Part shown: positions 1 to 64,000 of the stretch, one piece after another | How the letters are laid out: the number at the start of each line of letters is the position of its first letter | Numbering within the stretch: the stretch's first letter is position 1 | Assembly: GCA_014896535.1 (NCBI GenBank) | Contig: JADBKE010000007.1 | Coordinates: forward strand, 194,571-258,570 | DNA from: Candidatus Fermentithermobacillaceae bacterium | GTDB taxonomy: Bacteria > Bacillota > Sulfobacillia > Fermentithermobacillales > DUSS01 | Length of the DNA: 64,000 nt | Direction: 5' to 3' | The notes under the pieces: generated by a model | The model's database searches: none | What the model was told of the DNA's origin: nothing | Seen by the model: only the letters and a program-made list of their open reading frames with translations | Translations under genes and position numbers: made by a program

Positions 1-1
1 C

Positions 2-610
2 ATGGGCCGGAGATGGATGTCGCCCGAGGGAGGCGTATTCATGTCGATAATATTGCGGCCGCCGCGTTCTCTACCTGGCCTTTCAGCTCTTCCCCTTGTC
101 GTGGGATACGGGGTGGCCAGGGCGCTTCGGGAGGAGCACGGCGTACCCGCCGCAATAAAGTGGCCCAACGATGTCCTGGTTCGGCAAAAGAAAATCGCGG
201 GGATCCTCTGCGAGTCGGCGTTCGAGCAGACGGACTGCTGGGTCGTAGCCGGGATCGGTATCAACGCCACCATGACCGGTCAGGACTTTCCCCGGGAGAT
301 ACAGGACCTGGCTACGTCGCTTCTCCTGGAAACGGAAATTCCCGTTTCGATTCCCGCCCTCGTGGCTTCGGTGTACGACTGGGTGATGCAATCATATTCC
401 GCTTTCCTTAGCCGGGGGTTTGCTTCGCTTTTACCCGGTATTTTGCAAATCGCGGCCTACGTCGGAGAAAACGTGATCGTCAGCACTCCAACGGGACCCG
501 TCGGCGGAAAGATGCTGGGCATCGACCAGGACGGTCTGCTCCTTCTGGAATTAGACAACAAAGAGGAGCGGCGAATACCCGCGGGAGACGTGTCCCTGAG
601 AAAGGGCTGA
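2..610 (+). CDS. birA: Biotin--[acetyl-CoA-carboxylase] ligase, C-terminal part (5' truncated by window edge)
   Basis: GRRWMSPEGG..KWPNDVLV..KKIAGILCE..VVAGIGIN motifs typical of BirA/BPL catalytic domain. Confidence 0.93.
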   Translation: MGRRWMSPEGGVFMSIILRPPRSLPGLSALPLVVGYGVARALREEHGVPAAIKWPNDVLVRQKKIAGILCESAFEQTDCWVVAGIGINATMTGQDFPREIQDLATSLLLETEIPVSIPALVASVYDWVMQSYSAFLSRGFASLLPGILQIAAYVGENVIVSTPTGPVGGKMLGIDQDGLLLLELDNKEERRIPAGDVSLRKG

Positions 611-690
611 ACTTGTCCTGAACCGGCAGGGTCCGTCAAAGCTCCGGCGAAACCCTGGCGCTGATTGGCCTCGAACCCGCGCTGAAGGGA

Positions 691-1050
691 CTATCCCTCT
701 TGCCTGCAGTTGGGGACCTCTATCCTGTTCGGAGCCTTGTCCTCACTCACCAGGCCTTTTCGCCTCCGGTAGTCGTTGATGGCCGCGCGGAGGGCTTGTT
801 CCGCCAGAACCGAACAGTGCATTTTCACCGGCGGGAGTCCATCCAGGGCTTCCGCCACGGTTTTGTTGGTCACTTCTAGCGCTTCGTCCAGGGTCTTCCC
901 TTTTATCAGTTCCGTCGCCATGCTGCTGGTAGCGATGGCAGCAGCGCACCCGAATGTGAGGAACTTGGCATCGGTTATCCGGTCGGCGGCAGATGAGGAA
1001 CCTGCGCCTTCTGGGGGAGACGAAGTTTCGCTGGCGGACCGCAGGAGCAA
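691..1050 (-). pseudogene. NifU-like Fe-S scaffold protein, N-terminally truncated
   Basis: [55 protein letters not shown] matches the NifU_N C-terminal part; the usual N-terminal section with the first Cys (GNPxCGD) is absent. Confidence 0.75.
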
Positions 1051-1075
1051 GCCCCACGGATTTGGGACCCCGAGC

Positions 1076-1855
1076 TCAATCGACGGAAGGATTTTGAGAA
1101 TCGCGATGAAAGTCGCGGAGCAGGTCCGATGGGGTTATGATTCCCAGGAGCTTTTCTTCGGGCTTTCCGTTCTCGGTGATGAGAATCGCGAGGACGTGCC
1201 GGTCGGCATGGGGAGGGTTTTCTTTGAAAATCTCCTGCGCTTCGTATATCGTGGCCTTACGCGGGAGAAATCGCGCCCTGTTACCTCGTTCGTACGCGAT
1301 GATGTCCTTCGCCGTGGCCGAAAGAATTTCATCGAGGGTGGCACAACCCTTTTCTCGCTCACCGTGGATGCGGTCCGCCATCCAGCGAGCAACGGCGCCG
1401 TCGGTCAAAAGCCCTACGTACTTTGACCCGTCGTACACGGGAAACTGCGAGAAAGTCGTCTTTTTAATCGTCCGCAGCACCCGGTCGGCCCGGTCGGCGA
1501 CGTCGAAGCATATGACCTCCCTGGAGAATCGCGGGTACACGAGGGGAGGCCTCACCATGAGCTCGGCTATTTCCTCTATGCGCCTCACAGTCTCCTCGAG
1601 AGGAACGGCTATGAGGTAGTCAGGGCTGATCCTCTCGTGCACTATGGCGTTGCGTAAGTCGGCGAATTCTTCCAAATCGTCTTTGAATCGTCTGACTACG
1701 CTGTCCCGGCCCTTCAACCCATCCACCATTCGACGAAAACTTTCCCTGCGCCCGGGGTCGCCCCAGCGCCGGCGAAGTTCATGCTCGATTACGTTGTAAG
1801 CGGCAAGAAACCTCTCTCCACGATTGGCCTCTTCTGGAGTCAGCAAACGTTCCAT
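1076..1855 (-). CDS. CBS-domain-containing protein
   Basis: Two CBS-like repeats ([25 protein letters not shown]; ..[19 protein letters not shown]). Confidence 0.75.
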
Positions 1856-2034
1856 GCGGACACGCCCCTCGTGAACACTCTATCAGAGCGGTTCTCGCCT
1901 GGCCATTCCTTCTTTCGGGCGAAGGCGGGCTCGTCCTGCCGATAGGAAAGGGCAGCAGAGGATTCTGTCGCAATCGCCGTACTCGGTGCGTACTCCGGTG
2001 CTAAGATACTTATGTTACTGCAATTGAGGAGGCG

Positions 2035-2478
2035 ATGACGGTGACCGTATTCAAAGGCACGCTCACCGGAAAGGTCGTCGCGGCGCGCATTCGACCGGGC
2101 AGAGACTTGCTCCACGCTCTCGAAGAGCTGGTACGGGATTCGGGCTTTGGGAACGGAGTCGTTGAACTGGTAGGGTCGGTGAGAAAAGCTCGTCTTGCCT
2201 GTTACGACCAGGCCAGAAAGGAGTACATCGAGTTCTCCCTGGAGGAACCTCTCGAGATCGTTACGGGGCTCGGCAACGTCTCCCTCAAGGACGGCAAGCC
2301 CTTCGTCCACGTCCACCTCACTCTCTCCGACGAGCGGGGCAAATGCTACGGCGGTCACCTGGTTCGCGGAACGGAAACCTTCGTTGCCGAAGTCTTCGTC
2401 AGTGAGGTGGCCATGGAGCCGCCGATGAGCAGGACGAGAGACGACGAGACCGGTCTTATGCTGTGGCTCCCGTACTGA
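2035..2478 (+). CDS. PPC/DUF296-domain DNA-binding-like protein
   Basis: GRDLLHALEELVRDSGFGNGVVELVGSVRKARL..KPFVHVHLTLSDERGKCYGGHLV typical of DUF296. Confidence 0.85.
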   Translation: MTVTVFKGTLTGKVVAARIRPGRDLLHALEELVRDSGFGNGVVELVGSVRKARLACYDQARKEYIEFSLEEPLEIVTGLGNVSLKDGKPFVHVHLTLSDERGKCYGGHLVRGTETFVAEVFVSEVAMEPPMSRTRDDETGLMLWLPY

Positions 2479-2625
2479 CCTTGCGGTCTCCCGTTGGCGT
2501 TGAACGAAACAGGCGTCGAACGTAGCGGGCTCAGAAGGGCCCGAGCACCGGAACAGCCCGCCGTGTAGGCATTCGCTTGAGTTTCCCCGCGTATGCTTCA
2601 TTGACCCGTGGAGTGACTTCCGGAC

Positions 2626-4128
2626 TTGGGCCAGCGTACGCCGAGGCGCCAGAGGTTTGATAGTATCGGCGGGAAAAGCGGGAGAACATCCCGGAGTTTC
2701 CCGCTCTTCCTCATCATGGTAGCAGCGCGCCAGTGGAGGCCGGTGGTTTTGCTGCTCGTGGCCCTATCACTCGTCCTTGCGCTTGCCGGTTCAGTAATCG
2801 TTTCGATTCCCGACCCCAGAGTGTCGAGGCCCCTTGACGACCCGGGGAATTCCTCGCCGGCGGAAGTACGCCTCGCCGAGTTCGCCCGGGCGCTGATAGA
2901 GTCCAGACATCGCGCGCTCCTGACGGGGGACGTAACCCCGCTGGAAGTCTTTTATGACGTGAGCTCCACCGGCGGCCTGTACGCCTGGGAAAACGACCGC
3001 AGGCGCACCGCATACCTCTGGAAGTGGGCTCAGGAAAGAGGGATAGAGATCGTCCGGGTCAGCGGGTTTGTGGAAATCGACCACATTTCCCCTGAAGAGC
3101 CCGGAGGGAAGCGCTACTGGATGGAAATCACCGAGCACGTGCGGTTTGAGTACCGATACTCCCGTATTTCCCCGGTGGCCGCAACGACGCGCACCCGCGA
3201 ACCGATCGGTTTCGGGGTAAGGGAACCCGGTCCCGCTACGGTCGGAACGACCTCTGGTCTGCTCGGCTCCGACACTTCCGAACCGGGCGAAGGCCAATGC
3301 CCTGGCGCAGAGTTTGGGGCCAGAGCTATTCAGGTCCTCGAGGTGGTAGGTGACGGGCGGAGCTGGAAGGTGACGACCAACTGGTACTGCGACCCCCTGG
3401 GTACGTACTGGGATCCTCCGACGTTCCCGACCCAGGCAGATCCAACTTTCCCCAATCCGGGCTCGGGAAAAGGCCAGGCAGCGCCAGCTCCGGCGGAAGG
3501 GCCAACTAAAGGTTCTGCGACCCGCTCGTTCCCCTTGTCGGAGAGCCCGTCTGCCTCTGCTGCAGCGGGCAGCTGGTCCTCGGCGCGGTACGATCGAAAA
3601 AAAGCCGTTGAGTACGCCGTCCGCCACTCGGGCGTGCGATCCCTGAAAGAAGGCGGGCGCTACAATCTCGAGTACAACGTTTATTCGTTTCCGGGAGGAG
3701 ACTGCGCAAACTTCGCATCGCAAGTTCTGGCCGCCGGTGGCTTGCCGCAGGAGGGCGGCTGGCGCTACGACTGGAGACGGGACGAAGGCAGCACTGCCTG
3801 GGTGCGCAGCGACAGTCTGGTGTGGCACCTCTTGTCGTCGGGAAGAGCCGAGTGCACCTTTAAAGGCCGCTTTCGCGACCTGGTTGAAAAGCACTGGCCG
3901 GAAAAAGAGGGCGCCTTGTTTTTCGCTTTCGCTCAATCCCTGATATCTGAAGGGGACGTCGTCGCATACACAAAGGACGGGGAAATCTGTCACGTAGCGG
4001 TAGTGGTGGGCTTCGACCCCCTCGGCTATCCCCTTGTGGCCAGCCACACTTCGGACCGTTTATTTTTCCCCTTTGATCTGGGTTGGACCGATGCTACGCT
4101 CTTCTGGTTTGTTCACATCACTTATTGA
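2626..4128 (+). CDS. Putative amidase-domain (Amidase_6-like) protein with N-terminal membrane segment
   Basis: YDRKKAVEYAVRHSG..NLEYNVYSFPGGDCANFASQVLAAGGLPQ..GDVVAYTKDGEICHVAVVVGFD; Cys-His papain-like motif. Confidence 0.8.
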   Translation: MGQRTPRRQRFDSIGGKSGRTSRSFPLFLIMVAARQWRPVVLLLVALSLVLALAGSVIVSIPDPRVSRPLDDPGNSSPAEVRLAEFARALIESRHRALLTGDVTPLEVFYDVSSTGGLYAWENDRRRTAYLWKWAQERGIEIVRVSGFVEIDHISPEEPGGKRYWMEITEHVRFEYRYSRISPVAATTRTREPIGFGVREPGPATVGTTSGLLGSDTSEPGEGQCPGAEFGARAIQVLEVVGDGRSWKVTTNWYCDPLGTYWDPPTFPTQADPTFPNPGSGKGQAAPAPAEGPTKGSATRSFPLSESPSASAAAGSWSSARYDRKKAVEYAVRHSGVRSLKEGGRYNLEYNVYSFPGGDCANFASQVLAAGGLPQEGGWRYDWRRDEGSTAWVRSDSLVWHLLSSGRAECTFKGRFRDLVEKHWPEKEGALFFAFAQSLISEGDVVAYTKDGEICHVAVVVGFDPLGYPLVASHTSDRLFFPFDLGWTDATLFWFVHITY

Positions 4129-4295
4129 TCCCGCTCATCGCTAGGCTCGACGTAAACCCGGCACAAAAACCTCGGTTAGCGCGCGGCACCATCTGACCCG
4201 GGATTTCCGGATTTTGCGTGTGCTATGATCGTTTCATCTGGTGTGCCGGGGGAAACCTCGGGAATTTGTAGCACAGACTTGGGGAGGTAGAAAGT

Positions 4296-5105
4296 GTGAA
4301 GGTATTCATCTCCGTAGACATGGAAGGCATTTCGGGAGTGGTCAACTGGAAGCAGACGGAGTATGGGAAAGAAGACTACGAACGGTTCAGAAAACTCATG
4401 ACCCAGGAAGCCAACGCCGCAATTGAGGGAGCATTTGACGCCGGCGCCCGCGAGGTAGTGGTGAACGACTCCCACGGGAGCATGCGCAACCTGATAATCG
4501 AAGATCTCAATCCCGAGGTCCGTCTCGTCACGGGATCCACGAAGTTCATGTCGATGATGGAAGGGATCGGTCCCGATTTCGACGCAGCTATCTTCATTGG
4601 CTACCACTCACGAGCATCTTCTCTGGGTGTGCTGAACCATACTTATTCCGGAGGAGTAACCCACTACCGGGTGAACGGAAAGACAATGGGGGAGACCGGG
4701 ATGAACGCACTCGTGGCTGGATACTATCACGTCCCGGTCGTGGTCGTTACCGGCGATTCAGAGGTTACAAAGGAGGCCAGGGAGCTTCTCCCCGCCGTTG
4801 AGACGGTCACCGTAAAAGAGCCCCGCAGCCAGTTTTCGGCGCTGTGTCTGCATCCCAAGAAGGCACAGGCGCTCATCAAAGAAGCTGTGGCGAAGGCCCT
4901 GTCCAATCTGGGGAACTACAAGCCGCTGGAAGCACCCGCACCGGCCACCGTTCAGATCGAGTTCCACACGTCGGGCCAGGCCGACGCGGCTTGCGTGATG
5001 CCGGGAGCCAGGCGCATCGATCCGCTGACAGTGGAGTTCACGGGAAAGGATTATCTCGAAGCCTACCGGGGCGCGAGAACCATGATCAGTCTTGCGCACA
5101 TGTGA
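4296..5105 (+). CDS. M55 family D-aminopeptidase (DppA-like)
   Basis: MKVFISVDMEGISGVVNW..VVNDSHGSMRNL..FIGYHS signature. Confidence 0.93.
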   Translation: MKVFISVDMEGISGVVNWKQTEYGKEDYERFRKLMTQEANAAIEGAFDAGAREVVVNDSHGSMRNLIIEDLNPEVRLVTGSTKFMSMMEGIGPDFDAAIFIGYHSRASSLGVLNHTYSGGVTHYRVNGKTMGETGMNALVAGYYHVPVVVVTGDSEVTKEARELLPAVETVTVKEPRSQFSALCLHPKKAQALIKEAVAKALSNLGNYKPLEAPAPATVQIEFHTSGQADAACVMPGARRIDPLTVEFTGKDYLEAYRGARTMISLAHM

Positions 5106-5213
5106 ACGTCGATACAACATGCGTTGCTCGTGTAGTTTCTTGTAAGGCGTAGTCGTCGCGCTGGCGGGCCTTGCGGGTAACCGTCGGCCCGTACCACCTA
5201 GGAGGCATGTCGT

Positions 5214-6929
5214 ATGGCTCTCCCCAATTCTCCGGTTTTCCGCTCCCGGTACCACCACGCTTCGCTGGCCAAACACGGGATGGTTGCAGCCGCTCATCCC
5301 CTTGCGGTCATCGCCGGTCTGGATGCGTTGCGGGAGGGCGGGACCGCCATGGACGCCTGCATAGCCATGTCCGGCGTTACCTCGGTGGTTCTGCCCCACC
5401 TGTGTGGGCTGGGGGGTGACGCGTTCCTCATCTACTACGAGGCTTCGACGGGAAAGGCCGTGGCGTTGAACGCTAGCGGACCGCCGGGAGACAGATCGAC
5501 CGTCGAACAACTTCTGAAGGACGAAAGGGTGACCGGGGGAATTCCCGGTGCAATGCGAGGGGAAGTACGTGACGACAAAGCTGGCAAGCCCCCGCGCATC
5601 CTCCCTCAGCACGGCATCCTCTCGGTGGCCGTCCCAGGTCTCCCCTACGCGCTCGAAGCGGCGTCAAAGCGTTTCGGGGTGCTCGGTCTCAAGAGATGCC
5701 TCGAGCCAGCTATCCGCATTGCAGAACAAGGTTTTGTGGTCTTCCCCTCTTTCGAAAAGGCAGTGTCTTTGGAGCGCGAGAAGATCGCCTCTTATCCCGA
5801 GTGCTCCCGCATATATCTTCCCGGTGGAAGTCCGCCCCGGGCAGGGGAAATCTTTCGCCAGCCTGACCTCGCGCGGACGCTCCGGGAATTCGCACAGGGT
5901 GGCGCCGAATGGTTCTACCGTGGCCCCTTCGCTGCCGCGTTCATGCGGATGAACGATGAGCTCCGCGGGACTTTCACGGGTGAAGAGTTTCCGAGGTTCC
6001 TCCGGGAGCAGACGGGGTTCTACCAGCCACTGGTCGGAACATATCGCGGGTACACCGTGCTGGAAACCGCCCCGGTGTCGCAGGGTTTTCTCGTAATAGA
6101 GATGCTCAACATACTGGAAGGCTTCGACATGCCTTCCGTGAGCCCGTTAAGCTCGGCGTCGTTGCACTTAATTGCAGAGGCGAAGAAACTCGCCTTCTTC
6201 GACAGGAACGCGTATGCGGGCGACCCGAGTTTTTGCGACTTCGATGTTAACCGCTACATTTCCAAGGAAAGGGCAGACGAGCTCCGATTGAAGATCCACC
6301 TAGAAAGGACCGCTGTCTCGTGGGAACCCGGTCCCCCGACGTCGGGCGATACCACTTCCTTCGTAGCCGTAGATTCCCTGGGAAACGCGTGCTCGTTCAT
6401 TCAAAGTATAGCGTTTTCCTTCGGTTCGGGCCTGGTCGTGCCCGGGACAGGTGTCATCCTGAACAATCGGGCGGGTCGTTCTTTCTTATTGCTCGAGGGA
6501 CATCCCAACTGTATCGCACCGCGCAAGAAGCCCATGCATACCCTCAACTGCTACATCGTACTCAAAGATGGACGGTTCTTCATCGCAGGTGGAACGCCCG
6601 GGGGCGACGGGCAGCCTCAGTGGAACGTGCAGATGCTCCATCTCATGCTGGACCACGGTGCCGGACCCCAGGAGGCGGCGGATTTTCCGAGGTGGATGTC
6701 GTTTCCCGGGACCGACGCAAAGGACCTCTGGGAGGCTCCCGAACTCAGGTTGGAGTCGAGGTTCCCGGAGGAAGCTTTTGAGGGTCTAACCAGGCGGGGT
6801 CACAAGGTCCGGAAGCTTGGCCCGTGGAGCTCCCAGGGCGCAGCGCAAATCATCATGAGAGATCCCGATAGCGGCCTGCTCCTGGGAGGTTCGGACAGAA
6901 GGGCCAACGGTCTGGCTTTGGGCTATTGA
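5214..6929 (+). CDS. Gamma-glutamyltransferase family protein
   Basis: HGMVAAAHPLAVIAGLDALREGGTAMDA..GDTTSFVAVDSLGNACSFIQSI..nucleophile Thr region conserved. Confidence 0.93.
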   Translation: MALPNSPVFRSRYHHASLAKHGMVAAAHPLAVIAGLDALREGGTAMDACIAMSGVTSVVLPHLCGLGGDAFLIYYEASTGKAVALNASGPPGDRSTVEQLLKDERVTGGIPGAMRGEVRDDKAGKPPRILPQHGILSVAVPGLPYALEAASKRFGVLGLKRCLEPAIRIAEQGFVVFPSFEKAVSLEREKIASYPECSRIYLPGGSPPRAGEIFRQPDLARTLREFAQGGAEWFYRGPFAAAFMRMNDELRGTFTGEEFPRFLREQTGFYQPLVGTYRGYTVLETAPVSQGFLVIEMLNILEGFDMPSVSPLSSASLHLIAEAKKLAFFDRNAYAGDPSFCDFDVNRYISKERADELRLKIHLERTAVSWEPGPPTSGDTTSFVAVDSLGNACSFIQSIAFSFGSGLVVPGTGVILNNRAGRSFLLLEGHPNCIAPRKKPMHTLNCYIVLKDGRFFIAGGTPGGDGQPQWNVQMLHLMLDHGAGPQEAADFPRWMSFPGTDAKDLWEAPELRLESRFPEEAFEGLTRRGHKVRKLGPWSSQGAAQIIMRDPDSGLLLGGSDRRANGLALGY

Positions 6930-6967
6930 ACTCTGACGCCAACTGCGGGCTACAGTGGAAAATATAA

Positions 6968-7042
6968 TGGTGGCCCCAACGGGAGTCGAACCCGTGTTAC
7001 CGCCTTGAAAGGGCGATGTCTTAACCACTTGACCATGGGGCC
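6968..7042 (-). tRNA. tRNA-Glu (anticodon TTC), CCA encoded
   Basis: Reverse complement GGCCCCATGGTCAAGTGGTTAAGACATCGCCCTTTCAAGGCGGTAACACGGGTTCGACTCCCGTTGGGGCCACCA folds as cloverleaf. Confidence 0.95.
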
Positions 7043-7045
7043 ACC

Positions 7046-7120
7046 TGGTGCGCCCGGTGTGCATCGAACACACGACCAACCGGTTATGAGCCGGCCGCTC
7101 TGCCGCTGAGCTACGGGCGC
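7046..7120 (-). tRNA. tRNA-Met-type (anticodon CAT), CCA encoded
   Basis: GCGCCCGTAGCTCAGCGGCAGAGCGGCCGGCTCATAACCGGTTGGTCGTGTGTTCGATGCACACCGGGCGCACCA. Confidence 0.93.
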
Positions 7121-7126
7121 AGTCAA

Positions 7127-7201
7127 TGGCTCCTCGAGCAGGACTCGAACCTGCAACCCTCCGGTTAACAGCCGGATGCTCTGCCATTGAGCTATCGAGG
7201 A
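7127..7201 (-). tRNA. tRNA-Asn (anticodon GTT), CCA encoded
   Basis: TCCTCGATAGCTCAATGGCAGAGCATCCGGCTGTTAACCGGAGGGTTGCAGGTTCGAGTCCTGCTCGAGGAGCCA. Confidence 0.95.
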
Positions 7202-7268
7202 GCGTCACTTGTAGTATACGCATCGACGCACGGCGAGTCAAGGAAAATGGAGCGTGCATTCCCGAGGA

Positions 7269-8987
7269 TCAACAGCTCAACTCGACGACTTGCAGTCCTC
7301 TGGCGCCGGCTCGCAGCCCGTTGTCGTCGATTTCTCCGCTCCATATCGTTCCGTCCGTGAAAAAAGGATTTCGCCCAGGAGGGCGATAAGGGTATCCCCC
7401 CGTTGCACCAATATCTTCCATCTCCTCGGCCGGAATCCTCAGGAACGCCTCAACGACCCGCGGGTCAAACTGCCTACCGGCACACCGCCGCAGCTCCTGT
7501 CTCGCCGCGTCGGCACTGAGAGCCTCCCGATATGGCCTGCCCCACGTCATCGCATCGTACGCATCTGCCACCCGGATAATCCGTGCAAAGAGCGGGATCT
7601 CTTCCCCTACCAGCCCCGCAGGATAACCACCACCGCAGTAATCTTCATGGTGGTGCCGCACCGCTTCGATCACTGCATCCGAAAACTTCGCCGGTTCGAG
7701 AATCCTCGCCCCCAGGACAGGGTGGCCCTGCATCTCTTTCCGCTCTTGCTCGTCCAGACAGCCTGGCTTGAGCAAAACGCTCTCCCGGATGCCGACCTTC
7801 CCCAGGTCGTGCAAGAGTCCGGCCAGGTACACTTCCTCCTGCTCATCGGCACCAAGCCCTAGCACCCTGGCGCACGCCCGCGCCCACCGGGCAACCCGCA
7901 GCGAATGTCCCCGGGTGTAAACGTCCTTAGCCTCGATGGCCGACGCCAGCGCCCGCACGACGCTCAGATAGTACTCCCGCAGCGAGGAGTACTGTCGCGC
8001 ATTTTCCAGCGCCAACCCCAGGCTCGTGCCCATCTCGGTCAGGAAAGCGATCTCGTCTTCAGCAAAACCTGCGTCTGCACATCTGCCTTCCAGGGTCAGC
8101 ATCCCCGTTACTCTGCCGCGAACCATCAGCGGCAGGGCTACGGCTCGCCGCCTCTTTGCGGGCGGGCCGCCTTCTGAAGAACGATCAAAGTAAGCCCCGC
8201 CCGCCTCCCGCTCGACCGTGGCAATCACCTCGCCAGGCGGCACCGCAGGAAATTCGTCACGGGACTCAACTGCGGCCGCCACTTCGGCTGCCGACAACCC
8301 CAGCGCCTGAGGAAGCATCACGACCGACCCGTTGCTGGCGCCGGTCAACTCAAGCACCGACTGCAAGCCCCGCCGGGCTACCTTAACCACGTCGAGGCTC
8401 TCTGAAACTGCCTGGCTGAACTCAAACAGAGTGGCAAATTGATCCACCTTTTTGCCCAGTTCCTGTTTGGCGTACAGCAGCTCGGCCACCATCTCCGTCA
8501 GCTTGGCCACCGCCGCCATAACCGCCTGGAGCCGTTCTTCCGTCCAGACCTTCACCATCGCGGCCGCCTCAAGGATCCTTTCCGCGTCGATGCCCGTTTC
8601 CCGGACGAGCCGTGTCACCGTCTCCTGCCCCGGCGGCCGCACGGCCACGTTGCCGCCCAGCACTACTGCTACCGTTTCTCCCGATACGCGGATGGGAACC
8701 GCCTGATATACCAGCCCTGCATGGCAAGTATGAAGGACCTGCTCCCCCGCAACCGCGGCAGCTACTGCAGAGGCCGCACGCGAAGCCACACACCTGGCCA
8801 GCGCTTGTGGGTTAGCTTCCAGCATGGCGTAGAAAGGGCACTGGTTTGACGGCTCGGTAAGGGGACGGCCGTCCGGGTATGCGAACACAACCGTCAGCCC
8901 CAGGGCCCGGCTCAAAATCTCCTCAAGAAGTTCCTGTAAACCTGTCTTCCTTAGCTCCTCGTAGAACCCGGACTTGTCCTTTAGCAT
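7269..8987 (-). CDS. PocR-like sensor + GAF + HD-GYP domain signalling protein
   Basis: N-terminal PocR-like ligand domain (LFAYPDG..CPFYAMLEANPQALARCVAS..CHAGL), GAF region, HD-GYP (LAGLLHDLGKVGI..HHEDYCGGGYPAGL). Confidence 0.9.
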   Translation of the reverse strand: MLKDKSGFYEELRKTGLQELLEEILSRALGLTVVFAYPDGRPLTEPSNQCPFYAMLEANPQALARCVASRAASAVAAAVAGEQVLHTCHAGLVYQAVPIRVSGETVAVVLGGNVAVRPPGQETVTRLVRETGIDAERILEAAAMVKVWTEERLQAVMAAVAKLTEMVAELLYAKQELGKKVDQFATLFEFSQAVSESLDVVKVARRGLQSVLELTGASNGSVVMLPQALGLSAAEVAAAVESRDEFPAVPPGEVIATVEREAGGAYFDRSSEGGPPAKRRRAVALPLMVRGRVTGMLTLEGRCADAGFAEDEIAFLTEMGTSLGLALENARQYSSLREYYLSVVRALASAIEAKDVYTRGHSLRVARWARACARVLGLGADEQEEVYLAGLLHDLGKVGIRESVLLKPGCLDEQERKEMQGHPVLGARILEPAKFSDAVIEAVRHHHEDYCGGGYPAGLVGEEIPLFARIIRVADAYDAMTWGRPYREALSADAARQELRRCAGRQFDPRVVEAFLRIPAEEMEDIGATGGYPYRPPGRNPFFTDGTIWSGEIDDNGLRAGARGLQVVELSC

Positions 8988-9102
8988 CGTTCAGTTGTAC
9001 GCCCCGAGGCACTCCCACCAAGCGTCCTCCGCTTGGACCGACTGTCACGCCACCGCGCCCCAGGGGTTCCTCCGTCTCTTGCTCTTGCACTCGTCTTCCA
9101 TT

Positions 9103-10056
9103 TTACCCAATCCCGTTTTTCGTATGAAGCCCTCCCTGAATCCGGGACTTACCTGTGCCCCCCAGGAGAAGGGAAACATCCCCCCGGGACATCACCTGAT
9201 GTTCGGCCCACAAAAACCCCACCGCAGCCCGCCAGCCGTCGGAGGCCCGGCCCTTCCGCAGCCGGGGGAAGGCCTGCGACCCTGCCTGGACAAAGTCGAC
9301 TGTCAGGAGCTCCTCGAGACGCGGGTCTCTCAGACTCAGAGGTATATTGGGACGAACCTCAACGCACGAAGCATCTCGGGCGACCTTTTCAACCAGTTCG
9401 CGTACGGATCCGAGCTCGCTGGCGGGCACGAACATAGGGCTCGTCGCGAGAGTGATCAGAGAGATCGTGCTGTTGGGCATGTTGAAAGACCCCAGAGGCA
9501 CGGTCTCGAACCGGATTTTGCGGCGGCGGACTGCGATAGCGGGTGCTGCCTCCAACCGACCGGGGCTCCCATCACCGGTACCAACCACGTTTTCTAGGCC
9601 TCGCAACGCCGCCCTGCCTTCTCGAGCCCAGCCGCGTTGAACGCGAAGTTCGCAGCTTTCCCCGTCAAAAAACGGGATGTCCCACTTCGTCCACTCGCCG
9701 CTTCCCAAAAGCCAGTCGGGCACCACCCAGATGACCTTCGAAAACATGCGCTCCTCCAGCGCCCTTCTGAGGTAATTCCCGCAGTGCAAGGACCAGGAAA
9801 AGGTATCGTAGAGATCGGAGTGAGCGTCTACGTGAACCAGGGTATCCAGACGCGCCCCCGACTCCTTCCACACGAAATAGGCTTCCTTGTGGTCGGTGAA
9901 GAGCGCAACGGGGCTTCCCTTCCATTTCAAGCCAGCTGCTTTCAGGCTGCTCAGGAGATCATCTGGGGTTATCCATAGCACCTGTCTTGTCAGCGTATTT
10001 CCGCTGGTTCTGGGCTTGAACATGAAATCCGCGTCGATATCGAGGAATACGGCCAT
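9103..10056 (-). CDS. UPF0489/arginase-fold-like hypothetical protein
   Basis: FLDIDADFMF..LVHVDAHSDLYD..HCGNYLRRALEE motifs. Confidence 0.6.
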   Translation of the reverse strand: MAVFLDIDADFMFKPRTSGNTLTRQVLWITPDDLLSSLKAAGLKWKGSPVALFTDHKEAYFVWKESGARLDTLVHVDAHSDLYDTFSWSLHCGNYLRRALEERMFSKVIWVVPDWLLGSGEWTKWDIPFFDGESCELRVQRGWAREGRAALRGLENVVGTGDGSPGRLEAAPAIAVRRRKIRFETVPLGSFNMPNSTISLITLATSPMFVPASELGSVRELVEKVARDASCVEVRPNIPLSLRDPRLEELLTVDFVQAGSQAFPRLRKGRASDGWRAAVGFLWAEHQVMSRGDVSLLLGGTGKSRIQGGLHTKNGIG

Positions 10057-11076
10057 TTAGACCACCTGCGTTATATCCAACACCGCCTCTCCCTGAATTT
10101 GACCTCTTTTCAATCGCAAAAGAGCCTCGTTGGCCTCTTCCAGAGAAAACACCTGCGTCGAAACCTTTACGGGTATTTCCGCGGCCAACTCCATAAACTC
10201 CCGGGCATCCTGCCGCGTAGCGTTGGCCACGCTTTTCACGGACTTCTCCCAGTACAAAAGGGAGTAATCGAACGCAGGTACCCCATCGAGGTGTACCGCA
10301 TTTACTGCTAGCGTGCCGCCTTTCTTCAAAGCCCTGAGGGCCGCGGGGATTACGGAGCCAGCGGGCGCAAAACTCACCGCCGCGTCGCAGGAGCTCGCCG
10401 GTCCGTCCTCAGCTCTGCCTGCCCACACGGCGCCGAGCCTGCGGGCTAGATTCTGGTGCGCTTCGCTCCTGGTGAAGACCAGTACGTCACATCCCCAGTG
10501 ACGCGCCACCTGGATCGCCAGGTGCGCCGAAGCTCCAAATCCGAAAAGCCCCACCGTATCTCCGGGTTTCACCCCGGCTACTTTCAACGACCGGTATCCG
10601 ATGATCCCGGCGCACAGAAGGGGTGCCGCATCCAGGTCGGCAAAGGTCGGTGGCAGCTTCACCACAAAGTCGTTTTTGGCGATGACGTACTGAGCGTAAC
10701 CCCCGTCGTAGGAATAGCCCGTAAATCGTATGCCTTCGCAGAGGTTCTCCTGGCCTTTGAGGCAGAAAGAGCACCGACCGCATGCGCTGTAAAGCCAGGG
10801 CAAGCCGACCCGGTCGCCAACGCTCACCCCTGGCTCCGCGCCGTTCGCCGTGTCACCCACTGCATCAACGACGCCTACCACCTGGTGCCCCGGTACGAGC
10901 GGTAAACGGACCGGAGGCAGCTCACCCTCCACGATGTGGAGGTCGGTGCGGCACACACCGCAAAACCGCACTTTGATGCGGACTTCTCCCGGCCCTGGGA
11001 CGGGCTCGGGAAGGTCTTGGAGAGAAAGAGGCCGGCTTTCCACCGGGGCCGGCCTGTGTAAGACCATGGCCTTCAT
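10057..11076 (-). CDS. Zinc-dependent medium-chain alcohol dehydrogenase
   Basis: CGVCRTDLHIVEGELP..GHQVVGVVDAVG..CGRCSFCLKGQENLC..GLFGFGASAHLA. Confidence 0.93.
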   Translation of the reverse strand: MKAMVLHRPAPVESRPLSLQDLPEPVPGPGEVRIKVRFCGVCRTDLHIVEGELPPVRLPLVPGHQVVGVVDAVGDTANGAEPGVSVGDRVGLPWLYSACGRCSFCLKGQENLCEGIRFTGYSYDGGYAQYVIAKNDFVVKLPPTFADLDAAPLLCAGIIGYRSLKVAGVKPGDTVGLFGFGASAHLAIQVARHWGCDVLVFTRSEAHQNLARRLGAVWAGRAEDGPASSCDAAVSFAPAGSVIPAALRALKKGGTLAVNAVHLDGVPAFDYSLLYWEKSVKSVANATRQDAREFMELAAEIPVKVSTQVFSLEEANEALLRLKRGQIQGEAVLDITQVV

Positions 11077-11097
11077 GCGACATCACAAACCTCACTT

Positions 11098-12147
11098 TTA
11101 GGAACAGTCCGCGGCCGCGCGGGTGTCGGATCGTTTTCGTTTTTCCCGGGACACCCGTCCCCGTAAAATGTCCAGGATGAACCTGGCAGGCCCATCGTCG
11201 TCGTTAGAAAGCGCGATATCCGATGCTTCCAGGCACAATTTGGGACTGCCGTTGGCCACCGCGACCCCGATGCCAGCCCTGCTCACCATCTCGATATCAT
11301 TGTCCCCATCCCCGATGGCCGCTACCTGGTCCATGGAGAAATTCATCCGGGTGGCGACCGCGGCCAGCGCTTCGCCCTTGTTCACCTTGACGCTCATGAT
11401 CTCCAGAAACGTTCTGTCGGTCTTCACGCACTGAAGCCGACCGGGAAAGCGCTTCAAGACCCTCGACTCCACTTCTGCGATGACGTCCTCGGGCCCGTCC
11501 GCGCAAATCTTGGGGATCAAACCGGAGTACTTCTCGGTGGTCCCGTCCCGCAACACCTTCGGACGAACCATCCAGTATCCACCGAAGCTGGTCCAGAGAA
11601 ATCGCCTGATGGAAAAATGATTCTTGGGAACCCTTCGGAGATTTCTCGCCTCGAGGGCCAGCGTATCCTCGATGTGGACGTGAAAGTAGACGTCCATTTC
11701 GCGAAGAATGGACGTGACGCCGAGCACCTCTTCCTCTCCCATGGGTACGAATCCCCAGAGTTTGCGTTCGTTTGACCCGGGCGGTTTCCCCGAAAACACC
11801 CTGGCTCCATTGCAGCAAATGAGGGGAGTGTCCAGACCGAGCCATCCGGCAACCCTCTCCGCCATGCACCTGGGCCTACCCGTGGCGACTAACACGGAAA
11901 GCCCCGCTCGAGTAGCCTCCTTTATCACCCTGCGGGTAAAAAGCGATATCGTACCGTCGCTTCTAAACAGCGTACCGTCGAGATCCACGGCCACCAGCCG
12001 GATATCCTGTTCCACCCCGGTCTCCCCTCTCGAATCGCGTAAACCCGGTCCCATTTTATCGCAGATCGAGGCAACGTCGCACACCTTGACGCCGTTTGCC
12101 GGTTTGTGCGCGTCGAGTTGCTTCCAGCTGACGACGAAGCCTCGCAA
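11098..12147 (-). CDS. Cof-type HAD-superfamily hydrolase (true start probably internal, near 12.0 kb)
   Basis: IRLVAVDLDGTLFRSDG..ATGRP..AIGDGDNDIEMV. Confidence 0.92.
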   Translation of the reverse strand: MRGFVVSWKQLDAHKPANGVKVCDVASICDKMGPGLRDSRGETGVEQDIRLVAVDLDGTLFRSDGTISLFTRRVIKEATRAGLSVLVATGRPRCMAERVAGWLGLDTPLICCNGARVFSGKPPGSNERKLWGFVPMGEEEVLGVTSILREMDVYFHVHIEDTLALEARNLRRVPKNHFSIRRFLWTSFGGYWMVRPKVLRDGTTEKYSGLIPKICADGPEDVIAEVESRVLKRFPGRLQCVKTDRTFLEIMSVKVNKGEALAAVATRMNFSMDQVAAIGDGDNDIEMVSRAGIGVAVANGSPKLCLEASDIALSNDDDGPARFILDILRGRVSREKRKRSDTRAAADCS

Positions 12148-12154
12148 GAGGTGG

Positions 12155-14443
12155 TCATGACAGGACGAGCGCTCGCGACCATGTGTCTCTGAGCGCCCGC
12201 GTTTCGAGGTCTACAACGGTCCTAACCCGAGATCCTTCGCGAGCGCGAACCGTGATCCGGCCCCTTTTTACCCGCCCCAGGACCGTCAAGGACAGGTCCA
12301 GCGACCGGGCAAGGGCCGCGACTTCCCGAAGGTTTGATTCGGGAAACGACACGACCGCTGCCACAACGCCTTCTCCGAAAAGCACCGCATCAAGGCGCTG
12401 ATTCTTCCCCAGTGAAATCTCGATTTCGGTTCCGCTGACGTCCGGAGACGACGTGAGGTGGCCCGGCGACCCGAAGGAGCTCTCGGCCAACGCCGTAAAG
12501 ATGCCTCCCTGCGACACATCGGTAGCTGACGAATAGAGCCCATTTTCCGCTCCGCGCACCAGCGCCTCTATAAGGTTCCTCGCAAGTCCGAGATCGGGTT
12601 CGGGGGGCTTTCCCGCAATCAGCCCGAAACACCGCTCCAGGTACTCGCTTCCGGCCAGGTGCGACGGGTCTCCCGGCATCTCGCCGATGACCGCCACCAT
12701 GTCTCCTTCCGTCTTGAACCAGGGCGACACTCGCTTTTCGATATCCTCCAGGAGTCCGACCATTCCCACGACCGGCGTCGGATATATGGCTTCTCCTTCG
12801 GTTTCGTTGTAAAAGCTGACATTCCCCCCGGTGACGGGCGTCCCCAGCCGCCGGCACGCCTCGCCCATACCGGCGACGGCTTCTTTGAACTGCCAGAAAA
12901 CTTCGGGGTCCTCGGGGTTTCCGAAATTCAAACAGTTGGTTATGCCGAGGGGCCTCGCGCCGGTGACCGCCACGTTCAGAGCCGACTCGACCACGGCCCA
13001 CATTCCGCCGGCCCGGGGGTTCAGGTACGTGATTCGTCCGTTGCCGTCCGTGGAGACGACGATCCCTTTGCGCGTACCCTTTACTCTGAGGACCGCCGCT
13101 CCAGAACCCGGTCCGGCCACCGTATCGGTCCTTACCATGTAATCGTACTGTCTCCAGACGAGAGCTTTTGAAGCTATGTTCGGCGCACCGATCACCTTGA
13201 ACGCAGCCTCGGATAAGGAGGGCATGGGCAGAGAATCGGGTTCAAAAGAGGAAGTCTCCCGCAGGTAGCGCGGTTTGCTTGAAGCCGGCTGGTAAACGGG
13301 AGCGCCTTCGGCGAGAAGTTTGGCGGGAATCCTCGCCACTTCCACCCCGTTTTCTTTCACCACAAGGTCCCCCGTGTCGGTGACTTTGCCTATCACCGCC
13401 GCGCAAAGCCCCCACTTCCGGGCGATCTCTTCCACAACGGGTGCTTTATCGGGCGCGACTATCAGGAGCATCCTCTCCTGACTCTCGGACAGCATCACTT
13501 CGTAAGGGGTCATCCCCTCTTCCCTGGTGGGAATCCGCCGGATTTCGATCTCCATACCGGTGCCGGCCCTCGCAGCCGTTTCCGCGCAAGAAGAGGTAAT
13601 CCCGGCGGCACCCATGTCCTGAATACCGATGACCGCGCCAGTCCTCATCATCTCAAGGCAGGCTTCTATCAAGAGCTTTTCCATGAACGGGTCCCCCACC
13701 TGGACGTTGGGCCTCTTGGACTCGGAGTCTCGGGCGAGTTCTTCGGATGCGAACGTGCATCCGTGGATGCCGTCACGTCCCGTGGAATGGCCGACGATCA
13801 TCACTAGGTTGCCCGGCCCCGAGGCGCGCCCTCGGAAGATCTCGTCGTGCCTCATTATGCCGAGACACATCACGTTACAGAGGGGATTGGAGCGGTAGCA
13901 CCTGGAAAATTCCACTTCGCCTCCGACCGTGGGTATCCCCAGGCAATTGCCGTAAAACGATATCCCCGAAACCACTCCCTGGAACAAAAAGGCCGAACGC
14001 GGGTCGTCAGGGGGCCCAAACCTCAGGGGATCGAAAAGAGCGATGGGTCTTGCTCCCATGGCGAGGATGTCCCGCACTATGCCGCCAACGCCCGTGGCGG
14101 CGCCCTGAAACGGCTCCACCGCGCACGGGTGGTTGTGGGATTCCATCTTGAAGGCGACCGCGAGACCATCACCGATATCAAGGACACCCGCGTTTTCTCC
14201 GGGACCCACGAGAACCCGGGATCCTTCAGTGGGAAGCCCTCTCAGCACAGCTCTGGAATGCTTGTAGGCACAGTGCTCGGACCACAGAACTGCGAACATC
14301 CCCAGCTCCGTGTAGTTAGGCTCTCGACCCAATTTTTCCACGATCATCCGGTACTCGTGGTCCTTGAGGCCCATTTCCCTCCAGGGACACGAAGCCACAG
14401 TGGATTCGCTCTTCAACGCAAATCCCTCCATCGCATGAGACAC
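12155..14443 (-). CDS. purL: Phosphoribosylformylglycinamidine synthase subunit PurL
   Basis: [49 protein letters not shown]. Confidence 0.98.
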
Positions 14444-14470
14444 CGCCCCAGAGACTCGAGCGGATGCGGG

Positions 14471-15166
14471 CTAACTGTAGTACCTTACTATGGACCGGAA
14501 CACCCTGAGACCGTCCTCGCCCCCGAGAATCCGTTCGGAACAGCGTTCAGGGTGCGGCATCATGCCAAGGACGTTCCCGCGTTCGTTAACGATGCCGGCT
14601 ATGTTGAGGAGGGCACCGTTAGGATTAGCCGCCTTGCTCGGCTGGCCTGACTCGTTGACGTACGTGAAGGTTATCCCGCCGCGGTTTTTGAGCACCTCGA
14701 GGGACTCTTTCTCCAGCACGTAATTGCCTTCGTGGTGCGCGATGGGCATCCTCACCACCTCGCCCCGGCGATATTCCAGGGTGAACGGCGTATCGGCGTT
14801 GTCAACCCTCAGGTTGACCCATCCGCACCGGAACTCGAGACAGTCGTTGGGCAGCATGGCTCCGGGAAGAAGCCCGGATTCAAGCAGGATCTGGAAGCCG
14901 TTGCATATCCCGAGGACCAAACCGCCCTCGTGGGCGTACTCCTCTATCCCGCGCATGACAGGGGAAAAGCGGGCCAGCGCTCCCGCCCTGAGGTAGTCAC
15001 CGTAAGAAAAGCCGCCCGGCAACACAACGCACTGGTATCTGGATACGTCGGTCTCTTCGTGCCACACGTAATCTACCGGCTGGCCGAGCACGTCGCGGAT
15101 GACGTGGTAAACGTCGGAATCGCAATTGGAGCCGGGAAAAACCACTACGCCGAACCTGACGGTCAC
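14471..15166 (-). CDS. purQ: Phosphoribosylformylglycinamidine synthase subunit PurQ
   Basis: [40 protein letters not shown]. Confidence 0.98.
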
Positions 15167-15435
15167 CGCGAAATCGGCACCTCCACCAGGGAAATCTCGT
15201 AGGTCTCGGTAACGGGATTGGCCAGAAGTCGCCGGGCCATGTCCGTAAGCTTCTCCCGCGCTTCTATCTCGTTCTGAGCTTCGACGTAAACGACGATGTG
15301 CTTACCCATGCGCACTTTGGTCACGGACGAAAATCCCATGGCCACGAGGGAGTTCTTAACAGCCTCGCCCTGGGGATCGAAGATGCTTTCCTTCAAGGTA
15401 ACAATCACGGTACCCTTGTATGTCACGCGCAGCAC
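15163..15435 (-). CDS. purS: Phosphoribosylformylglycinamidine synthase subunit PurS (GTG start proposed)
   Basis: [36 protein letters not shown]; 91 codons between purC and purQ, GTG at 15435. Confidence 0.9.
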
Positions 15436-15442
15436 CCCCGCC

Positions 15443-16219
15443 TCACGCGGTCTGACAAACTCTTCGATAGACTTCCGCGTAAGCTTCCTCCACCTTCCCA
15501 AGGTCCCTCCGGAACCTGTCTTTGTCGAGCTTCTCACCGGTGCCCACGTCCCAAAGACGGCATGTATCTGGAGAAATTTCATCTCCCAGGATGAGCCGGG
15601 AACGGGCGGGATACTGCTTTTCGGCCCCGGCACCCGGAACCTCGGCGCCCTTGGGCTTTCCGAATTCCAGTTTAAAATCGACCAGTTCGAGGCCGCGTTC
15701 AAGGAAATACGGCCTCAAAATCGAATTGACCTCAAGCGCAAGCTCCCTCAGAGCGATGCACTCGTCCGGCGTGGCGAAACCGAACGCAATGGCGTGGTCC
15801 GCACATATCATCGGATCACCTAGATCGTCTGACTTGTAGTAAAACTCGACCACGGGCGAAGGCAATCTCTCCCCTTCAGGCCTTCCCAACCTCTTCGAAA
15901 GGCTCCCGGCGACTATGTTCCGCACGACCACTTCCACGGGGATTATGTCCAAAGCCCGGACCAGCATCGTCCTCTCGTCTACCAGCTTGATAAAGTGCGT
16001 GGGGATGCCTTGGCTTTGCAGAACCTGAAAAAGCCTGGCCGAGATTTGAGCGTTGTAAAACCCTTTGTCCTGGATGAGCCCCTTTTTCTTTCCATCGAAT
16101 GCGGTAGCGGTATCTTTGAAGACCATCAAATACCGGTCGGGCTCGTCCGTTGCGAGGACGATTTTCGCCTTGCCCTCGTACAGTTTTCGAGCGTCCATGC
16201 TCAAAAGACTCACCCCCAC
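15443..16219 (-). CDS. purC: Phosphoribosylaminoimidazole-succinocarboxamide synthase
   Basis: LYEGKAKIVLATDEPDRYLMVFKDTATAFDGKKKG..VEVVVRNIVAGSL. Confidence 0.97.
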   Translation of the reverse strand: MGVSLLSMDARKLYEGKAKIVLATDEPDRYLMVFKDTATAFDGKKKGLIQDKGFYNAQISARLFQVLQSQGIPTHFIKLVDERTMLVRALDIIPVEVVVRNIVAGSLSKRLGRPEGERLPSPVVEFYYKSDDLGDPMICADHAIAFGFATPDECIALRELALEVNSILRPYFLERGLELVDFKLEFGKPKGAEVPGAGAEKQYPARSRLILGDEISPDTCRLWDVGTGEKLDKDRFRRDLGKVEEAYAEVYRRVCQTA

Positions 16220-16408
16220 GGATGCTTCCTGTTATCCTGCCGGGCTAGCTTGGCGGGCGATTTCACCACGACGCCCGCCCGCGCCAGCAGCGCCCGATGC
16301 TCTTATCGTTTGCCCACTGCTCGCCCCTTCGGCCCGGGTCGAGCTGTTCAAGCTAGTCCACTAGTTTAACCGCACGCCGTCATCGGCTGCGTTACCGTGC
16401 CTGGCTGC

Positions 16409-17704
16409 CTAGCTCAGCCCCAGTCGCCGGAAGATCTCCTCCGCCCTGGAAGTTGCCTTTTTCAGGTCAAAGCATTTCTGGATGTCTTTGAGGGAAAGGC
16501 GCTCCCTGATCTCCGGAGACTGGAAAACCCTTTCCATGAAAGACGGGGGGCCGTCCCACGCTTTCATGGCGAGATCCTGCACGATGCGGTAGGCATCTTC
16601 TCTCCGCATTCCCGCTTCGACCAGAGCCAGCAGGACCTCCTCGGAAAAAATCAGTCCTCCGGTGAGTCTGAGATTTTCCGCCATTCGTTCGGGGTAAACC
16701 TTGAGCTCTCGCAAAATCCCGTTCATCCTGTCGAGGGCATAATCCGTGAGGATGGTAGCGTCGGGTAGAACAACCCTTTCCACCGAGGAGTTGGAAATAT
16801 CCCTCTCGTGCCACAGGGCGTTGTTCTCCAGCGCAGACAGGGCGTATCCCCGCAAAAGCCTTGCGAGGCCGCAGATCTGTTCGAGCCCCACCGGGTTTCT
16901 CTTGTGGGGCATCGCCGAAGAGCCCTTCTGCCCCCGGCCAAACGGCTCCTCGATTTCCCTTACCTCCGTTCTCGCTAGCCCCCGCAGGCTCAGGGCCATC
17001 TTCTCGAGGGTGCCGAGTACCACTGCCAAGGTGACCACGCACCAGGCATGTCTGTCCCTCTGGACGATCTGGTTGGAGACGGGGTCCGGCCGAAGACCCA
17101 GCTTCGAGCAAACGTACTCTTCCACGAACGGGTCAACGTGGGCATACGTCCCGACGGCACCCGAAAGCTTTCCCACCGACACGTCTTCTCGGGCTTCGAC
17201 CACCCTCCGACGGTTCCTCTTCATTTCCTCGTACCAGACGGCCAGCACCAGGCCGAAAGTCGTCGGCTCGGCGTGAACCCCATGGGTCCTCCCCACGATG
17301 GGGGTATCCCTGTATTTGATCGCCAGCGTCTTGAGGGTATCCAGGAGCGCGTCGATGTCATCGATGATGTATCCGAGCGCCTCGCTCAACAGCGACGACA
17401 AGGCGGTATCCACCACGTCATAAGAGGTTAAGCCGAAGTGGATGTATTTTCCTTCCTCGCCCACGGTTTCGGCGACCTGTGTAACGAAAGCTATCACGTC
17501 GTGACGAACCTCGTTTTCAATCTCCCGGATCCTGGCCGGATCGATCCTCGCTTTTTCCCTCACCTTGTTCGCAACACCCGGGGGAACTTTGCCTAACCGT
17601 TCCCAGGCCTCCAGCGCCAGGATCTCCACTTCCAGCCAACGTTTGAAGCGGTTCTCCTCGCTCCACAGTTCCCCCATAAGGCGTCTCGTGTACCGGGGTA
17701 TCAT
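16409..17704 (-). CDS. purB: Adenylosuccinate lyase
   Basis: MIPRYTRRLMGELWSEENRFKRWLEVE..GSSAMPHKRNP signature. Confidence 0.97.
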   Translation of the reverse strand: MIPRYTRRLMGELWSEENRFKRWLEVEILALEAWERLGKVPPGVANKVREKARIDPARIREIENEVRHDVIAFVTQVAETVGEEGKYIHFGLTSYDVVDTALSSLLSEALGYIIDDIDALLDTLKTLAIKYRDTPIVGRTHGVHAEPTTFGLVLAVWYEEMKRNRRRVVEAREDVSVGKLSGAVGTYAHVDPFVEEYVCSKLGLRPDPVSNQIVQRDRHAWCVVTLAVVLGTLEKMALSLRGLARTEVREIEEPFGRGQKGSSAMPHKRNPVGLEQICGLARLLRGYALSALENNALWHERDISNSSVERVVLPDATILTDYALDRMNGILRELKVYPERMAENLRLTGGLIFSEEVLLALVEAGMRREDAYRIVQDLAMKAWDGPPSFMERVFQSPEIRERLSLKDIQKCFDLKKATSRAEEIFRRLGLS

Positions 17705-17746
17705 CCGTCGGCACCTCCGTTTCCCCAGCCCGCTCCGGGAACCGCC

Positions 17747-19348
17747 CTACTCCCACTCGATGGTCGCCGGCGGCTTGGACGTGATGTCATATACCACCCT
17801 GTTCACGCCCGGAACCTCATTGACGATCCTCGAAGATATGCGTTCCAGAAGCTGGTAAGGTAACCTTGACCAGTCAGCCGTCATCGCGTCCTCCGATTCC
17901 ACGGCTCGCAAAGCTACCAGTTCGCCGTAGGTTCTGGAATCGCCCATCACTCCCACGGTTCGGACTCCAGGGAGAACGGCGAAGCACTGCCAGAGCTTCT
18001 CATAAAGGCCGGCCCGCCTCACCTCTTCGTCGATGATGCTCTGGACATGCCTCAAGATGTCCAGCTTTTCCCGGGTCACTTCTCCTAGAACTCTCACGGC
18101 AAGCCCCGGGCCCGGGAAAGGATGCCGGTTGAGCATTTCGTCGGGAAGCCCGAGCTCCTTACCAACCTTCCTCACTTCGTCCTTGAAAAGCATCCTGAGA
18201 GGCTCCACCAGCTCCAGCTGCATTCGGCGGGGTAGTCCTCCCACGTTGTGGTGGGTCTTAATCTTCGCCGCAACTTTCGAACCCGACTCGATGACGTCGG
18301 GGTAAATTGTCCCCTGAACCAGGTAGCGCACCTCGGGAAATCTCGAAGCTTCTTCTTCGAAAACCCGGATGAACTCGCGGCCAATGATCTTTCGCTTCTT
18401 CTCGGGGTCGCGGACACCCCGCAGTTTCTCAAGAAAGCGCCGGGACGCATCCACCAGATGCACGTTTATCCCCAGCCTCGCCAGGGCTTCCACGGTGTTC
18501 TTCGCTTCATCTTTTCTCAAGAGGCCGTGATCGACGAAGATGGGATGAAGTCGGTCCCCGATGGCTCGGTGAACCAGGACGGCGGATACGGTGGAATCAA
18601 CCCCGCCCGAGACAGCCGCCACGGCGTGCCACGGGCCAACTTTGGCGCGGATCTCTTCGACGGCACCTTCGATGAACCGCTGCATCGTCCAACTGGGTGA
18701 CAACCCCGCGACGTCGAAGAGGAAGTTCCGGAGGATTCGATTCCCGTGCGGCGTGTGCTTCACTTCCGGGTGAAATTGGACGCCGTAAAATCGCCGAGCG
18801 GGGTCGCCCATCACCGCCACCGGTGTTTTGGCGGTCCTGCCCATGACTTTAAAACCCGGCGGGAGCTTCGCCACGGAATCACCGTGGCTCATCCACACCG
18901 GGACCTCTTCGGGAAGACCGCGGAAGAGATTATCGGGCTCCGCTACGTAAAGCGTGGCCGGACCGAACTCGCGCCCTCCTGCCTGTTCGCCCGGCACTAC
19001 CTCGCCCCCGAGCACCTTGGCCATGGCCTGCATCCCGTAGCAGATACCCAGGCAGGGCACGCCGATCTCAAAAACCCCTGGGTCCGGCAAGAGCGCCCCG
19101 GGTTCGTACACGCTTCCCGGACCACCCGACAGTATCACCGCCCCGGGTGCCAGAGACATGAGCTTCTTTTTGCTTATGTCGCCGCAAACCACGGTAGAGT
19201 AGACTCTTTCTTCTCTCACCCGCCGGGCGATGAGGTGAGTGTACTGTCCGCCAAAATCGAGTATGACCACATGATCGGATCTCTTGGCAGGGGCGGTGCG
19301 TGCGCCCATCAACCTCACTCCTGTCCAGGCACCGAATGTAAGAGACAA
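17747..19348 (-). CDS. guaA: GMP synthase (glutamine-hydrolysing)
   Basis: [53 protein letters not shown]. Confidence 0.98.
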
Positions 19349-19360
19349 TTTCCCGATTGT

Positions 19361-19718
19361 TTAGAATTTCATGCCGGGCACACTTATGTCAAACAATTTC
19401 CAACGCCAGTATATCAGTCCGGCGAAGAGGTCACAAGATCGCAGACCCTCCGGACACCAACTCTGACCACGCTTTTTCAGCCGCAAAGAAGACTTGTTCA
19501 CGTTCGACTCCGTCGCTCCCATTCCCCTCATCCCTCGGATGTCGTAGCCCATCTCCGCAAGCCGCACTCGGTAGTCCCTGAAGGCCTCGGGCATCTCCCG
19601 AATCGCGAACCTTCCAAAATATCCCTAACTCGAATTCCCTGAAGGAAATCCCAATTGTCTGGCGAACATCATTCATTGCGAGAAGCCTCCCCTTGTGTTG
19701 GTCTACAACCTTAAACAC
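19361..19718 (-). pseudogene. ISLre2/UPF0236-type transposase C-terminal remnant
   Basis: MPEAFRDYRVRLAEMGYDIRGMRGMGATESNVNKSSLRLKKRGQSWCPEGLR resembles ISLre2 transposase C-terminus; frame broken upstream. Confidence 0.55.
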
Positions 19719-20147
19719 TTTCGGGGTTAATGGCTTCTCGTCCTTTTTTGCCTTCTAGCGACCCACAGAAATTTTACTCATACACTGGTTCAGGTCATGC
19801 GACACACCGGCCTGTGCCGAGCGTTTCCAGGTAGCGGGCCAGGTTGACGTACCTCGGGCTTTGATCCGGTCGGAACCGATTACAACACCTGCCGTGTATA
19901 GCTGTTGAATCGGCTCCACGGTCCGTGCCAAGTCTTGGTAGGCGAGCTGGTTAGAGTCCTGGGTGGTGGTGTAACTTTCCCTCCCTTCAGGTCAGAGTCT
20001 ATTAGCCAGCAACAGATGTTGTCCTGGTTAAGTCAGCATTACCGTATCCGCTGTCTGCCGCTCCTTCGTAAAGTTTGGACATGGACTCGGCACCGAAATA
20101 TCGCCGTGCTGCCAGCCACTCGTCCTGCTGCTCCTGCAATATTGCGC

Positions 20148-21301
20148 CTAGAACCCGCAGAGCCGACCGAAGATCCCAACGAAATCGCAGCGCCGCGCCA
20201 ACTCCCGGTTCAGACGCTCCAGAACGTTGGTGGAGTGTATCGGGCGCCGGTGTTCGTCCGGGAACGCCATGTAGGTCAGCAGTTCGTCGGCAGCATCCTC
20301 CAGCATGGTGGCTACCTGCGGAAACCGGCGCTCAAGGCTTCTTGCCACCCGCTCTAACTGCTGCCGGGCTGATGCCTGGTCCGGCTGCGCGAATATGGTT
20401 CGAACGAGTCCTGCCACCGTCGACTGTGCGTGCTTCGGTAGTTGCGTGAGCAGGTTGCGCATGAAATGTACCCTGCACCGTTGCCAACTTGCTCCTGAAA
20501 GCACTTCGCTGATGGCACGTTTTAGCCCCTCGTGCGCATCGGAGGTGACTAACTTCACCCCCTTTAAACCTCGAGATACAAGACCCCTCAGGAACTCCAG
20601 CCAGAACTCGTAGGTCTCGGCCGCCCCCACATCAAACCCCAGCACTTCCCGCTCTCCTATTTCCCGGAGTCCGACAGCAATGACGGCAGATACATTCACC
20701 ACACGGTGATCCATGCGTGCCTTGGGCGCCTTCGCGTCCAGCCATACGTACGGGTGTCCTCCTTCAAGAGGACGGGTTCGGATCGTTCCATGCGCTCATC
20801 CAACTCAGCGCAGATGCGGGATACCTCACTCTTGCTTATGCCCTCCAATCCGAGCGCTTTTACGAGTTCATCAACCTTTCTCGTGCTGACCCCATGTACG
20901 TAAGCCTCCTGTACAACGGCCAGAAGTGCCCGTTCAGCCCTCCTGCGGGGTTCCAGCAGACTGGGAAAGTAACTGCCTTTCCTCAGCCGCGGTATCCGCA
21001 ATTCGATGGAGCCCACCCTCGTATCCCACAGGCGTGCGCGGTACCCATTGCGGTGCGTTCTGCGGCTGGAAGAACGTTCGTAACGTTGCGCTCCGACCTT
21101 TTCGCTGACTTCCAACTCCATCAGCTGCCGCGCAAGCCAGCGAAGGCCCTCCTTCAGGGCATCTACCTCAGGCTCTCCCTGATACTTACGCAAAAGTTCC
21201 AGTAATGCTATCCTAAAATCTGGGGTCACTGGTGAATCACTCTCCTTCGTCACGGTTCTTTTCCAACCTGAAGGAAAGGCACCAGTGACCTCTCTCGTCA
21301 A
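20148..21301 (-). pseudogene. IS256 (Mutator) family transposase, frameshifted and 3' truncated
   Basis: N-part 20696-21301 (RRTHRNGYRARLWDTRVGSIELRIPRLRKGSYFPS..GISKSEVSRICAELD) and C-part 20148-20714 (DAHEGLKRAISEVLSGASWQRCRVHFMRNLL..HSTNVLERLNRELARR) in different frames. Confidence 0.9.
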
Positions 21302-21561
21302 GGAGCCTCTTCGCTGCCCACTGATTCATACGTGCGATTTACACCACCACCCGGGACTCTAACGAAACCTGCGGGGATATAATTTTGCAAAATTGCTTCG
21401 GGATAGACCTCCCAATTGGCAGGAAGTCTTACACTCGACGTCGAACATAGCCATAAAGTTCCTAGGAAGTCCTATCCATGATCCCATATAGGAGGGTATC
21501 TGGTCATATCTGACCCATCGTTGCTTTTTCGAGCAGGCTCAAACTTTCGGGGGTGTGAGCA

Positions 21562-22797
21562 TTGGAGGCCCAGTTGCTTGACTTGGCTAAAGCGCGCTGG
21601 CTCTACGAACGGAAAGCGAATCACGCAGCTCCTACCGCGATCGTCCTCAAAACTACGAGAGCGTGTAACCTTCGCTGCAGTTACTGCTACTCGTACGGTG
21701 GGTCGGACTCCAGGGTCCTACCGCTAGACCTAGCGATGAGGATGGTCGATGAGGTAAGTGCTTTGAACGGTCTTCCGTTCACTATTTACCTGCATGGTGG
21801 AGAACCTCTGCTTTGCGAGGATTTCTTGGTGGGTTTTGTGTCCGCCATGTCAACACGCGATTACTACCTGAGAGTCACGATCGGTGTTCAAACCAACGGA
21901 ACATTGATAACCCAACGATGGGCAGAGTTTTTCCGAAAATGGTGTATCGGCGTCGGAGTTAGTCTGGACGGCGTATCGCGTGAAACTAATCGATTTAGGA
22001 CTTTTCCCACGAAAGAAAATTGCCTGGACCGGGTTGTCGGTGGCCTGGACATACTTCGGAAGAACGGCATTGCGGTTGCACTCCTCACGGTGGTAACCAA
22101 TCAGAATGTGACTCACTTGTTGGAGATCCTCGAGTTTGCCAAGTCGAGAGGCATCACTGACCTAGTATTCAATGACTTTATTCCTCGAGGCTATGGATCA
22201 AGTCTTGGCGACCTCATGCCTTCGGGAACTACACTCTTCGAGGCTATGAAGGAAGTGGTAAACTGGCTGGTATGCCACAACAGTGCGAACCCTCATTCGA
22301 GAATTTACGAGCGAAACCTGTCCTATCTGGTGAGAAACATATTGGACCCAGAACGGAAGCCGTATATGTGCCTTTCTTCTCCATGTGGTGCAGGTTCCAA
22401 GCATCTAGCACTGGATGTCGATGGAACCGTTTATGCGTGCGACGTTTTTATTGGGGACCCCGAATTTGCCGTTGGGAACCTTTACCGGCAGACACTTAGG
22501 GAGATGATGTTATCGTCTTCTGTTGTAAAGAGGTTAAACGCACGGTCGACTTCGAGCATAAAAAAGTGCTTCGAATGTGAGATCAAGCCGCATTGCTCTG
22601 GAGGCTGCGCCGCTCTGGCTTTCTATGTTAACGGAGTTCTCGACAAGGAGGCTCCCACCTGTGATTACTATCGGAAAATGATTCCATTCCTCCGGACCCA
22701 GATTTACGACCAACTCCTTGATCCGTCCTTGCTTACCCGGCATCCGTACGGGAAACGAATTGGTGCGCGTTGCTCGGGACATGGTTCCGAGCTGTAG
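21562..22797 (+). CDS. Radical SAM/SPASM peptide maturase
   Basis: TRACNLRCSYCYSYGG (CxxxCxxC), YLHGGEPLL, SPASM cysteines (CSSPCGAGSKHLALDVDGTVYACDVF..CFECEIKPHCSGGCAA); TTG start. Confidence 0.93.
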   Translation: MEAQLLDLAKARWLYERKANHAAPTAIVLKTTRACNLRCSYCYSYGGSDSRVLPLDLAMRMVDEVSALNGLPFTIYLHGGEPLLCEDFLVGFVSAMSTRDYYLRVTIGVQTNGTLITQRWAEFFRKWCIGVGVSLDGVSRETNRFRTFPTKENCLDRVVGGLDILRKNGIAVALLTVVTNQNVTHLLEILEFAKSRGITDLVFNDFIPRGYGSSLGDLMPSGTTLFEAMKEVVNWLVCHNSANPHSRIYERNLSYLVRNILDPERKPYMCLSSPCGAGSKHLALDVDGTVYACDVFIGDPEFAVGNLYRQTLREMMLSSSVVKRLNARSTSSIKKCFECEIKPHCSGGCAALAFYVNGVLDKEAPTCDYYRKMIPFLRTQIYDQLLDPSLLTRHPYGKRIGARCSGHGSEL

Positions 22798-22826
22798 CGT
22801 AATCGTTGCAGAAGGAGGTGATCAAA

Positions 22827-22955
22827 GTGAAGAAATGGGAAAAGCCGGAGGTCCTAGCTAGCTTTACGGAAGAGGAGCTTTTGCGCTTTCAGGCGGACCT
22901 ACCGGTGGTGGGCTGGGCAGAATGGTCATATTCCAGCAAGCCTAAGCCACAATAG
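22827..22955 (+). CDS. Putative RiPP precursor peptide, 42 aa (not in supplied ORF track)
   Basis: GTG start after strong RBS (GAAGGAGGTGATCAAAGTG); MKKWEKPEVLASFTEEELLRFQADLPVVGWAEWSYSSKPKPQ; between SPASM enzyme and PqqD gene. Confidence 0.8.
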   Translation: MKKWEKPEVLASFTEEELLRFQADLPVVGWAEWSYSSKPKPQ

Positions 22956-22964
22956 AATCTGACC

Positions 22965-22994
22965 TGGCCCAAGGGGATCCCCCCCCTTGGGCCA
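22965..22994 (+). terminator. Strong stem-loop after putative precursor gene (attenuator or mRNA-stabilising hairpin; no U-tract)
   Basis: TGGCCCAAGGGG-ATCC-CCCCCCTTGGGCCA inverted repeat directly downstream of the 42-aa ORF. Confidence 0.65.
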
Positions 22995-23020
22995 CTCGTT
23001 ATAACAGGGGAGGGGTCGAG

Positions 23021-23299
23021 ATGCTATTATACAGCCGGAGTCCGGATCTGACAGTCGTTCGAATGGAGGGCGGGGACTATTTGGTCTATGACCGAAGAAG
23101 GTCGATCGCGCACGTCTTAAATGAGACTGCGGCCTTCATAATAAACCAATTGGCCACTCCAAAAACTGAAGAGCAGATTGTAGAGGGGTGCCGGCTGGAA
23201 TATGACGGGCCGGCAAGTGAGATTCAATCCGAGGTGCGTGACTTCCTGCGGAAGCTCTGTTCGCTGGAACTTCTTTGTACACAGGAGACTGACGAGTGA
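23021..23299 (+). CDS. PqqD family RRE (RiPP recognition) protein
   Basis: DYLVYDRRRSIAHVLNETAAFIINQLATPKTEEQIVEGCRLEYDG..EIQSEVRDFLRKLCSLELL; typical PqqD winged-helix pattern. Confidence 0.88.
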   Translation: MLLYSRSPDLTVVRMEGGDYLVYDRRRSIAHVLNETAAFIINQLATPKTEEQIVEGCRLEYDGPASEIQSEVRDFLRKLCSLELLCTQETDE

Positions 23300-24291
23300 G
23301 CGTCAAGTACGACCAAAAGCTCTGCCTTGGGGGGGTTTCATTGCACATCCATTATTTTAACGTAACATACCGATGCAATAACCGATGTTACTTTTGCGCA
23401 TCTGACAGTCCCAGCGAATTCCTTCCGGACCTGACAGTTGATGAGATACGGAAAAGCATAGCACACTCCGGGACAGGACCCGGGGACATGGCTGTAGTTA
23501 ATGGGGGGGAGCCGACAGTTCACCCCCATTTGCGCGAAATCCTCGAGGTACTAGTAGATACAGGTGCCTATGTTGTGCTATTTACCAACGGAAGGAAATT
23601 AGCAGATCCTGCGTATGCCATGTCTGTCCTCCGGTGTGGCTTATCTAGGATTAGCGTTCCGCTTTACGGTTATGATGCCACAACACACGACGATTGCACC
23701 GGCATCGGGGGAAGTTGGCACGAAACCGTAGAAGGGCTCCATAACGTCTTCAGATGGAGGGAATCCATGGGAACTCCGGAGGTGGAGCTCAAGACTCTGA
23801 TCACGGATCGAACGATAGGCTACCTTCCTCGAGCGATCAGCACCATACTCAGGATGTTCCCTTCTGTAGATAGATTTGTTCTCAGTGGCCTCATCCAATC
23901 CGACACAGCACTCGCTAGTCATGCCGCGGTTGACCTAGGAAACCCGCAGTTGCTGGAGCAACTTAACCGAGCGGTCATGGAGGCTTTGCAAATTGGAAGC
24001 CGCCTGATATTAGATTCGGTACCTCTTTGCGTATTGAATCCGGATGTCAGGATTCAGTGGCTGTTTTCGCGGAGCAAGCGAAGCTGCGCCAGGGGCCGTG
24101 GGCAAACCAGTGAGTCCTATTTCGTATACGCCGACGCGAAATTTCCGGAAGGAATCAAAGAGCGAGACTGGTGGAACATTAGTCATTGTCCTCACGAGCA
24201 GTGCAGACTACATAGCGTCTGTCGAATGAACCCACGGTACTTTCGGAGCCCGATAGCAGCGTCAGGTATACGCCCGATTGTGGAGGTGTAA
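23296..24291 (+). CDS. Second radical SAM protein (peptide maturase)
   Basis: NVTYRCNNRCYFCASDS (CxxxCxxC), VNGGEPTVHP, C-terminal Cys cluster CPHEQCRLHSVC; overlaps the pqqD-like stop (GTGA). Confidence 0.9.
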   Translation: MSVKYDQKLCLGGVSLHIHYFNVTYRCNNRCYFCASDSPSEFLPDLTVDEIRKSIAHSGTGPGDMAVVNGGEPTVHPHLREILEVLVDTGAYVVLFTNGRKLADPAYAMSVLRCGLSRISVPLYGYDATTHDDCTGIGGSWHETVEGLHNVFRWRESMGTPEVELKTLITDRTIGYLPRAISTILRMFPSVDRFVLSGLIQSDTALASHAAVDLGNPQLLEQLNRAVMEALQIGSRLILDSVPLCVLNPDVRIQWLFSRSKRSCARGRGQTSESYFVYADAKFPEGIKERDWWNISHCPHEQCRLHSVCRMNPRYFRSPIAASGIRPIVEV

Positions 24292-24292
24292 C

Positions 24293-25102
24293 ATGCGAGC
24301 GCACACATGCAGTTTCGCCACTGCCGATGAGAAAGGCTGTCTGACAGTATCGTTCAACCCCGCCACAGGGTCTGGCGGGGTCGCGCTACGGGTTCCCGAG
24401 CGGTTTCTCGACGAGATCGGTTCTTACATCCCTCAACGGAGGGAAGATGATGGTTCTGGTATCTGGACTTATGGCGAATATGTCCATACTTACATGGTAA
24501 TCGAAAGGCAACGCATTGTGCCATACCCACCCCCTATCGTCTCCAGTTGGGAGGATATTAGAGCAGTATTCATGACTTACAGGTCGAGACTTTTGGTTGT
24601 CACAGGTGCAGGGATATCTGTAGCTGCGGGAATATGGTCCACGGAGGATCTGTATCGAGTTCTGTACCTCCGGTCACTACGTGAGGCTGTCCAGGCAGTT
24701 GTCGAACACCCCCATCAGTTGCTCCAACGATTCCGCCTGTTCGTAATCCAGCTATATTGCAGAAAACCAACAGCAGCACACTGGGCTTTGAAGACGCTTC
24801 GGGACCGATTCGGGTTCACGATTGCAACGGAGAATCGCGATGACCTGCACCAGAAGACGGGTGTACACCCGGTCACCAGGGACGAGATTCCAGCGCTTGA
24901 CACGACGCGCTATTCGGCTCTGTTGATGGTTGGTATTAGCGAAGACCGGTTCTCGCTGATCCCGCAATTTCGCGAACGTGGTTGTGAAGTACATTGTTTG
25001 GCCAAAACGCCATGTCCGGGGGTGACGCATTTCAGAGAGGCAGACTGTCAGATAGAGCTTCCGTGGGTGGTGGACTCACTACCAACTACTAGGGAGTCTT
25101 GA
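24293..25102 (+). CDS. Sirtuin (SIR2)-like protein lacking Zn-binding module
   Basis: LLVVTGAGISVAAGI..PTAAHWALKTLRDRFGFTIATENRDDLHQKTG..YSALLMVGIS; ATG at 24293 after GGAGGTG RBS. Confidence 0.7.
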   Translation: MRAHTCSFATADEKGCLTVSFNPATGSGGVALRVPERFLDEIGSYIPQRREDDGSGIWTYGEYVHTYMVIERQRIVPYPPPIVSSWEDIRAVFMTYRSRLLVVTGAGISVAAGIWSTEDLYRVLYLRSLREAVQAVVEHPHQLLQRFRLFVIQLYCRKPTAAHWALKTLRDRFGFTIATENRDDLHQKTGVHPVTRDEIPALDTTRYSALLMVGISEDRFSLIPQFRERGCEVHCLAKTPCPGVTHFREADCQIELPWVVDSLPTTRES

Positions 25103-25278
25103 TCGGCATCAGCCAAGGAGCGAGTTTCACCATCGGTGCAGTGGCGGAGAGCCATCTTGCAAAGACGAATCCGCTACCAAATCGCAGAATGACTAGTCAC
25201 AATTGATTCGCTCGCGGTTGACCGAATTACATTGACATTGTTACCCGACGTGATTCACTTGCCAGGAGGTTATTCGGC

Positions 25279-25881
25279 ATGGATCCCAAGAGAGAGGTAG
25301 GATTTTCCGAGGGTGTCCCGGTGCATTCTGAGGTCGGAAACGGAATCGGTCCGGACCGTGCAGAAGTAGCTCGCCTGCTTCACACTTGTGGAACGCCCGT
25401 ATTGGATCTGGGCAGCGGTTCAGGAGAGATGGCTGAGGCCATTGCCCTTGGTGGGCACGAGGTGGTCGGGATAGACAAATCGCCTAAGGCAATTGCTATC
25501 GCACGTGCGCGTGTTCAGCTACCGAACGCTAAGTTTATCCAGGCCGATGGGACAAATCTCCCGTTCGAGGAATGCTCGTTTGCCGGAGCTGTCTGCTACC
25601 TTTCACTACATCACTTCCGTAACCCGTTCTCGGCCCTAGATGAAGTATTAAGAGTACTACGCCCCGGCGGCATGTTTATCATCGTGGAGTATCATGACTT
25701 CCTGCGAAGGCTGCTTTATGCAATAGGCGCCTGCAGTACCAGGTTTCAGGCACATCCATTAGGCGGCTTTTCGATAAGCAGCTTGCTTTTGGAGGTATAT
25801 AGGCGATTTGACGTGCAGAGGGTAGTTCACTACCCGATGCTGGCTATGCTAGTGTCCAGAAAGCCTGATTGCTGTCTGTAG
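25279..25881 (+). CDS. Class I SAM-dependent methyltransferase
   Basis: TPVLDLGSGSGEMAEAIALGGHEVVGIDKSPKAIAIAR..FAGAVCYLSLHHF..EVLRVLRPGG. Confidence 0.92.
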   Translation: MDPKREVGFSEGVPVHSEVGNGIGPDRAEVARLLHTCGTPVLDLGSGSGEMAEAIALGGHEVVGIDKSPKAIAIARARVQLPNAKFIQADGTNLPFEECSFAGAVCYLSLHHFRNPFSALDEVLRVLRPGGMFIIVEYHDFLRRLLYAIGACSTRFQAHPLGGFSISSLLLEVYRRFDVQRVVHYPMLAMLVSRKPDCCL

Positions 25882-26870
25882 GAGGTGCCAGGTGGATGGC
25901 GGTTGAGATGGGTAGCGGGCATCCGGTGATCGTAACAGAATCCCTTACAAAGGTTTTCGGAAAGAGGACGGTCGTGGACCGCATCGATCTCTCGGTATCT
26001 CCCGGTGAGGTATTCGGTTTCCTCGGACCCAACGGTGCGGGTAAAACTACGACTATCAGAATGCTGACGACCGTTATCCCTCCGACCTCAGGCAACGCCT
26101 GGGTGAACGGGCATTCCATCAGGGAAGATCCCCTTTCCGTGCGAAAGAGCTTCGCCGTCATCCCCCAGGGACACGTAATCGAACTTCATCTCGACGTCTA
26201 TCAGAACATCCGACTGTATCTCATGTTTCACGGGTACAGCGCAAAAGAAGCCGCACGAAGAACCGATGAGGCCATCGAAAGGTTTGGTTTGCATAGTTTG
26301 CGCCACCACCGGGCCGACCAGCTTTCGGGAGGCCAGATCAGACGAGTTCAGGTGGCAAGAGCACTGTTTGTGGAAAAGCCTATCCTCTTTTTAGACGAGC
26401 CGACGACAGGGCTGGATCCGCTCGTCAAGAAAGAGACGTGGGAGCGGATTCGGCAGATTCGAGACAGCGGAACGACGATCTTTCTCACCACCCAATCCAT
26501 GGAGGAAGCAGAGGCCCTCTGCACGTCGGTGGCGTTGATATTCAACGGGAAGATAGTTGTCCAGAAATCGGTCGAGGAACTCAAGAGACTGGTCGGGGTG
26601 ACAAGGGTTGAGATCGGGGTCAGGGAGTTGCCTGGTGAGGAGATTCCGTTCGTACTCGGGGACTGGCGCGGTCTGCCGGGGGTCCTCGCCGCTTCGATGA
26701 ACGCCTCTACGCTTACGGCTGTCGTTGAAGGGAGTGAGCCGCCGGTGGCGGCCATGATAGCGGCGGTTTACCGGCATGGGGGCAGCATCACCGCCGTTAA
26801 CATAGAGCGTCCTACCCTCGAGCAAGTGTACTTGAGGATCATCAAAGGCGAGTGGAAGGAGGTCAAGTGA
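25869..26870 (+). CDS. ABC transporter ATP-binding protein (drug-resistance type)
   Basis: GFLGPNGAGKTTTIRML..LSGGQIRRVQVARALF..LFLDEPTTGLD. Confidence 0.96.
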   Translation: MLSVGGARWMAVEMGSGHPVIVTESLTKVFGKRTVVDRIDLSVSPGEVFGFLGPNGAGKTTTIRMLTTVIPPTSGNAWVNGHSIREDPLSVRKSFAVIPQGHVIELHLDVYQNIRLYLMFHGYSAKEAARRTDEAIERFGLHSLRHHRADQLSGGQIRRVQVARALFVEKPILFLDEPTTGLDPLVKKETWERIRQIRDSGTTIFLTTQSMEEAEALCTSVALIFNGKIVVQKSVEELKRLVGVTRVEIGVRELPGEEIPFVLGDWRGLPGVLAASMNASTLTAVVEGSEPPVAAMIAAVYRHGGSITAVNIERPTLEQVYLRIIKGEWKEVK

Positions 26871-27629
26871 ATGTGGGACGTGGTTGTGTGCTTGATTCGG
26901 GAGTGGCATATAGGGCTCAAGACGCCCAGGAACATATTGATTCAACTCATCTATCCCTTCATGTACCTCACGATTTTCGCTCCCACGATGGCCAGGGTCA
27001 TCGGAACCGTTGAATGGATGGGACGGGCAGTACCCTACCTGACGTACGTCATCCCCGGCATCATGGCGATGAGCGCGGTCTCCATCGGAAACGCCGCGGC
27101 CATAAACATCTACATTGACAGGCTCAGCGGCGAGATGGAGATGATGTTTTCGCTTCCCATACGTAGGGTTGCCATCCTGGCTGGGTACGCTGCGAATGCG
27201 GTGATAAGGTCACTCGTAAGCAGCATCGCTTTTTTGGTGATAGCTCTCATCGTCACGCCGGAGGCGTTCACCCTGAATTTCGCGGGAATTCCGGGCGTGG
27301 TGGCGGTTATCACCCTCTCCGCCATCGCGTGGTCGATGTTCGGAGCGACCCTTGCGTTCACCATCCAGAGGCAGAGCACCTACAACCTTGTTCACAACCT
27401 GATTCAGTTGCCGATCGTTTTCACTTCTTCGATGTTCTACAATCCGTCGGAGGGGCCTGCAATTACGCGGTGGTTGGGACCGGTGAACCCCCTTACGTTT
27501 GCGACGAACGCGCTTCGAGCCTACTGCGCCGGGTCTCAGGTAAGCACGTATGATCTTGTAGGACTATCTGTGTTCACCGGGCTGACGGCTCTTGCTGCTT
27601 CATGGGTAATCGAGCGCTCAAGTTATTAG
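26871..27629 (+). CDS. ABC-2 type transporter permease
   Basis: Hydrophobic ABC-2 membrane protein, adjacent to ATPase; NPLTFATNALRAY motif. Confidence 0.92.
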   Translation: MWDVVVCLIREWHIGLKTPRNILIQLIYPFMYLTIFAPTMARVIGTVEWMGRAVPYLTYVIPGIMAMSAVSIGNAAAINIYIDRLSGEMEMMFSLPIRRVAILAGYAANAVIRSLVSSIAFLVIALIVTPEAFTLNFAGIPGVVAVITLSAIAWSMFGATLAFTIQRQSTYNLVHNLIQLPIVFTSSMFYNPSEGPAITRWLGPVNPLTFATNALRAYCAGSQVSTYDLVGLSVFTGLTALAASWVIERSSY

Positions 27630-27683
27630 AAGCGTAGTTCTGGCGAAGTGACCGCTGCGTTTACATTTGTGGAGGGAACCCAA

Positions 27684-28049
27684 ATGAACATGGGGACCTG
27701 TTGTGGCGGGTCAGGCTCTGCGAATTTTCTCGTTTGGAGAATGCGTTCGTTACCACCGCATTCTCCTCTGCTGAGGTCTGGGCTACCTGTACCAAGTTGC
27801 GGGAGCCGACTGTATCCACATTCAGTCTCAGCAATGAATTTTATTCAAAGCTGTTCTATGTGTCGCTTACGAGATCCTACGCGAGACGACTACCCTGACT
27901 GGGTCTCGCTCAAACCGGTGAGGAGAGCGACCAAAGTTAGTTCTTCCTGTGCAGATGGGCCTGCAGAGGAATCTGGGACGCTGGTGATCAGCATCAATGA
28001 GCATCGATATCAGGAGAATTTTGCAGACTATCTGGCAAATAAGATCTGA
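27684..28049 (+). CDS. Small Cys-containing hypothetical ORF (unclear; may be degenerate)
   Basis: ATG after GGAGGGAACCCAA RBS; MNMGTCCGGSGSANFLVWRMRS..IQSCSMCRLRD; overlaps downstream peptidase ORF. Confidence 0.3.
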   Translation: MNMGTCCGGSGSANFLVWRMRSLPPHSPLLRSGLPVPSCGSRLYPHSVSAMNFIQSCSMCRLRDPTRDDYPDWVSLKPVRRATKVSSSCADGPAEESGTLVISINEHRYQENFADYLANKI

Positions 28050-28824
28050 TACGGTGCAGTTCAGGTTGCAGGGAACATGCATGCAACCCACAATGATGCC
28101 GGGCGACGTGGTTCGCGTAACCTGCGACCTGCGCAGGGTCAAAGCTGGGGAGATAGCAGTCTACGCTAACGGGCAGCGTCTTCTTGCCCATCGCGTCGTG
28201 GCCGTGGGGCGTTTCGGCATTATGACAAAGCCAGATTCAGTGGAGCACTTTGATGCACCTGTTCAATGGAACCAAGTCATTGGTGTAGTATCCAGCGCTA
28301 TTGACGGTACAGGTGTCTGCCGAGATCTAACATACCTGCCGGAAGGAACACAGCCGTTGCTGCCTGGGCCATCTGCGAATACTCTGTTAAGTTTCGTCCT
28401 GGTCGCTGGTGGCCGCGGTGTCTACGTTGGGAGCGGCTTAAGCCACCTTGTCGGACGGGCAAGCGGGAAACTCATTTCTGGTCATCAGGTCAGTATCGTT
28501 CAAGCAAGCGATTTTGAAGCCGCCGAGGGACAATTCGATTGTTTGATCTACCACATGTCGAGGAACTCACAAGGCTGGATACAAGAGGCTACAGCAGCAT
28601 GCCAGCTTCTCCGACGAGGGGGGCTTGTACTCATGGTGGGAAGCAGGAACGCGGCGAATGACGCTGTTAGATCTTTCTTGCCATTGCCAACAAATTCCCC
28701 CCAAACTTCTATAGTTCCGGTCATACTGGAAGCGTCGAATATTCCAAGGTTTTATTTGCGTCTGAATCGCGTAGTCTATTACGATAAGGAGGTACTTATT
28801 CTGGCTACAGTGGATGATGCCTAG
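27997..28824 (+). CDS. S26/S24-like signal-peptidase-fold protein with Cys in place of catalytic Ser, plus C-terminal methyltransferase-like region
   Basis: FRLQGTCMQPTMMPGDVVRVTCDLRRVKAGEIAVYANGQRLLAHRVVAV; canonical GxSMxPT is GTCMQPT; AHRVV His conserved; C-terminal QLLRRGGLVLMV. Confidence 0.72.
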   Translation: MSIDIRRILQTIWQIRSDTVQFRLQGTCMQPTMMPGDVVRVTCDLRRVKAGEIAVYANGQRLLAHRVVAVGRFGIMTKPDSVEHFDAPVQWNQVIGVVSSAIDGTGVCRDLTYLPEGTQPLLPGPSANTLLSFVLVAGGRGVYVGSGLSHLVGRASGKLISGHQVSIVQASDFEAAEGQFDCLIYHMSRNSQGWIQEATAACQLLRRGGLVLMVGSRNAANDAVRSFLPLPTNSPQTSIVPVILEASNIPRFYLRLNRVVYYDKEVLILATVDDA

Positions 28825-29123
28825 GTTGACGGATGAGAACGGCTGTGTGGGTTCGGGTTTCTTTTTCCGGATCGACTCGCCAGCGCCTGCCATTCGTTGG
28901 AACATGGGTCTTGCGCTACAGTAATCAGAGGTTTCCCCGTTGGACATGTGTTCAGAGGGCGGCTTCGCACGGTCGCTTGAACTTGCCTTTGCCGTAAAGA
29001 CGTTTGTAGCTCGCTACCCGTCTTCTCTTGGGCAAGACTTCGACGGCGGATGGGATAAGCCTCACGTCCACTCTTTCCTTCGCTGACTGGTAAGGCACGT
29101 GAGCTGTGCGGCCTGAGAATTGG

Positions 29124-29261
29124 GTAAGCGTCAAACTGCCCCCACCTGGACTTGTGGTGCGTAGCGAAGGATGATCTCCCCGAACTTGTTGCGTGAATCG
29201 GGGAGGCTTTCTGCGATGACCAAGGCTGAACAGCAGGCACGGCGCCAGCAGTGGCGGCAGT
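29124..29261 (+). mobile_element. Truncated IS66 end (plus-orientation 5' fragment with terminal IR and start of transposase)
   Basis: GTAAGCGTCAAACTGCCCCCACCT IR followed by ATGACCAAGGCTGAACAGCAGGCACGGCGCCAGCAGTGGCGGCAG, same as start of the full copy. Confidence 0.8.
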
Positions 29262-30869
29262 GTAAGCGTCAAATAGCTCCCACCTTGTAGGGGACGATAT
29301 CGAGGGACCTGATTGGTTTGCTCGGGTGGGGTTGCTAGCCGTCCTTGCGGACACCTCAGGTGTCAGGCAGAGAAGGTGACCACGGAAGCAGCTCGTCGAG
29401 GTCCCCGTTCCCGAGGTTCGGGAACCTCTCGAAAAGATAGCGGAGATACTCGAACGGTATGAGCCCGTTCTCCTTGGCCGTCTCCACGATACTGTATACA
29501 ACCGCGCTGGCCCTGGCTCCCTTAGGAGTGTTGCAGAACAGCCACCCCTTCCGGCCAATCACGAAAGGCTTGATCGAACGCTCGCAGCGGTTGTTGTCGA
29601 TCTCAAGCCTTCCGTCCCGAAGGAAGTTCTGAAGTTTGTCCCGCTGGCTCCGGCAGTACCTTATGGCCTGCCCCAACACGCTCTGAGGAAGGACTTGGGA
29701 GGACTGCTTCTCAAGCCATTCCCAAAACTCGTTGAGCACAGGAACGCTCCTCTCGAGCCGGGCCCTGTATCTTTCCTCCGGAGTCGCTTCTGCCAACTCT
29801 CGCTCTATCTCGAAGAGCCTGTTGCAGAAACTCAACCCCTCAAGCGCGACCGTCGGCGAAGCGCGCTTGTCCGGAGGCAGTACCTTCAGTGCCTCATCGA
29901 ACTTCCGTCGCGCGTGAGCCCAGCATCCCACAAGGATGACATCAGGCAACTGGTCGTAACCAGAATAGCCGTCCGTGTGCAGATAACCCTTGAACCCCGA
30001 AAGGAACTTCTTCGGGTGTTTTCCAGCACGGGTGGTCTTGTAGTCGAAGAGCACGATGGGCAGACCATGTCTTCCGGTACGGTAACACCACATGTAAGAC
30101 TGGGTCTCGGCCGGACGACCGTCTTCGTGCAACACCTGCACCGTGGTCTCGTCCGAGTGCAGGATGTCGTGCTTCAGGAGTTCCTGGTGCAGTCTTTCGT
30201 AGAGGGGTTCCAGCCACCTCTCCGCCGCGTACACCACCCAGTTAGCCATGGTCTGCCGGGAAAGCTCAACCCCCAGGCGTGACCACTGCTGCTCCTGACG
30301 GTAGAGGGGCAGGCCGTTCACGTACTTTTCGTTCATGATGTACGCAACTGCGGAAGGAGAAGCCAGGCTTCCTGGGATCACCGGTGACGGTGCCGGCGCT
30401 GTTATCACCGGAGTGCTCGTCCCCTCGCGCTCACACCTGCGGCAGGAGTAAACGTACCGCACGTGCTTGACCAGTTTGACCTGCGCCGGGATGACCTTCA
30501 GTTCCTGGCGGACCTCGGTGCTCATCTCGTGCAGCCGGCCGCCGCAGTTGGGGCACACCTGCTCTTCCGGAGGCAGCCGGTATTCGATCGTCTCCACCGG
30601 CAGCCACTTCGTTGAGCCCGATTCGTCTTCCGTCCTGAAGCGCCGCAGCCAGTACCACAGCCGGTCTGGCTTTACCCCGCGGGACGCGCACCATTCCCTA
30701 GCGCTAAGGCCGCTGGCTATGTACTGCGCTATCCACTGCTGCCACTGCTGGCGCCGTGCCTGCTGTTCAGCCTTGGTCATCGCAGAAAGCCTCCCCGATT
30801 CACGCAAGTTCGGGGAGATTATGCTTCAGTCAGCAGCACAAGGCCAGGTGGGGGCTATTTGACGCTTAC
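29262..30869 (-). mobile_element. IS66 family insertion sequence, apparently complete
   Basis: Terminal inverted repeats GTAAGCGTCAAATAGCTCCCACCTT (left) and RC of CAGGTGGGGGCTATTTGACGCTTAC (right) around transposase ORF. Confidence 0.88.
29356..30807 (-). CDS. IS66 family transposase (with N-terminal TnpA-like helix-turn-helix)
   Basis: [88 protein letters not shown]. Confidence 0.95.
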
Positions 30870-30871
30870 TT

Positions 30872-31096
30872 CGAGTCTATCCGGGATGGGGTGTGCACGT
30901 GTGCGTCCACAAGCCCCGGCATGAGGAAAAGCCCGGCACCGTCAATCACGGTGGCGCACCCCGGAGCTTCAACTTCTGATGCCGGGCCGGCCCGGGATAT
31001 GCGGTCTTCTTCCACGAGGACGGTCCGTCCCGGCAGGGTCTCTCCGTCGGGCATGAATGCGATAACGTTCTTGAAGGCTAGCACGAATATCACCAT
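30872..31096 (-). pseudogene. Amidohydrolase N-terminal fragment truncated by IS66
   Basis: MVIFVLAFKNVIAFMPDGETLPGRTVLVEEDRI..VIDGAGLFLMPGLVDAHVHTPSRI ends at IS66 boundary. Confidence 0.85.
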
Positions 31097-31366
31097 CCCC
31101 GAAAAAGTATTCGTGCTTTCTTGGACGCACCCGCAGAAACTCCTGTCACGAGTCGGGCGAGATGGGGGTTAGTCCAAACTGCCATGGTACTTCAGGACCA
31201 TCCGGGCAGGAATTGAGCGAAGACCCTCGACGGAGCAGTCCTCATAGCTGGTGGCGTACCGTCCGACAAGCCACGGGCGAAAGCCACCGATGTCATCCTC
31301 TTCGCGGCGATTTCGCGACTTGCTGCTGGTAACACCCGACCGGCTAGGCAACCACGCCCGACGCAG

Positions 31367-32650
31367 CTAGTTCCCTCGGTATAGCGGCGCGAAGCCGGGC
31401 TCCCTGAACCAGTGGTGCATATGCTCCCTGACATCCCGATCAAGCAGCGACCCGAGCTCCCTGACGAACGTCTCGTAGTCGATGCGCGTTCCGGCGTGTC
31501 GTCGGTAAATCGCCCCGAGAGCTCGCATGAGATTTTCGCGACCCGTTGACGCCTCCAGGTCCCAGAACGCCCAGCTTCCTTTGAGATACCAGTGAACGTA
31601 GTGGTCATCCAAATGGCCCAGTTCCGCTACGGGCCTCCCGTCTACCGCCAGTTGTCCTTCGATCCTCGGCACGTACGACCCGAAGAACCTGTCCGCCAGA
31701 CCCGGCTCAGCGAAAAGTTCCTCACCGATTACGTTCTGAAGGTACTGGGTAATAGCCTCCGGGAGAAAGGGTTCCGCGAACTCCAGGCTCAAGCCGATCC
31801 AGAAATGGATCGTCTCGTGGAGTGCCAATGAAAACCTTCCCGGTACAAGGCCCTCCAGTACCCAGTTGTTCGCGACCAGCTGTCCTACCAGCGAGTCTCC
31901 GCATACCCACAAGTCTCCGCGTTCAAACCCCCATTCCGCACCCTCTGGGCCGCGAGGGGATATGACGGCAACCCCTCCCCTACCGGGTATTGCGGGCCCG
32001 AAATGACGCTGCATGGCCTCGAGGCACCGGGAAAAGTCGAAAACCATGGCTGCCCTCTCCCGGTCGCTCAAACCACGCGTGTACAGGCGATACACATGTC
32101 CTCCGACAAAAACCTCGTCGCACTCAAAGCTCGGCGCGGCGCAGATGACGATGTCCTCAATAGGGCGCAGACGCTCATAGTCGCGCTCCTTCGTGTTCCC
32201 GCGGTGGGATATCCCCGGGGTCACAAGGTCCCAGCCCGCTGGCAGGTCCACGTGGAGGCGATAGGTGAAACGTTCTCGTTGCCAATCGGGATGGACCGTG
32301 GGGAAATACCGGCCAAAGCCGGAGAGCTCAACGAGATCGGGTCTTATAATACACACTCGGGAACCCTCAAAACTGTCGACGGCACCGTCCCACATGAGAA
32401 CGACCTCGGGACCTGAGGGATCCCAACCGCGTAGCTCATAGACCACGGCCGACTTATGCTGACCCACAATTTGTATCCCCAGTTCGCAGCCGCCCTGCAA
32501 CGCCTTACGCACGGTGAACCTCTTCCCGAGGTAGAACCGGAACTCCCGGGCATCTCCCGAGACGTACAGGTGGTCCGTTGCCGACAACTCGTGACGGTCG
32601 GGACGGAGAACCACCGCAATGTCATGATGTACTACCCTCATCCTGTGCAT
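31367..32650 (-). CDS. M1-like (gluzincin) zinc metallopeptidase-family protein
   Basis: LALHETIHFWIGLSLEFAEPFLPEAITQYLQN (HExxH plus downstream Glu); N-terminal beta-sandwich-like region. Confidence 0.7.
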   Translation of the reverse strand: MHRMRVVHHDIAVVLRPDRHELSATDHLYVSGDAREFRFYLGKRFTVRKALQGGCELGIQIVGQHKSAVVYELRGWDPSGPEVVLMWDGAVDSFEGSRVCIIRPDLVELSGFGRYFPTVHPDWQRERFTYRLHVDLPAGWDLVTPGISHRGNTKERDYERLRPIEDIVICAAPSFECDEVFVGGHVYRLYTRGLSDRERAAMVFDFSRCLEAMQRHFGPAIPGRGGVAVISPRGPEGAEWGFERGDLWVCGDSLVGQLVANNWVLEGLVPGRFSLALHETIHFWIGLSLEFAEPFLPEAITQYLQNVIGEELFAEPGLADRFFGSYVPRIEGQLAVDGRPVAELGHLDDHYVHWYLKGSWAFWDLEASTGRENLMRALGAIYRRHAGTRIDYETFVRELGSLLDRDVREHMHHWFREPGFAPLYRGN

Positions 32651-33300
32651 CGGAACCCCTCCTCACCGTGGCCTACCCTTTGCCTTCTGCCCCGCGCGGA
32701 ACCACTAATTGGACTCCGATCCCCCTGGACACCAGTTCCGCTACCTGGCGTATAAAGTCTTTTAGTTCTTGTACAAGGTCATTTCCCAAGCTCGCGTCCA
32801 GGTGAGGTGTGGTCAACGCCACCTTGTTCCGCAGCGTTTCGGGCAGGAACGCATGGATGATGAGTTCTCCCAGCTCCTGCATGCCTTCCGCACCTAATCT
32901 AGCTTCGAGAGCTTTCGTTGACGCGTCCGTTGATAACCTCAACGTCATCTTACTACTGTGCACCTCCCAGACGATGGCGACCCGTACGGTCAAGGCCATG
33001 TATGTCAGGCAACGGCGTCTGAGAACGATTTCCACGGTGGCAGTCGTTTTCCTGCCAGGCGAAGAAGCAGCATTTCCGCATTCCACATGGGAGGCGCTGA
33101 AGGCGCTCAAACTCTCGGGGAGACTCTTACTTCAGCGGCGCCGACCTAAATGGGAAACGACGACGGCACTCGGTCGACATCCCCTGTATGAAACTGCAAG
33201 CTGGCGCTTCAACGGCTCCGGTAATGTGACTGAGCAGGAGTTTCGGAGCTCGTGTCCGAACAATCCGTGGAGACGCGACCGTCAGTCTCAGGGAGCTGAT

Positions 33301-33816
33301 ATGAAAATCGCACCGGAAAACAGGCGGATGCTCAAAGTCCGCATCGGCATGAATCCCGACTACGGCGGGCACGGGATAATGTTCGGAAGCATGGTCTTTG
33401 TGCCCTACGCGGTGGTCAGGACGTTTCTTGTCAATGTCCGTCTATCGCCCTCGCTGGACGAGGCGTTGAAGAAGTACGGGCAACGGTCAAGCTTCCGGCC
33501 GTCTCCGTCCAGTCTTTCTCGCGGCATCCTGGGGCCTTTCCTGGGTGGGTTTTTCCGGTGTCTGGGCCTTTTTCATGTCGAGCATGGTTGGGCCGTATCC
33601 CCCTATTCGCTGGGGCCCCTGTCGGCTGCTGGGTCGCTGGCGATATCATACCTGGCCTATCGCGTGACGGACGAACCGTCAGTACCGGCGTTGACCGTGC
33701 GTGCGGCGAAACTCAGCTTGTTGCCGCTGAGTCTTGGAGTTCTCCTTGCGTGGACCTATCGAGTCAGAGGTTTAGATCTTCCGGGAGTCATTTATTCTTG
33801 CCAGCGTAGCGCATAG
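33301..33816 (+). pseudogene. Hypothetical membrane protein fragment (frame appears to break near 33.8 kb)
   Basis: MKIAPENRRMLKVRIGMNPDYGGHG..hydrophobic segments; plausible continuation in another frame downstream. Confidence 0.35.
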
Positions 33817-34061
33817 CTACCTCACTCCCGTTGCGATCATCCTTTGCGGGGTTGCAACCAGGCTGGGGGGCGTCCTCAAGTCCAATAAGAAGGTGACCTG
33901 GGCAAGCGCAGCTTACGTAGGTGGGGGCCTTCTTACCCTTGTGCTCTCTACCCCTGGGCAGGCTATAACCCCGTCTGGTTGCTTTTCCCCATATGGGGAT
34001 GGCTTCTGCCGGCGTACCTCACGATCCTGGACCTGTGGCGGACCGCCGGAGAGAAACAACA

Positions 34062-35217
34062 TGAGAATACAGAAGATACGCTTTGAGCCCTTTGGAGGCG
34101 TAATCGGGACGGAACACCGGGTATCGCTCCTGTGGGTGGACAGAGACTTCCTCAAGTCCCGCGGGTTTGACGGCGGTCCGGTGTAGGAAGGTCCGGAGAC
34201 GGCCGGTCTATCCCGTCCCGGGGAGATGGAGATAACGATAACCACCCGGTGTAACCTCAGTTGCTCCTGCTGCTACGCGTCCTCCGGGCGTTGGGGGGGG
34301 TTCACGCGAGGTACGCGCAGGTAATGAGGACATTGGAGTCGCGAGCCGGACGGATGTCTTCCATATAGCTTTCGGATGAGGCGAGCCGCTGTGTCACCCT
34401 CACCTTCCCCATCTCGCCGGGTTTGCCAGGGAGAAAGGTTTGATACCCACGATCACCACCAACGGAACACTGGTCACGAGAGTGGGTCCGGAAGGCCAGG
34501 GGGCTCTTCGGAAGGGTCAACGTCACCGTAGATTTGCCGGGCGGCCCGCGGGACGGCTGGGTGGGACTTGCCCATTCGCTGAGAGCGGTTGAAACTCTCC
34601 GAGACGCGGGAATTACGACGGGCATGGATTCGTCCTGACCTCGGAAAACATGGGGAACATGGACCTTCTCTTCCGTGAAGCTTCGCGTGCAGGAGCCGAC
34701 AGCGTCATGCTCCTTAGACCGAAACCGTCAGGGCGCGGGAGGAGCTTGTACGGGGAGATGATGCCCGACCGGCAGAAGAGCCCCCTGCCGCTCCTTCTCG
34801 AACTGGAGGATAAGCATCACCTGCCCTTTCACCTGGACTGTGCCCTTGCGCCCATTTTGATGCGCGCGGGTGCGTCCGCGGATTCGCTAGGTTTCCTGGG
34901 AGCTTACGGGTGCATCGCCGAGTGACATGTTGCTGACGGTCGACATTGAGGGCTTCATCAGGCCCTGCAGCCATATGGACTTTCAGGCTTGCCGGGCTGA
35001 GGAACTTCCAACAGTCTGGACCAAACCCGAACTCTGGGGAGGATTTCGCGACCGGACCCCCGCGTTTTCGGGAAAGTGCCCCTGCTGTCGCCTGGCGGGG
35101 TTGTGTCGCGAAGGGTGCGCCGCTGTCAAGTTCTGGAGAGGCTTATCGCTCCGGGATGCAGATCTCGACCTCTACTGTGCGGAAGACGTTCATTGCGCTG
35201 AGAAAGACGTCCTCTGA
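34062..35217 (+). pseudogene. Radical SAM/SPASM protein, multiply frameshifted
   Basis: Fragments in different frames: GEMEITITTRCNLSCSCCYASSG; LIPTITTNGTLVTRVG; MGNMDLLFREASRAGADSVMLLRPKPSGRGRSLYG; MLLTVDIEGFIRPCSHM..CPCCRLAGLCREGCAAVKFW. Confidence 0.75.
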
Positions 35218-35433
35218 TGTTCTGGGCCTTACCCACAGTTGGAAGCGACCCTCCGGCAACCTGTGGAGCGGCGAGAACTCGTTTCTCCGCACGTCCATCT
35301 ACCGCAGTTACCGGCTCGTCTGCCACCGGGATGTCTGGGGCCTGTAGACGATACGCACGAGAGAGCAAGGCATGCCCTGATCGCGGCGTCGAGTCCGCGT
35401 CGGGGAGAACGCGGGCCCGTGTGAGGCACGGGT

Positions 35434-36432
35434 CTACGAAATCATCGCCGAGAACTTCCGGCGGGATGTTAGTGCGGGACCCGCCTTCTCTACGAGCGCC
35501 TGCTTAGAAATCCTCTCGACCAGCATCCTGGACGTCTTGGCTTTCACGAACGGTTGGAAGTACTCGCTCGTCCGCCACATCACGAAGTAGCTACACGAGA
35601 CCGGCTCCGCGGCGAGCTGGGCCACGATAGCCTTCTCCCAGTAGGTCCAGAGACCACCGCCGTTCCCTCTGATATCTGTGATAAGGACCGGGCGGTCCCG
35701 GACCCCCTGGAAAAACCGGCGGAGGGCCGGGGCGTCTCCCTGCAGGTTGATGAAACTGGTTATCTGTACGTAGCCGACGCTGCTGCCGGTGAGAACCGCG
35801 GTGTACACATTCGCCGTCGGAGCCCCTTGTGTACCTATGTACCTCGGAGGTCAACTGTAGCTATGGTCCCAATTCTCGGAAGCGAAGGGTACCCGGTATT
35901 CCCCCGTGTGCGGTAACTTGAGTTGCCTCTGATACAGCCGTCTTCGGACGGGACCGTACCGCAGACGTTAAGGTGATTATGCCCCCGGGCCGCTACGTAT
36001 TCGTGGATCGGTACGCGCCCCACGTTCACCACCCTCATACCTGGACGAACTATCTGACTTATCGCCTGGTCCGGTGCCACCGCCACGACCACCTATTCTC
36101 GCCCGTTATACACCGCCAGAAACGGAGGCTATTTGCCCTCGGGGGTAGCCGCGGGAGCCGCGAGACGAGCCCCGTAATCTATCCGAGCTGACGAAGCGTT
36201 CCGGGCAACCTCCTTCAAGGTTCCTCGTTGAGTCCGCCACCAGCTTCACTATCGCAGCCGTCGTGACTGCGGTGTGTCCGTTGTTCATCTCTCTCAGCAT
36301 CTGGACGAGAGCCTGGACGAAGCTTGCATCGTCCTTCGAGGCCGCAACGGCAGGTTCGAACTCCGCCCGCCTGGAAACCCCGTTCAACCCTTCGGCCCTT
36401 GCCTTCAGGGCAGGGAAAGGCTGCCGCAACAA
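35434..36432 (-). pseudogene. S41-like peptidase (tail-specific protease type), frameshifted
   Basis: Fragments LRQPFPALKARAEGLNGV..DDASFVQALVQMLREMNNGHTAV and YVQITSFINLQGDAPALRRFFQGVRDRPVLITDIRGNGGG. Confidence 0.65.
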
Positions 36433-36616
36433 GCCTGAAGCACTGGAGGGAGACCGAACACTGCCTTAAGCAGCCTCGCACGCCTGTACCGTCGCAGATT
36501 CTTTTGACCTGAATGGGCCCGTTTGTCTCACATTGGGCTGACAAAAGGGAAAACTGCGTAGGGGGACGAACTTCCTACGGGGTTCTGCCTGGTGGAGAAA
36601 AATCAGGCCTCTCGCC

Positions 36617-37078
36617 ATGGCTCCGAAGCGCAAGAGGCCTGTGTTGGTTGTGGGTAGAACCCAGATCCCGTTGATCATCGTAAGGAACCTGGGCTCCAAC
36701 GTCAACGAGTACAAGAGCTGGCACGATAGATACGAGTCGGGCGATGAGGAAGCGCGGCAGGCTTTGCCCCGCTAGTGCCCCAAGTGCGGACGGAAACTGC
36801 AAAGCCACGGATGGTACTGGCGTAAGAGGAGTTTCCGCTCCCGCGGCGAGCAGACTCGCATCCTGCAGCGCCTGGCCAACGAGGCCGACCCCGACTCGGC
36901 AGTGGCAAAGGGGTCCATCTCCCGGGCTACCCTGCACCGGCACCTCCACGCCCTCGGCCTCGGCGGGGAACCCCGTTACGTGTGTGCCAATTCACTGCTG
37001 GCCGCCTTCGTCGAGCAGAAGGAACTCATCGACCAGAAGCTGCTGCTCAGGATGATCCAGGATTTGAACGGGAACTAA
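36617..37078 (+). pseudogene. Transposon relic: DUF6431-like fragment and transposase N-terminal HTH in one frame, interrupted by an in-frame TAG (36773-36775)
   Basis: MAPKRKRPVLVVGRTQIPLIIVRN..*CPKCGRKLQSHGWYWRKRSF..QTRILQRLANEADPDSAVAKGSISRATLHRHLHALGLGG. Confidence 0.6.
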
Positions 37079-37089
37079 ACCCTGACCCT

Positions 37090-37120
37090 GGGCTGCCCTG
37101 GAAGCAAGGGCAGCCTTCTT
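37090..37120 (+). terminator. Rho-independent-terminator-like hairpin
   Basis: GGCTGCCCT..AGGGCAGCC followed by TTCTT. Confidence 0.55.
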
Positions 37121-37465
37121 CGTATCACGAAAAAGTCATCTCAATCTGAGACAATTCGGTCAGGAAAACGTGAGACGGTATAGTCAATCAGCCGCTCTTC
37201 AACCAGCATCAAAAGATGTGCCTTGTTTATGGTGCACATTGCTCCGTAGTAGTGATGAAGGTCTTCTGACAAAGATGGCTTGAAGAGGTGCTCTTGGACT
37301 TTGACTGCAATTCCGCCTTGGTTTGTTGGACGCACATGATGCCACGCGCCAGTACTAGCGTTATATAAAGTTTGGGCCAAGTCTTGGCAGCCCATAAGTC
37401 TGCTTCCGAATCGAAGAGCCCACCACACACCCGACCGAACCAACCCGAACCGGGGGTGAGAAGGA

Positions 37466-38311
37466 ATGCGGAAAATCCAAGCAACGCAGGTAACGGAGAC
37501 TGTAAAACAGTTGTTTCTTAGAGCCAACTTTTATATTGGGCAGGACGTCCTGAATTCTCTCAAGGAGATGGAAAAGGTCGAAAAGTCACCTCTAGGGAAG
37601 AGGGTGCTTCAACAGATCATAGAGAACGACGAGCTTGCGGCAAAGGAGGAAATTGCCATATGCCAGGATACCGGTATGGCTGTACTATTTGTCGAATATG
37701 GTCAGGACGTGCATGTCGTGGGTGGGAACTTTCAGGATGCTATTGACGAAGGTGTGCGGCAGGCATACGTACAGGGTTACTTAAGGAAATCCGTCGTTGC
37801 CGATCCGCTGTTTGACAGAAAGAACACCGGAGACAACACCCCCTCAGTAACACACGTGCGGATAGTTCCGGGAGACAAGATCAAGTTTCTTGTAATGCCC
37901 AAGGGGTTTGGTAGCGAGAACATGAGCGCCATGAAGATGCTCAAGCCTGCTGACGGAGTGGAGGGTGTCAAGGCGTTTGTGATCGAAACAGTCAAGAAAG
38001 CAGGACCGAACCCCTGCCCGCCGGTCATTGTGGGAGTAGGTATCGGAGGGACGACAGACAAGGTTACGCAGCTGGCTAAGCTTGCTACACTGCGTGAGGT
38101 CGGAAAGCGTCACCCAGACCCGAGGTACGCAAAACTCGAGGAAGAGCTTCTGGAGGCTGTAAATAAGACGGGGATTGGGCCAGCGGGGCTCGGCGGCACG
38201 ACCACAGCTTTGGCGGTAAACATCGAGCACTACCCCACACATATAGCGGGGTTACCAGTTGCAGTGAACATCGTATGCCACGCTGCTCGCCGCGCCGAAG
38301 CAGTCATCTAA
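37466..38311 (+). CDS. Fumarate hydratase class I, alpha subunit
   Basis: EIAICQDTGMAVLFVEYGQDV..FVIETVKKAGPNPCPPVIVGVGIGGT. Confidence 0.96.
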   Translation: MRKIQATQVTETVKQLFLRANFYIGQDVLNSLKEMEKVEKSPLGKRVLQQIIENDELAAKEEIAICQDTGMAVLFVEYGQDVHVVGGNFQDAIDEGVRQAYVQGYLRKSVVADPLFDRKNTGDNTPSVTHVRIVPGDKIKFLVMPKGFGSENMSAMKMLKPADGVEGVKAFVIETVKKAGPNPCPPVIVGVGIGGTTDKVTQLAKLATLREVGKRHPDPRYAKLEEELLEAVNKTGIGPAGLGGTTTALAVNIEHYPTHIAGLPVAVNIVCHAARRAEAVI

Positions 38312-38328
38312 GTCCGGGAGGGCTGCAA

Positions 38329-38886
38329 ATGAACAAGCAGATAGTTATCGAGGCACCACTTTCTACGGAACTTGTAAGGGAGCTGAGAGCTGGCGACAGC
38401 GTCTTGATTAACGGTGTCGTTTATACAGCTCGTGATGCTGCTCACAAGAGACTGGACGAGTTAATAAAGAAGGGGCAGCCGCTGCCGATAGATATCAGGG
38501 GGCAGATCATATACTACGTCGGTCCATGCCCTGCGAAGCCTGGATATGCGGTAGGGTCAGCAGGGCCTACGACAAGTGGCAGAATGGATCCGTACACGCC
38601 TCAGCTGCTGAAGATGGGGCTCAAAGCCATGATTGGCAAGGGACTCAGGTCTGCCGAGGTCATCGAAGCGATGAAGGAGTTCGGCGCTGTTTACTTTGGC
38701 GCAGTTGGCGGTGCTGGAGCTCTCATAGCAAAGTCGATAAAGAAGGTGGAAGTAGTGGCATATGAAGACCTTGGAGCAGAGGCGATTTATCGATTTTACG
38801 TGGAGAACTTCCCAGCTGTTGTGGTTATAGACAGTTATGGTTCCAATCTATATGAATCTGAACCACCCAAATACGCTGCCTGCTAA
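38329..38886 (+). CDS. Fumarate hydratase class I, beta subunit
   Basis: LRAGDSVLINGVVYTARDAAHKRL..GPCPAKPGYAVGSAGPTTSGRMD. Confidence 0.96.
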   Translation: MNKQIVIEAPLSTELVRELRAGDSVLINGVVYTARDAAHKRLDELIKKGQPLPIDIRGQIIYYVGPCPAKPGYAVGSAGPTTSGRMDPYTPQLLKMGLKAMIGKGLRSAEVIEAMKEFGAVYFGAVGGAGALIAKSIKKVEVVAYEDLGAEAIYRFYVENFPAVVVIDSYGSNLYESEPPKYAAC

Positions 38887-39210
38887 AAACGATTTGCACA
38901 CTCGGGGAGGCGGATACTTGGTGCGGTCATGCACACCATCGAGCTGGGGAATAGGGTACGAGATCTGCAGGACTCACATCGAGTGCTTTGCTGCATAGTG
39001 GGGAGAAACTCAGGGAAACAGTGATAGCGCCCAAAAAGCGCCCGAACAACTCATTAAACAACGGAGAATTGGAAGAGAGCTACACGGTGGTCCCTTTCTC
39101 TGCGAGAACGCTCGGACTCTGTTGCAAGCGCGGTAGCACCCGGAACGAGCAAATACGCGTGGTCATTTGCTCTTCTGGTTCACCCAAGGTCAAAGGGAGG
39201 ATGTTTAGAA

Positions 39211-40560
39211 GTGATATCAAAGGAGGAGCTGTTAAAGAGGGCGAACAAGCCATCGGAGGATGCGCTGAGGTTGCACCGGTACTATCGCGGAAAGGTTCAG
39301 ACAGCGCCCCGCTGCGCTGTGACGAGCATAGACGACTTTGCAATCTGGTACACGCCGGGCGTAGCGGAACCCTGCAAAGCGATCCAGAAGCAAAAAGACC
39401 TTGTGTACGATTACACGTGGAAGTGGAATACGGTTGCTGTGGTGAGCGATGGTACCAGGGTGCTCGGACTTGGGAACATAGGTCCGGAAGCCGCCATGCC
39501 GGTCATGGAAGGTAAGGCTCTGCTATTCAAATACCTGGGCGGAGTAGATGCAGTACCGATATGCCTTGATACGACAGATCCAGATGAGTTCGTCAAGACA
39601 GTCAGGTACTTGCAACCATCATTCGGTGGGATAAACCTTGAGGACATCGAACAACCGAAGTGTTTCTACATTCTGGAGAGGCTACGGCAAGAGATGACAA
39701 TTCCAGTATGGCATGACGATCAGCAGGGAACTGCTGCGGTGACAGTGGCCGGAATGATCAACGCAGCGAAGGTCGTTGGCAAGAAGCTGGGCGATATGAA
39801 AATAGCCATCGTGGGAGCTGGTGCAGCCAGTATCTGCGTAGCGAGGATGTTAATTGCGGCGGGAGCAACAGCAGGAAACATCATACTGACTGACACTAAA
39901 GGGACGCTGCATAAAGGGAGAAAGGACTTAGAGCAAAACAAGGACAAGTTCAAAGAGAAGTGGGAAATGTGCCTGAAAACGAACGCGGAAAACGTGACGG
40001 GTGGTGTACTGGAGGCGATGAAAGGGGCAGATGCCGTAATAGCGCTTTCCCGGCCTGGCCCAGGCACGATCAGGAAGGAATGGGTAGAGGGCATGGCAAA
40101 GGATGCAATCGTGTTTGCCTGCGCAAACCCGGTACCTGAGATATGGCCATGGGAGGCGAAGGAGGCGGGCGCGAAGGTGGTAGCTACCGGGAGGTCCGAT
40201 TTTGCGAACCAGGTGAACAACTCGCTTGGGTTCCCGGCCATATTTCGCGGTGCGCTGGACGTGAGGTCTAAGACAATTACTGATGAGATGTGCATAGCGG
40301 CTGCGGAGGCGCTGGCTAGGTACGTTGAGAAAAAAGGCTTACTCAGAGAGGACCACCTGTTGCCAACGATGGACGAGTGGGAAGTCTATCCGGAGGTGGC
40401 GGCGGCAGTAGGTACAAAGGCCGTCGAGCAAGGCGTGGCGAGAATCGAGCTTAGCTATGACGACCTGTATAAAAGGGCTGTGGAGATGATCAAGTCCGCC
40501 CGGGAAATGACTAGGCTACTCACGGAGTGCAAAATCATTCCCGTTGTTTCCCGCGATTGA
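39211..40560 (+). CDS. NAD(P)-dependent malic enzyme
   Basis: AIWYTPGVAEPCKAI..NIGPEAAMPVMEGKALLFKYLGGVDAVPICLDT..VWHDDQQGTAAVTVAGMINA. Confidence 0.97.
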   Translation: MISKEELLKRANKPSEDALRLHRYYRGKVQTAPRCAVTSIDDFAIWYTPGVAEPCKAIQKQKDLVYDYTWKWNTVAVVSDGTRVLGLGNIGPEAAMPVMEGKALLFKYLGGVDAVPICLDTTDPDEFVKTVRYLQPSFGGINLEDIEQPKCFYILERLRQEMTIPVWHDDQQGTAAVTVAGMINAAKVVGKKLGDMKIAIVGAGAASICVARMLIAAGATAGNIILTDTKGTLHKGRKDLEQNKDKFKEKWEMCLKTNAENVTGGVLEAMKGADAVIALSRPGPGTIRKEWVEGMAKDAIVFACANPVPEIWPWEAKEAGAKVVATGRSDFANQVNNSLGFPAIFRGALDVRSKTITDEMCIAAAEALARYVEKKGLLREDHLLPTMDEWEVYPEVAAAVGTKAVEQGVARIELSYDDLYKRAVEMIKSAREMTRLLTECKIIPVVSRD

Positions 40561-40866
40561 ATAGCTAGCAGAATCTGTTCCGTCTCTCTGTCCACGGGCA
40601 ATGTCGGCCGGGACTATCGGTCGTCAAGGAGTAAGCCTGCCGCGCAGCGAGTAGTAGGCCGCCTCGGGGCACCGCTTGCATACTGGAACATCGTTTTAAT
40701 TGCCTCGGGAGATGAAGAAGCGCCGCGAGTACCACGGCACCTTCAGGTGATGGCCGAGGTTCGCCCTGACTTGCAAGCGAGTAAGGCCGACTATCCAGGG
40801 CGGCAAGGACGGATTAACCTGAGGTCACGTCCCGGTATGTGGTGTTGGTATGACTGACGCAAAGCC

Positions 40867-41046
40867 GTAAGCGTCAAATGGCCCCCACCTTGTAGGAGAC
40901 GATATCGAGGGACCTGATTGGTTCGCTCGGGTGGGGTTGCTAGCCGTCCTTGCGGGCACGGCGGGTGTCAGGCAGAGAAGGTGACCACGGAAGCAGCTCG
41001 TCGAGGTGGCCGTTCCCGAGGTTCGGGAACCTTTCGAAAAGATAGC
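40867..41046. mobile_element. Solo IS66 end fragment, homologous to 29262-29450
   Basis: GTAAGCGTCAAATGGCCCCCACCTTGTAGGAGACGATATCGAGGGACCTGATTGG..GAGGTTCGGGAACCTTTCGAAAAGATAG; near-identical to the left end of the complete IS66. Confidence 0.88.
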
Positions 41047-41376
41047 AGGCCACACGAAGGTTGGTTGTGCAACGCGGGACGCAATACGTTTTCTGTGGGT
41101 CCGGATGGGACTCTCTATCCTTGCATGGTCTTCAGAAAGCCAATCGGCAACTTACGTGATTCAACATTCGACGCCCTGTGGGATAGCGCTAAGATGAAGA
41201 TGATTCGGGAGTTGCGCGAGGAGCACATCCCCTGTTATTCGTGTGCCTATCAAGACCATTGCGAGTTTTGCCCAGGCGAAGTCTGGAATCTAACTCGTAC
41301 GATGACTTCGCAAGTGTCGACACTATGTCGGATAGGACGAGCGTGTTCGGAGGTGAGAAGCGCATGCCCACGCTGA
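41046..41376 (+). pseudogene. Radical SAM protein C-terminal SPASM domain only (5' part removed at IS66 junction)
   Basis: HEGWLCNAGRNTFSVGPDGTLYPCMVFRKPIGNLRDSTFDALW..CYSCAYQDHCEFCPGE. Confidence 0.85.
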
Positions 41377-41633
41377 AACCTGGAGTTTCATATCGCCTGC
41401 TCCGCTGGCTTGATCCGCCCGGATTACTTCTACATCTTCATCCGGACTCTGAGTGGCTAATAAGGGGTTTCTGGGCCGAAGTCTTTGATATGGTCTTTCG
41501 CAAGGGTATGGAGATCGAAGCCATCTACCACGCAAACAGGGGATCCATACCTGTTGATCTAGAGCGTTTCAAAGAACTTTTTGAAGGGTTTATGAATGAC
41601 TTAGCACAATTGGGAGTAGTGGAAGAGGTCTAA
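41364..41633 (+). CDS. PqqD-like RRE-type small protein
   Basis: ATG at 41364 after GGAGGTGAG; MPTLKPGVSYRLLRWLDPPGLLLHLHPDSEWLIRGFWAEVFDMVFRKGMEIEAIYHANRGSIPVDLERFKELFEGFMNDLAQLGVVEEV; position between SPASM fragment and ABC genes. Confidence 0.6.
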   Translation: MPTLKPGVSYRLLRWLDPPGLLLHLHPDSEWLIRGFWAEVFDMVFRKGMEIEAIYHANRGSIPVDLERFKELFEGFMNDLAQLGVVEEV

Positions 41634-42595
41634 TGGTACACATAGCAGTCGACGGACTATCGGTGGTATATCGGAAAACGGAGCCGCGTCCAGGTCTTCG
41701 GGGCAGGCTTAAAGATCTTGTTTCGCCGGTGCGGAAGGATGTATGGGCCCTGCGGGGTATTACTTTTGAGGTCGAACAAGGGGAATGTGTTGCGTACATA
41801 GGGCCCAATGGTTCTGGGAAGACGACTACCGTCAAAGTCCTGAGCGGGATACTGAAGCCGTCCGGAGGGAGAGTCCGTGTCCTTAACCACGAGCCCATCA
41901 GGCGCTCGCCCGAATTCCTGGCACAGATCGGTCTCGTCCTAGGCGCTAAATCACAGCTCTGGCCGGACCTGCCTGCTCTGGACACATTCTTATTCCTCAA
42001 AGAAATCTACCGGCTTAGCGACTCGGAGTTCAATACCCGCCTCAAGTACCTTTCCACCCTATTCGAGGTTGAGGGATTGGTGAGGACTCCGGTGCGTCTG
42101 CTGAGCCACGGTGAGCGAGTGAAAATGCAGTTGATCTGCTCGGTTCTCCACGGGCCGAAAGTTCTCTTCATGGACGAACCGACTCTGGGCTTGGACATGT
42201 GGGCCCGAGCAGCAGTGCACGATTTCATCCTCAAGTCGGTCAGGGACTTGGGGACGACGGTCCTTCTCACAAGCCACAATTTGGATGACGTTGACCGGCT
42301 CTGCGACCGGATCATTGTGTTGAATGAAGGACAGATAATCTACGACGGCAGGAAAGCGGCGCTAAGAGAGCAGTTCAACCGCTTGAGGAAGGTTTCTATC
42401 AGCGGCATTGCACCCGGCGTTCAACAGGGTTGGGCCGTGCCTCTAGAGGTCCTCGACGAAGGACCCCAGACCTTGACCCTTGTCGTGCCCGTCGAGACCT
42501 TAGCTGTCATCAACGAGTTGGCTGGACCGGGCACCAGCATAACCGTCGAGTCGGTGCCGCTTGAATACATGATCAGGAAGTTGGTGGGCAAGTGA
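41633..42595 (+). CDS. ABC transporter ATP-binding protein (ABC-2 type)
   Basis: AYIGPNGSGKTTTVKVLSGILKPSGG..LSHGERVKMQLICSVLHGPKVLFMDEPTLGLD. Confidence 0.95.
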   Translation: MVHIAVDGLSVVYRKTEPRPGLRGRLKDLVSPVRKDVWALRGITFEVEQGECVAYIGPNGSGKTTTVKVLSGILKPSGGRVRVLNHEPIRRSPEFLAQIGLVLGAKSQLWPDLPALDTFLFLKEIYRLSDSEFNTRLKYLSTLFEVEGLVRTPVRLLSHGERVKMQLICSVLHGPKVLFMDEPTLGLDMWARAAVHDFILKSVRDLGTTVLLTSHNLDDVDRLCDRIIVLNEGQIIYDGRKAALREQFNRLRKVSISGIAPGVQQGWAVPLEVLDEGPQTLTLVVPVETLAVINELAGPGTSITVESVPLEYMIRKLVGK

Positions 42596-43362
42596 ACTAC
42601 AGAGCGGGTTTGCGGCGGATGTCCATGGTAGTGAAGGTGAACTTAGCATACCGCTGGAACGCCATCGTGGCGCAGGCTGTTCCGCTAGCTTCCGCCCTTT
42701 TCATGATTGCCCTGCTTCGAGCCACCAGGATGGACAACCAGATGCCTCGCTTACCTGCATACTATTGTCTGATCTCAGGCACAACGGCGGCCATGCTGCC
42801 TGCGATCTGGCCTGACGTGTTCTCCGAGATCCGGACCGGGCGCGTAGTGCACGCTCTGGTGCGTCCTTTCAGCTACATCGATGATCTCATCTGGGGAGGC
42901 ATTGGCTCGGCATTGTGGAAACTGACCTCGGGGCTGATAGCAGGAGTGTTGGTGTTCTTACTGGCTAGGCCCACGCTCTCGGCTCAAGAGGTCATTGTCT
43001 TTATAGTCCTTGCAATGCCTGCCATCTTCCTGAGTACGCTTCTCTCGACTTTGTTCAGCCTGTCGGCGTTCTGGATTCTTGATGACTTAGGCCCGTCTTT
43101 CTTTGTCTGGTATCTCGCCATGTTCTCATCTGGCGCCATTCTTCCTCTCAGCGTGATGCCCAGGTGGGCTCAACGGGTGTTCTCGGCCCTGCCTTTCCGG
43201 TACCTTATTGATTTCCCCGCTACGGCCAGCTTGGGGATGGTGTCCCCGCGGGCCGTTTTCTATGGCCTCGCCACCCAGTTCGCATGGATTGCGGCTACCT
43301 TGGTCTCGATCCATGTGGTCTGGCGGCAAGCTATCCGCAGGGTGACATTGGGGGGATTCTAG
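42592..43362 (+). CDS. ABC-2 family permease (DUF990-like)
   Basis: Six-TM hydrophobic protein, ATG/TGA overlap with ATPase; EIRTGRVVHALVRPFSY. Confidence 0.85.
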   Translation: MNYRAGLRRMSMVVKVNLAYRWNAIVAQAVPLASALFMIALLRATRMDNQMPRLPAYYCLISGTTAAMLPAIWPDVFSEIRTGRVVHALVRPFSYIDDLIWGGIGSALWKLTSGLIAGVLVFLLARPTLSAQEVIVFIVLAMPAIFLSTLLSTLFSLSAFWILDDLGPSFFVWYLAMFSSGAILPLSVMPRWAQRVFSALPFRYLIDFPATASLGMVSPRAVFYGLATQFAWIAATLVSIHVVWRQAIRRVTLGGF

Positions 43363-44136
43363 GTGAGGCTCTACTTTGCGGCGCTGAGCCTAAGCATCAA
43401 GCGCCTCTTGGCTTACCGGGGGAGCTTGTGGATCTATGTTGCCGTTCAGGCCTTGACTTTCCTGACCATTCCCTTCATGTATGCCGGTCTTCTGTCGAGT
43501 AGCGGGAGCATAGGGGACTTGCCTTCCGGCTATGTCCTTCTGCTGACTGGAGTCGCAGAGAGCATTACATTGCTGTATGATTTCCTGGTTGGAAACGGCG
43601 TTGAGGAATTCGCTTCAGGCGTGGCCTCCGGCGAGCTCGACTACTGGTTAGTCTATCCACTGAGATCCCAGTTTTCGCAGCTGCTACTGCGTCCGGGGAC
43701 ACTCTCCCTATTCTGTATCCCCATCCCTATCTGGCTTATATGCAGCGCCAGGATCCCCATCCGGACGCTTGGACCGTTTTCCTTCTGGCTGCTGCTTGCG
43801 GCAGGGGTCCTCGCTCTCCTTGCGCGTACGGCGTACGGTCTGTTGTACGCGGCGCTAAGCGTTCGCCTAGCTAGGGTCTACTCGCTCGATCACCTGGTCA
43901 AATCGCTGTTCAGCTACTCGGCTTTCCCGTGCAACATCTACAATGGAGCGGCCAAGATTTTCGTAACAGTGATCATACCTGTTGCTCTTGTTGCCAACGT
44001 GCCCGCTTCGATACTCGTCTCGGGAAAGATGCCGCGGGAGTTCTTGGTGCTTTTGGCAGTTTGTGTGCCGCTTGTGACCATTGGGGTTGTAGCCTTTTCA
44101 AGAGCGACGAGGGCCTACGTAAGCGGTGGAGGGTGA
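43363..44136 (+). CDS. ABC-2 family permease (DUF990-like), second subunit
   Basis: Hydrophobic; NGVEEFASGVASGELDYWLVYPLRSQF typical of DUF990 permeases. Confidence 0.85.
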   Translation: MRLYFAALSLSIKRLLAYRGSLWIYVAVQALTFLTIPFMYAGLLSSSGSIGDLPSGYVLLLTGVAESITLLYDFLVGNGVEEFASGVASGELDYWLVYPLRSQFSQLLLRPGTLSLFCIPIPIWLICSARIPIRTLGPFSFWLLLAAGVLALLARTAYGLLYAALSVRLARVYSLDHLVKSLFSYSAFPCNIYNGAAKIFVTVIIPVALVANVPASILVSGKMPREFLVLLAVCVPLVTIGVVAFSRATRAYVSGGG

Positions 44137-44782
44137 TCCATGGAGTGACATGTGACTTCGCTGGTGACTGGCGATGCGCGGTGGGAACCTTGTCCTGCCG
44201 ATTGCTGCCTGGAGAACCCTAGCCAGCGCCTCGGAGTCGTGGCCTTGTGCTACCTCAAGGGCCGGGCTCGCATTATGCAGGCTTCTTTGCCACCATGTGG
44301 TGATACTCGACCGACAGTGTCATCCCGTACCTGGCGGCTCTCGCGCCTCGAAAGCGGCGTCCAGCGATGATACACATCTCAACCACCATCTGCATTTGGT
44401 ACCCACCATCTCAAGAAAGCAGGTGTATCGAAACAGGCGGTAGCGGAAACCTGAGTTTTTCTCGGGATGTAACATGCCAGCAGATAAACGCTTGACAGCT
44501 GTGTTGACAGCTACGGGGATGGACTTTCGTTGACTACCTGTACAACCGTGAATCATAACCGCAGCGTAAACGACCCGCATAGACGGTCACGGACGCCCTG
44601 CGGTGACTCGCATTCTCGACCGTATACTCGGACATCGGCGACCGTGTCATGAGGTGAATTGGCAGGAAAACTCACAGGAATCGGGGTAGAAATTAGTCAG
44701 AATCAGCGATGTCTGTAGAATGTCTCCGCAGGACAGCGACGGTGTGAAACGTAGGCAGACCCTTCAAATATGATCGGGACCA

Positions 44783-44817
44783 TGAGCTCGGTGGTTCGAA
44801 TCCGCTCGTGCCGACCA
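44783..44817 (+). pseudogene. tRNA 3'-end-like fragment with CCA
   Basis: TGAGCTCGGTGGTTCGAATCCGCTCGTGCCGACCA: T-arm/GTTCGAATCC and acceptor 3' strand plus CCA; no matching 5' half seen. Confidence 0.45.
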
Positions 44818-45078
44818 GTGTAAGGCGCAGACCGTAAAGTGCGGATCGTAGATCGCGGATCGTAAATCGTAAAGATGCGAAACCCCGTTTGAAAGGAATC
44901 TTAATAGGAATCCCACAGCAAAACCCAAAGGTAATAGGCTCAGCACCTGTGTCAGCACCGAGGACTCCAGTGGTCGTATCACTGGCGTTTGTTTGGACCA
45001 AAGAGGACGAAGTCCATCTTGTGGGCCACATCCTCATTCTGCCAAAGTTCCCATGACATGGGTTAGACCGCACAACCC

Positions 45079-45897
45079 TCACAACATTTCTAACATACGT
45101 AAGACCTTCTCATCGAGCTGAGCACCAAGCGGTAGCTGTTTTCCAGAGGCAAAGGACTGTACAAAGTCCTCAAGTTTCATTCGTTTGACTCGGCACAATT
45201 TTAGTTCGCGTATAGAGCCATCAGTTAGCTCCGGACCGAGCTCATAAGTCATGACCGTGAGCACCCCTTGCCCTGGTCTGTGGACCTCGGGCACTTTCCC
45301 CAGGATTTTCTCGAACTGGATGAATACCCTTTTGGGTACAACAAAATAGAGTCCTTTCGTGCAGAGCTTCGAGGTTGAAGCCACGGCGCCCTTTAGCATC
45401 AGCTGAGGAATGAGACGTTTCCACACGTTCGCCCAATTCATCCCGTGGTGCCAATCCGGGATTGTGTCAAGTTCCCGGGCATAGGCTTCCCAGGTGTCTT
45501 GGTAGTTTCCAGTGATATCGGCACTCTGCACTTCGCACGGGACTGCCAGCGCCGGTTGCCCGCGGACTACTTGCACAAGGACCTAGTCGAAGTTTAATGT
45601 TACAACGCCCCGTCGTTCCACCCGTACCTCTCTACCTGAGTCCTGACCAAACATTACACAGCACCTCTCGGGTAGGACGCCCTCACGTTTCCTAGTAGAG
45701 TAGTCGTCAGCAGTATAGACTGGTATTTCGTAGCCTACAGCGTCACACATGCAGCTTTTGAGTACCTTGTAATCTTCAGCATAAAGTCGCTGCGGACAGA
45801 TGATTAGTTCTTCTTTCCTTCCATTGCGAAGTTTATTAACGACGCTGCAAGTACCGTAGACGGACCCAGGATCTCGCACGAGCAATTCGGTCCTCAA
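45079..45897 (-). pseudogene. NotI-like type II restriction endonuclease, frameshifted into two ORFs
   Basis: GTCSVVNKLRNGRKEELIICPQRLYAED.. (45583-45897) and VPCEVQSADITGNYQDTWEAYAREL..HGMNWANVWKRLIPQLMLKG..LYFVVPKRVF (45079-45576). Confidence 0.6.
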
Positions 45898-45906
45898 ACA
45901 ACCGCC

Positions 45907-46599
45907 TCAGAGTACCCGACGTAGCAAGCTCGAAAATCGGATTACTCTCCAAAGCAGTTGAGGGGAATGAATATGCGTGGTGGGAAAAAGTATGCCTGAT
46001 AGCCCCTGGTCTCCGCAGAGAACCCCCTTATACCCGCAAAGCATCAAAGTAAATTCCAGGGAAGTCGATACGAGCAAGGCGAGGTTCAGCCTGGTCAGCC
46101 GATCGAAGTTCGAAAGAAGTTTAATTGCTTCTCTCAGGTACAGAAGCTGGCGATACGAGAACACGTCCAGGTAGCAAGTGATGCCCTTTGCGAGCAGGTC
46201 GCGGGATTTTGGACCGTCTTCCACGCGGAAATCATCATTGCCCGAAGCGTTGCCTGCGGCGTACGCGAGGCGTGCCGCCTCAAGTTTTTCTCGGTCCAAG
46301 GCATCAGGCTCTTTGAAAAACTGTCCGTGCTTCCGACAGAACCCTAGGACCGCGATTGGCAGGTAGCGGTCGCGAAAAGGAACACTCGTGTCCTCCTTGT
46401 ACTGGCCACCGCATTTCGTACATCTGCTCCTACCCTTGCTGGCCAGGTACAGTTCGCCAGTTCCCCCACAAGGGCAAACTTCTTCGCATTCCAAGACCCT
46501 CCCACAATAAGAGCAGAGATGGATCGAAGCACCGTTTACTTCGTGTCTTAAGACCAGAGAAGCGCTGTAGATGCCAGGTTGTTGATGAGCCTGGGCCAC
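45907..46599 (-). pseudogene. Adenine-specific DNA methylase (DUF1156-like) C-terminal fragment with Zn-ribbon
   Basis: LCSYCGRVLECEEVCPCGGTGELYLASKGRSRCTKCGGQY..CYLDVFSYRQLLYLREAIKLLS; no N-terminal catalytic motifs; start overlaps the ATPase gene. Confidence 0.45.
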
Positions 46600-47282
46600 C
46601 CGCCTGTGTGAAAAGCTATGGCCTCGATGGCCTGGTCGGTGAAGATTGGTGTCACCGCACCTGCAAGCCTCAGCCTGTGGTCGAGATAGCCCTTGACCTC
46701 ATCTTTGTCCAGGGGCTCGAACTTGTACTGGACGATGATCCGCTGCGCCAGGGGTTGTGCCTGGTTGAGTCTGAGGCGTGATTGGAAGAAAGGCAAGCCC
46801 GACAGGATGAGGACGAAGGGGTTTTTCGAGTCCATGGAGAAGTTGAAGATCATGGCCAGGTCGAGGAGGAAGTCTGAACGGGCGAGGTGCATCTCGTCCA
46901 TGATGAAGACGGGGGTAATCTTCTTGTCATAGTACAGATGCCCGACTGCCTTCTGGATCTGGCCGAAGAGGTCCACCTTCCGAAAGCGAGGCTCCTCACC
47001 CAGACCGGCTGCGATCGCCCTGTACATGTCCATGGTGGTTCCCGTAGAAAGGGGTAAATAGACTGCCCTGTAGAGCGAGGGATTGAGGCTTTCTGCGGCC
47101 GACCTCAAGGCATAGGTTTTGCCACAGCCCGGTTCACCGAGGATCACGCCAATGCCCCTGGTTTCGATGAGGTACCTGATGCGGGCCAAGGCCTCTTTGA
47201 ACCCCCTCGAAGGGAAATGGTCCTGAGGCCGAATGTCCTTGGTAAACGGGTCCTGAGAAAGTGAGTAGAATGCCCTGTACAT
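46548..47282 (-). CDS. ExeA/TniB-like AAA ATPase of a transposon
   Basis: MYRAFYSLSQDPFTKDIRPQDHFPSRGFKEALARIRYLIETRGIGVILGEPGCGKTYALRS..FIMDEMHLARSDFL. Confidence 0.9.
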   Translation of the reverse strand: MYRAFYSLSQDPFTKDIRPQDHFPSRGFKEALARIRYLIETRGIGVILGEPGCGKTYALRSAAESLNPSLYRAVYLPLSTGTTMDMYRAIAAGLGEEPRFRKVDLFGQIQKAVGHLYYDKKITPVFIMDEMHLARSDFLLDLAMIFNFSMDSKNPFVLILSGLPFFQSRLRLNQAQPLAQRIIVQYKFEPLDKDEVKGYLDHRLRLAGAVTPIFTDQAIEAIAFHTGGWPRLINNLASTALLWS

Positions 47283-47285
47283 GAT

Positions 47286-47560
47286 TCATTCCTCCTCCGC
47301 ATCCAGGCAAGACAGGCGAAGAGGCGGCTTTTTCCTTTTGACCCTGGCGTTTTCGTGGAGATTTACTGGTCTTGTCCTCGCCACCTCCACGCCTTCGTCG
47401 TAGATGAGGACTTCGCTCAAATCGTCCGGGTCGAATCTGACCTCCACCCTCTTGCCGATGAGCGCCGGAGGCACTTCGAAGAGATGGTTCTGTACGGATA
47501 TGGTGGAGTCGTGACGCACCTTGCGGATTTCCCTTCGGAGGAAAAGAGGATCCAGGATCG
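47286..47560 (-). pseudogene. Mu-type/DDE transposase C-terminal fragment
   Basis: LFLRREIRKVRHDSTISVQNHLFEVPPALIGKRVEVRFDPDDLSEVLIYDEGVEV (Mu transposase C-terminal beta-barrel-like). Confidence 0.8.
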
Positions 47561-47788
47561 ACGGGTCGTCCAGCATCGTCCGCACGCAGGGCACAGAAGC
47601 CTCGGAATCCAAACCTGTACTTCGAGGTCCTCCCTCGCTGCATACGGCAGGTACCATCCATGGCGCTTCAGATTCACTTCCCTCCGGCAAACAGGGCATT
47701 CGCGAGGGAGCATTCTAGCTGTGGGGATGGTCTTTGACCTGGGGCTCGCGTTCGTCGTAAGGCAGACCGCGCAAACTGCATGCGACAT
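47561..47788 (-). pseudogene. DUF6431-like transposon-associated protein fragment, fused to transposase tail by a deletion
   Basis: RECPVCRREVNLKRHGWYLPYAAREDLEVQVWIPRLLCPACGRCWTT. Confidence 0.6.
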
Positions 47789-48128
47789 GGGCGCCCTTGT
47801 CGTGGTGCAGGAGCTCTACTGGGATCACCTGGCCGACGGAATTGTGGTGATAAACACGGTGGCGGCCAGGCAACAGGCCGCCGACGTCACCTTTGCCAAC
47901 CTTGCGCCCGTGGTCAGGAAAGCGCTTATAACCAAGCCCGTCATTTCAATCGCTGTGAGCAACCCCGTGGGAGGAACGGGCGATACCGGAACAGGAGAGC
48001 CCGCTGTGATGGTAGAAGCTTCCGTGACGGTCGGGACGTTCTTCCTTCGCTGGCTTCCTTGTCTCACTGGTGGCATCCCGATGACCGTTCGCGCAGAGCC
48101 AAGGCGCGTCAAAAGAACCAGCTGGTAA
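47726..48128 (+). pseudogene. TadE/TadG-like pilus-assembly protein fragment (possible)
   Basis: DLGLAFVVRQTAQTACDMGALVVVQEL..ISIAVSNPVGGTGDTGTGEPAVMVEASVTVGTFF; TadG-like pattern without the N-terminal TM. Confidence 0.35.
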
Positions 48129-48210
48129 AACTGTTTGGATGCCACCGCATCGGAGCAATTAAATAAAAGGGTTCTGTAAATATGTAGGACGTGAAGAAGG
48201 CATTTCCGTT

Positions 48211-48639
48211 ATGGCGAAGAATAGACTTGTGTCAGCTTCGAGTCCGGCAAATGCGAGGCTACGGGGAGGTGATCTCTACCCATGCTTTATGTTTGCAGGA
48301 ATCGACGAGGTCCGCCTCGGCAACATTTTCGATTTCGACGAAGATGATTTCCGAAAGCGGAGGGAAGACTTTATCCGAGCCTCTCGTAAGTCGAACCGCG
48401 AGGATTGCGGTTCTTGTTGGGCGGCCAATATCTGTGGCGGCTGTATGGGCAGTGCCTTCTGGGCCTCCGGGCGTCTCACCGGTAACGACCCCTCGTGGTG
48501 CGAGTTCCAGAGGGAGACCATCGCCTACGTCGCTGAGAAGATTGCCAGACTTCACAGTGACAAGATGCTCTGGCAGCGCCTGGCGGACGCGTTTAAGAAC
48601 GCGACGTACGAGGCCGAGCAAAGGGGAGTGATCGTGTGA
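48211..48639 (+). pseudogene. SPASM-domain fragment of a radical SAM maturase (radical SAM core absent)
   Basis: GGDLYPCFMFAGIDEVRLGNIFDFDEDDFRKR..EDCGSCWAANICGGCMGSAFWASG. Confidence 0.8.
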
Positions 48640-50282
48640 TCGGCAATTTTACGTGGATGCTTCCTATAATGCGGAAACACCGCATGCTGACGGTCGCAGT
48701 AGTGGGAATAGGAATGTTTCTCTCTGTGGCCCGCTTGGGCTACCCCTGGGTCCAGAAAATCTTCATAGATTCAGTGATTGCACAGAAAAGAGCCGATCTG
48801 CTGCTCATGGCAGCGGGTCTGTTCGTCGGAGCTGCCGTTCTTGAGATCGGTTCCATGCTGCTCAGTACCTACATATCAGCCCTTTACTCGCAGAGGATAT
48901 TGCTCTGGATCAGGGAAAAGATATACGGGGACTACAGGGCCAGTAGCTATACGACCCAGACCCGGATTGAGCCAGGCAGGGTGGTATCGCTAATGCTTTC
49001 GGATGCCTCATCCGTCAGCGAGACCTTCAACGAGGTGGTTCCCGGCCTGGCCACCACAGTCGGAACACTGGTTGTGAACACGATGGTCCTCATTGCCCTC
49101 AACTACCGCTTGTTCCTTATAGCATTGTTCTTCCTGCCTATTTACCTGCTTGGGCCAAGCCGATTTTCTCCGCTGTTATACGGGCGTGGCCGTGAAATAC
49201 AAGCTTCCGTAGAAAACTTGAATGCTGTTTTGCAGGACGACCTGGCAGGAACAGCTGATATCTACGCTACCGGGACAAGAAGCTGGTCTGTCGAGCGCAT
49301 CCTCCGAGCTGCAAGAGAGATAATGTCAGCCAGCAAGAGGCAAGCGATCGCTCTTCAGCTACTGGGTTCCTCCGTCTTCGGTTCCCTTATCATCTCCCAG
49401 GTGACGCTCCTCCTGGTCGGCGGCTATTTTGTGATCAAGGGCACGATGCAACTGGGAGTTCTTCTGGCCTATGTGAGCTATACGTCGGCCTTCTTCAACT
49501 CGTGCAAAGAAATCTTCCGCGTATCTGCAAGCCTGGCCGGGCCCAAAGCCGCGTGGGACCGGATCGCGGAGTTCCTAAAGACACTAGACCCGATCCCGGG
49601 TACATACGAACCGGCCGAGTTTATGGTTCCGTCGATCCAAATGGAAGGAGTCACTTTTGGATACCGGTCCGACTCGCCGGTAATCCAGGAGGCGAGCTTA
49701 AGCGCGGAAAGAGGTTCGACTCTCTGCGTCGTCGGCCCAAGCGGCTCAGGCAAGAGCACCATTCTGCAGCTGATCGCCGGGTTCTTGAAACCATGGCGGG
49801 GAACGTGTAGGGTATGCGGTCAGGAGGTCTCCGCGGTGCATCCCGACGACCTCAGGCACGTAGTCTCGTATGTCGGACCGAATCCCCGGATCTTCCATGC
49901 CAGTGTAAAGGAAAACATCCTGTTAGGGAGAGAGGTAAGTCTAGAAGCTCTTGCTGCAGCCTGTGAAGTGTCCGGGATTAGCGAGTTCGTCGGCGAGTTG
50001 CCCAACGGGCTCGACACCGTGCTTGGTGACAAAGGCCATGGGCTCAGCTTGGGTCAGCAGCAGAGAGTGGGCCTGGCAAGGGCGTTGGTCGGGAAGCCGA
50101 AGATCCTCATTTTGGACGAAGCCTTGTCCGGGCTGGATGCGAGATTGGCGAACGACGTCTTGACGCGTCTGAAGGCTTTCCAGCGTGATGGCATAATGGT
50201 CCTGGCAACCCATCGATCAGACACGCGGGCGTATGCAGACCGAACCGTCGCTCTCGAGAACGGAAGAATAGTCCCCTTGTAA
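48636..50282 (+). CDS. ABC exporter (fused TM + ATPase), peptide-export type
   Basis: TM region then CVVGPSGSGKSTILQLIAGF..HGLSLGQQQRVGLARALVGKPKILILDEALSGLD; overlaps SPASM fragment stop. Confidence 0.94.
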   Translation: MIGNFTWMLPIMRKHRMLTVAVVGIGMFLSVARLGYPWVQKIFIDSVIAQKRADLLLMAAGLFVGAAVLEIGSMLLSTYISALYSQRILLWIREKIYGDYRASSYTTQTRIEPGRVVSLMLSDASSVSETFNEVVPGLATTVGTLVVNTMVLIALNYRLFLIALFFLPIYLLGPSRFSPLLYGRGREIQASVENLNAVLQDDLAGTADIYATGTRSWSVERILRAAREIMSASKRQAIALQLLGSSVFGSLIISQVTLLLVGGYFVIKGTMQLGVLLAYVSYTSAFFNSCKEIFRVSASLAGPKAAWDRIAEFLKTLDPIPGTYEPAEFMVPSIQMEGVTFGYRSDSPVIQEASLSAERGSTLCVVGPSGSGKSTILQLIAGFLKPWRGTCRVCGQEVSAVHPDDLRHVVSYVGPNPRIFHASVKENILLGREVSLEALAAACEVSGISEFVGELPNGLDTVLGDKGHGLSLGQQQRVGLARALVGKPKILILDEALSGLDARLANDVLTRLKAFQRDGIMVLATHRSDTRAYADRTVALENGRIVPL

Positions 50283-50397
50283 AGTCACCGTTTAGCTCAA
50301 GGAAAGACGTTTGACATTAAACTGCCGGGGGCTGTGATGCCAGTCCCCGGTCGTGTATGCAACCTGATGGTGCCAGACGAAACCACAGGCGGTGACG

Positions 50398-50465
50398 TTG
50401 ATGACGAGATACATAGGGCTTGATCTACACAAGGATTTGATATCGGCACCCTGCGCCTTTTGAAC
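50398..50465 (+). pseudogene. IS110 family transposase N-terminal fragment
   Basis: MTRYIGLDLHKDLISAPCAF, then stop. Confidence 0.6.
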
Positions 50466-50642
50466 ATCCATCGCCGCAACGACGCCGGCTACCATGGCAC
50501 CCAGGTAAGTATGCGAGTTGTAAAACACGAGGTGCCTCTTGGGACCGGAGGTGATTTCCTCTTTAGTTCTAGCAAGTCTCCTCAGCACTGCACCGCACCC
50601 AGTTTTTTGGACACGGGTTTGATGCTACATTTCGGTATGGCT

Positions 50643-50880
50643 TAGTCTGCCACCTCCCGCTCGCAAGAAGGTTTCTGCAACACCTCTAGCGGCGTTCTGT
50701 AGCCCAAACGTGCTATGGTCCACGACTTCTTGAATTCCTCAACGAACCTGTCGATCGCTTTGCCCGCTTCAGCCACGTTTTTGAATCTGTTGGGCCAGAT
50801 AACCTGCCCCTTAAGAGTCCTGATAAACCACTCAGCTACTCCGTTACCTTCAGGCTCACATAGGCCGGGGCCGGGACTCC
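50643..50880 (-). pseudogene. IS3/IS481-type integrase-core transposase C-terminal fragment
   Basis: Reverse translation CEPEGNGVAEWFIRTLKGQVIWPNRFKNVAEAGKAIDRFVEEFKKSWTIARLGYRTPLEVLQ. Confidence 0.8.
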
Positions 50881-51194
50881 AGACCGTCGGACCTCGCAGA
50901 GGGGTTCAGCTCGACCGGCAAAACGGAGAGGAGATGACGACCTATCCTGAGAATTCCTGAGCATAGTCCAGGAGCTAGCAGACTCCTTGCCCGGCGTCCT
51001 CCTCCGTAGGCTTCAAAAGGAAAGGTCGCGGGACCGAGCTCGGTCCGTCACGCGAGATATGGCCTTGCTTGGAGACATCCGCCAGACTTTCTAATCTCTT
51101 GTCCTCAGGCCTTGTCCATGGCCCGGGCGGATCTGGAGTTCACCAATGAAACGACAAGAGTAAAAGCGATAATGAGGCCGATGAAGCCGGGGCT

Positions 51195-51900
51195 TCAGAA
51201 GACCACGATGCCCGTGGCGACCACAATGCCGACCACCGAGGAACAGAACGTCGGCACGTTGTTTATGATCACGTCGCCGAGGAGATTAGCGTCGTTTATC
51301 ATCGCAGAGACGATCGAGGAGATGTCAGTCTTCGCTCCTTCGCTTCGATCAACGGTCAGATACCGCGCAAAGATGCGTGCCCTTAAGTCTCGCAAGCCTC
51401 TTCCAGAGCTCTTTCATCGGTCCAGGCATCGAGGTTGGCACCGGGTTCGTCCAAAAGGAGGATGTCGGGGCCGGCTAAAAGAGCTCTGGCCACTGCCAGC
51501 CGGGTTTTTTGACCGCCCGACAACCCCGAACCGTCCTCGGATATCACCGTATCAAGGCTACTGGGGAGTTCGTAAACGAACTCGGCACACACCGACTTAA
51601 TCGCCTCATCGATGCCGGCACGCGTAGACTTGGAGCCCAGCAGGAGGTTCTCCCGGATTGACCAGGGAAATGGGAAGGCCTCCTGGGGAACGTAAGTTAC
51701 CTCGAGATTTCGGAGGCTGGCGGGCCATTCGTCTTTGCAGGCGACGTTATGTATGCCGGCGAGGACTTGAGGAGAGTGGTTTTGCCGGACCGGCTTTCCC
51801 CCACGATTACGGTAAAGGAACTCGCGGGGATCCTTTCCCATGTTGGGCTGCGTCTCCTTTCCGCCTTTTGTCGTACAACGGTCGCATGGCAAGATCCTTC
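51195..51900 (-). pseudogene. Scrambled ABC exporter remnants (ATPase and TM pieces)
   Basis: ATPase piece: [15 protein letters not shown] (51697-52062 frame) and [61 protein letters not shown] piece: ISSIVSAMINDANLLGDVIINNVPTFCSSVVGIVV. Confidence 0.8.
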
Positions 51901-51961
51901 TCTTAGGAATCTCGGTAAGGATTTTTCATTCATGCGACTTGGACCAGGCACTCGCGTTACG

Positions 51962-51993
51962 AAAAAAGGGGCGCGACAACCACCGCGCCCCCA
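51962..51993 (-). terminator. Rho-independent terminator downstream of NCS2 permease gene
   Basis: Reverse strand GGGGGCGCGGTGGTTGTCGCGCCCCTTTTTTC. Confidence 0.85.
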
Positions 51994-52010
51994 TACTGCT
52001 GTCCTCGGTC

Positions 52011-53399
52011 TTAGTAGAAGAAACTCACTACAAACAGAGCCGACACTATCCACATGAGCCAATGAACTTCCTTCGCCCTGCCGGTCAGAGCTTTGGTCAG
52101 CACGTAGGTAACGAACCCGTAGCCGATGCCCCGGGAGATGCTGTAAGTCAGAGGGGTTGCAATTATGGTGATGAAAGCCGGAAAAGCTTCGGAAAAGTCG
52201 GTCCAGTCGATGTCCTTGACCACGGTCATCATGAGGAAGCCGACCACGATCAGCGCCGAAGCCGTAGCTTGAGGCGGTACAATTCCTGCGATGGGCGCAA
52301 ACAACATCGAGAGGAAGAAAAGGATTGCTACTACGACGCTGGTGAGCCCAGTACGACCGCCTTCCGAAACGCCGGCCCCGCTTTCCACATACGTCGTATT
52401 GGAGCTGATTCCAAAGGCACCACCGATGACCGCAGCCAGGGAGTCAACCAGGAGCACCTTCTTGATTCTCGGCAGCTGCCCCTTCTCGTCGAGGAATCCG
52501 GCTTCCCCGCCGATGGCAACCACCGTTCCCATGGTATCGAAGAAGTCGGTCATCAAGAACGCGAAGATGGTGCCGGCCATTCCGAGATTTAAGACCTCGA
52601 CAATATATGGAGCGCCTGTGGCCGGGTTCGTCTTAAATGTGGCAAACAAGGTCGAGAAAGATTCCCGCGTCGGAACGCTCATTACGGTCTCGGGAAGATG
52701 CGCTACACCAAGGGGGATCGCGAAAATCGTGGCGGCAATTATCCCGAGGAGAATCGCCCCTTTAACTTTCCTGGTCATCAACACCGCCGTGAGTAACGTT
52801 CCGAAAACCGCAACCCAGACCCCTTTGTCCTTCAAACTGCCGAACGTCACCAGCGTAGCCGGGTGCGCCACTATAATCTTGCCGCCCTCAAGTCCCAGAG
52901 TCGCAACGAAAAGCCCGATGCCAACCCCGATGGCCCGCTTCATCGAAAGCGGAATGGCGTTCATCACGGCTTCACGGATGTTGGTCAGCACAAGGATGGT
53001 TACTATCACACCCTCGATTACGACTACTCCCATAGCCGCCTGCCAGGGAATCCCAAGCCCTTTGACCAGGCTGAAAGTCACAACTCCGTTGAGGCCCATT
53101 CCCGCAGCGACGGCAAAGGGGTAGTTCGTTACGAGGCCCATCATCAGAGTGTTGATGCCGGCCGCCAGAGCCGTGGCAGTGATGGCCGGTCCCTTCGGGA
53201 CCCCCGCGATTTCGAGGATGGACGGGTTCACGAAGATGACGTAGGCCATCGTCATGAATGTGGCGAGTCCTGCGAGGATTTCTGTGTGGACATCCGTCTT
53301 GTTCTCGCGAAGATGAAAAAACCGCTCGAGAAAACCTTCACTTGCGCCTGCGCCGGCGGCACCTTTGCTTGCGGCGCCTATCCCCTTACTCGAAGCCAC
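52011..53399 (-). CDS. NCS2 family nucleobase permease (AzgA/guanine-hypoxanthine type)
   Basis: RENKTDVHTEILAGLATFMTMAYVIFVNPSIL..PFAVAAGMGLNGVV..FFDTMGTVVAIGGEAGFLD. Confidence 0.95.
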   Translation of the reverse strand: MASSKGIGAASKGAAGAGASEGFLERFFHLRENKTDVHTEILAGLATFMTMAYVIFVNPSILEIAGVPKGPAITATALAAGINTLMMGLVTNYPFAVAAGMGLNGVVTFSLVKGLGIPWQAAMGVVVIEGVIVTILVLTNIREAVMNAIPLSMKRAIGVGIGLFVATLGLEGGKIIVAHPATLVTFGSLKDKGVWVAVFGTLLTAVLMTRKVKGAILLGIIAATIFAIPLGVAHLPETVMSVPTRESFSTLFATFKTNPATGAPYIVEVLNLGMAGTIFAFLMTDFFDTMGTVVAIGGEAGFLDEKGQLPRIKKVLLVDSLAAVIGGAFGISSNTTYVESGAGVSEGGRTGLTSVVVAILFFLSMLFAPIAGIVPPQATASALIVVGFLMMTVVKDIDWTDFSEAFPAFITIIATPLTYSISRGIGYGFVTYVLTKALTGRAKEVHWLMWIVSALFVVSFFY

Positions 53400-53805
53400 T
53401 TTTCATCCTCCTTCTTCATTATTTGATCAGGCCAGATGCTGTGACGCTGTAGTTGGGAGGCTCGTTAGAACCTCCACAGTTTCAATCATATCGATCACGG
53501 ACGAGCTTCTCAATAAGTTTTTTCGCTATTCCGCGGGTGTCAAAAAATGACGACAGATTGGAGAATAGTACAGAAAATTAGCAGCGCGGAGGCCGGTTTG
53601 CCTCAGGCAGCAGGTACTCACGGGCACATGTATCGCGGTCCTATCAGAGGCGGAAGGGCCGATTCGAGGTGGGGCGACCGCGTGGAGGGGAGCGCAGCAT
53701 GCAGCGGACTTTTGTTATACAGCTTCGCCGCTTCGCCCGTGCAGGCCCTCCCGCGCGATCCCGCGCGCAGTTAGACCTCCCATTCTCCGGTCACGCGTTC
53801 ATCCC

Positions 53806-54546
53806 TCACCCCAAAACATTGTCCAGCACCATCATGAGGAAGAAACCCAGCACCACACCCCACGTGGCCTCCCGCTGATGGCCTTCCCGGTGGCTCTCGG
53901 GGATCATCTCGTCGGAAACCACGTACAGCATAGCTCCGGCGGCAAAGCCCAGAGCCCACGGCAGAATCCCCGCGGCCAGTCTCACGAGCGCTGCTCCCAA
54001 AAAGCCGGCTATAGGCTCGACCAACCCGGTTAAAGCGGCATAACACACTGCCCGGCTGTGCTTGTATCCTTCTCGAACAAGCGGTGCGGCCACGGCAAGC
54101 CCTTCGGGCATGTTCTGTAGTCCGATGGCTGCGGCCAGGACCACGCCAGCAGCGGGATCTCCGGAACCGAAAACCACTCCCACCGACATGCCTTCCGGGA
54201 AGTTGTGAATGGTGATCGCCAGTATCAGGAGCCAAACTCGCGCGAGGCGAGAAGAAGGCCCTTCTCTTCCCGCTTGGAAGTGCGTGTGAGGAACATGCCT
54301 ATCGAGCCACGCAATCAAAGCGGCACCCAGCAACAGTCCTCCGCCTGCCGGAATAACGCCTCCTCCTTCCAGAGCGGGTACGAGAAGACTGAAGGCGGTT
54401 GCCGCCAACATCACACCCGCCGCCAGGCCGAGCATACCGTCGAGACAGCGCCGAGAGACGCCGCCCTTAAGAACGAGGACGGGCAAGGCCCCTATTCCGG
54501 TAGCAAGCCCGGCGACGAGGCTCGCCACCAAGCCAGCTACGACCAC
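53806..54546 (-). CDS. ZIP family metal transporter
   Basis: ITIHNFPEGMSVGVVFG..AIGLQNMPEGLAVAAPL. Confidence 0.94.
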   Translation of the reverse strand: MVVAGLVASLVAGLATGIGALPVLVLKGGVSRRCLDGMLGLAAGVMLAATAFSLLVPALEGGGVIPAGGGLLLGAALIAWLDRHVPHTHFQAGREGPSSRLARVWLLILAITIHNFPEGMSVGVVFGSGDPAAGVVLAAAIGLQNMPEGLAVAAPLVREGYKHSRAVCYAALTGLVEPIAGFLGAALVRLAAGILPWALGFAAGAMLYVVSDEMIPESHREGHQREATWGVVLGFFLMMVLDNVLG

Positions 54547-54586
54547 ACCGGTCTCACCCTTCCCTATGCAGCTGCCACCAGCAAAT

Positions 54587-54620
54587 CGGGGTCGGGGGTG
54601 AAGCCCTCCCGACCCCGAAC
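54587..54620. terminator. Stem-loop between ZIP and rubredoxin-like genes
   Basis: GGGGTCGGG..CCCGACCCC inverted repeat. Confidence 0.45.
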
Positions 54621-54627
54621 GGCGGGT

Positions 54628-54966
54628 TTAGCCCCACTTACCTTTCTGCATGTGGCCCTCGAGCTCGGCCTTGACGTTCTGACCCAGCTCCCACGCCGCC
54701 ACCTGCACCTTCTTGGCCAGGGCTACGCACTTAGGATCCAGGGCATCTTGCTCTATGCGGACGGCGATATCCCGCACCTTGTCCAGAAGCTCGATGAGAG
54801 TCACTTCCAGGAGGTTGGTATACCTGGACCGGTCGATGAGCTTTGCTCGTTCCTCATCGAGCTTCTCATACTTCTCCGCAGGAGCTCCGCACTTGGGACA
54901 CACCGCCGGAGGGGTATTCCCGTCGTGGATATACCCGCATACCGTACAACGCCATTTCATGGTCAT
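54628..54966 (-). CDS. Rubredoxin-like domain protein with C-terminal helical region
   Basis: WRCTVCGYIHDGNTPPAVCPKCGAPAEKYEKL. Confidence 0.85.
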   Translation of the reverse strand: MTMKWRCTVCGYIHDGNTPPAVCPKCGAPAEKYEKLDEERAKLIDRSRYTNLLEVTLIELLDKVRDIAVRIEQDALDPKCVALAKKVQVAAWELGQNVKAELEGHMQKGKWG

Positions 54967-55040
54967 TCTCCTCCCCCGTTTTTTCTCGCACCCACAAGTG
55001 GCGCTCGCTCAACGGTTTTTTGCCCTTTTCGGACACGCTT

Positions 55041-55883
55041 CTAAGCACCTTCGATAGTGCAAATGGCTTCCGGAGTTTTGATCCGTGGCACGATGGATTC
55101 CATTACTCTGAAGTAGTGCACCAGCCCGCTGCTTTCCAGGTAAAGCGTCAGCACATCCTGACCGACCACCAGATCCGCCACCTGGGGTTGGGGCCATATG
55201 AGCAGGGCACTATCGCCCAGGAGAGGGGAAACGAGCATTTCTCCGCGCACTAGCTTCGCCACTCGGTCCAGTTCCAGAAGTGGCGTCCCCTCCAGCACCC
55301 GGTTGAGATGGGCAAAGGCATCCGGCCCCAGTACGAGGGTGAACGGACCGGGGTAACCGTTGGCCATGAGCTTCTGCACCCCCGCCAGGACGGCCTGGTA
55401 GCCTTGACCAGGCTGTTTCCAGTCTACCCCGTCAACCCTCGCGCGCCCGGGGGCATTCATTAGTCCGGGGATGCCAAGCTCGGTGTCTCCAAAGAATATC
55501 AACCGGTCTTCGGCAGTGGCTACCTCCAGAGCCGCCGCGGCCGGGCGGCCGGTATCAAGCGGCAATTCCTGTCGGCGCGCCCGTTCCAGGTCGCGCCATT
55601 CCAGGCGGAAATCACAAGCCAGGACCGGCACCGGCAACTCGCGCCGTTCAGTTCCGGCCACCGGACCACCCGCCCTATCACCCGTCAAAGACGTGAGGGC
55701 GGTCGTATCGCGGCGAACCCTTTCCACAGGCACGCTCGTCATGCCCGACCCAAAAGGACCGACAAGAGGCAGAAAGCGCCTGCCCACCAGCGCTGCGCGT
55801 GCCGCGTTGATCACCGCTTCATCGATGACCTGCCACTCGGCGTCGGTCAAGGGAGAACCTTCCCGCGACCCGAACTCCGTCAT
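55041..55883 (-). CDS. Family 1 encapsulin shell protein
   Basis: SPLTDAEWQVIDEAVINAARAALVGRRFLPLVGPFGSG..GIPGLMNAPG..PFTLVLGPDAFAHLNRVLEGTPLLE. Confidence 0.93.
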   Translation of the reverse strand: MTEFGSREGSPLTDAEWQVIDEAVINAARAALVGRRFLPLVGPFGSGMTSVPVERVRRDTTALTSLTGDRAGGPVAGTERRELPVPVLACDFRLEWRDLERARRQELPLDTGRPAAAALEVATAEDRLIFFGDTELGIPGLMNAPGRARVDGVDWKQPGQGYQAVLAGVQKLMANGYPGPFTLVLGPDAFAHLNRVLEGTPLLELDRVAKLVRGEMLVSPLLGDSALLIWPQPQVADLVVGQDVLTLYLESSGLVHYFRVMESIVPRIKTPEAICTIEGA

Positions 55884-55886
55884 TCC

Positions 55887-56852
55887 TCATACCTCCTTTT
55901 TCAGACTTCCTACCGTAAACGGTTTCTCGGTTTTACCGCGGCCCAGCCAGCTGAGCATCTTGCGGAATACATTCTCATGGTGGAGCTCATCCAGGCGGAT
56001 GCGCTCCAGGAGTCTCTTGGTTTCATCATCCGGCGTCCGCCGCGCTCCTTCGTCATATTTGCGGGCTACCACTCCTTCCGTACTCAGAGACCGTTCCAGC
56101 ATGACTTTTAGAGGGGAAAACGCAGGGGGACGAACGCTCTCGAGCTCGGGCCGACCTCCGCTTTCCGTGAGGTGTTCAGCCAGCCACCCCAGGTGCTTCA
56201 TCTCGTCTATGGCCAGGTCGAGCAGTTCATGCCGGGCTTCAGCGTTTCCGCTGGCCAGGGCATGCAACACGTAATCCATGATCACCTCGTACTCGTGCTG
56301 GATACCCCACTGCAGCGTTTCGCTGTCTCCGCCTGCAGCACCCGAGGTTGTCGCCGGCCCGCGTGAGACCCCCTCAGCAGCCTCGTCCTGGGATCTACCC
56401 GCAGTTCCACCCGGAGCTTGCTCCGCAAGAGACGATGCACCTGGCAGCTCTGCCAGGGCCCTCTGCAGGAAGTCCCGGTGACCCTCTTCATCCCGGAGAA
56501 TCCGTTCCAGGACGAGCGCCAGCTCCGGGCGGCCCGCTTTTTCCGCCATCCGGATACGCTCGCCATAGGCGACGATGGCGTCTTTTTCATCCTTGAGATC
56601 GGCGGCGAGCAGGTCGCGTAATGTTCCCTCACGCACCACCTGACCCCGGCGCAGATCCGGCTTGGCCCCCAGTTGTACTAGCTCTTCGGACAGCCACTCC
56701 AGGTGGCGCATTTCGTCACGGGCGAGGCTTTCCAGCTTCCCTCGCAACGCTTCGTCGGTAACCTGCCATGCGTGATAGAGGTACTGCACAATGGCCCGGT
56801 GCTCGCCCTCGATGTCTTTGTTCAAGCATTTGACCAGGTCATCCAAACACAT
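55887..56852 (-). CDS. Encapsulin cargo: tandem ferritin-like (erythrin/bacterioferritin-like) diiron protein
   Basis: Two four-helix-type repeats with ExxH motifs (DEMRHLEWLSEEL, DEEGHRDFL; DEMKHLGWLAEHL, DELHHENVF); C-terminal cargo-loading-like peptide EKPFTVGSLKKEV. Confidence 0.9.
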   Translation of the reverse strand: MCLDDLVKCLNKDIEGEHRAIVQYLYHAWQVTDEALRGKLESLARDEMRHLEWLSEELVQLGAKPDLRRGQVVREGTLRDLLAADLKDEKDAIVAYGERIRMAEKAGRPELALVLERILRDEEGHRDFLQRALAELPGASSLAEQAPGGTAGRSQDEAAEGVSRGPATTSGAAGGDSETLQWGIQHEYEVIMDYVLHALASGNAEARHELLDLAIDEMKHLGWLAEHLTESGGRPELESVRPPAFSPLKVMLERSLSTEGVVARKYDEGARRTPDDETKRLLERIRLDELHHENVFRKMLSWLGRGKTEKPFTVGSLKKEV

Positions 56853-56892
56853 CTCCTCCTTTCGCCCGTCTTACTGTCGTTGCGCATCCCGG

Positions 56893-58089
56893 TCAGGCAA
56901 GGGCCTCCTGCTCGATTTGCCTCTGCAGCTCTCGGAATCCGGAGATATCGCCTACCAGGATCGCGCCCTGCAGCCGCCCGTCCTTCTTTATGAGGCGGCG
57001 ATACACGCCGCTTGCCGGATCTGCGATCACTTCCTCTTCCAGTTCGTGCCGGGGATCTATCTCCCCCACGGAAACCACGTCCACACCGGCTACCTTCAAC
57101 TGGTGTGATTTGACGCTCCCCCGATAAGGACGTGCATGGCCGGCCATAGCCGCTCCTGCCGCCCGCCCCTGCTCCATGGCGGGTGGCCAGATACCATAAA
57201 CAACCCCTCTGTGCTGGGCTACATCGCCCGCTGCATACAGGCCCGCGACGGTGGTAGCGAGGTGGTCATCCACCACCACTCCCCGCTCCACGGTACAACC
57301 GGCGGCCACAGCCAGTTCCACCCGCGACCGGACCCCCGAAGCCACCAACAAGACGTCGGCGGCAATCGCGTCCCCGCCCTGGAGGAACAGGGTGATTCCG
57401 CGCTTGACAGGCCCACCCGCAACGCCTCCACCTTTGCCGCCCGGGGCTTCGCCCGCAACCACACGTTCAACCGGCCGTCCCAGGACAAAAGCCAGCCCCA
57501 TGCTTTCCAGACGCCGCCGAAGTATCTCCGCGGCTTCTTGGTCGAGCTGGCGGGGCAAAAGTTGAGGGGCAGCCTCAACGATGGTCACGCTCAGACCCAA
57601 CTTGGTCAGACTGCGGCCTGCTTCCAGGCCCAAAAGCCCTCCCCCTAAAACGAGGGCTCCAGACGCCTCCTGCGCCGCCTTCCGAAGCGACTGGGCATCG
57701 CTGGCCGTGCGCAGTACGTAGATGGGAGGGCCCTCCTGCAACCCTTCAATGGGAGGGAGGAACGGCCGTGCCCCGGTAGCCAGGAGGAGCGCATCGTACG
57801 GCACCCGTTCCCCCGTCGCAGTCAATACCCGACCGGCGGTGACATCGATCTCCGTGACTTTCTGTCCAAGGTGAAGGTGAATCCCCTGTGCACTGTACCA
57901 GTCCTCGGGATATACCACGAGGGACTCTAGACTGACTTCACCCGCCAGGTAGTCGATGAGGCGCGGACGATAGTACAGAGGAAGAGACTCTTCGCTGAGG
58001 ATATGTACCTCGCTGGCAGGCGACTCCTTCTTCAACGCTTGCGCCGCGGAAACTCCCGCAATGCCTCCCCCTACGATGACAAATCGCAC
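56893..58089 (-). CDS. NAD(P)/FAD-dependent oxidoreductase (rubredoxin/nitrite-reductase type)
   Basis: MRFVIVGGGIAGVSAAQALKKESP..LLLATGARPFLPP..LVLGGGLLGLEAGRSL..GLYAAGDVAQ. Confidence 0.95.
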   Translation of the reverse strand: MRFVIVGGGIAGVSAAQALKKESPASEVHILSEESLPLYYRPRLIDYLAGEVSLESLVVYPEDWYSAQGIHLHLGQKVTEIDVTAGRVLTATGERVPYDALLLATGARPFLPPIEGLQEGPPIYVLRTASDAQSLRKAAQEASGALVLGGGLLGLEAGRSLTKLGLSVTIVEAAPQLLPRQLDQEAAEILRRRLESMGLAFVLGRPVERVVAGEAPGGKGGGVAGGPVKRGITLFLQGGDAIAADVLLVASGVRSRVELAVAAGCTVERGVVVDDHLATTVAGLYAAGDVAQHRGVVYGIWPPAMEQGRAAGAAMAGHARPYRGSVKSHQLKVAGVDVVSVGEIDPRHELEEEVIADPASGVYRRLIKKDGRLQGAILVGDISGFRELQRQIEQEALA

Positions 58090-58093
58090 GCCC

Positions 58094-58237
58094 TAGGCCT
58101 CCCGTGCCACGAATTCCCCATCCTCCTCTGCCAGGACCAGGTCAGCGTCACACCACGGACACACCACTTTATCCCCGGGTCCTTTCCCTTGGGGTACCTC
58201 GAACTCCAGGCCGCAAACCGGACACATCACTTTCACC
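58094..58237 (-). CDS. Small zinc-ribbon protein (about 47 aa; absent from ORF track)
   Basis: GTG start: MKVMCPVCGLEFEVPQGKGPGDKVVCPWCDADLVLAEEDGEFVAREA; CxxC..CxxC, immediately upstream of FAD oxidoreductase. Confidence 0.8.
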
Positions 58238-58435
58238 GATATCCCACCTACCTTTCGTTGCTACCTTCCCAATTGCATAATACCAATAGCGATTACAACT
58301 CGAAAAGATTTATTAACTAGTTCTGCATGTAAAGTTGTCACCGGCCGCTTTCCACCGGCGGCAATCTGCGAGAAATGCGGGACCCCGGAAAATGCGCCGC
58401 GATGACGCTGAAACCACCGGGCACCGCCGAGAGGA

Positions 58436-59794
58436 CTACTGACGCCGTGCGCATTCTGCCTCCGTAGAGTCCCTGACAAACGCCCAGATGAGCACCCCGG
58501 TGGTAAACCTCCCGGCAGCCGAAACCAGCATCAGCGGCCTCAAGGTGTAGAACTGGGCAAGGTAGCCGCCGACCAGCGGGGCAACGAAAGCGGTAATCCC
58601 GCCGATGAAATTCGCCGTGGCTACGTAACTCGGCCGCCTGTCCGCAGGGGTTATCTCCAGCATGAGGTTAAACGTGCACAGAGTCCATCCGGACCAGGCC
58701 AGTCCGGAATAGGTCTCCGCCATCACGGCTTGCCAGGGTGTTCGGGCGAAAAACCAAAACAGCGGCACAAACGAGGTGAGAAAGGCCGAAATGTATACGG
58801 CGAACTTGGGTCCTCGCCGGTCGGAAACCGGACCCCAGAAGCGTTGACCTATGATGGCCATGAGAGTGCTTCCAAACGTCATGTAAGCGAGGTGCACGGG
58901 GCTTCCGCCCAGATCTTGGAGGAGATATGCTCCGAAAAGCGCTCCCACGATCCCGACGGCGAAGTTGAAGAAGGTCGATATCGTCACCCAGGCCAGAAAG
59001 ACCGGCGATCTCAGCGCTTCCATATCCAGCCAGCGGCCCCGCTGGCCGGGATAGGAAGGACGAGACGGTGAGAAGGGGACATCGGACACCTTGCTGAACA
59101 CCCACAAAGAGATCCAGGAGAGGACCAGGAAGATGGACATGGACGCAACGTACCCCAGAGGAAAGCCTCCGCGCTCCACGATTTGACCCGCCAGGTTCAC
59201 CGTGAGTAGCGCTCCGATGCTCATCACTATGTTCCGTGACGCGAAGAAGCGACCCCTGACATCCCGCGGGATGAGATCCGATACCAGCGACGTCCAGGCA
59301 GGGGTTGTCACGGCACCCACTATCGAAACCGCGCTTAGGACCGCGATGATAAAGTACACGCCGGCTATTCCTCGGAAAATGAAAGGTGATGCCAAGACGA
59401 GCATCCATCCGAGCCGGGTGAGAACTCCCGTGGAAATTATGAGGGATTTGCGTCTTCCGGTCCTCTCGACTAAATGCGAGGCGGGTAGCTGCATCAGGTT
59501 TCCGAATAGCCCCGGAACCGCCGAGAGCAGTGAGATGTGAAACTTGGTGGCTCCGAAGCCCAGGGCAAACGCCGTCATGAACGGGTTCACAAACGTGCCT
59601 GCGATGTTTCCGATTAACCCGTCGAGCATTAGGTAACGCTCATCGTGGGTCCAAGCAAGCCCCGGCGCGAGCAGATCGAGAAAACGGTGAATTAACCTGC
59701 GCAATAACTCCCGGCAGTTTCCAAGCCGATCAGCCATATCCAACTCGCCTGTTTTTCCTCGGAAATCCCGAACATCCGTCGGTTTTGAGCGCAT
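58436..59794 (-). CDS. MFS transporter
   Basis: 12-TM-like; ASHLVERTGRRKSLIISTGVLTRLGW, VSDLIPRDVRGRFFASRN. Confidence 0.92.
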   Translation of the reverse strand: MRSKPTDVRDFRGKTGELDMADRLGNCRELLRRLIHRFLDLLAPGLAWTHDERYLMLDGLIGNIAGTFVNPFMTAFALGFGATKFHISLLSAVPGLFGNLMQLPASHLVERTGRRKSLIISTGVLTRLGWMLVLASPFIFRGIAGVYFIIAVLSAVSIVGAVTTPAWTSLVSDLIPRDVRGRFFASRNIVMSIGALLTVNLAGQIVERGGFPLGYVASMSIFLVLSWISLWVFSKVSDVPFSPSRPSYPGQRGRWLDMEALRSPVFLAWVTISTFFNFAVGIVGALFGAYLLQDLGGSPVHLAYMTFGSTLMAIIGQRFWGPVSDRRGPKFAVYISAFLTSFVPLFWFFARTPWQAVMAETYSGLAWSGWTLCTFNLMLEITPADRRPSYVATANFIGGITAFVAPLVGGYLAQFYTLRPLMLVSAAGRFTTGVLIWAFVRDSTEAECARRQ

Positions 59795-59855
59795 CCTGGA
59801 GGAGCATCTTACCGGCGATGCACCACCCCTGACGCTCCCTCAGATACGGCTCCCG

Positions 59856-61058
59856 CTACAAGTCCATCTCCCATATTCCCACGTCGTAGTCGAGAACCCC
59901 TCCTTCGCACGGGATGCCGTCCGCCCGGAAGCGGTCCCCCGGCGGTTGCCGCTCCTCTGTAAATCCCAATTCAAGAAGGGCTCTCCGCGCTGGACTGGCT
60001 ATCTCACAAAGACTGTAAACTTTGAAGGACAAGTCTTTCAGGGACACCCCATCCCCTTGTTCCACCGATCCGGACATAACCGCCTGGCCCGACGGATAGT
60101 CAGGTATCGCAGCGGTCTGGGAGCGGCAGTTTCGGGCAGCATTTTCACCCGACAGGCTGAGCACCTCTTCCCGGAGGAGGTCCAGTGCGCGCTCAATGAT
60201 GGCCTGAATACCGGCTCTCGAGCCGAACACCGAGCTTGTTTCAACGTAGAAGCCGGATAACCTCGAATCCTTTCGGTCCTCCCACACTTCGGAGAAAGAC
60301 GCTCCCGCCTCCACATTTCCCGACTCGTCCACCGCCACCACCACGTTGCCCGAGGAAATCGCTCTTCGGACGTTCTCGGGAGAAAGCGAGCGCCAGCGAA
60401 AATCCGAACCGATGTAGTTTATCTCCCTGTAAGCCTTGGACCAGATGGGGATGAAATCTTTTTCTTCCGCTTTCCGGACGGTGAACGGGGACCTGCTAGT
60501 GACCAGGGAATCCCATGTAAAAGACCTGACCAACTCCGTCAATTTTGCAACCAGGCGAAAGCCAAGCCGTCTGGCGAGCTCGGAGGAAGCCGCGTTAGCT
60601 GAATCGATAGCGCACCGGGCGACCTTACATCCGTGTTTCCGGGCTGCCTTTATGGACGCCCGGCTGAGGAGCATCCCTATTCCCATGCGTCGGAACCGCG
60701 GATGAACCCGGATACCTTCGAACCAGGCTTCGGACGGCGACAGGTAACACACATGCGTTACACCGACGACCCGCCCCTGAAACTCGGCAACGAGCACCTC
60801 ACCGGGTTCGTCAAGCCATTCGGAAAAAGCCTCCCCGACGTAGTCACCCCAACTGAAGGTGTTCCGGGTGAACTCCCTGACAAACGGCTCGTCTTCCTTG
60901 CGTCCGCTCCGGATGACTACGGGCGACTCGTCCCGAAAAGGCAGATGGCAGCTGCCGTGATCCACATTACCGCTCCTCCCCCAGCCCCGCACAACAACCT
61001 CAATGAGTATCGATACCCAGCCCGCACCGTACACCGCGTCACGCTGTGCCCCACGCAT
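59856..61058 (-). CDS. GNAT family N-acetyltransferase
   Basis: VAEFQGRVVGVTHVCYLSPSEAWFEGIRVHPRFRRMGIGMLLSRASIKAARKHGCKVARC. Confidence 0.88.
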   Translation of the reverse strand: MRGAQRDAVYGAGWVSILIEVVVRGWGRSGNVDHGSCHLPFRDESPVVIRSGRKEDEPFVREFTRNTFSWGDYVGEAFSEWLDEPGEVLVAEFQGRVVGVTHVCYLSPSEAWFEGIRVHPRFRRMGIGMLLSRASIKAARKHGCKVARCAIDSANAASSELARRLGFRLVAKLTELVRSFTWDSLVTSRSPFTVRKAEEKDFIPIWSKAYREINYIGSDFRWRSLSPENVRRAISSGNVVVAVDESGNVEAGASFSEVWEDRKDSRLSGFYVETSSVFGSRAGIQAIIERALDLLREEVLSLSGENAARNCRSQTAAIPDYPSGQAVMSGSVEQGDGVSLKDLSFKVYSLCEIASPARRALLELGFTEERQPPGDRFRADGIPCEGGVLDYDVGIWEMDL

Positions 61059-61313
61059 CGAGCGCGCCTGCCCAATTCACGACGTCCGCCGGACTATGTT
61101 GAATCTTTCGAGTTCAACGACACAAGTCAGGTATGAACCTTGAACTGTAAACCACAAGCCATAAACCATCGAGCGTGAACCGAGCTGTCCAAACCAGTGC
61201 TACAGATACATGATATCCTGGCCAAATAGCCGGCACAATATAGCAGTCCTCCATTCCTGCCGGCACCGCGATTGGAGAAAACGCAGAGACGCAGTTCGTC
61301 ACCACCGGACCGG

Positions 61314-63284
61314 CTATCCGGAATCGACCTCCACAGTTCCGCCCATGGTATTTATGACAAGCCGGTCGTCCACGATCCTGGCCCTGACGGAACGCTGGAG
61401 GTTTTCGGTTCTCGCCTTGAATCTGCCGACTATCAGGATCGTGTTGGGGTAGACCTCGTCCGCGATGATTCTCCCCTTTTCCGATACGCGAAGCACCGTA
61501 GGAGTAGCACCCGGGCCTCCGGCAACCTTCACCTGGATGAGTTCGGTAGCTCTCGCCTCCCCGCCGCGAATCACCCCCGCAGACCCGGTGGCCTTGATCG
61601 CACGGCCGGCAGTAAGGGTCGAATAGAAAGCTCCCTGGCCCGTGATAACTATGTCCCTGGCGGACTCGATAGTACAGTTCTGACAATACGGCAGCAACAC
61701 ATCGGCTTGTCCTCCGCAAAGTTCCCCCTCGACCCAGGATCTGATGACGGATATTCTAGAGGCGAGGCGGCGCAGTCTCTGCCCCAATTCCGTTCTGTTG
61801 TCCGCGAGAATTTCGCTGGTCTTTGCTATTGCTTCTCTGACGGCTGCCGGAGCCTTCGAAGCATCCATTTTGTGAAGGTCATTCAGTGCTAAAATCAGCG
61901 CTCTCAATCTGTCGAGCAGGCCAAGACGGGAGACATCGGCCTTGAGGTCCTGTTCCGCGCCGTCCTGCAGAGCCGATTGAGTCGGCTGTGCTCCCTGCGG
62001 CGCGCCCTCATAGCCCTGGAGCGGCCCGGTCTGCCCTTCCCCTCCCTGCGTGTTGTCTCTTTGCACCTCCGGTTCACCCTGAACGTCGGTGGACTTTTGC
62101 CCTTCCCGTTCCAGGGTCTCCTGCGCACATTGGGCCGCCGCTATATTCGCTCCGGGGACGAGCTCCGCGAGGGCTAACAGCCTTGCCTCTACGGTTCGGA
62201 TCATGTCGTCCCATTTCTTGAGATCGGATGTGTCTCTCCCCGCCACCACTGTGGATTGAAAAACGTTGCCTCCGACTTCCACATTCCGCCAGGCACGTAT
62301 TTCCGCACCCGTAACCATGCCGCGGATTCGTACATTCCCTTCTGCGTACACCTTCATTCCGTCGGTCACGTTGCCGCTCACTTCTACGCTTCCCACGAAC
62401 CTGATGTTTCCGGAAGCGAGGTTGACGTCGCCGTTCACCCGGTAAACCTCATCGACCTCATAGAGTCCCGTTGAAGGATGATAAATGGGATAGCCGTCTA
62501 AAGTAGCCACGACTTTCAGCAGCTCGCCCTCTTCTTCGAGGATAACGCCCTTTCCCGGCCTCAACTTAGCGTCCTGGGGTCTTGGCGGCGGCACGTCTTT
62601 GCCGAAAACGGTCTTACCAGGCTCTCCGGGAACCGGTTTACGCTTGACCGCCGTAACCTGGCCCTTCTTTACCATCGGGATTTTGACGGTCTCCCTGAAA
62701 TCGACCTTGGGAGAGTCGGCGGGAAGGTCAAGCACCCGCTCGATCGGGACCAGGAACTCCAGGTGGCCGTCTTTGCCCGGTTTCGGTTCCAGCCCCTGTG
62801 CGACCAGGACCGGCTCGCCCGACTTCTCGCGAGCCGCCTTTGCGATCGCGTCAGGCTTGATTCCGAAAACGATACCCTTTTGTGAAAGGAGTGCCTGGAT
62901 GTCCTCGGGCTTGACCTCCGCGGGTATGACCAGCTTTTCGGCCTTTAATGCCAAATACGCGGATGGGGGAGCGTCGACCACCTTCCACTCGGCGCCGTCC
63001 TCCGCCCGTACCGTAACGTACGCTTCCATACCGCCTGACTCGACCGTAACCGCGATGGACACTTTTGGTTCAACTTTCTTAGGGGTCAGAACAATGCTGT
63101 CTCTGGATGATACGGTCGTAGGTCCCCGTACGATCCTTCCGTTGACGGATAGCTGGATCTCATCGCAAGGAACGATTACCGGGCCCCTCATACCGGGCTC
63201 CGGGTCGCTGACGATCACCCGGCCGTTTTCCACCTTGACCCAACCTTTTTCCCCGACTTTGCCTTCGAGATTGTCACTGCCCAT
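61314..63284 (-). CDS. FapA/DUF342 domain protein
   Basis: DAIAKAAREKSGEPVLVAQGLEPKPGKDGHLEF..GNIRFVGSVEVSGNVTDGMKVYAEGNVRIRGMVTGAEIRA. Confidence 0.93.
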   Translation of the reverse strand: MGSDNLEGKVGEKGWVKVENGRVIVSDPEPGMRGPVIVPCDEIQLSVNGRIVRGPTTVSSRDSIVLTPKKVEPKVSIAVTVESGGMEAYVTVRAEDGAEWKVVDAPPSAYLALKAEKLVIPAEVKPEDIQALLSQKGIVFGIKPDAIAKAAREKSGEPVLVAQGLEPKPGKDGHLEFLVPIERVLDLPADSPKVDFRETVKIPMVKKGQVTAVKRKPVPGEPGKTVFGKDVPPPRPQDAKLRPGKGVILEEEGELLKVVATLDGYPIYHPSTGLYEVDEVYRVNGDVNLASGNIRFVGSVEVSGNVTDGMKVYAEGNVRIRGMVTGAEIRAWRNVEVGGNVFQSTVVAGRDTSDLKKWDDMIRTVEARLLALAELVPGANIAAAQCAQETLEREGQKSTDVQGEPEVQRDNTQGGEGQTGPLQGYEGAPQGAQPTQSALQDGAEQDLKADVSRLGLLDRLRALILALNDLHKMDASKAPAAVREAIAKTSEILADNRTELGQRLRRLASRISVIRSWVEGELCGGQADVLLPYCQNCTIESARDIVITGQGAFYSTLTAGRAIKATGSAGVIRGGEARATELIQVKVAGGPGATPTVLRVSEKGRIIADEVYPNTILIVGRFKARTENLQRSVRARIVDDRLVINTMGGTVEVDSG

Positions 63285-63722
63285 AAGATTTCCCCCTGGG
63301 TTTCCGTGCTTTTGCTTCGCTTCTCTCGGCTACGGCGCACGTCAAACTGGGGCAGCCTGATAATCCAAGCGATGGAACCTGCTTAGGCGACCAGCGGGCA
63401 GCGTGCCTTAGACATCGACAATCGTACGGTACGTAACACGGGTGCTTTCGACCTGCAGACCTCAATCAGAGACTCGCACTGAAAGACCCTCATGGACAGT
63501 TCTCACTGATGTCGTCTTCCCGTGTCGTGCTCTTCATTTCCTTTTCGCCGGTACCCCTCACCATAAATAATCGAACAAAGTACCGAGCTAGTTTCGCTGC
63601 GCGATGCAGGAAACCTACAGAACACGGCCCATGGGAAAATTTAGCCTCAGATACCCCTTGTCCATACGGCTTCAATTGTGTTATGTTGGACTTGCTCATC
63701 GCTGATGAGGAGCTTGAGGAGG

Positions 63723-64000
63723 ATGGCAACGAACGATCCCTACGTCAAGAAGCTCGTGACCACGGACTTCTACGCTCAGAAGCTTCCGCTTAAAGGGCGT
63801 ATTGTAGCCGTGCTGAGAGGGACCGTAGAAGGTCGCAACCTCGAGCTGATACCCCAGCCATCAAGGGCCGTCAAAGCAGGAGAAATCCACGAATTCATCG
63901 CGACTTGTGAAGACGTCGCCCCCGGGTCGAAGGTTTCGCAAATTGCCTACCTTTGCTTTGTGGAGTTCGAAACCGGAGGCATCCTTTTGCGTGGCGATGA
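63723..64000 (+). CDS. Hypothetical protein, 3' end beyond window
   Basis: ATG at 63723; MATNDPYVKKLVTTDFYAQKLPLKGRIVAVLRGTVEGRNLELIPQPSRAVKAGEIHEFIATCEDVAPGSKVSQIAYLCFVEFETGGILLRGDE, open to window edge. Confidence 0.6.
   Translation, partial: MATNDPYVKKLVTTDFYAQKLPLKGRIVAVLRGTVEGRNLELIPQPSRAVKAGEIHEFIATCEDVAPGSKVSQIAYLCFVEFETGGILLRGD

Follow-up and report, generated by a model that had tools for sequence, protein, structure and literature searches.

The window (the whole 64,000-nucleotide stretch of DNA analysed here) holds a 42-residue gene that ordinary gene finding missed, lying between the genes for a radical SAM/SPASM enzyme and a PqqD-type protein. Is this gene a RiPP precursor, and what would the enzymes around it do to its product? 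Direct reading gave the product as MKKWEKPEVLASFTEEELLRFQADLPVVGWAEWSYSSKPKPQ, in exact agreement with the coordinates, sequence and GTG start reported in a preliminary description of this DNA. The near-perfect ribosome-binding site claimed there was also found: it reads AAGGAGGTGATC, complementary to the usual 3′ end of 16S rRNA, and its GGAGG is 8 nt away from the GTG codon. Starting instead at the TTG at 22806 would lengthen the product to 49 aa, and the GTG was preferred because it is the start that the ribosome-binding site favours. As described, the reading frame follows the SPASM gene and precedes pqqD, at distances of 29 nt and 65 nt, respectively. Profile searches showed no convincing protein-family match for the peptide, and all of the cluster genes listed in Table 1 are on the + strand.

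Table 1. The peptide gene and its neighbours, with positions in the window.
Feature	Position	Strand	Details
Radical SAM/SPASM peptide maturase, 411 aa	21562..22797	+	CxxxCxxC (CNLRCSYC) and SPASM cysteines; PF04055 E 2.4e-21, PF13186 E 2e-8
Ribosome-binding site of peptide gene	22812..22823	+	sequence read directly
Precursor peptide gene, 42 aa	22827..22955	+	GTG at 22827, stop ends at 22955; leader W4xxP7xV9L10, core W30-x-x-W33-S34-Y35-S36-S37, Lys/Pro tail; four G454 homologues
G+C-rich stem between peptide gene and pqqD	22966..22993	+	strong, −34.6 kcal/mol, z −2.6; without T run
PqqD-type discrete RiPP recognition element, 92 aa	23021..23299	+	PF05402 E 3.7e-13
Second radical SAM enzyme, 331 aa	23296..24291	+	best match HxsC; PF04055 E 3.6e-14; TIGR03977 98.5 bits, cut-off 267.9
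Compact SIR2-like protein	24293..25102	+	TGAGxS, TENxDxLHQKT; PF02146 E 1.1e-5; also in G454
SAM-dependent methyltransferase, 200 aa (putative role)	25279..25881	+	PF08241 E 6.4e-24
ABC exporter ATPase, DrrA-like	25869..26870	+	TIGR01188 262.7 bits, under cut-off 312; PF00005
ABC-2 exporter permease, DrrB-like	26871..27629	+	PF01061 E 4.7e-15; TIGR01247 E 2.5e-22
Signal-peptidase-like N-terminal domain, candidate leader peptidase	27997..28824	+	TIGR02228 (archaeal-type signal peptidase) E 7e-7, weak at 29 bits, under cut-off 52

A second locus and a family of five peptides

A search of 399 genomes of the phylum for the SPASM enzyme revealed one clear relative (34% identity, E 8e-64; next best 2e-36), in a genome, G454, of the same phylum and a different class; further draws from the phylum again gave G454 only. 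In a tree in which many of the other rows were partial, the two enzymes were sisters (support 95/85), and the radical SAM and SPASM cysteines are common to both. The G454 neighbourhood (L036) encodes, in order, a HAD hydrolase, the SPASM enzyme, a peptide (MYTTPSILTTYSAKSEHAVKPIDDWGLWSKSS), a PqqD protein 20% identical to that of the window, a xylose-isomerase-like TIM barrel protein and a SIR2-like protein, and three further peptide genes lie downstream (MYTSPSILATYPESQYNGSKGVGGDWGLWSKSSPSEPIEK, MYTSPSVLATYPENQYNGSKDVGGDWGLWSKSSPGVPDNPTK and MYTSPSILATYPENQYNGIKEIGGDWGLWSKSSPDYPIDPVHPVQPVQP). The order SPASM–peptide–PqqD–(variable gene)–SIR2-like is thus common to both loci. The variable gene is the second radical SAM enzyme in the window, which is absent from the G454 cluster; there the TIM barrel gene (L036:10272-11024) takes its place, and its start overlaps the end of the PqqD gene. 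The three downstream precursor genes (L036:12086-12947) form tandem units of ~350 bp, each with its own ribosome-binding site and the first with a strong hairpin on its 3′ side; their cores are identical and their proline-rich tails different. The first G454 peptide gene also has a strong RNA stem on its 3′ side, before pqqD (−28.8 kcal/mol, z −6.1). As the corresponding stem in the window lacks a T run, a role in attenuation or RNA protection would be a guess.

When the five peptides were aligned, M1, P7, L10, W30, W33, S34, S36 and S37 (window numbering) were invariant, position 4 was Trp or Tyr and position 9 Val or Ile. The shared core is W-x-x-W-S-[Y/K]-S-S, in which the spacer between the Trp residues is AE (window) or GL, residue 32 varies between E and L, and Tyr35 of the window peptide is Lys in G454. 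The aromatic C-terminal core proposed in the preliminary description is therefore strongly supported by the homologues, with both Trp residues retained. The longer string suggested there as a possible invariant, W-A-E-W-S-Y-x-x-K, did not hold, since only W30, W33, S34, S36 and S37 are kept in the core; the three conserved serines had not been pointed out there.

The mean alignment score of the window peptide against three G454 peptides was 46, compared with 22.5 ± 3.9 for shuffles, about 6 standard deviations lower, and none of 5000 shuffles reached 46; by this score it ranked first among the 443 small reading frames of the window. A profile built from the four G454 peptides alone placed it second of 1743 frames with an E value of 0.47, which is not significant, and the case for a precursor therefore needs sequence together with conserved position. 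The codons of the G454 cores were also informative. Each downstream copy departs from the first at 10–11 of its 27 core nucleotides, always synonymously and with TCT to AGT changes among the serine codons, a pattern that random draws of substitutions reached in 0 of 200000 trials. The peptide profile run across the 399 genomes found exactly one peptide in the window's own genome and four in G454, with nothing convincing in the remainder, so that the family is known from two independent loci. Matches elsewhere at E 0.01–0.1 were set aside as noise, the one with the best-looking leader (L075) being antisense to an ABC transporter gene, and W..WS.SS strings in L079 and L084 were taken as stray frames. 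A back-translation search for close relatives in genome contigs found none, and a scan of viral contigs, for which alignments of SPASM and SIR2 proteins served as queries, yielded nothing of use.

Based on the same-order locus in G454, the shared leader and core motifs and the all-synonymous changes in the core codons, we are nearly certain that 22827-22955 is a RiPP precursor gene, as first proposed; the suggested search for homologous small reading frames beside related SPASM enzymes yielded four, in the same place. A chance reading frame would fit the shortness of the gene and its lack of a convincing family match. It is contradicted by the conserved position, the motifs, the ribosome-binding site and the synonymous codon changes in the homologues, and we give it a negligible probability. 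An unannotated reading frame thus becomes a precursor family of five sequences that share a fixed motif and are accompanied by a conserved set of enzymes, so that the chemistry is directly testable.

Predicted leader recognition and cleavage

The leader of all five peptides contains [Y/W]xxPx[V/I]L. Discrete recognition elements of lasso and linear polyphosphorylated peptide (LPP) pathways bind [Y/W]xxPx[L/V/I/A/F/Y] (PMC13381572), which is matched by W4-E-K-P7-E-V9 in the window and by Y-T-[ST]-P-S-[IV] in G454. The KKWEKPEV segment, at first likened to short RiPP leaders in general, can thus be placed more precisely as W4-x-x-P7-x-V9-L10 of the published motif. The sole PDB match of the PqqD protein was the lasso recognition element TbiB1, at a weak E value of 0.032. 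We suggest that the PqqD protein would grip the leader through these residues and present the core.

Leader motif and discrete recognition element are both features of Bacillota LPP and lasso pathways, and a signal-peptidase-like protein in the cluster is a further likeness to LPP. In the LPP clusters of Bacillota an archaeal-type signal peptidase, LppS, is the leader peptidase and depends on the recognition element (PMC13381572). The protein encoded at 27997-28824 contains GTCMQPT...GD and HRV motifs, and, as read from the sequence, Cys stands where signal peptidases have Ser and could serve as the nucleophile. By analogy to LppS it is a candidate leader peptidase and would remove the leader. 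Its C-terminal half, ~170 aa fused to the peptidase-like domain, has no family match. The cluster differs from LPP and lasso pathways in having radical SAM enzymes instead of an HprK kinase or a lasso cyclase, and among the cluster genes scanned we found neither a macrolactam cyclase nor a B2 cysteine peptidase of the lasso type.

The SPASM enzyme and the tryptophan core

The arrangement of radical SAM RiPPs, in which a short precursor lies beside a SPASM radical SAM enzyme, is present here and recurs at both loci. When the SPASM enzyme was compared with named families, the best NCBIfam match was TIGR04163 (CbpB; 159 bits against a cut-off of 375), followed by the anaerobic sulfatase maturases (144 against 349). 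The remaining scores and cut-offs in bits were 141/340 for PapB, 132/370 for HxsB, 130/450 for DynA and 105/650 for DarE, and, for the triceptide families, 115/425 for AmcB, 111/310 for GrrM and 98/445 for YhhB. None of the named SPASM families, including all of the cyclophane-forming ones listed, reached its curated cut-off, and the nearest solved structure was an anaerobic sulfatase maturase. The sequence of the enzyme therefore does not fix the chemistry, which we argue from the substrate.

Two systems suggested by these scores fit poorly. The SPASM enzyme has CbpB as its best family and is 28% identical to a plasmid CbpB, but membership of the CbpA/CbpB system was rejected on the distance from the cut-off, and the CbpA beside that plasmid enzyme lacks the WxxWS motif. 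The pairing of a SPASM enzyme that scores like HxsB with another radical SAM enzyme that scores like HxsC recalls the His-Xaa-Ser system; however, both scores are under their cut-offs (131.8/370 and 98.5/267.9 bits) and the peptide has neither His nor an HxS repeat.

What the substrate offers is two invariant Trp residues, each with a variable residue two positions later. Bonds through Cys are excluded because none of the five peptides contains one. This extends to the whole family the earlier argument against thioether chemistry, for which sactipeptides and ranthipeptides require Cys in the core. Judging from these residues, radical cross-linking at the Trp residues is the probable action of the SPASM enzyme. 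The indole rings of W30 and W33 would be tied to nearby residues, which would close one or two rings, small and strained. The bond from W33 would most likely go to residue 35 (i to i+2; W-S-Y in the window, W-S-K in G454), and that from W30 to residue 32 (i+2) or to W33 (i+3). Precedents exist for both distances, in the i/i+2 Trp-C-beta rings of triceptides and the Trp-to-i+3 bond of dynobactin (PMC11002830). Of the sites first listed as WAE, WSY and W..K, the two Trp residues stood as invariant positions, whereas G454 has Lys in the place of Tyr35. A Trp–Lys bond was rejected as a common site because the distance from W33 to Lys differs (+5 in the window, +2 in G454).

The core can be compared with three known groups. 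In darobactin, WNWSKSF, the second Trp carries the bond to Lys (PMC9055067). The WSKS of the G454 core occurs in this sequence, and the window peptide has Tyr in the place of Lys. Daropeptides and dynobactin, made by DarE and DynA, thus share with this family a Trp-rich core and a SPASM enzyme, whose action here is predicted. The present core is W-x-x-W (WxxWSxSS) and not the W-x-W of WxWxKxF-type cores (PMC9055067), and it has no terminal Phe; the cluster differs from those of DarE and DynA in its SPASM scores, its separate PqqD protein and its SIR2-like protein. With triceptides it shares an aromatic residue with an i+2 partner in two adjacent Trp-x-x motifs (W30-A-E and W33-S-Y), although such motifs are common and make a weak test; unlike triceptides, its enzyme is under the GrrM/OscB, AmcB and YhhB cut-offs and its rings are predicted. 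Trp-rich radical SAM cores are also near to the chemistry of darobactin and dynobactin, which is of antibiotic interest.

The W-x-x-W spacing, with its two variable spacer residues, is the most strictly kept element of the core and would also suit a direct W30–W33 bond (i to i+3) with no bond to residue 35. A Trp–Trp C–N bond across WxxW is known from P450 RiPPs, the atropopeptides (PMC12352619), and the SPASM enzyme would have to make a ring like those of cihunamide and the atropopeptides by radical SAM chemistry. The known WxxW products are made by P450 enzymes, of which none is annotated in the cluster, and radical SAM precedents at Trp mostly attack C-beta; we consider such a bond rather improbable. 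Oxidation of serine is a serious rival because S34, S36 and S37 are invariant. According to this explanation the SPASM enzyme would oxidise or epimerise the conserved serines (formylglycine- or aminomalonate-like) and form no cross-link, and the Trp residues would serve for recognition only. It agrees with the rank of the anaerobic sulfatase maturases, enzymes that act by oxidising Ser or Cys, as second-best NCBIfam and best PDB match, but their score is typical of many SPASM enzymes, and two invariant Trp residues with no chemical role would be unusual. We judge this unlikely, and cross-linking at Trp remains the reading that we follow.

Proposed tailoring and export, and the SIR2-like partner

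After cross-linking, further changes may come from the second radical SAM enzyme, from the methyltransferase and from the NAD-type SIR2-like protein, for whose step Ser 34, 36 and 37 would be natural candidates; the ABC pair would export the cleaved product. Taken as a whole, this pathway of leader binding by PqqD, cross-linking at Trp, tailoring, cleavage and export is the explanation that we favour, with some confidence. The peptide could instead be the raw material of a small redox cofactor or signal, comparable to PQQ or mycofactocin, with nearly all of it discarded; the PqqD partner, the tailoring-type enzymes of G454 (TIM barrel and SIR2-like) and the lack of an exporter or leader peptidase beside the G454 cluster would suit this. 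The ABC exporter in the window speaks against it, and the presence of several precursors that share a core but differ in their tails better suits a secreted peptide, which leaves the cofactor reading very improbable.

The SIR2-like proteins of the window and G454 are 28% identical. NAD-site motifs and the sirtuin fold are present: a predicted model, built from an alignment of twelve relatives without a G454 row, had a pLDDT of 78.7 and matched sirtuins (Foldseek E 6e-8 to SIRT5). After LHQKT, both sequences lack the zinc-binding Cys module and the catalytic HG (His) motif, and from these motifs an ordinary deacylase seems unlikely. Both clusters retain this protein, whereas the gene before it differs (radical SAM or TIM barrel); it thus appears to be part of the core set. 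Such an unexpected constant partner, which lacks the machinery of a deacylase, suggests a step that depends on NAD. We conclude that the family is a new and rare variant among radical SAM RiPPs, defined by WxxWSxSS and the zinc-less SIR2-like partner. The bolder proposal of a new RiPP class, in which the zinc-less enzyme would use NAD on the radical SAM-cross-linked WxxWSxSS peptide, for example to ADP-ribosylate a conserved serine, is speculative and, in our estimate, doubtful. To our knowledge, ADP-ribosylation of Ser is a tailoring reaction in no RiPP, and the literature searched, with partial coverage, described no case of a Sir2 or sirtuin protein in a RiPP pathway.

A motif-pattern scan showed that the compact SIR2-like family (TENxDxLHQKTG, without the zinc module) also occurs in Holosporales, Chlamydiae and other bacteria (L043–L063). 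No SPASM relative was found in the stretches examined around these genes, and several of the proteins start with an apparent signal peptide.

The cluster has a G+C content of 0.53, compared with 0.595 in neighbouring purine genes, and two further genomes from this genus lack the SPASM gene; the cluster looks horizontally acquired. A broken Mutator-type transposase (20148-21301) flanks it on one side and a long transposase-like reading frame, IS66-like by eye (29356-30807), on the other.
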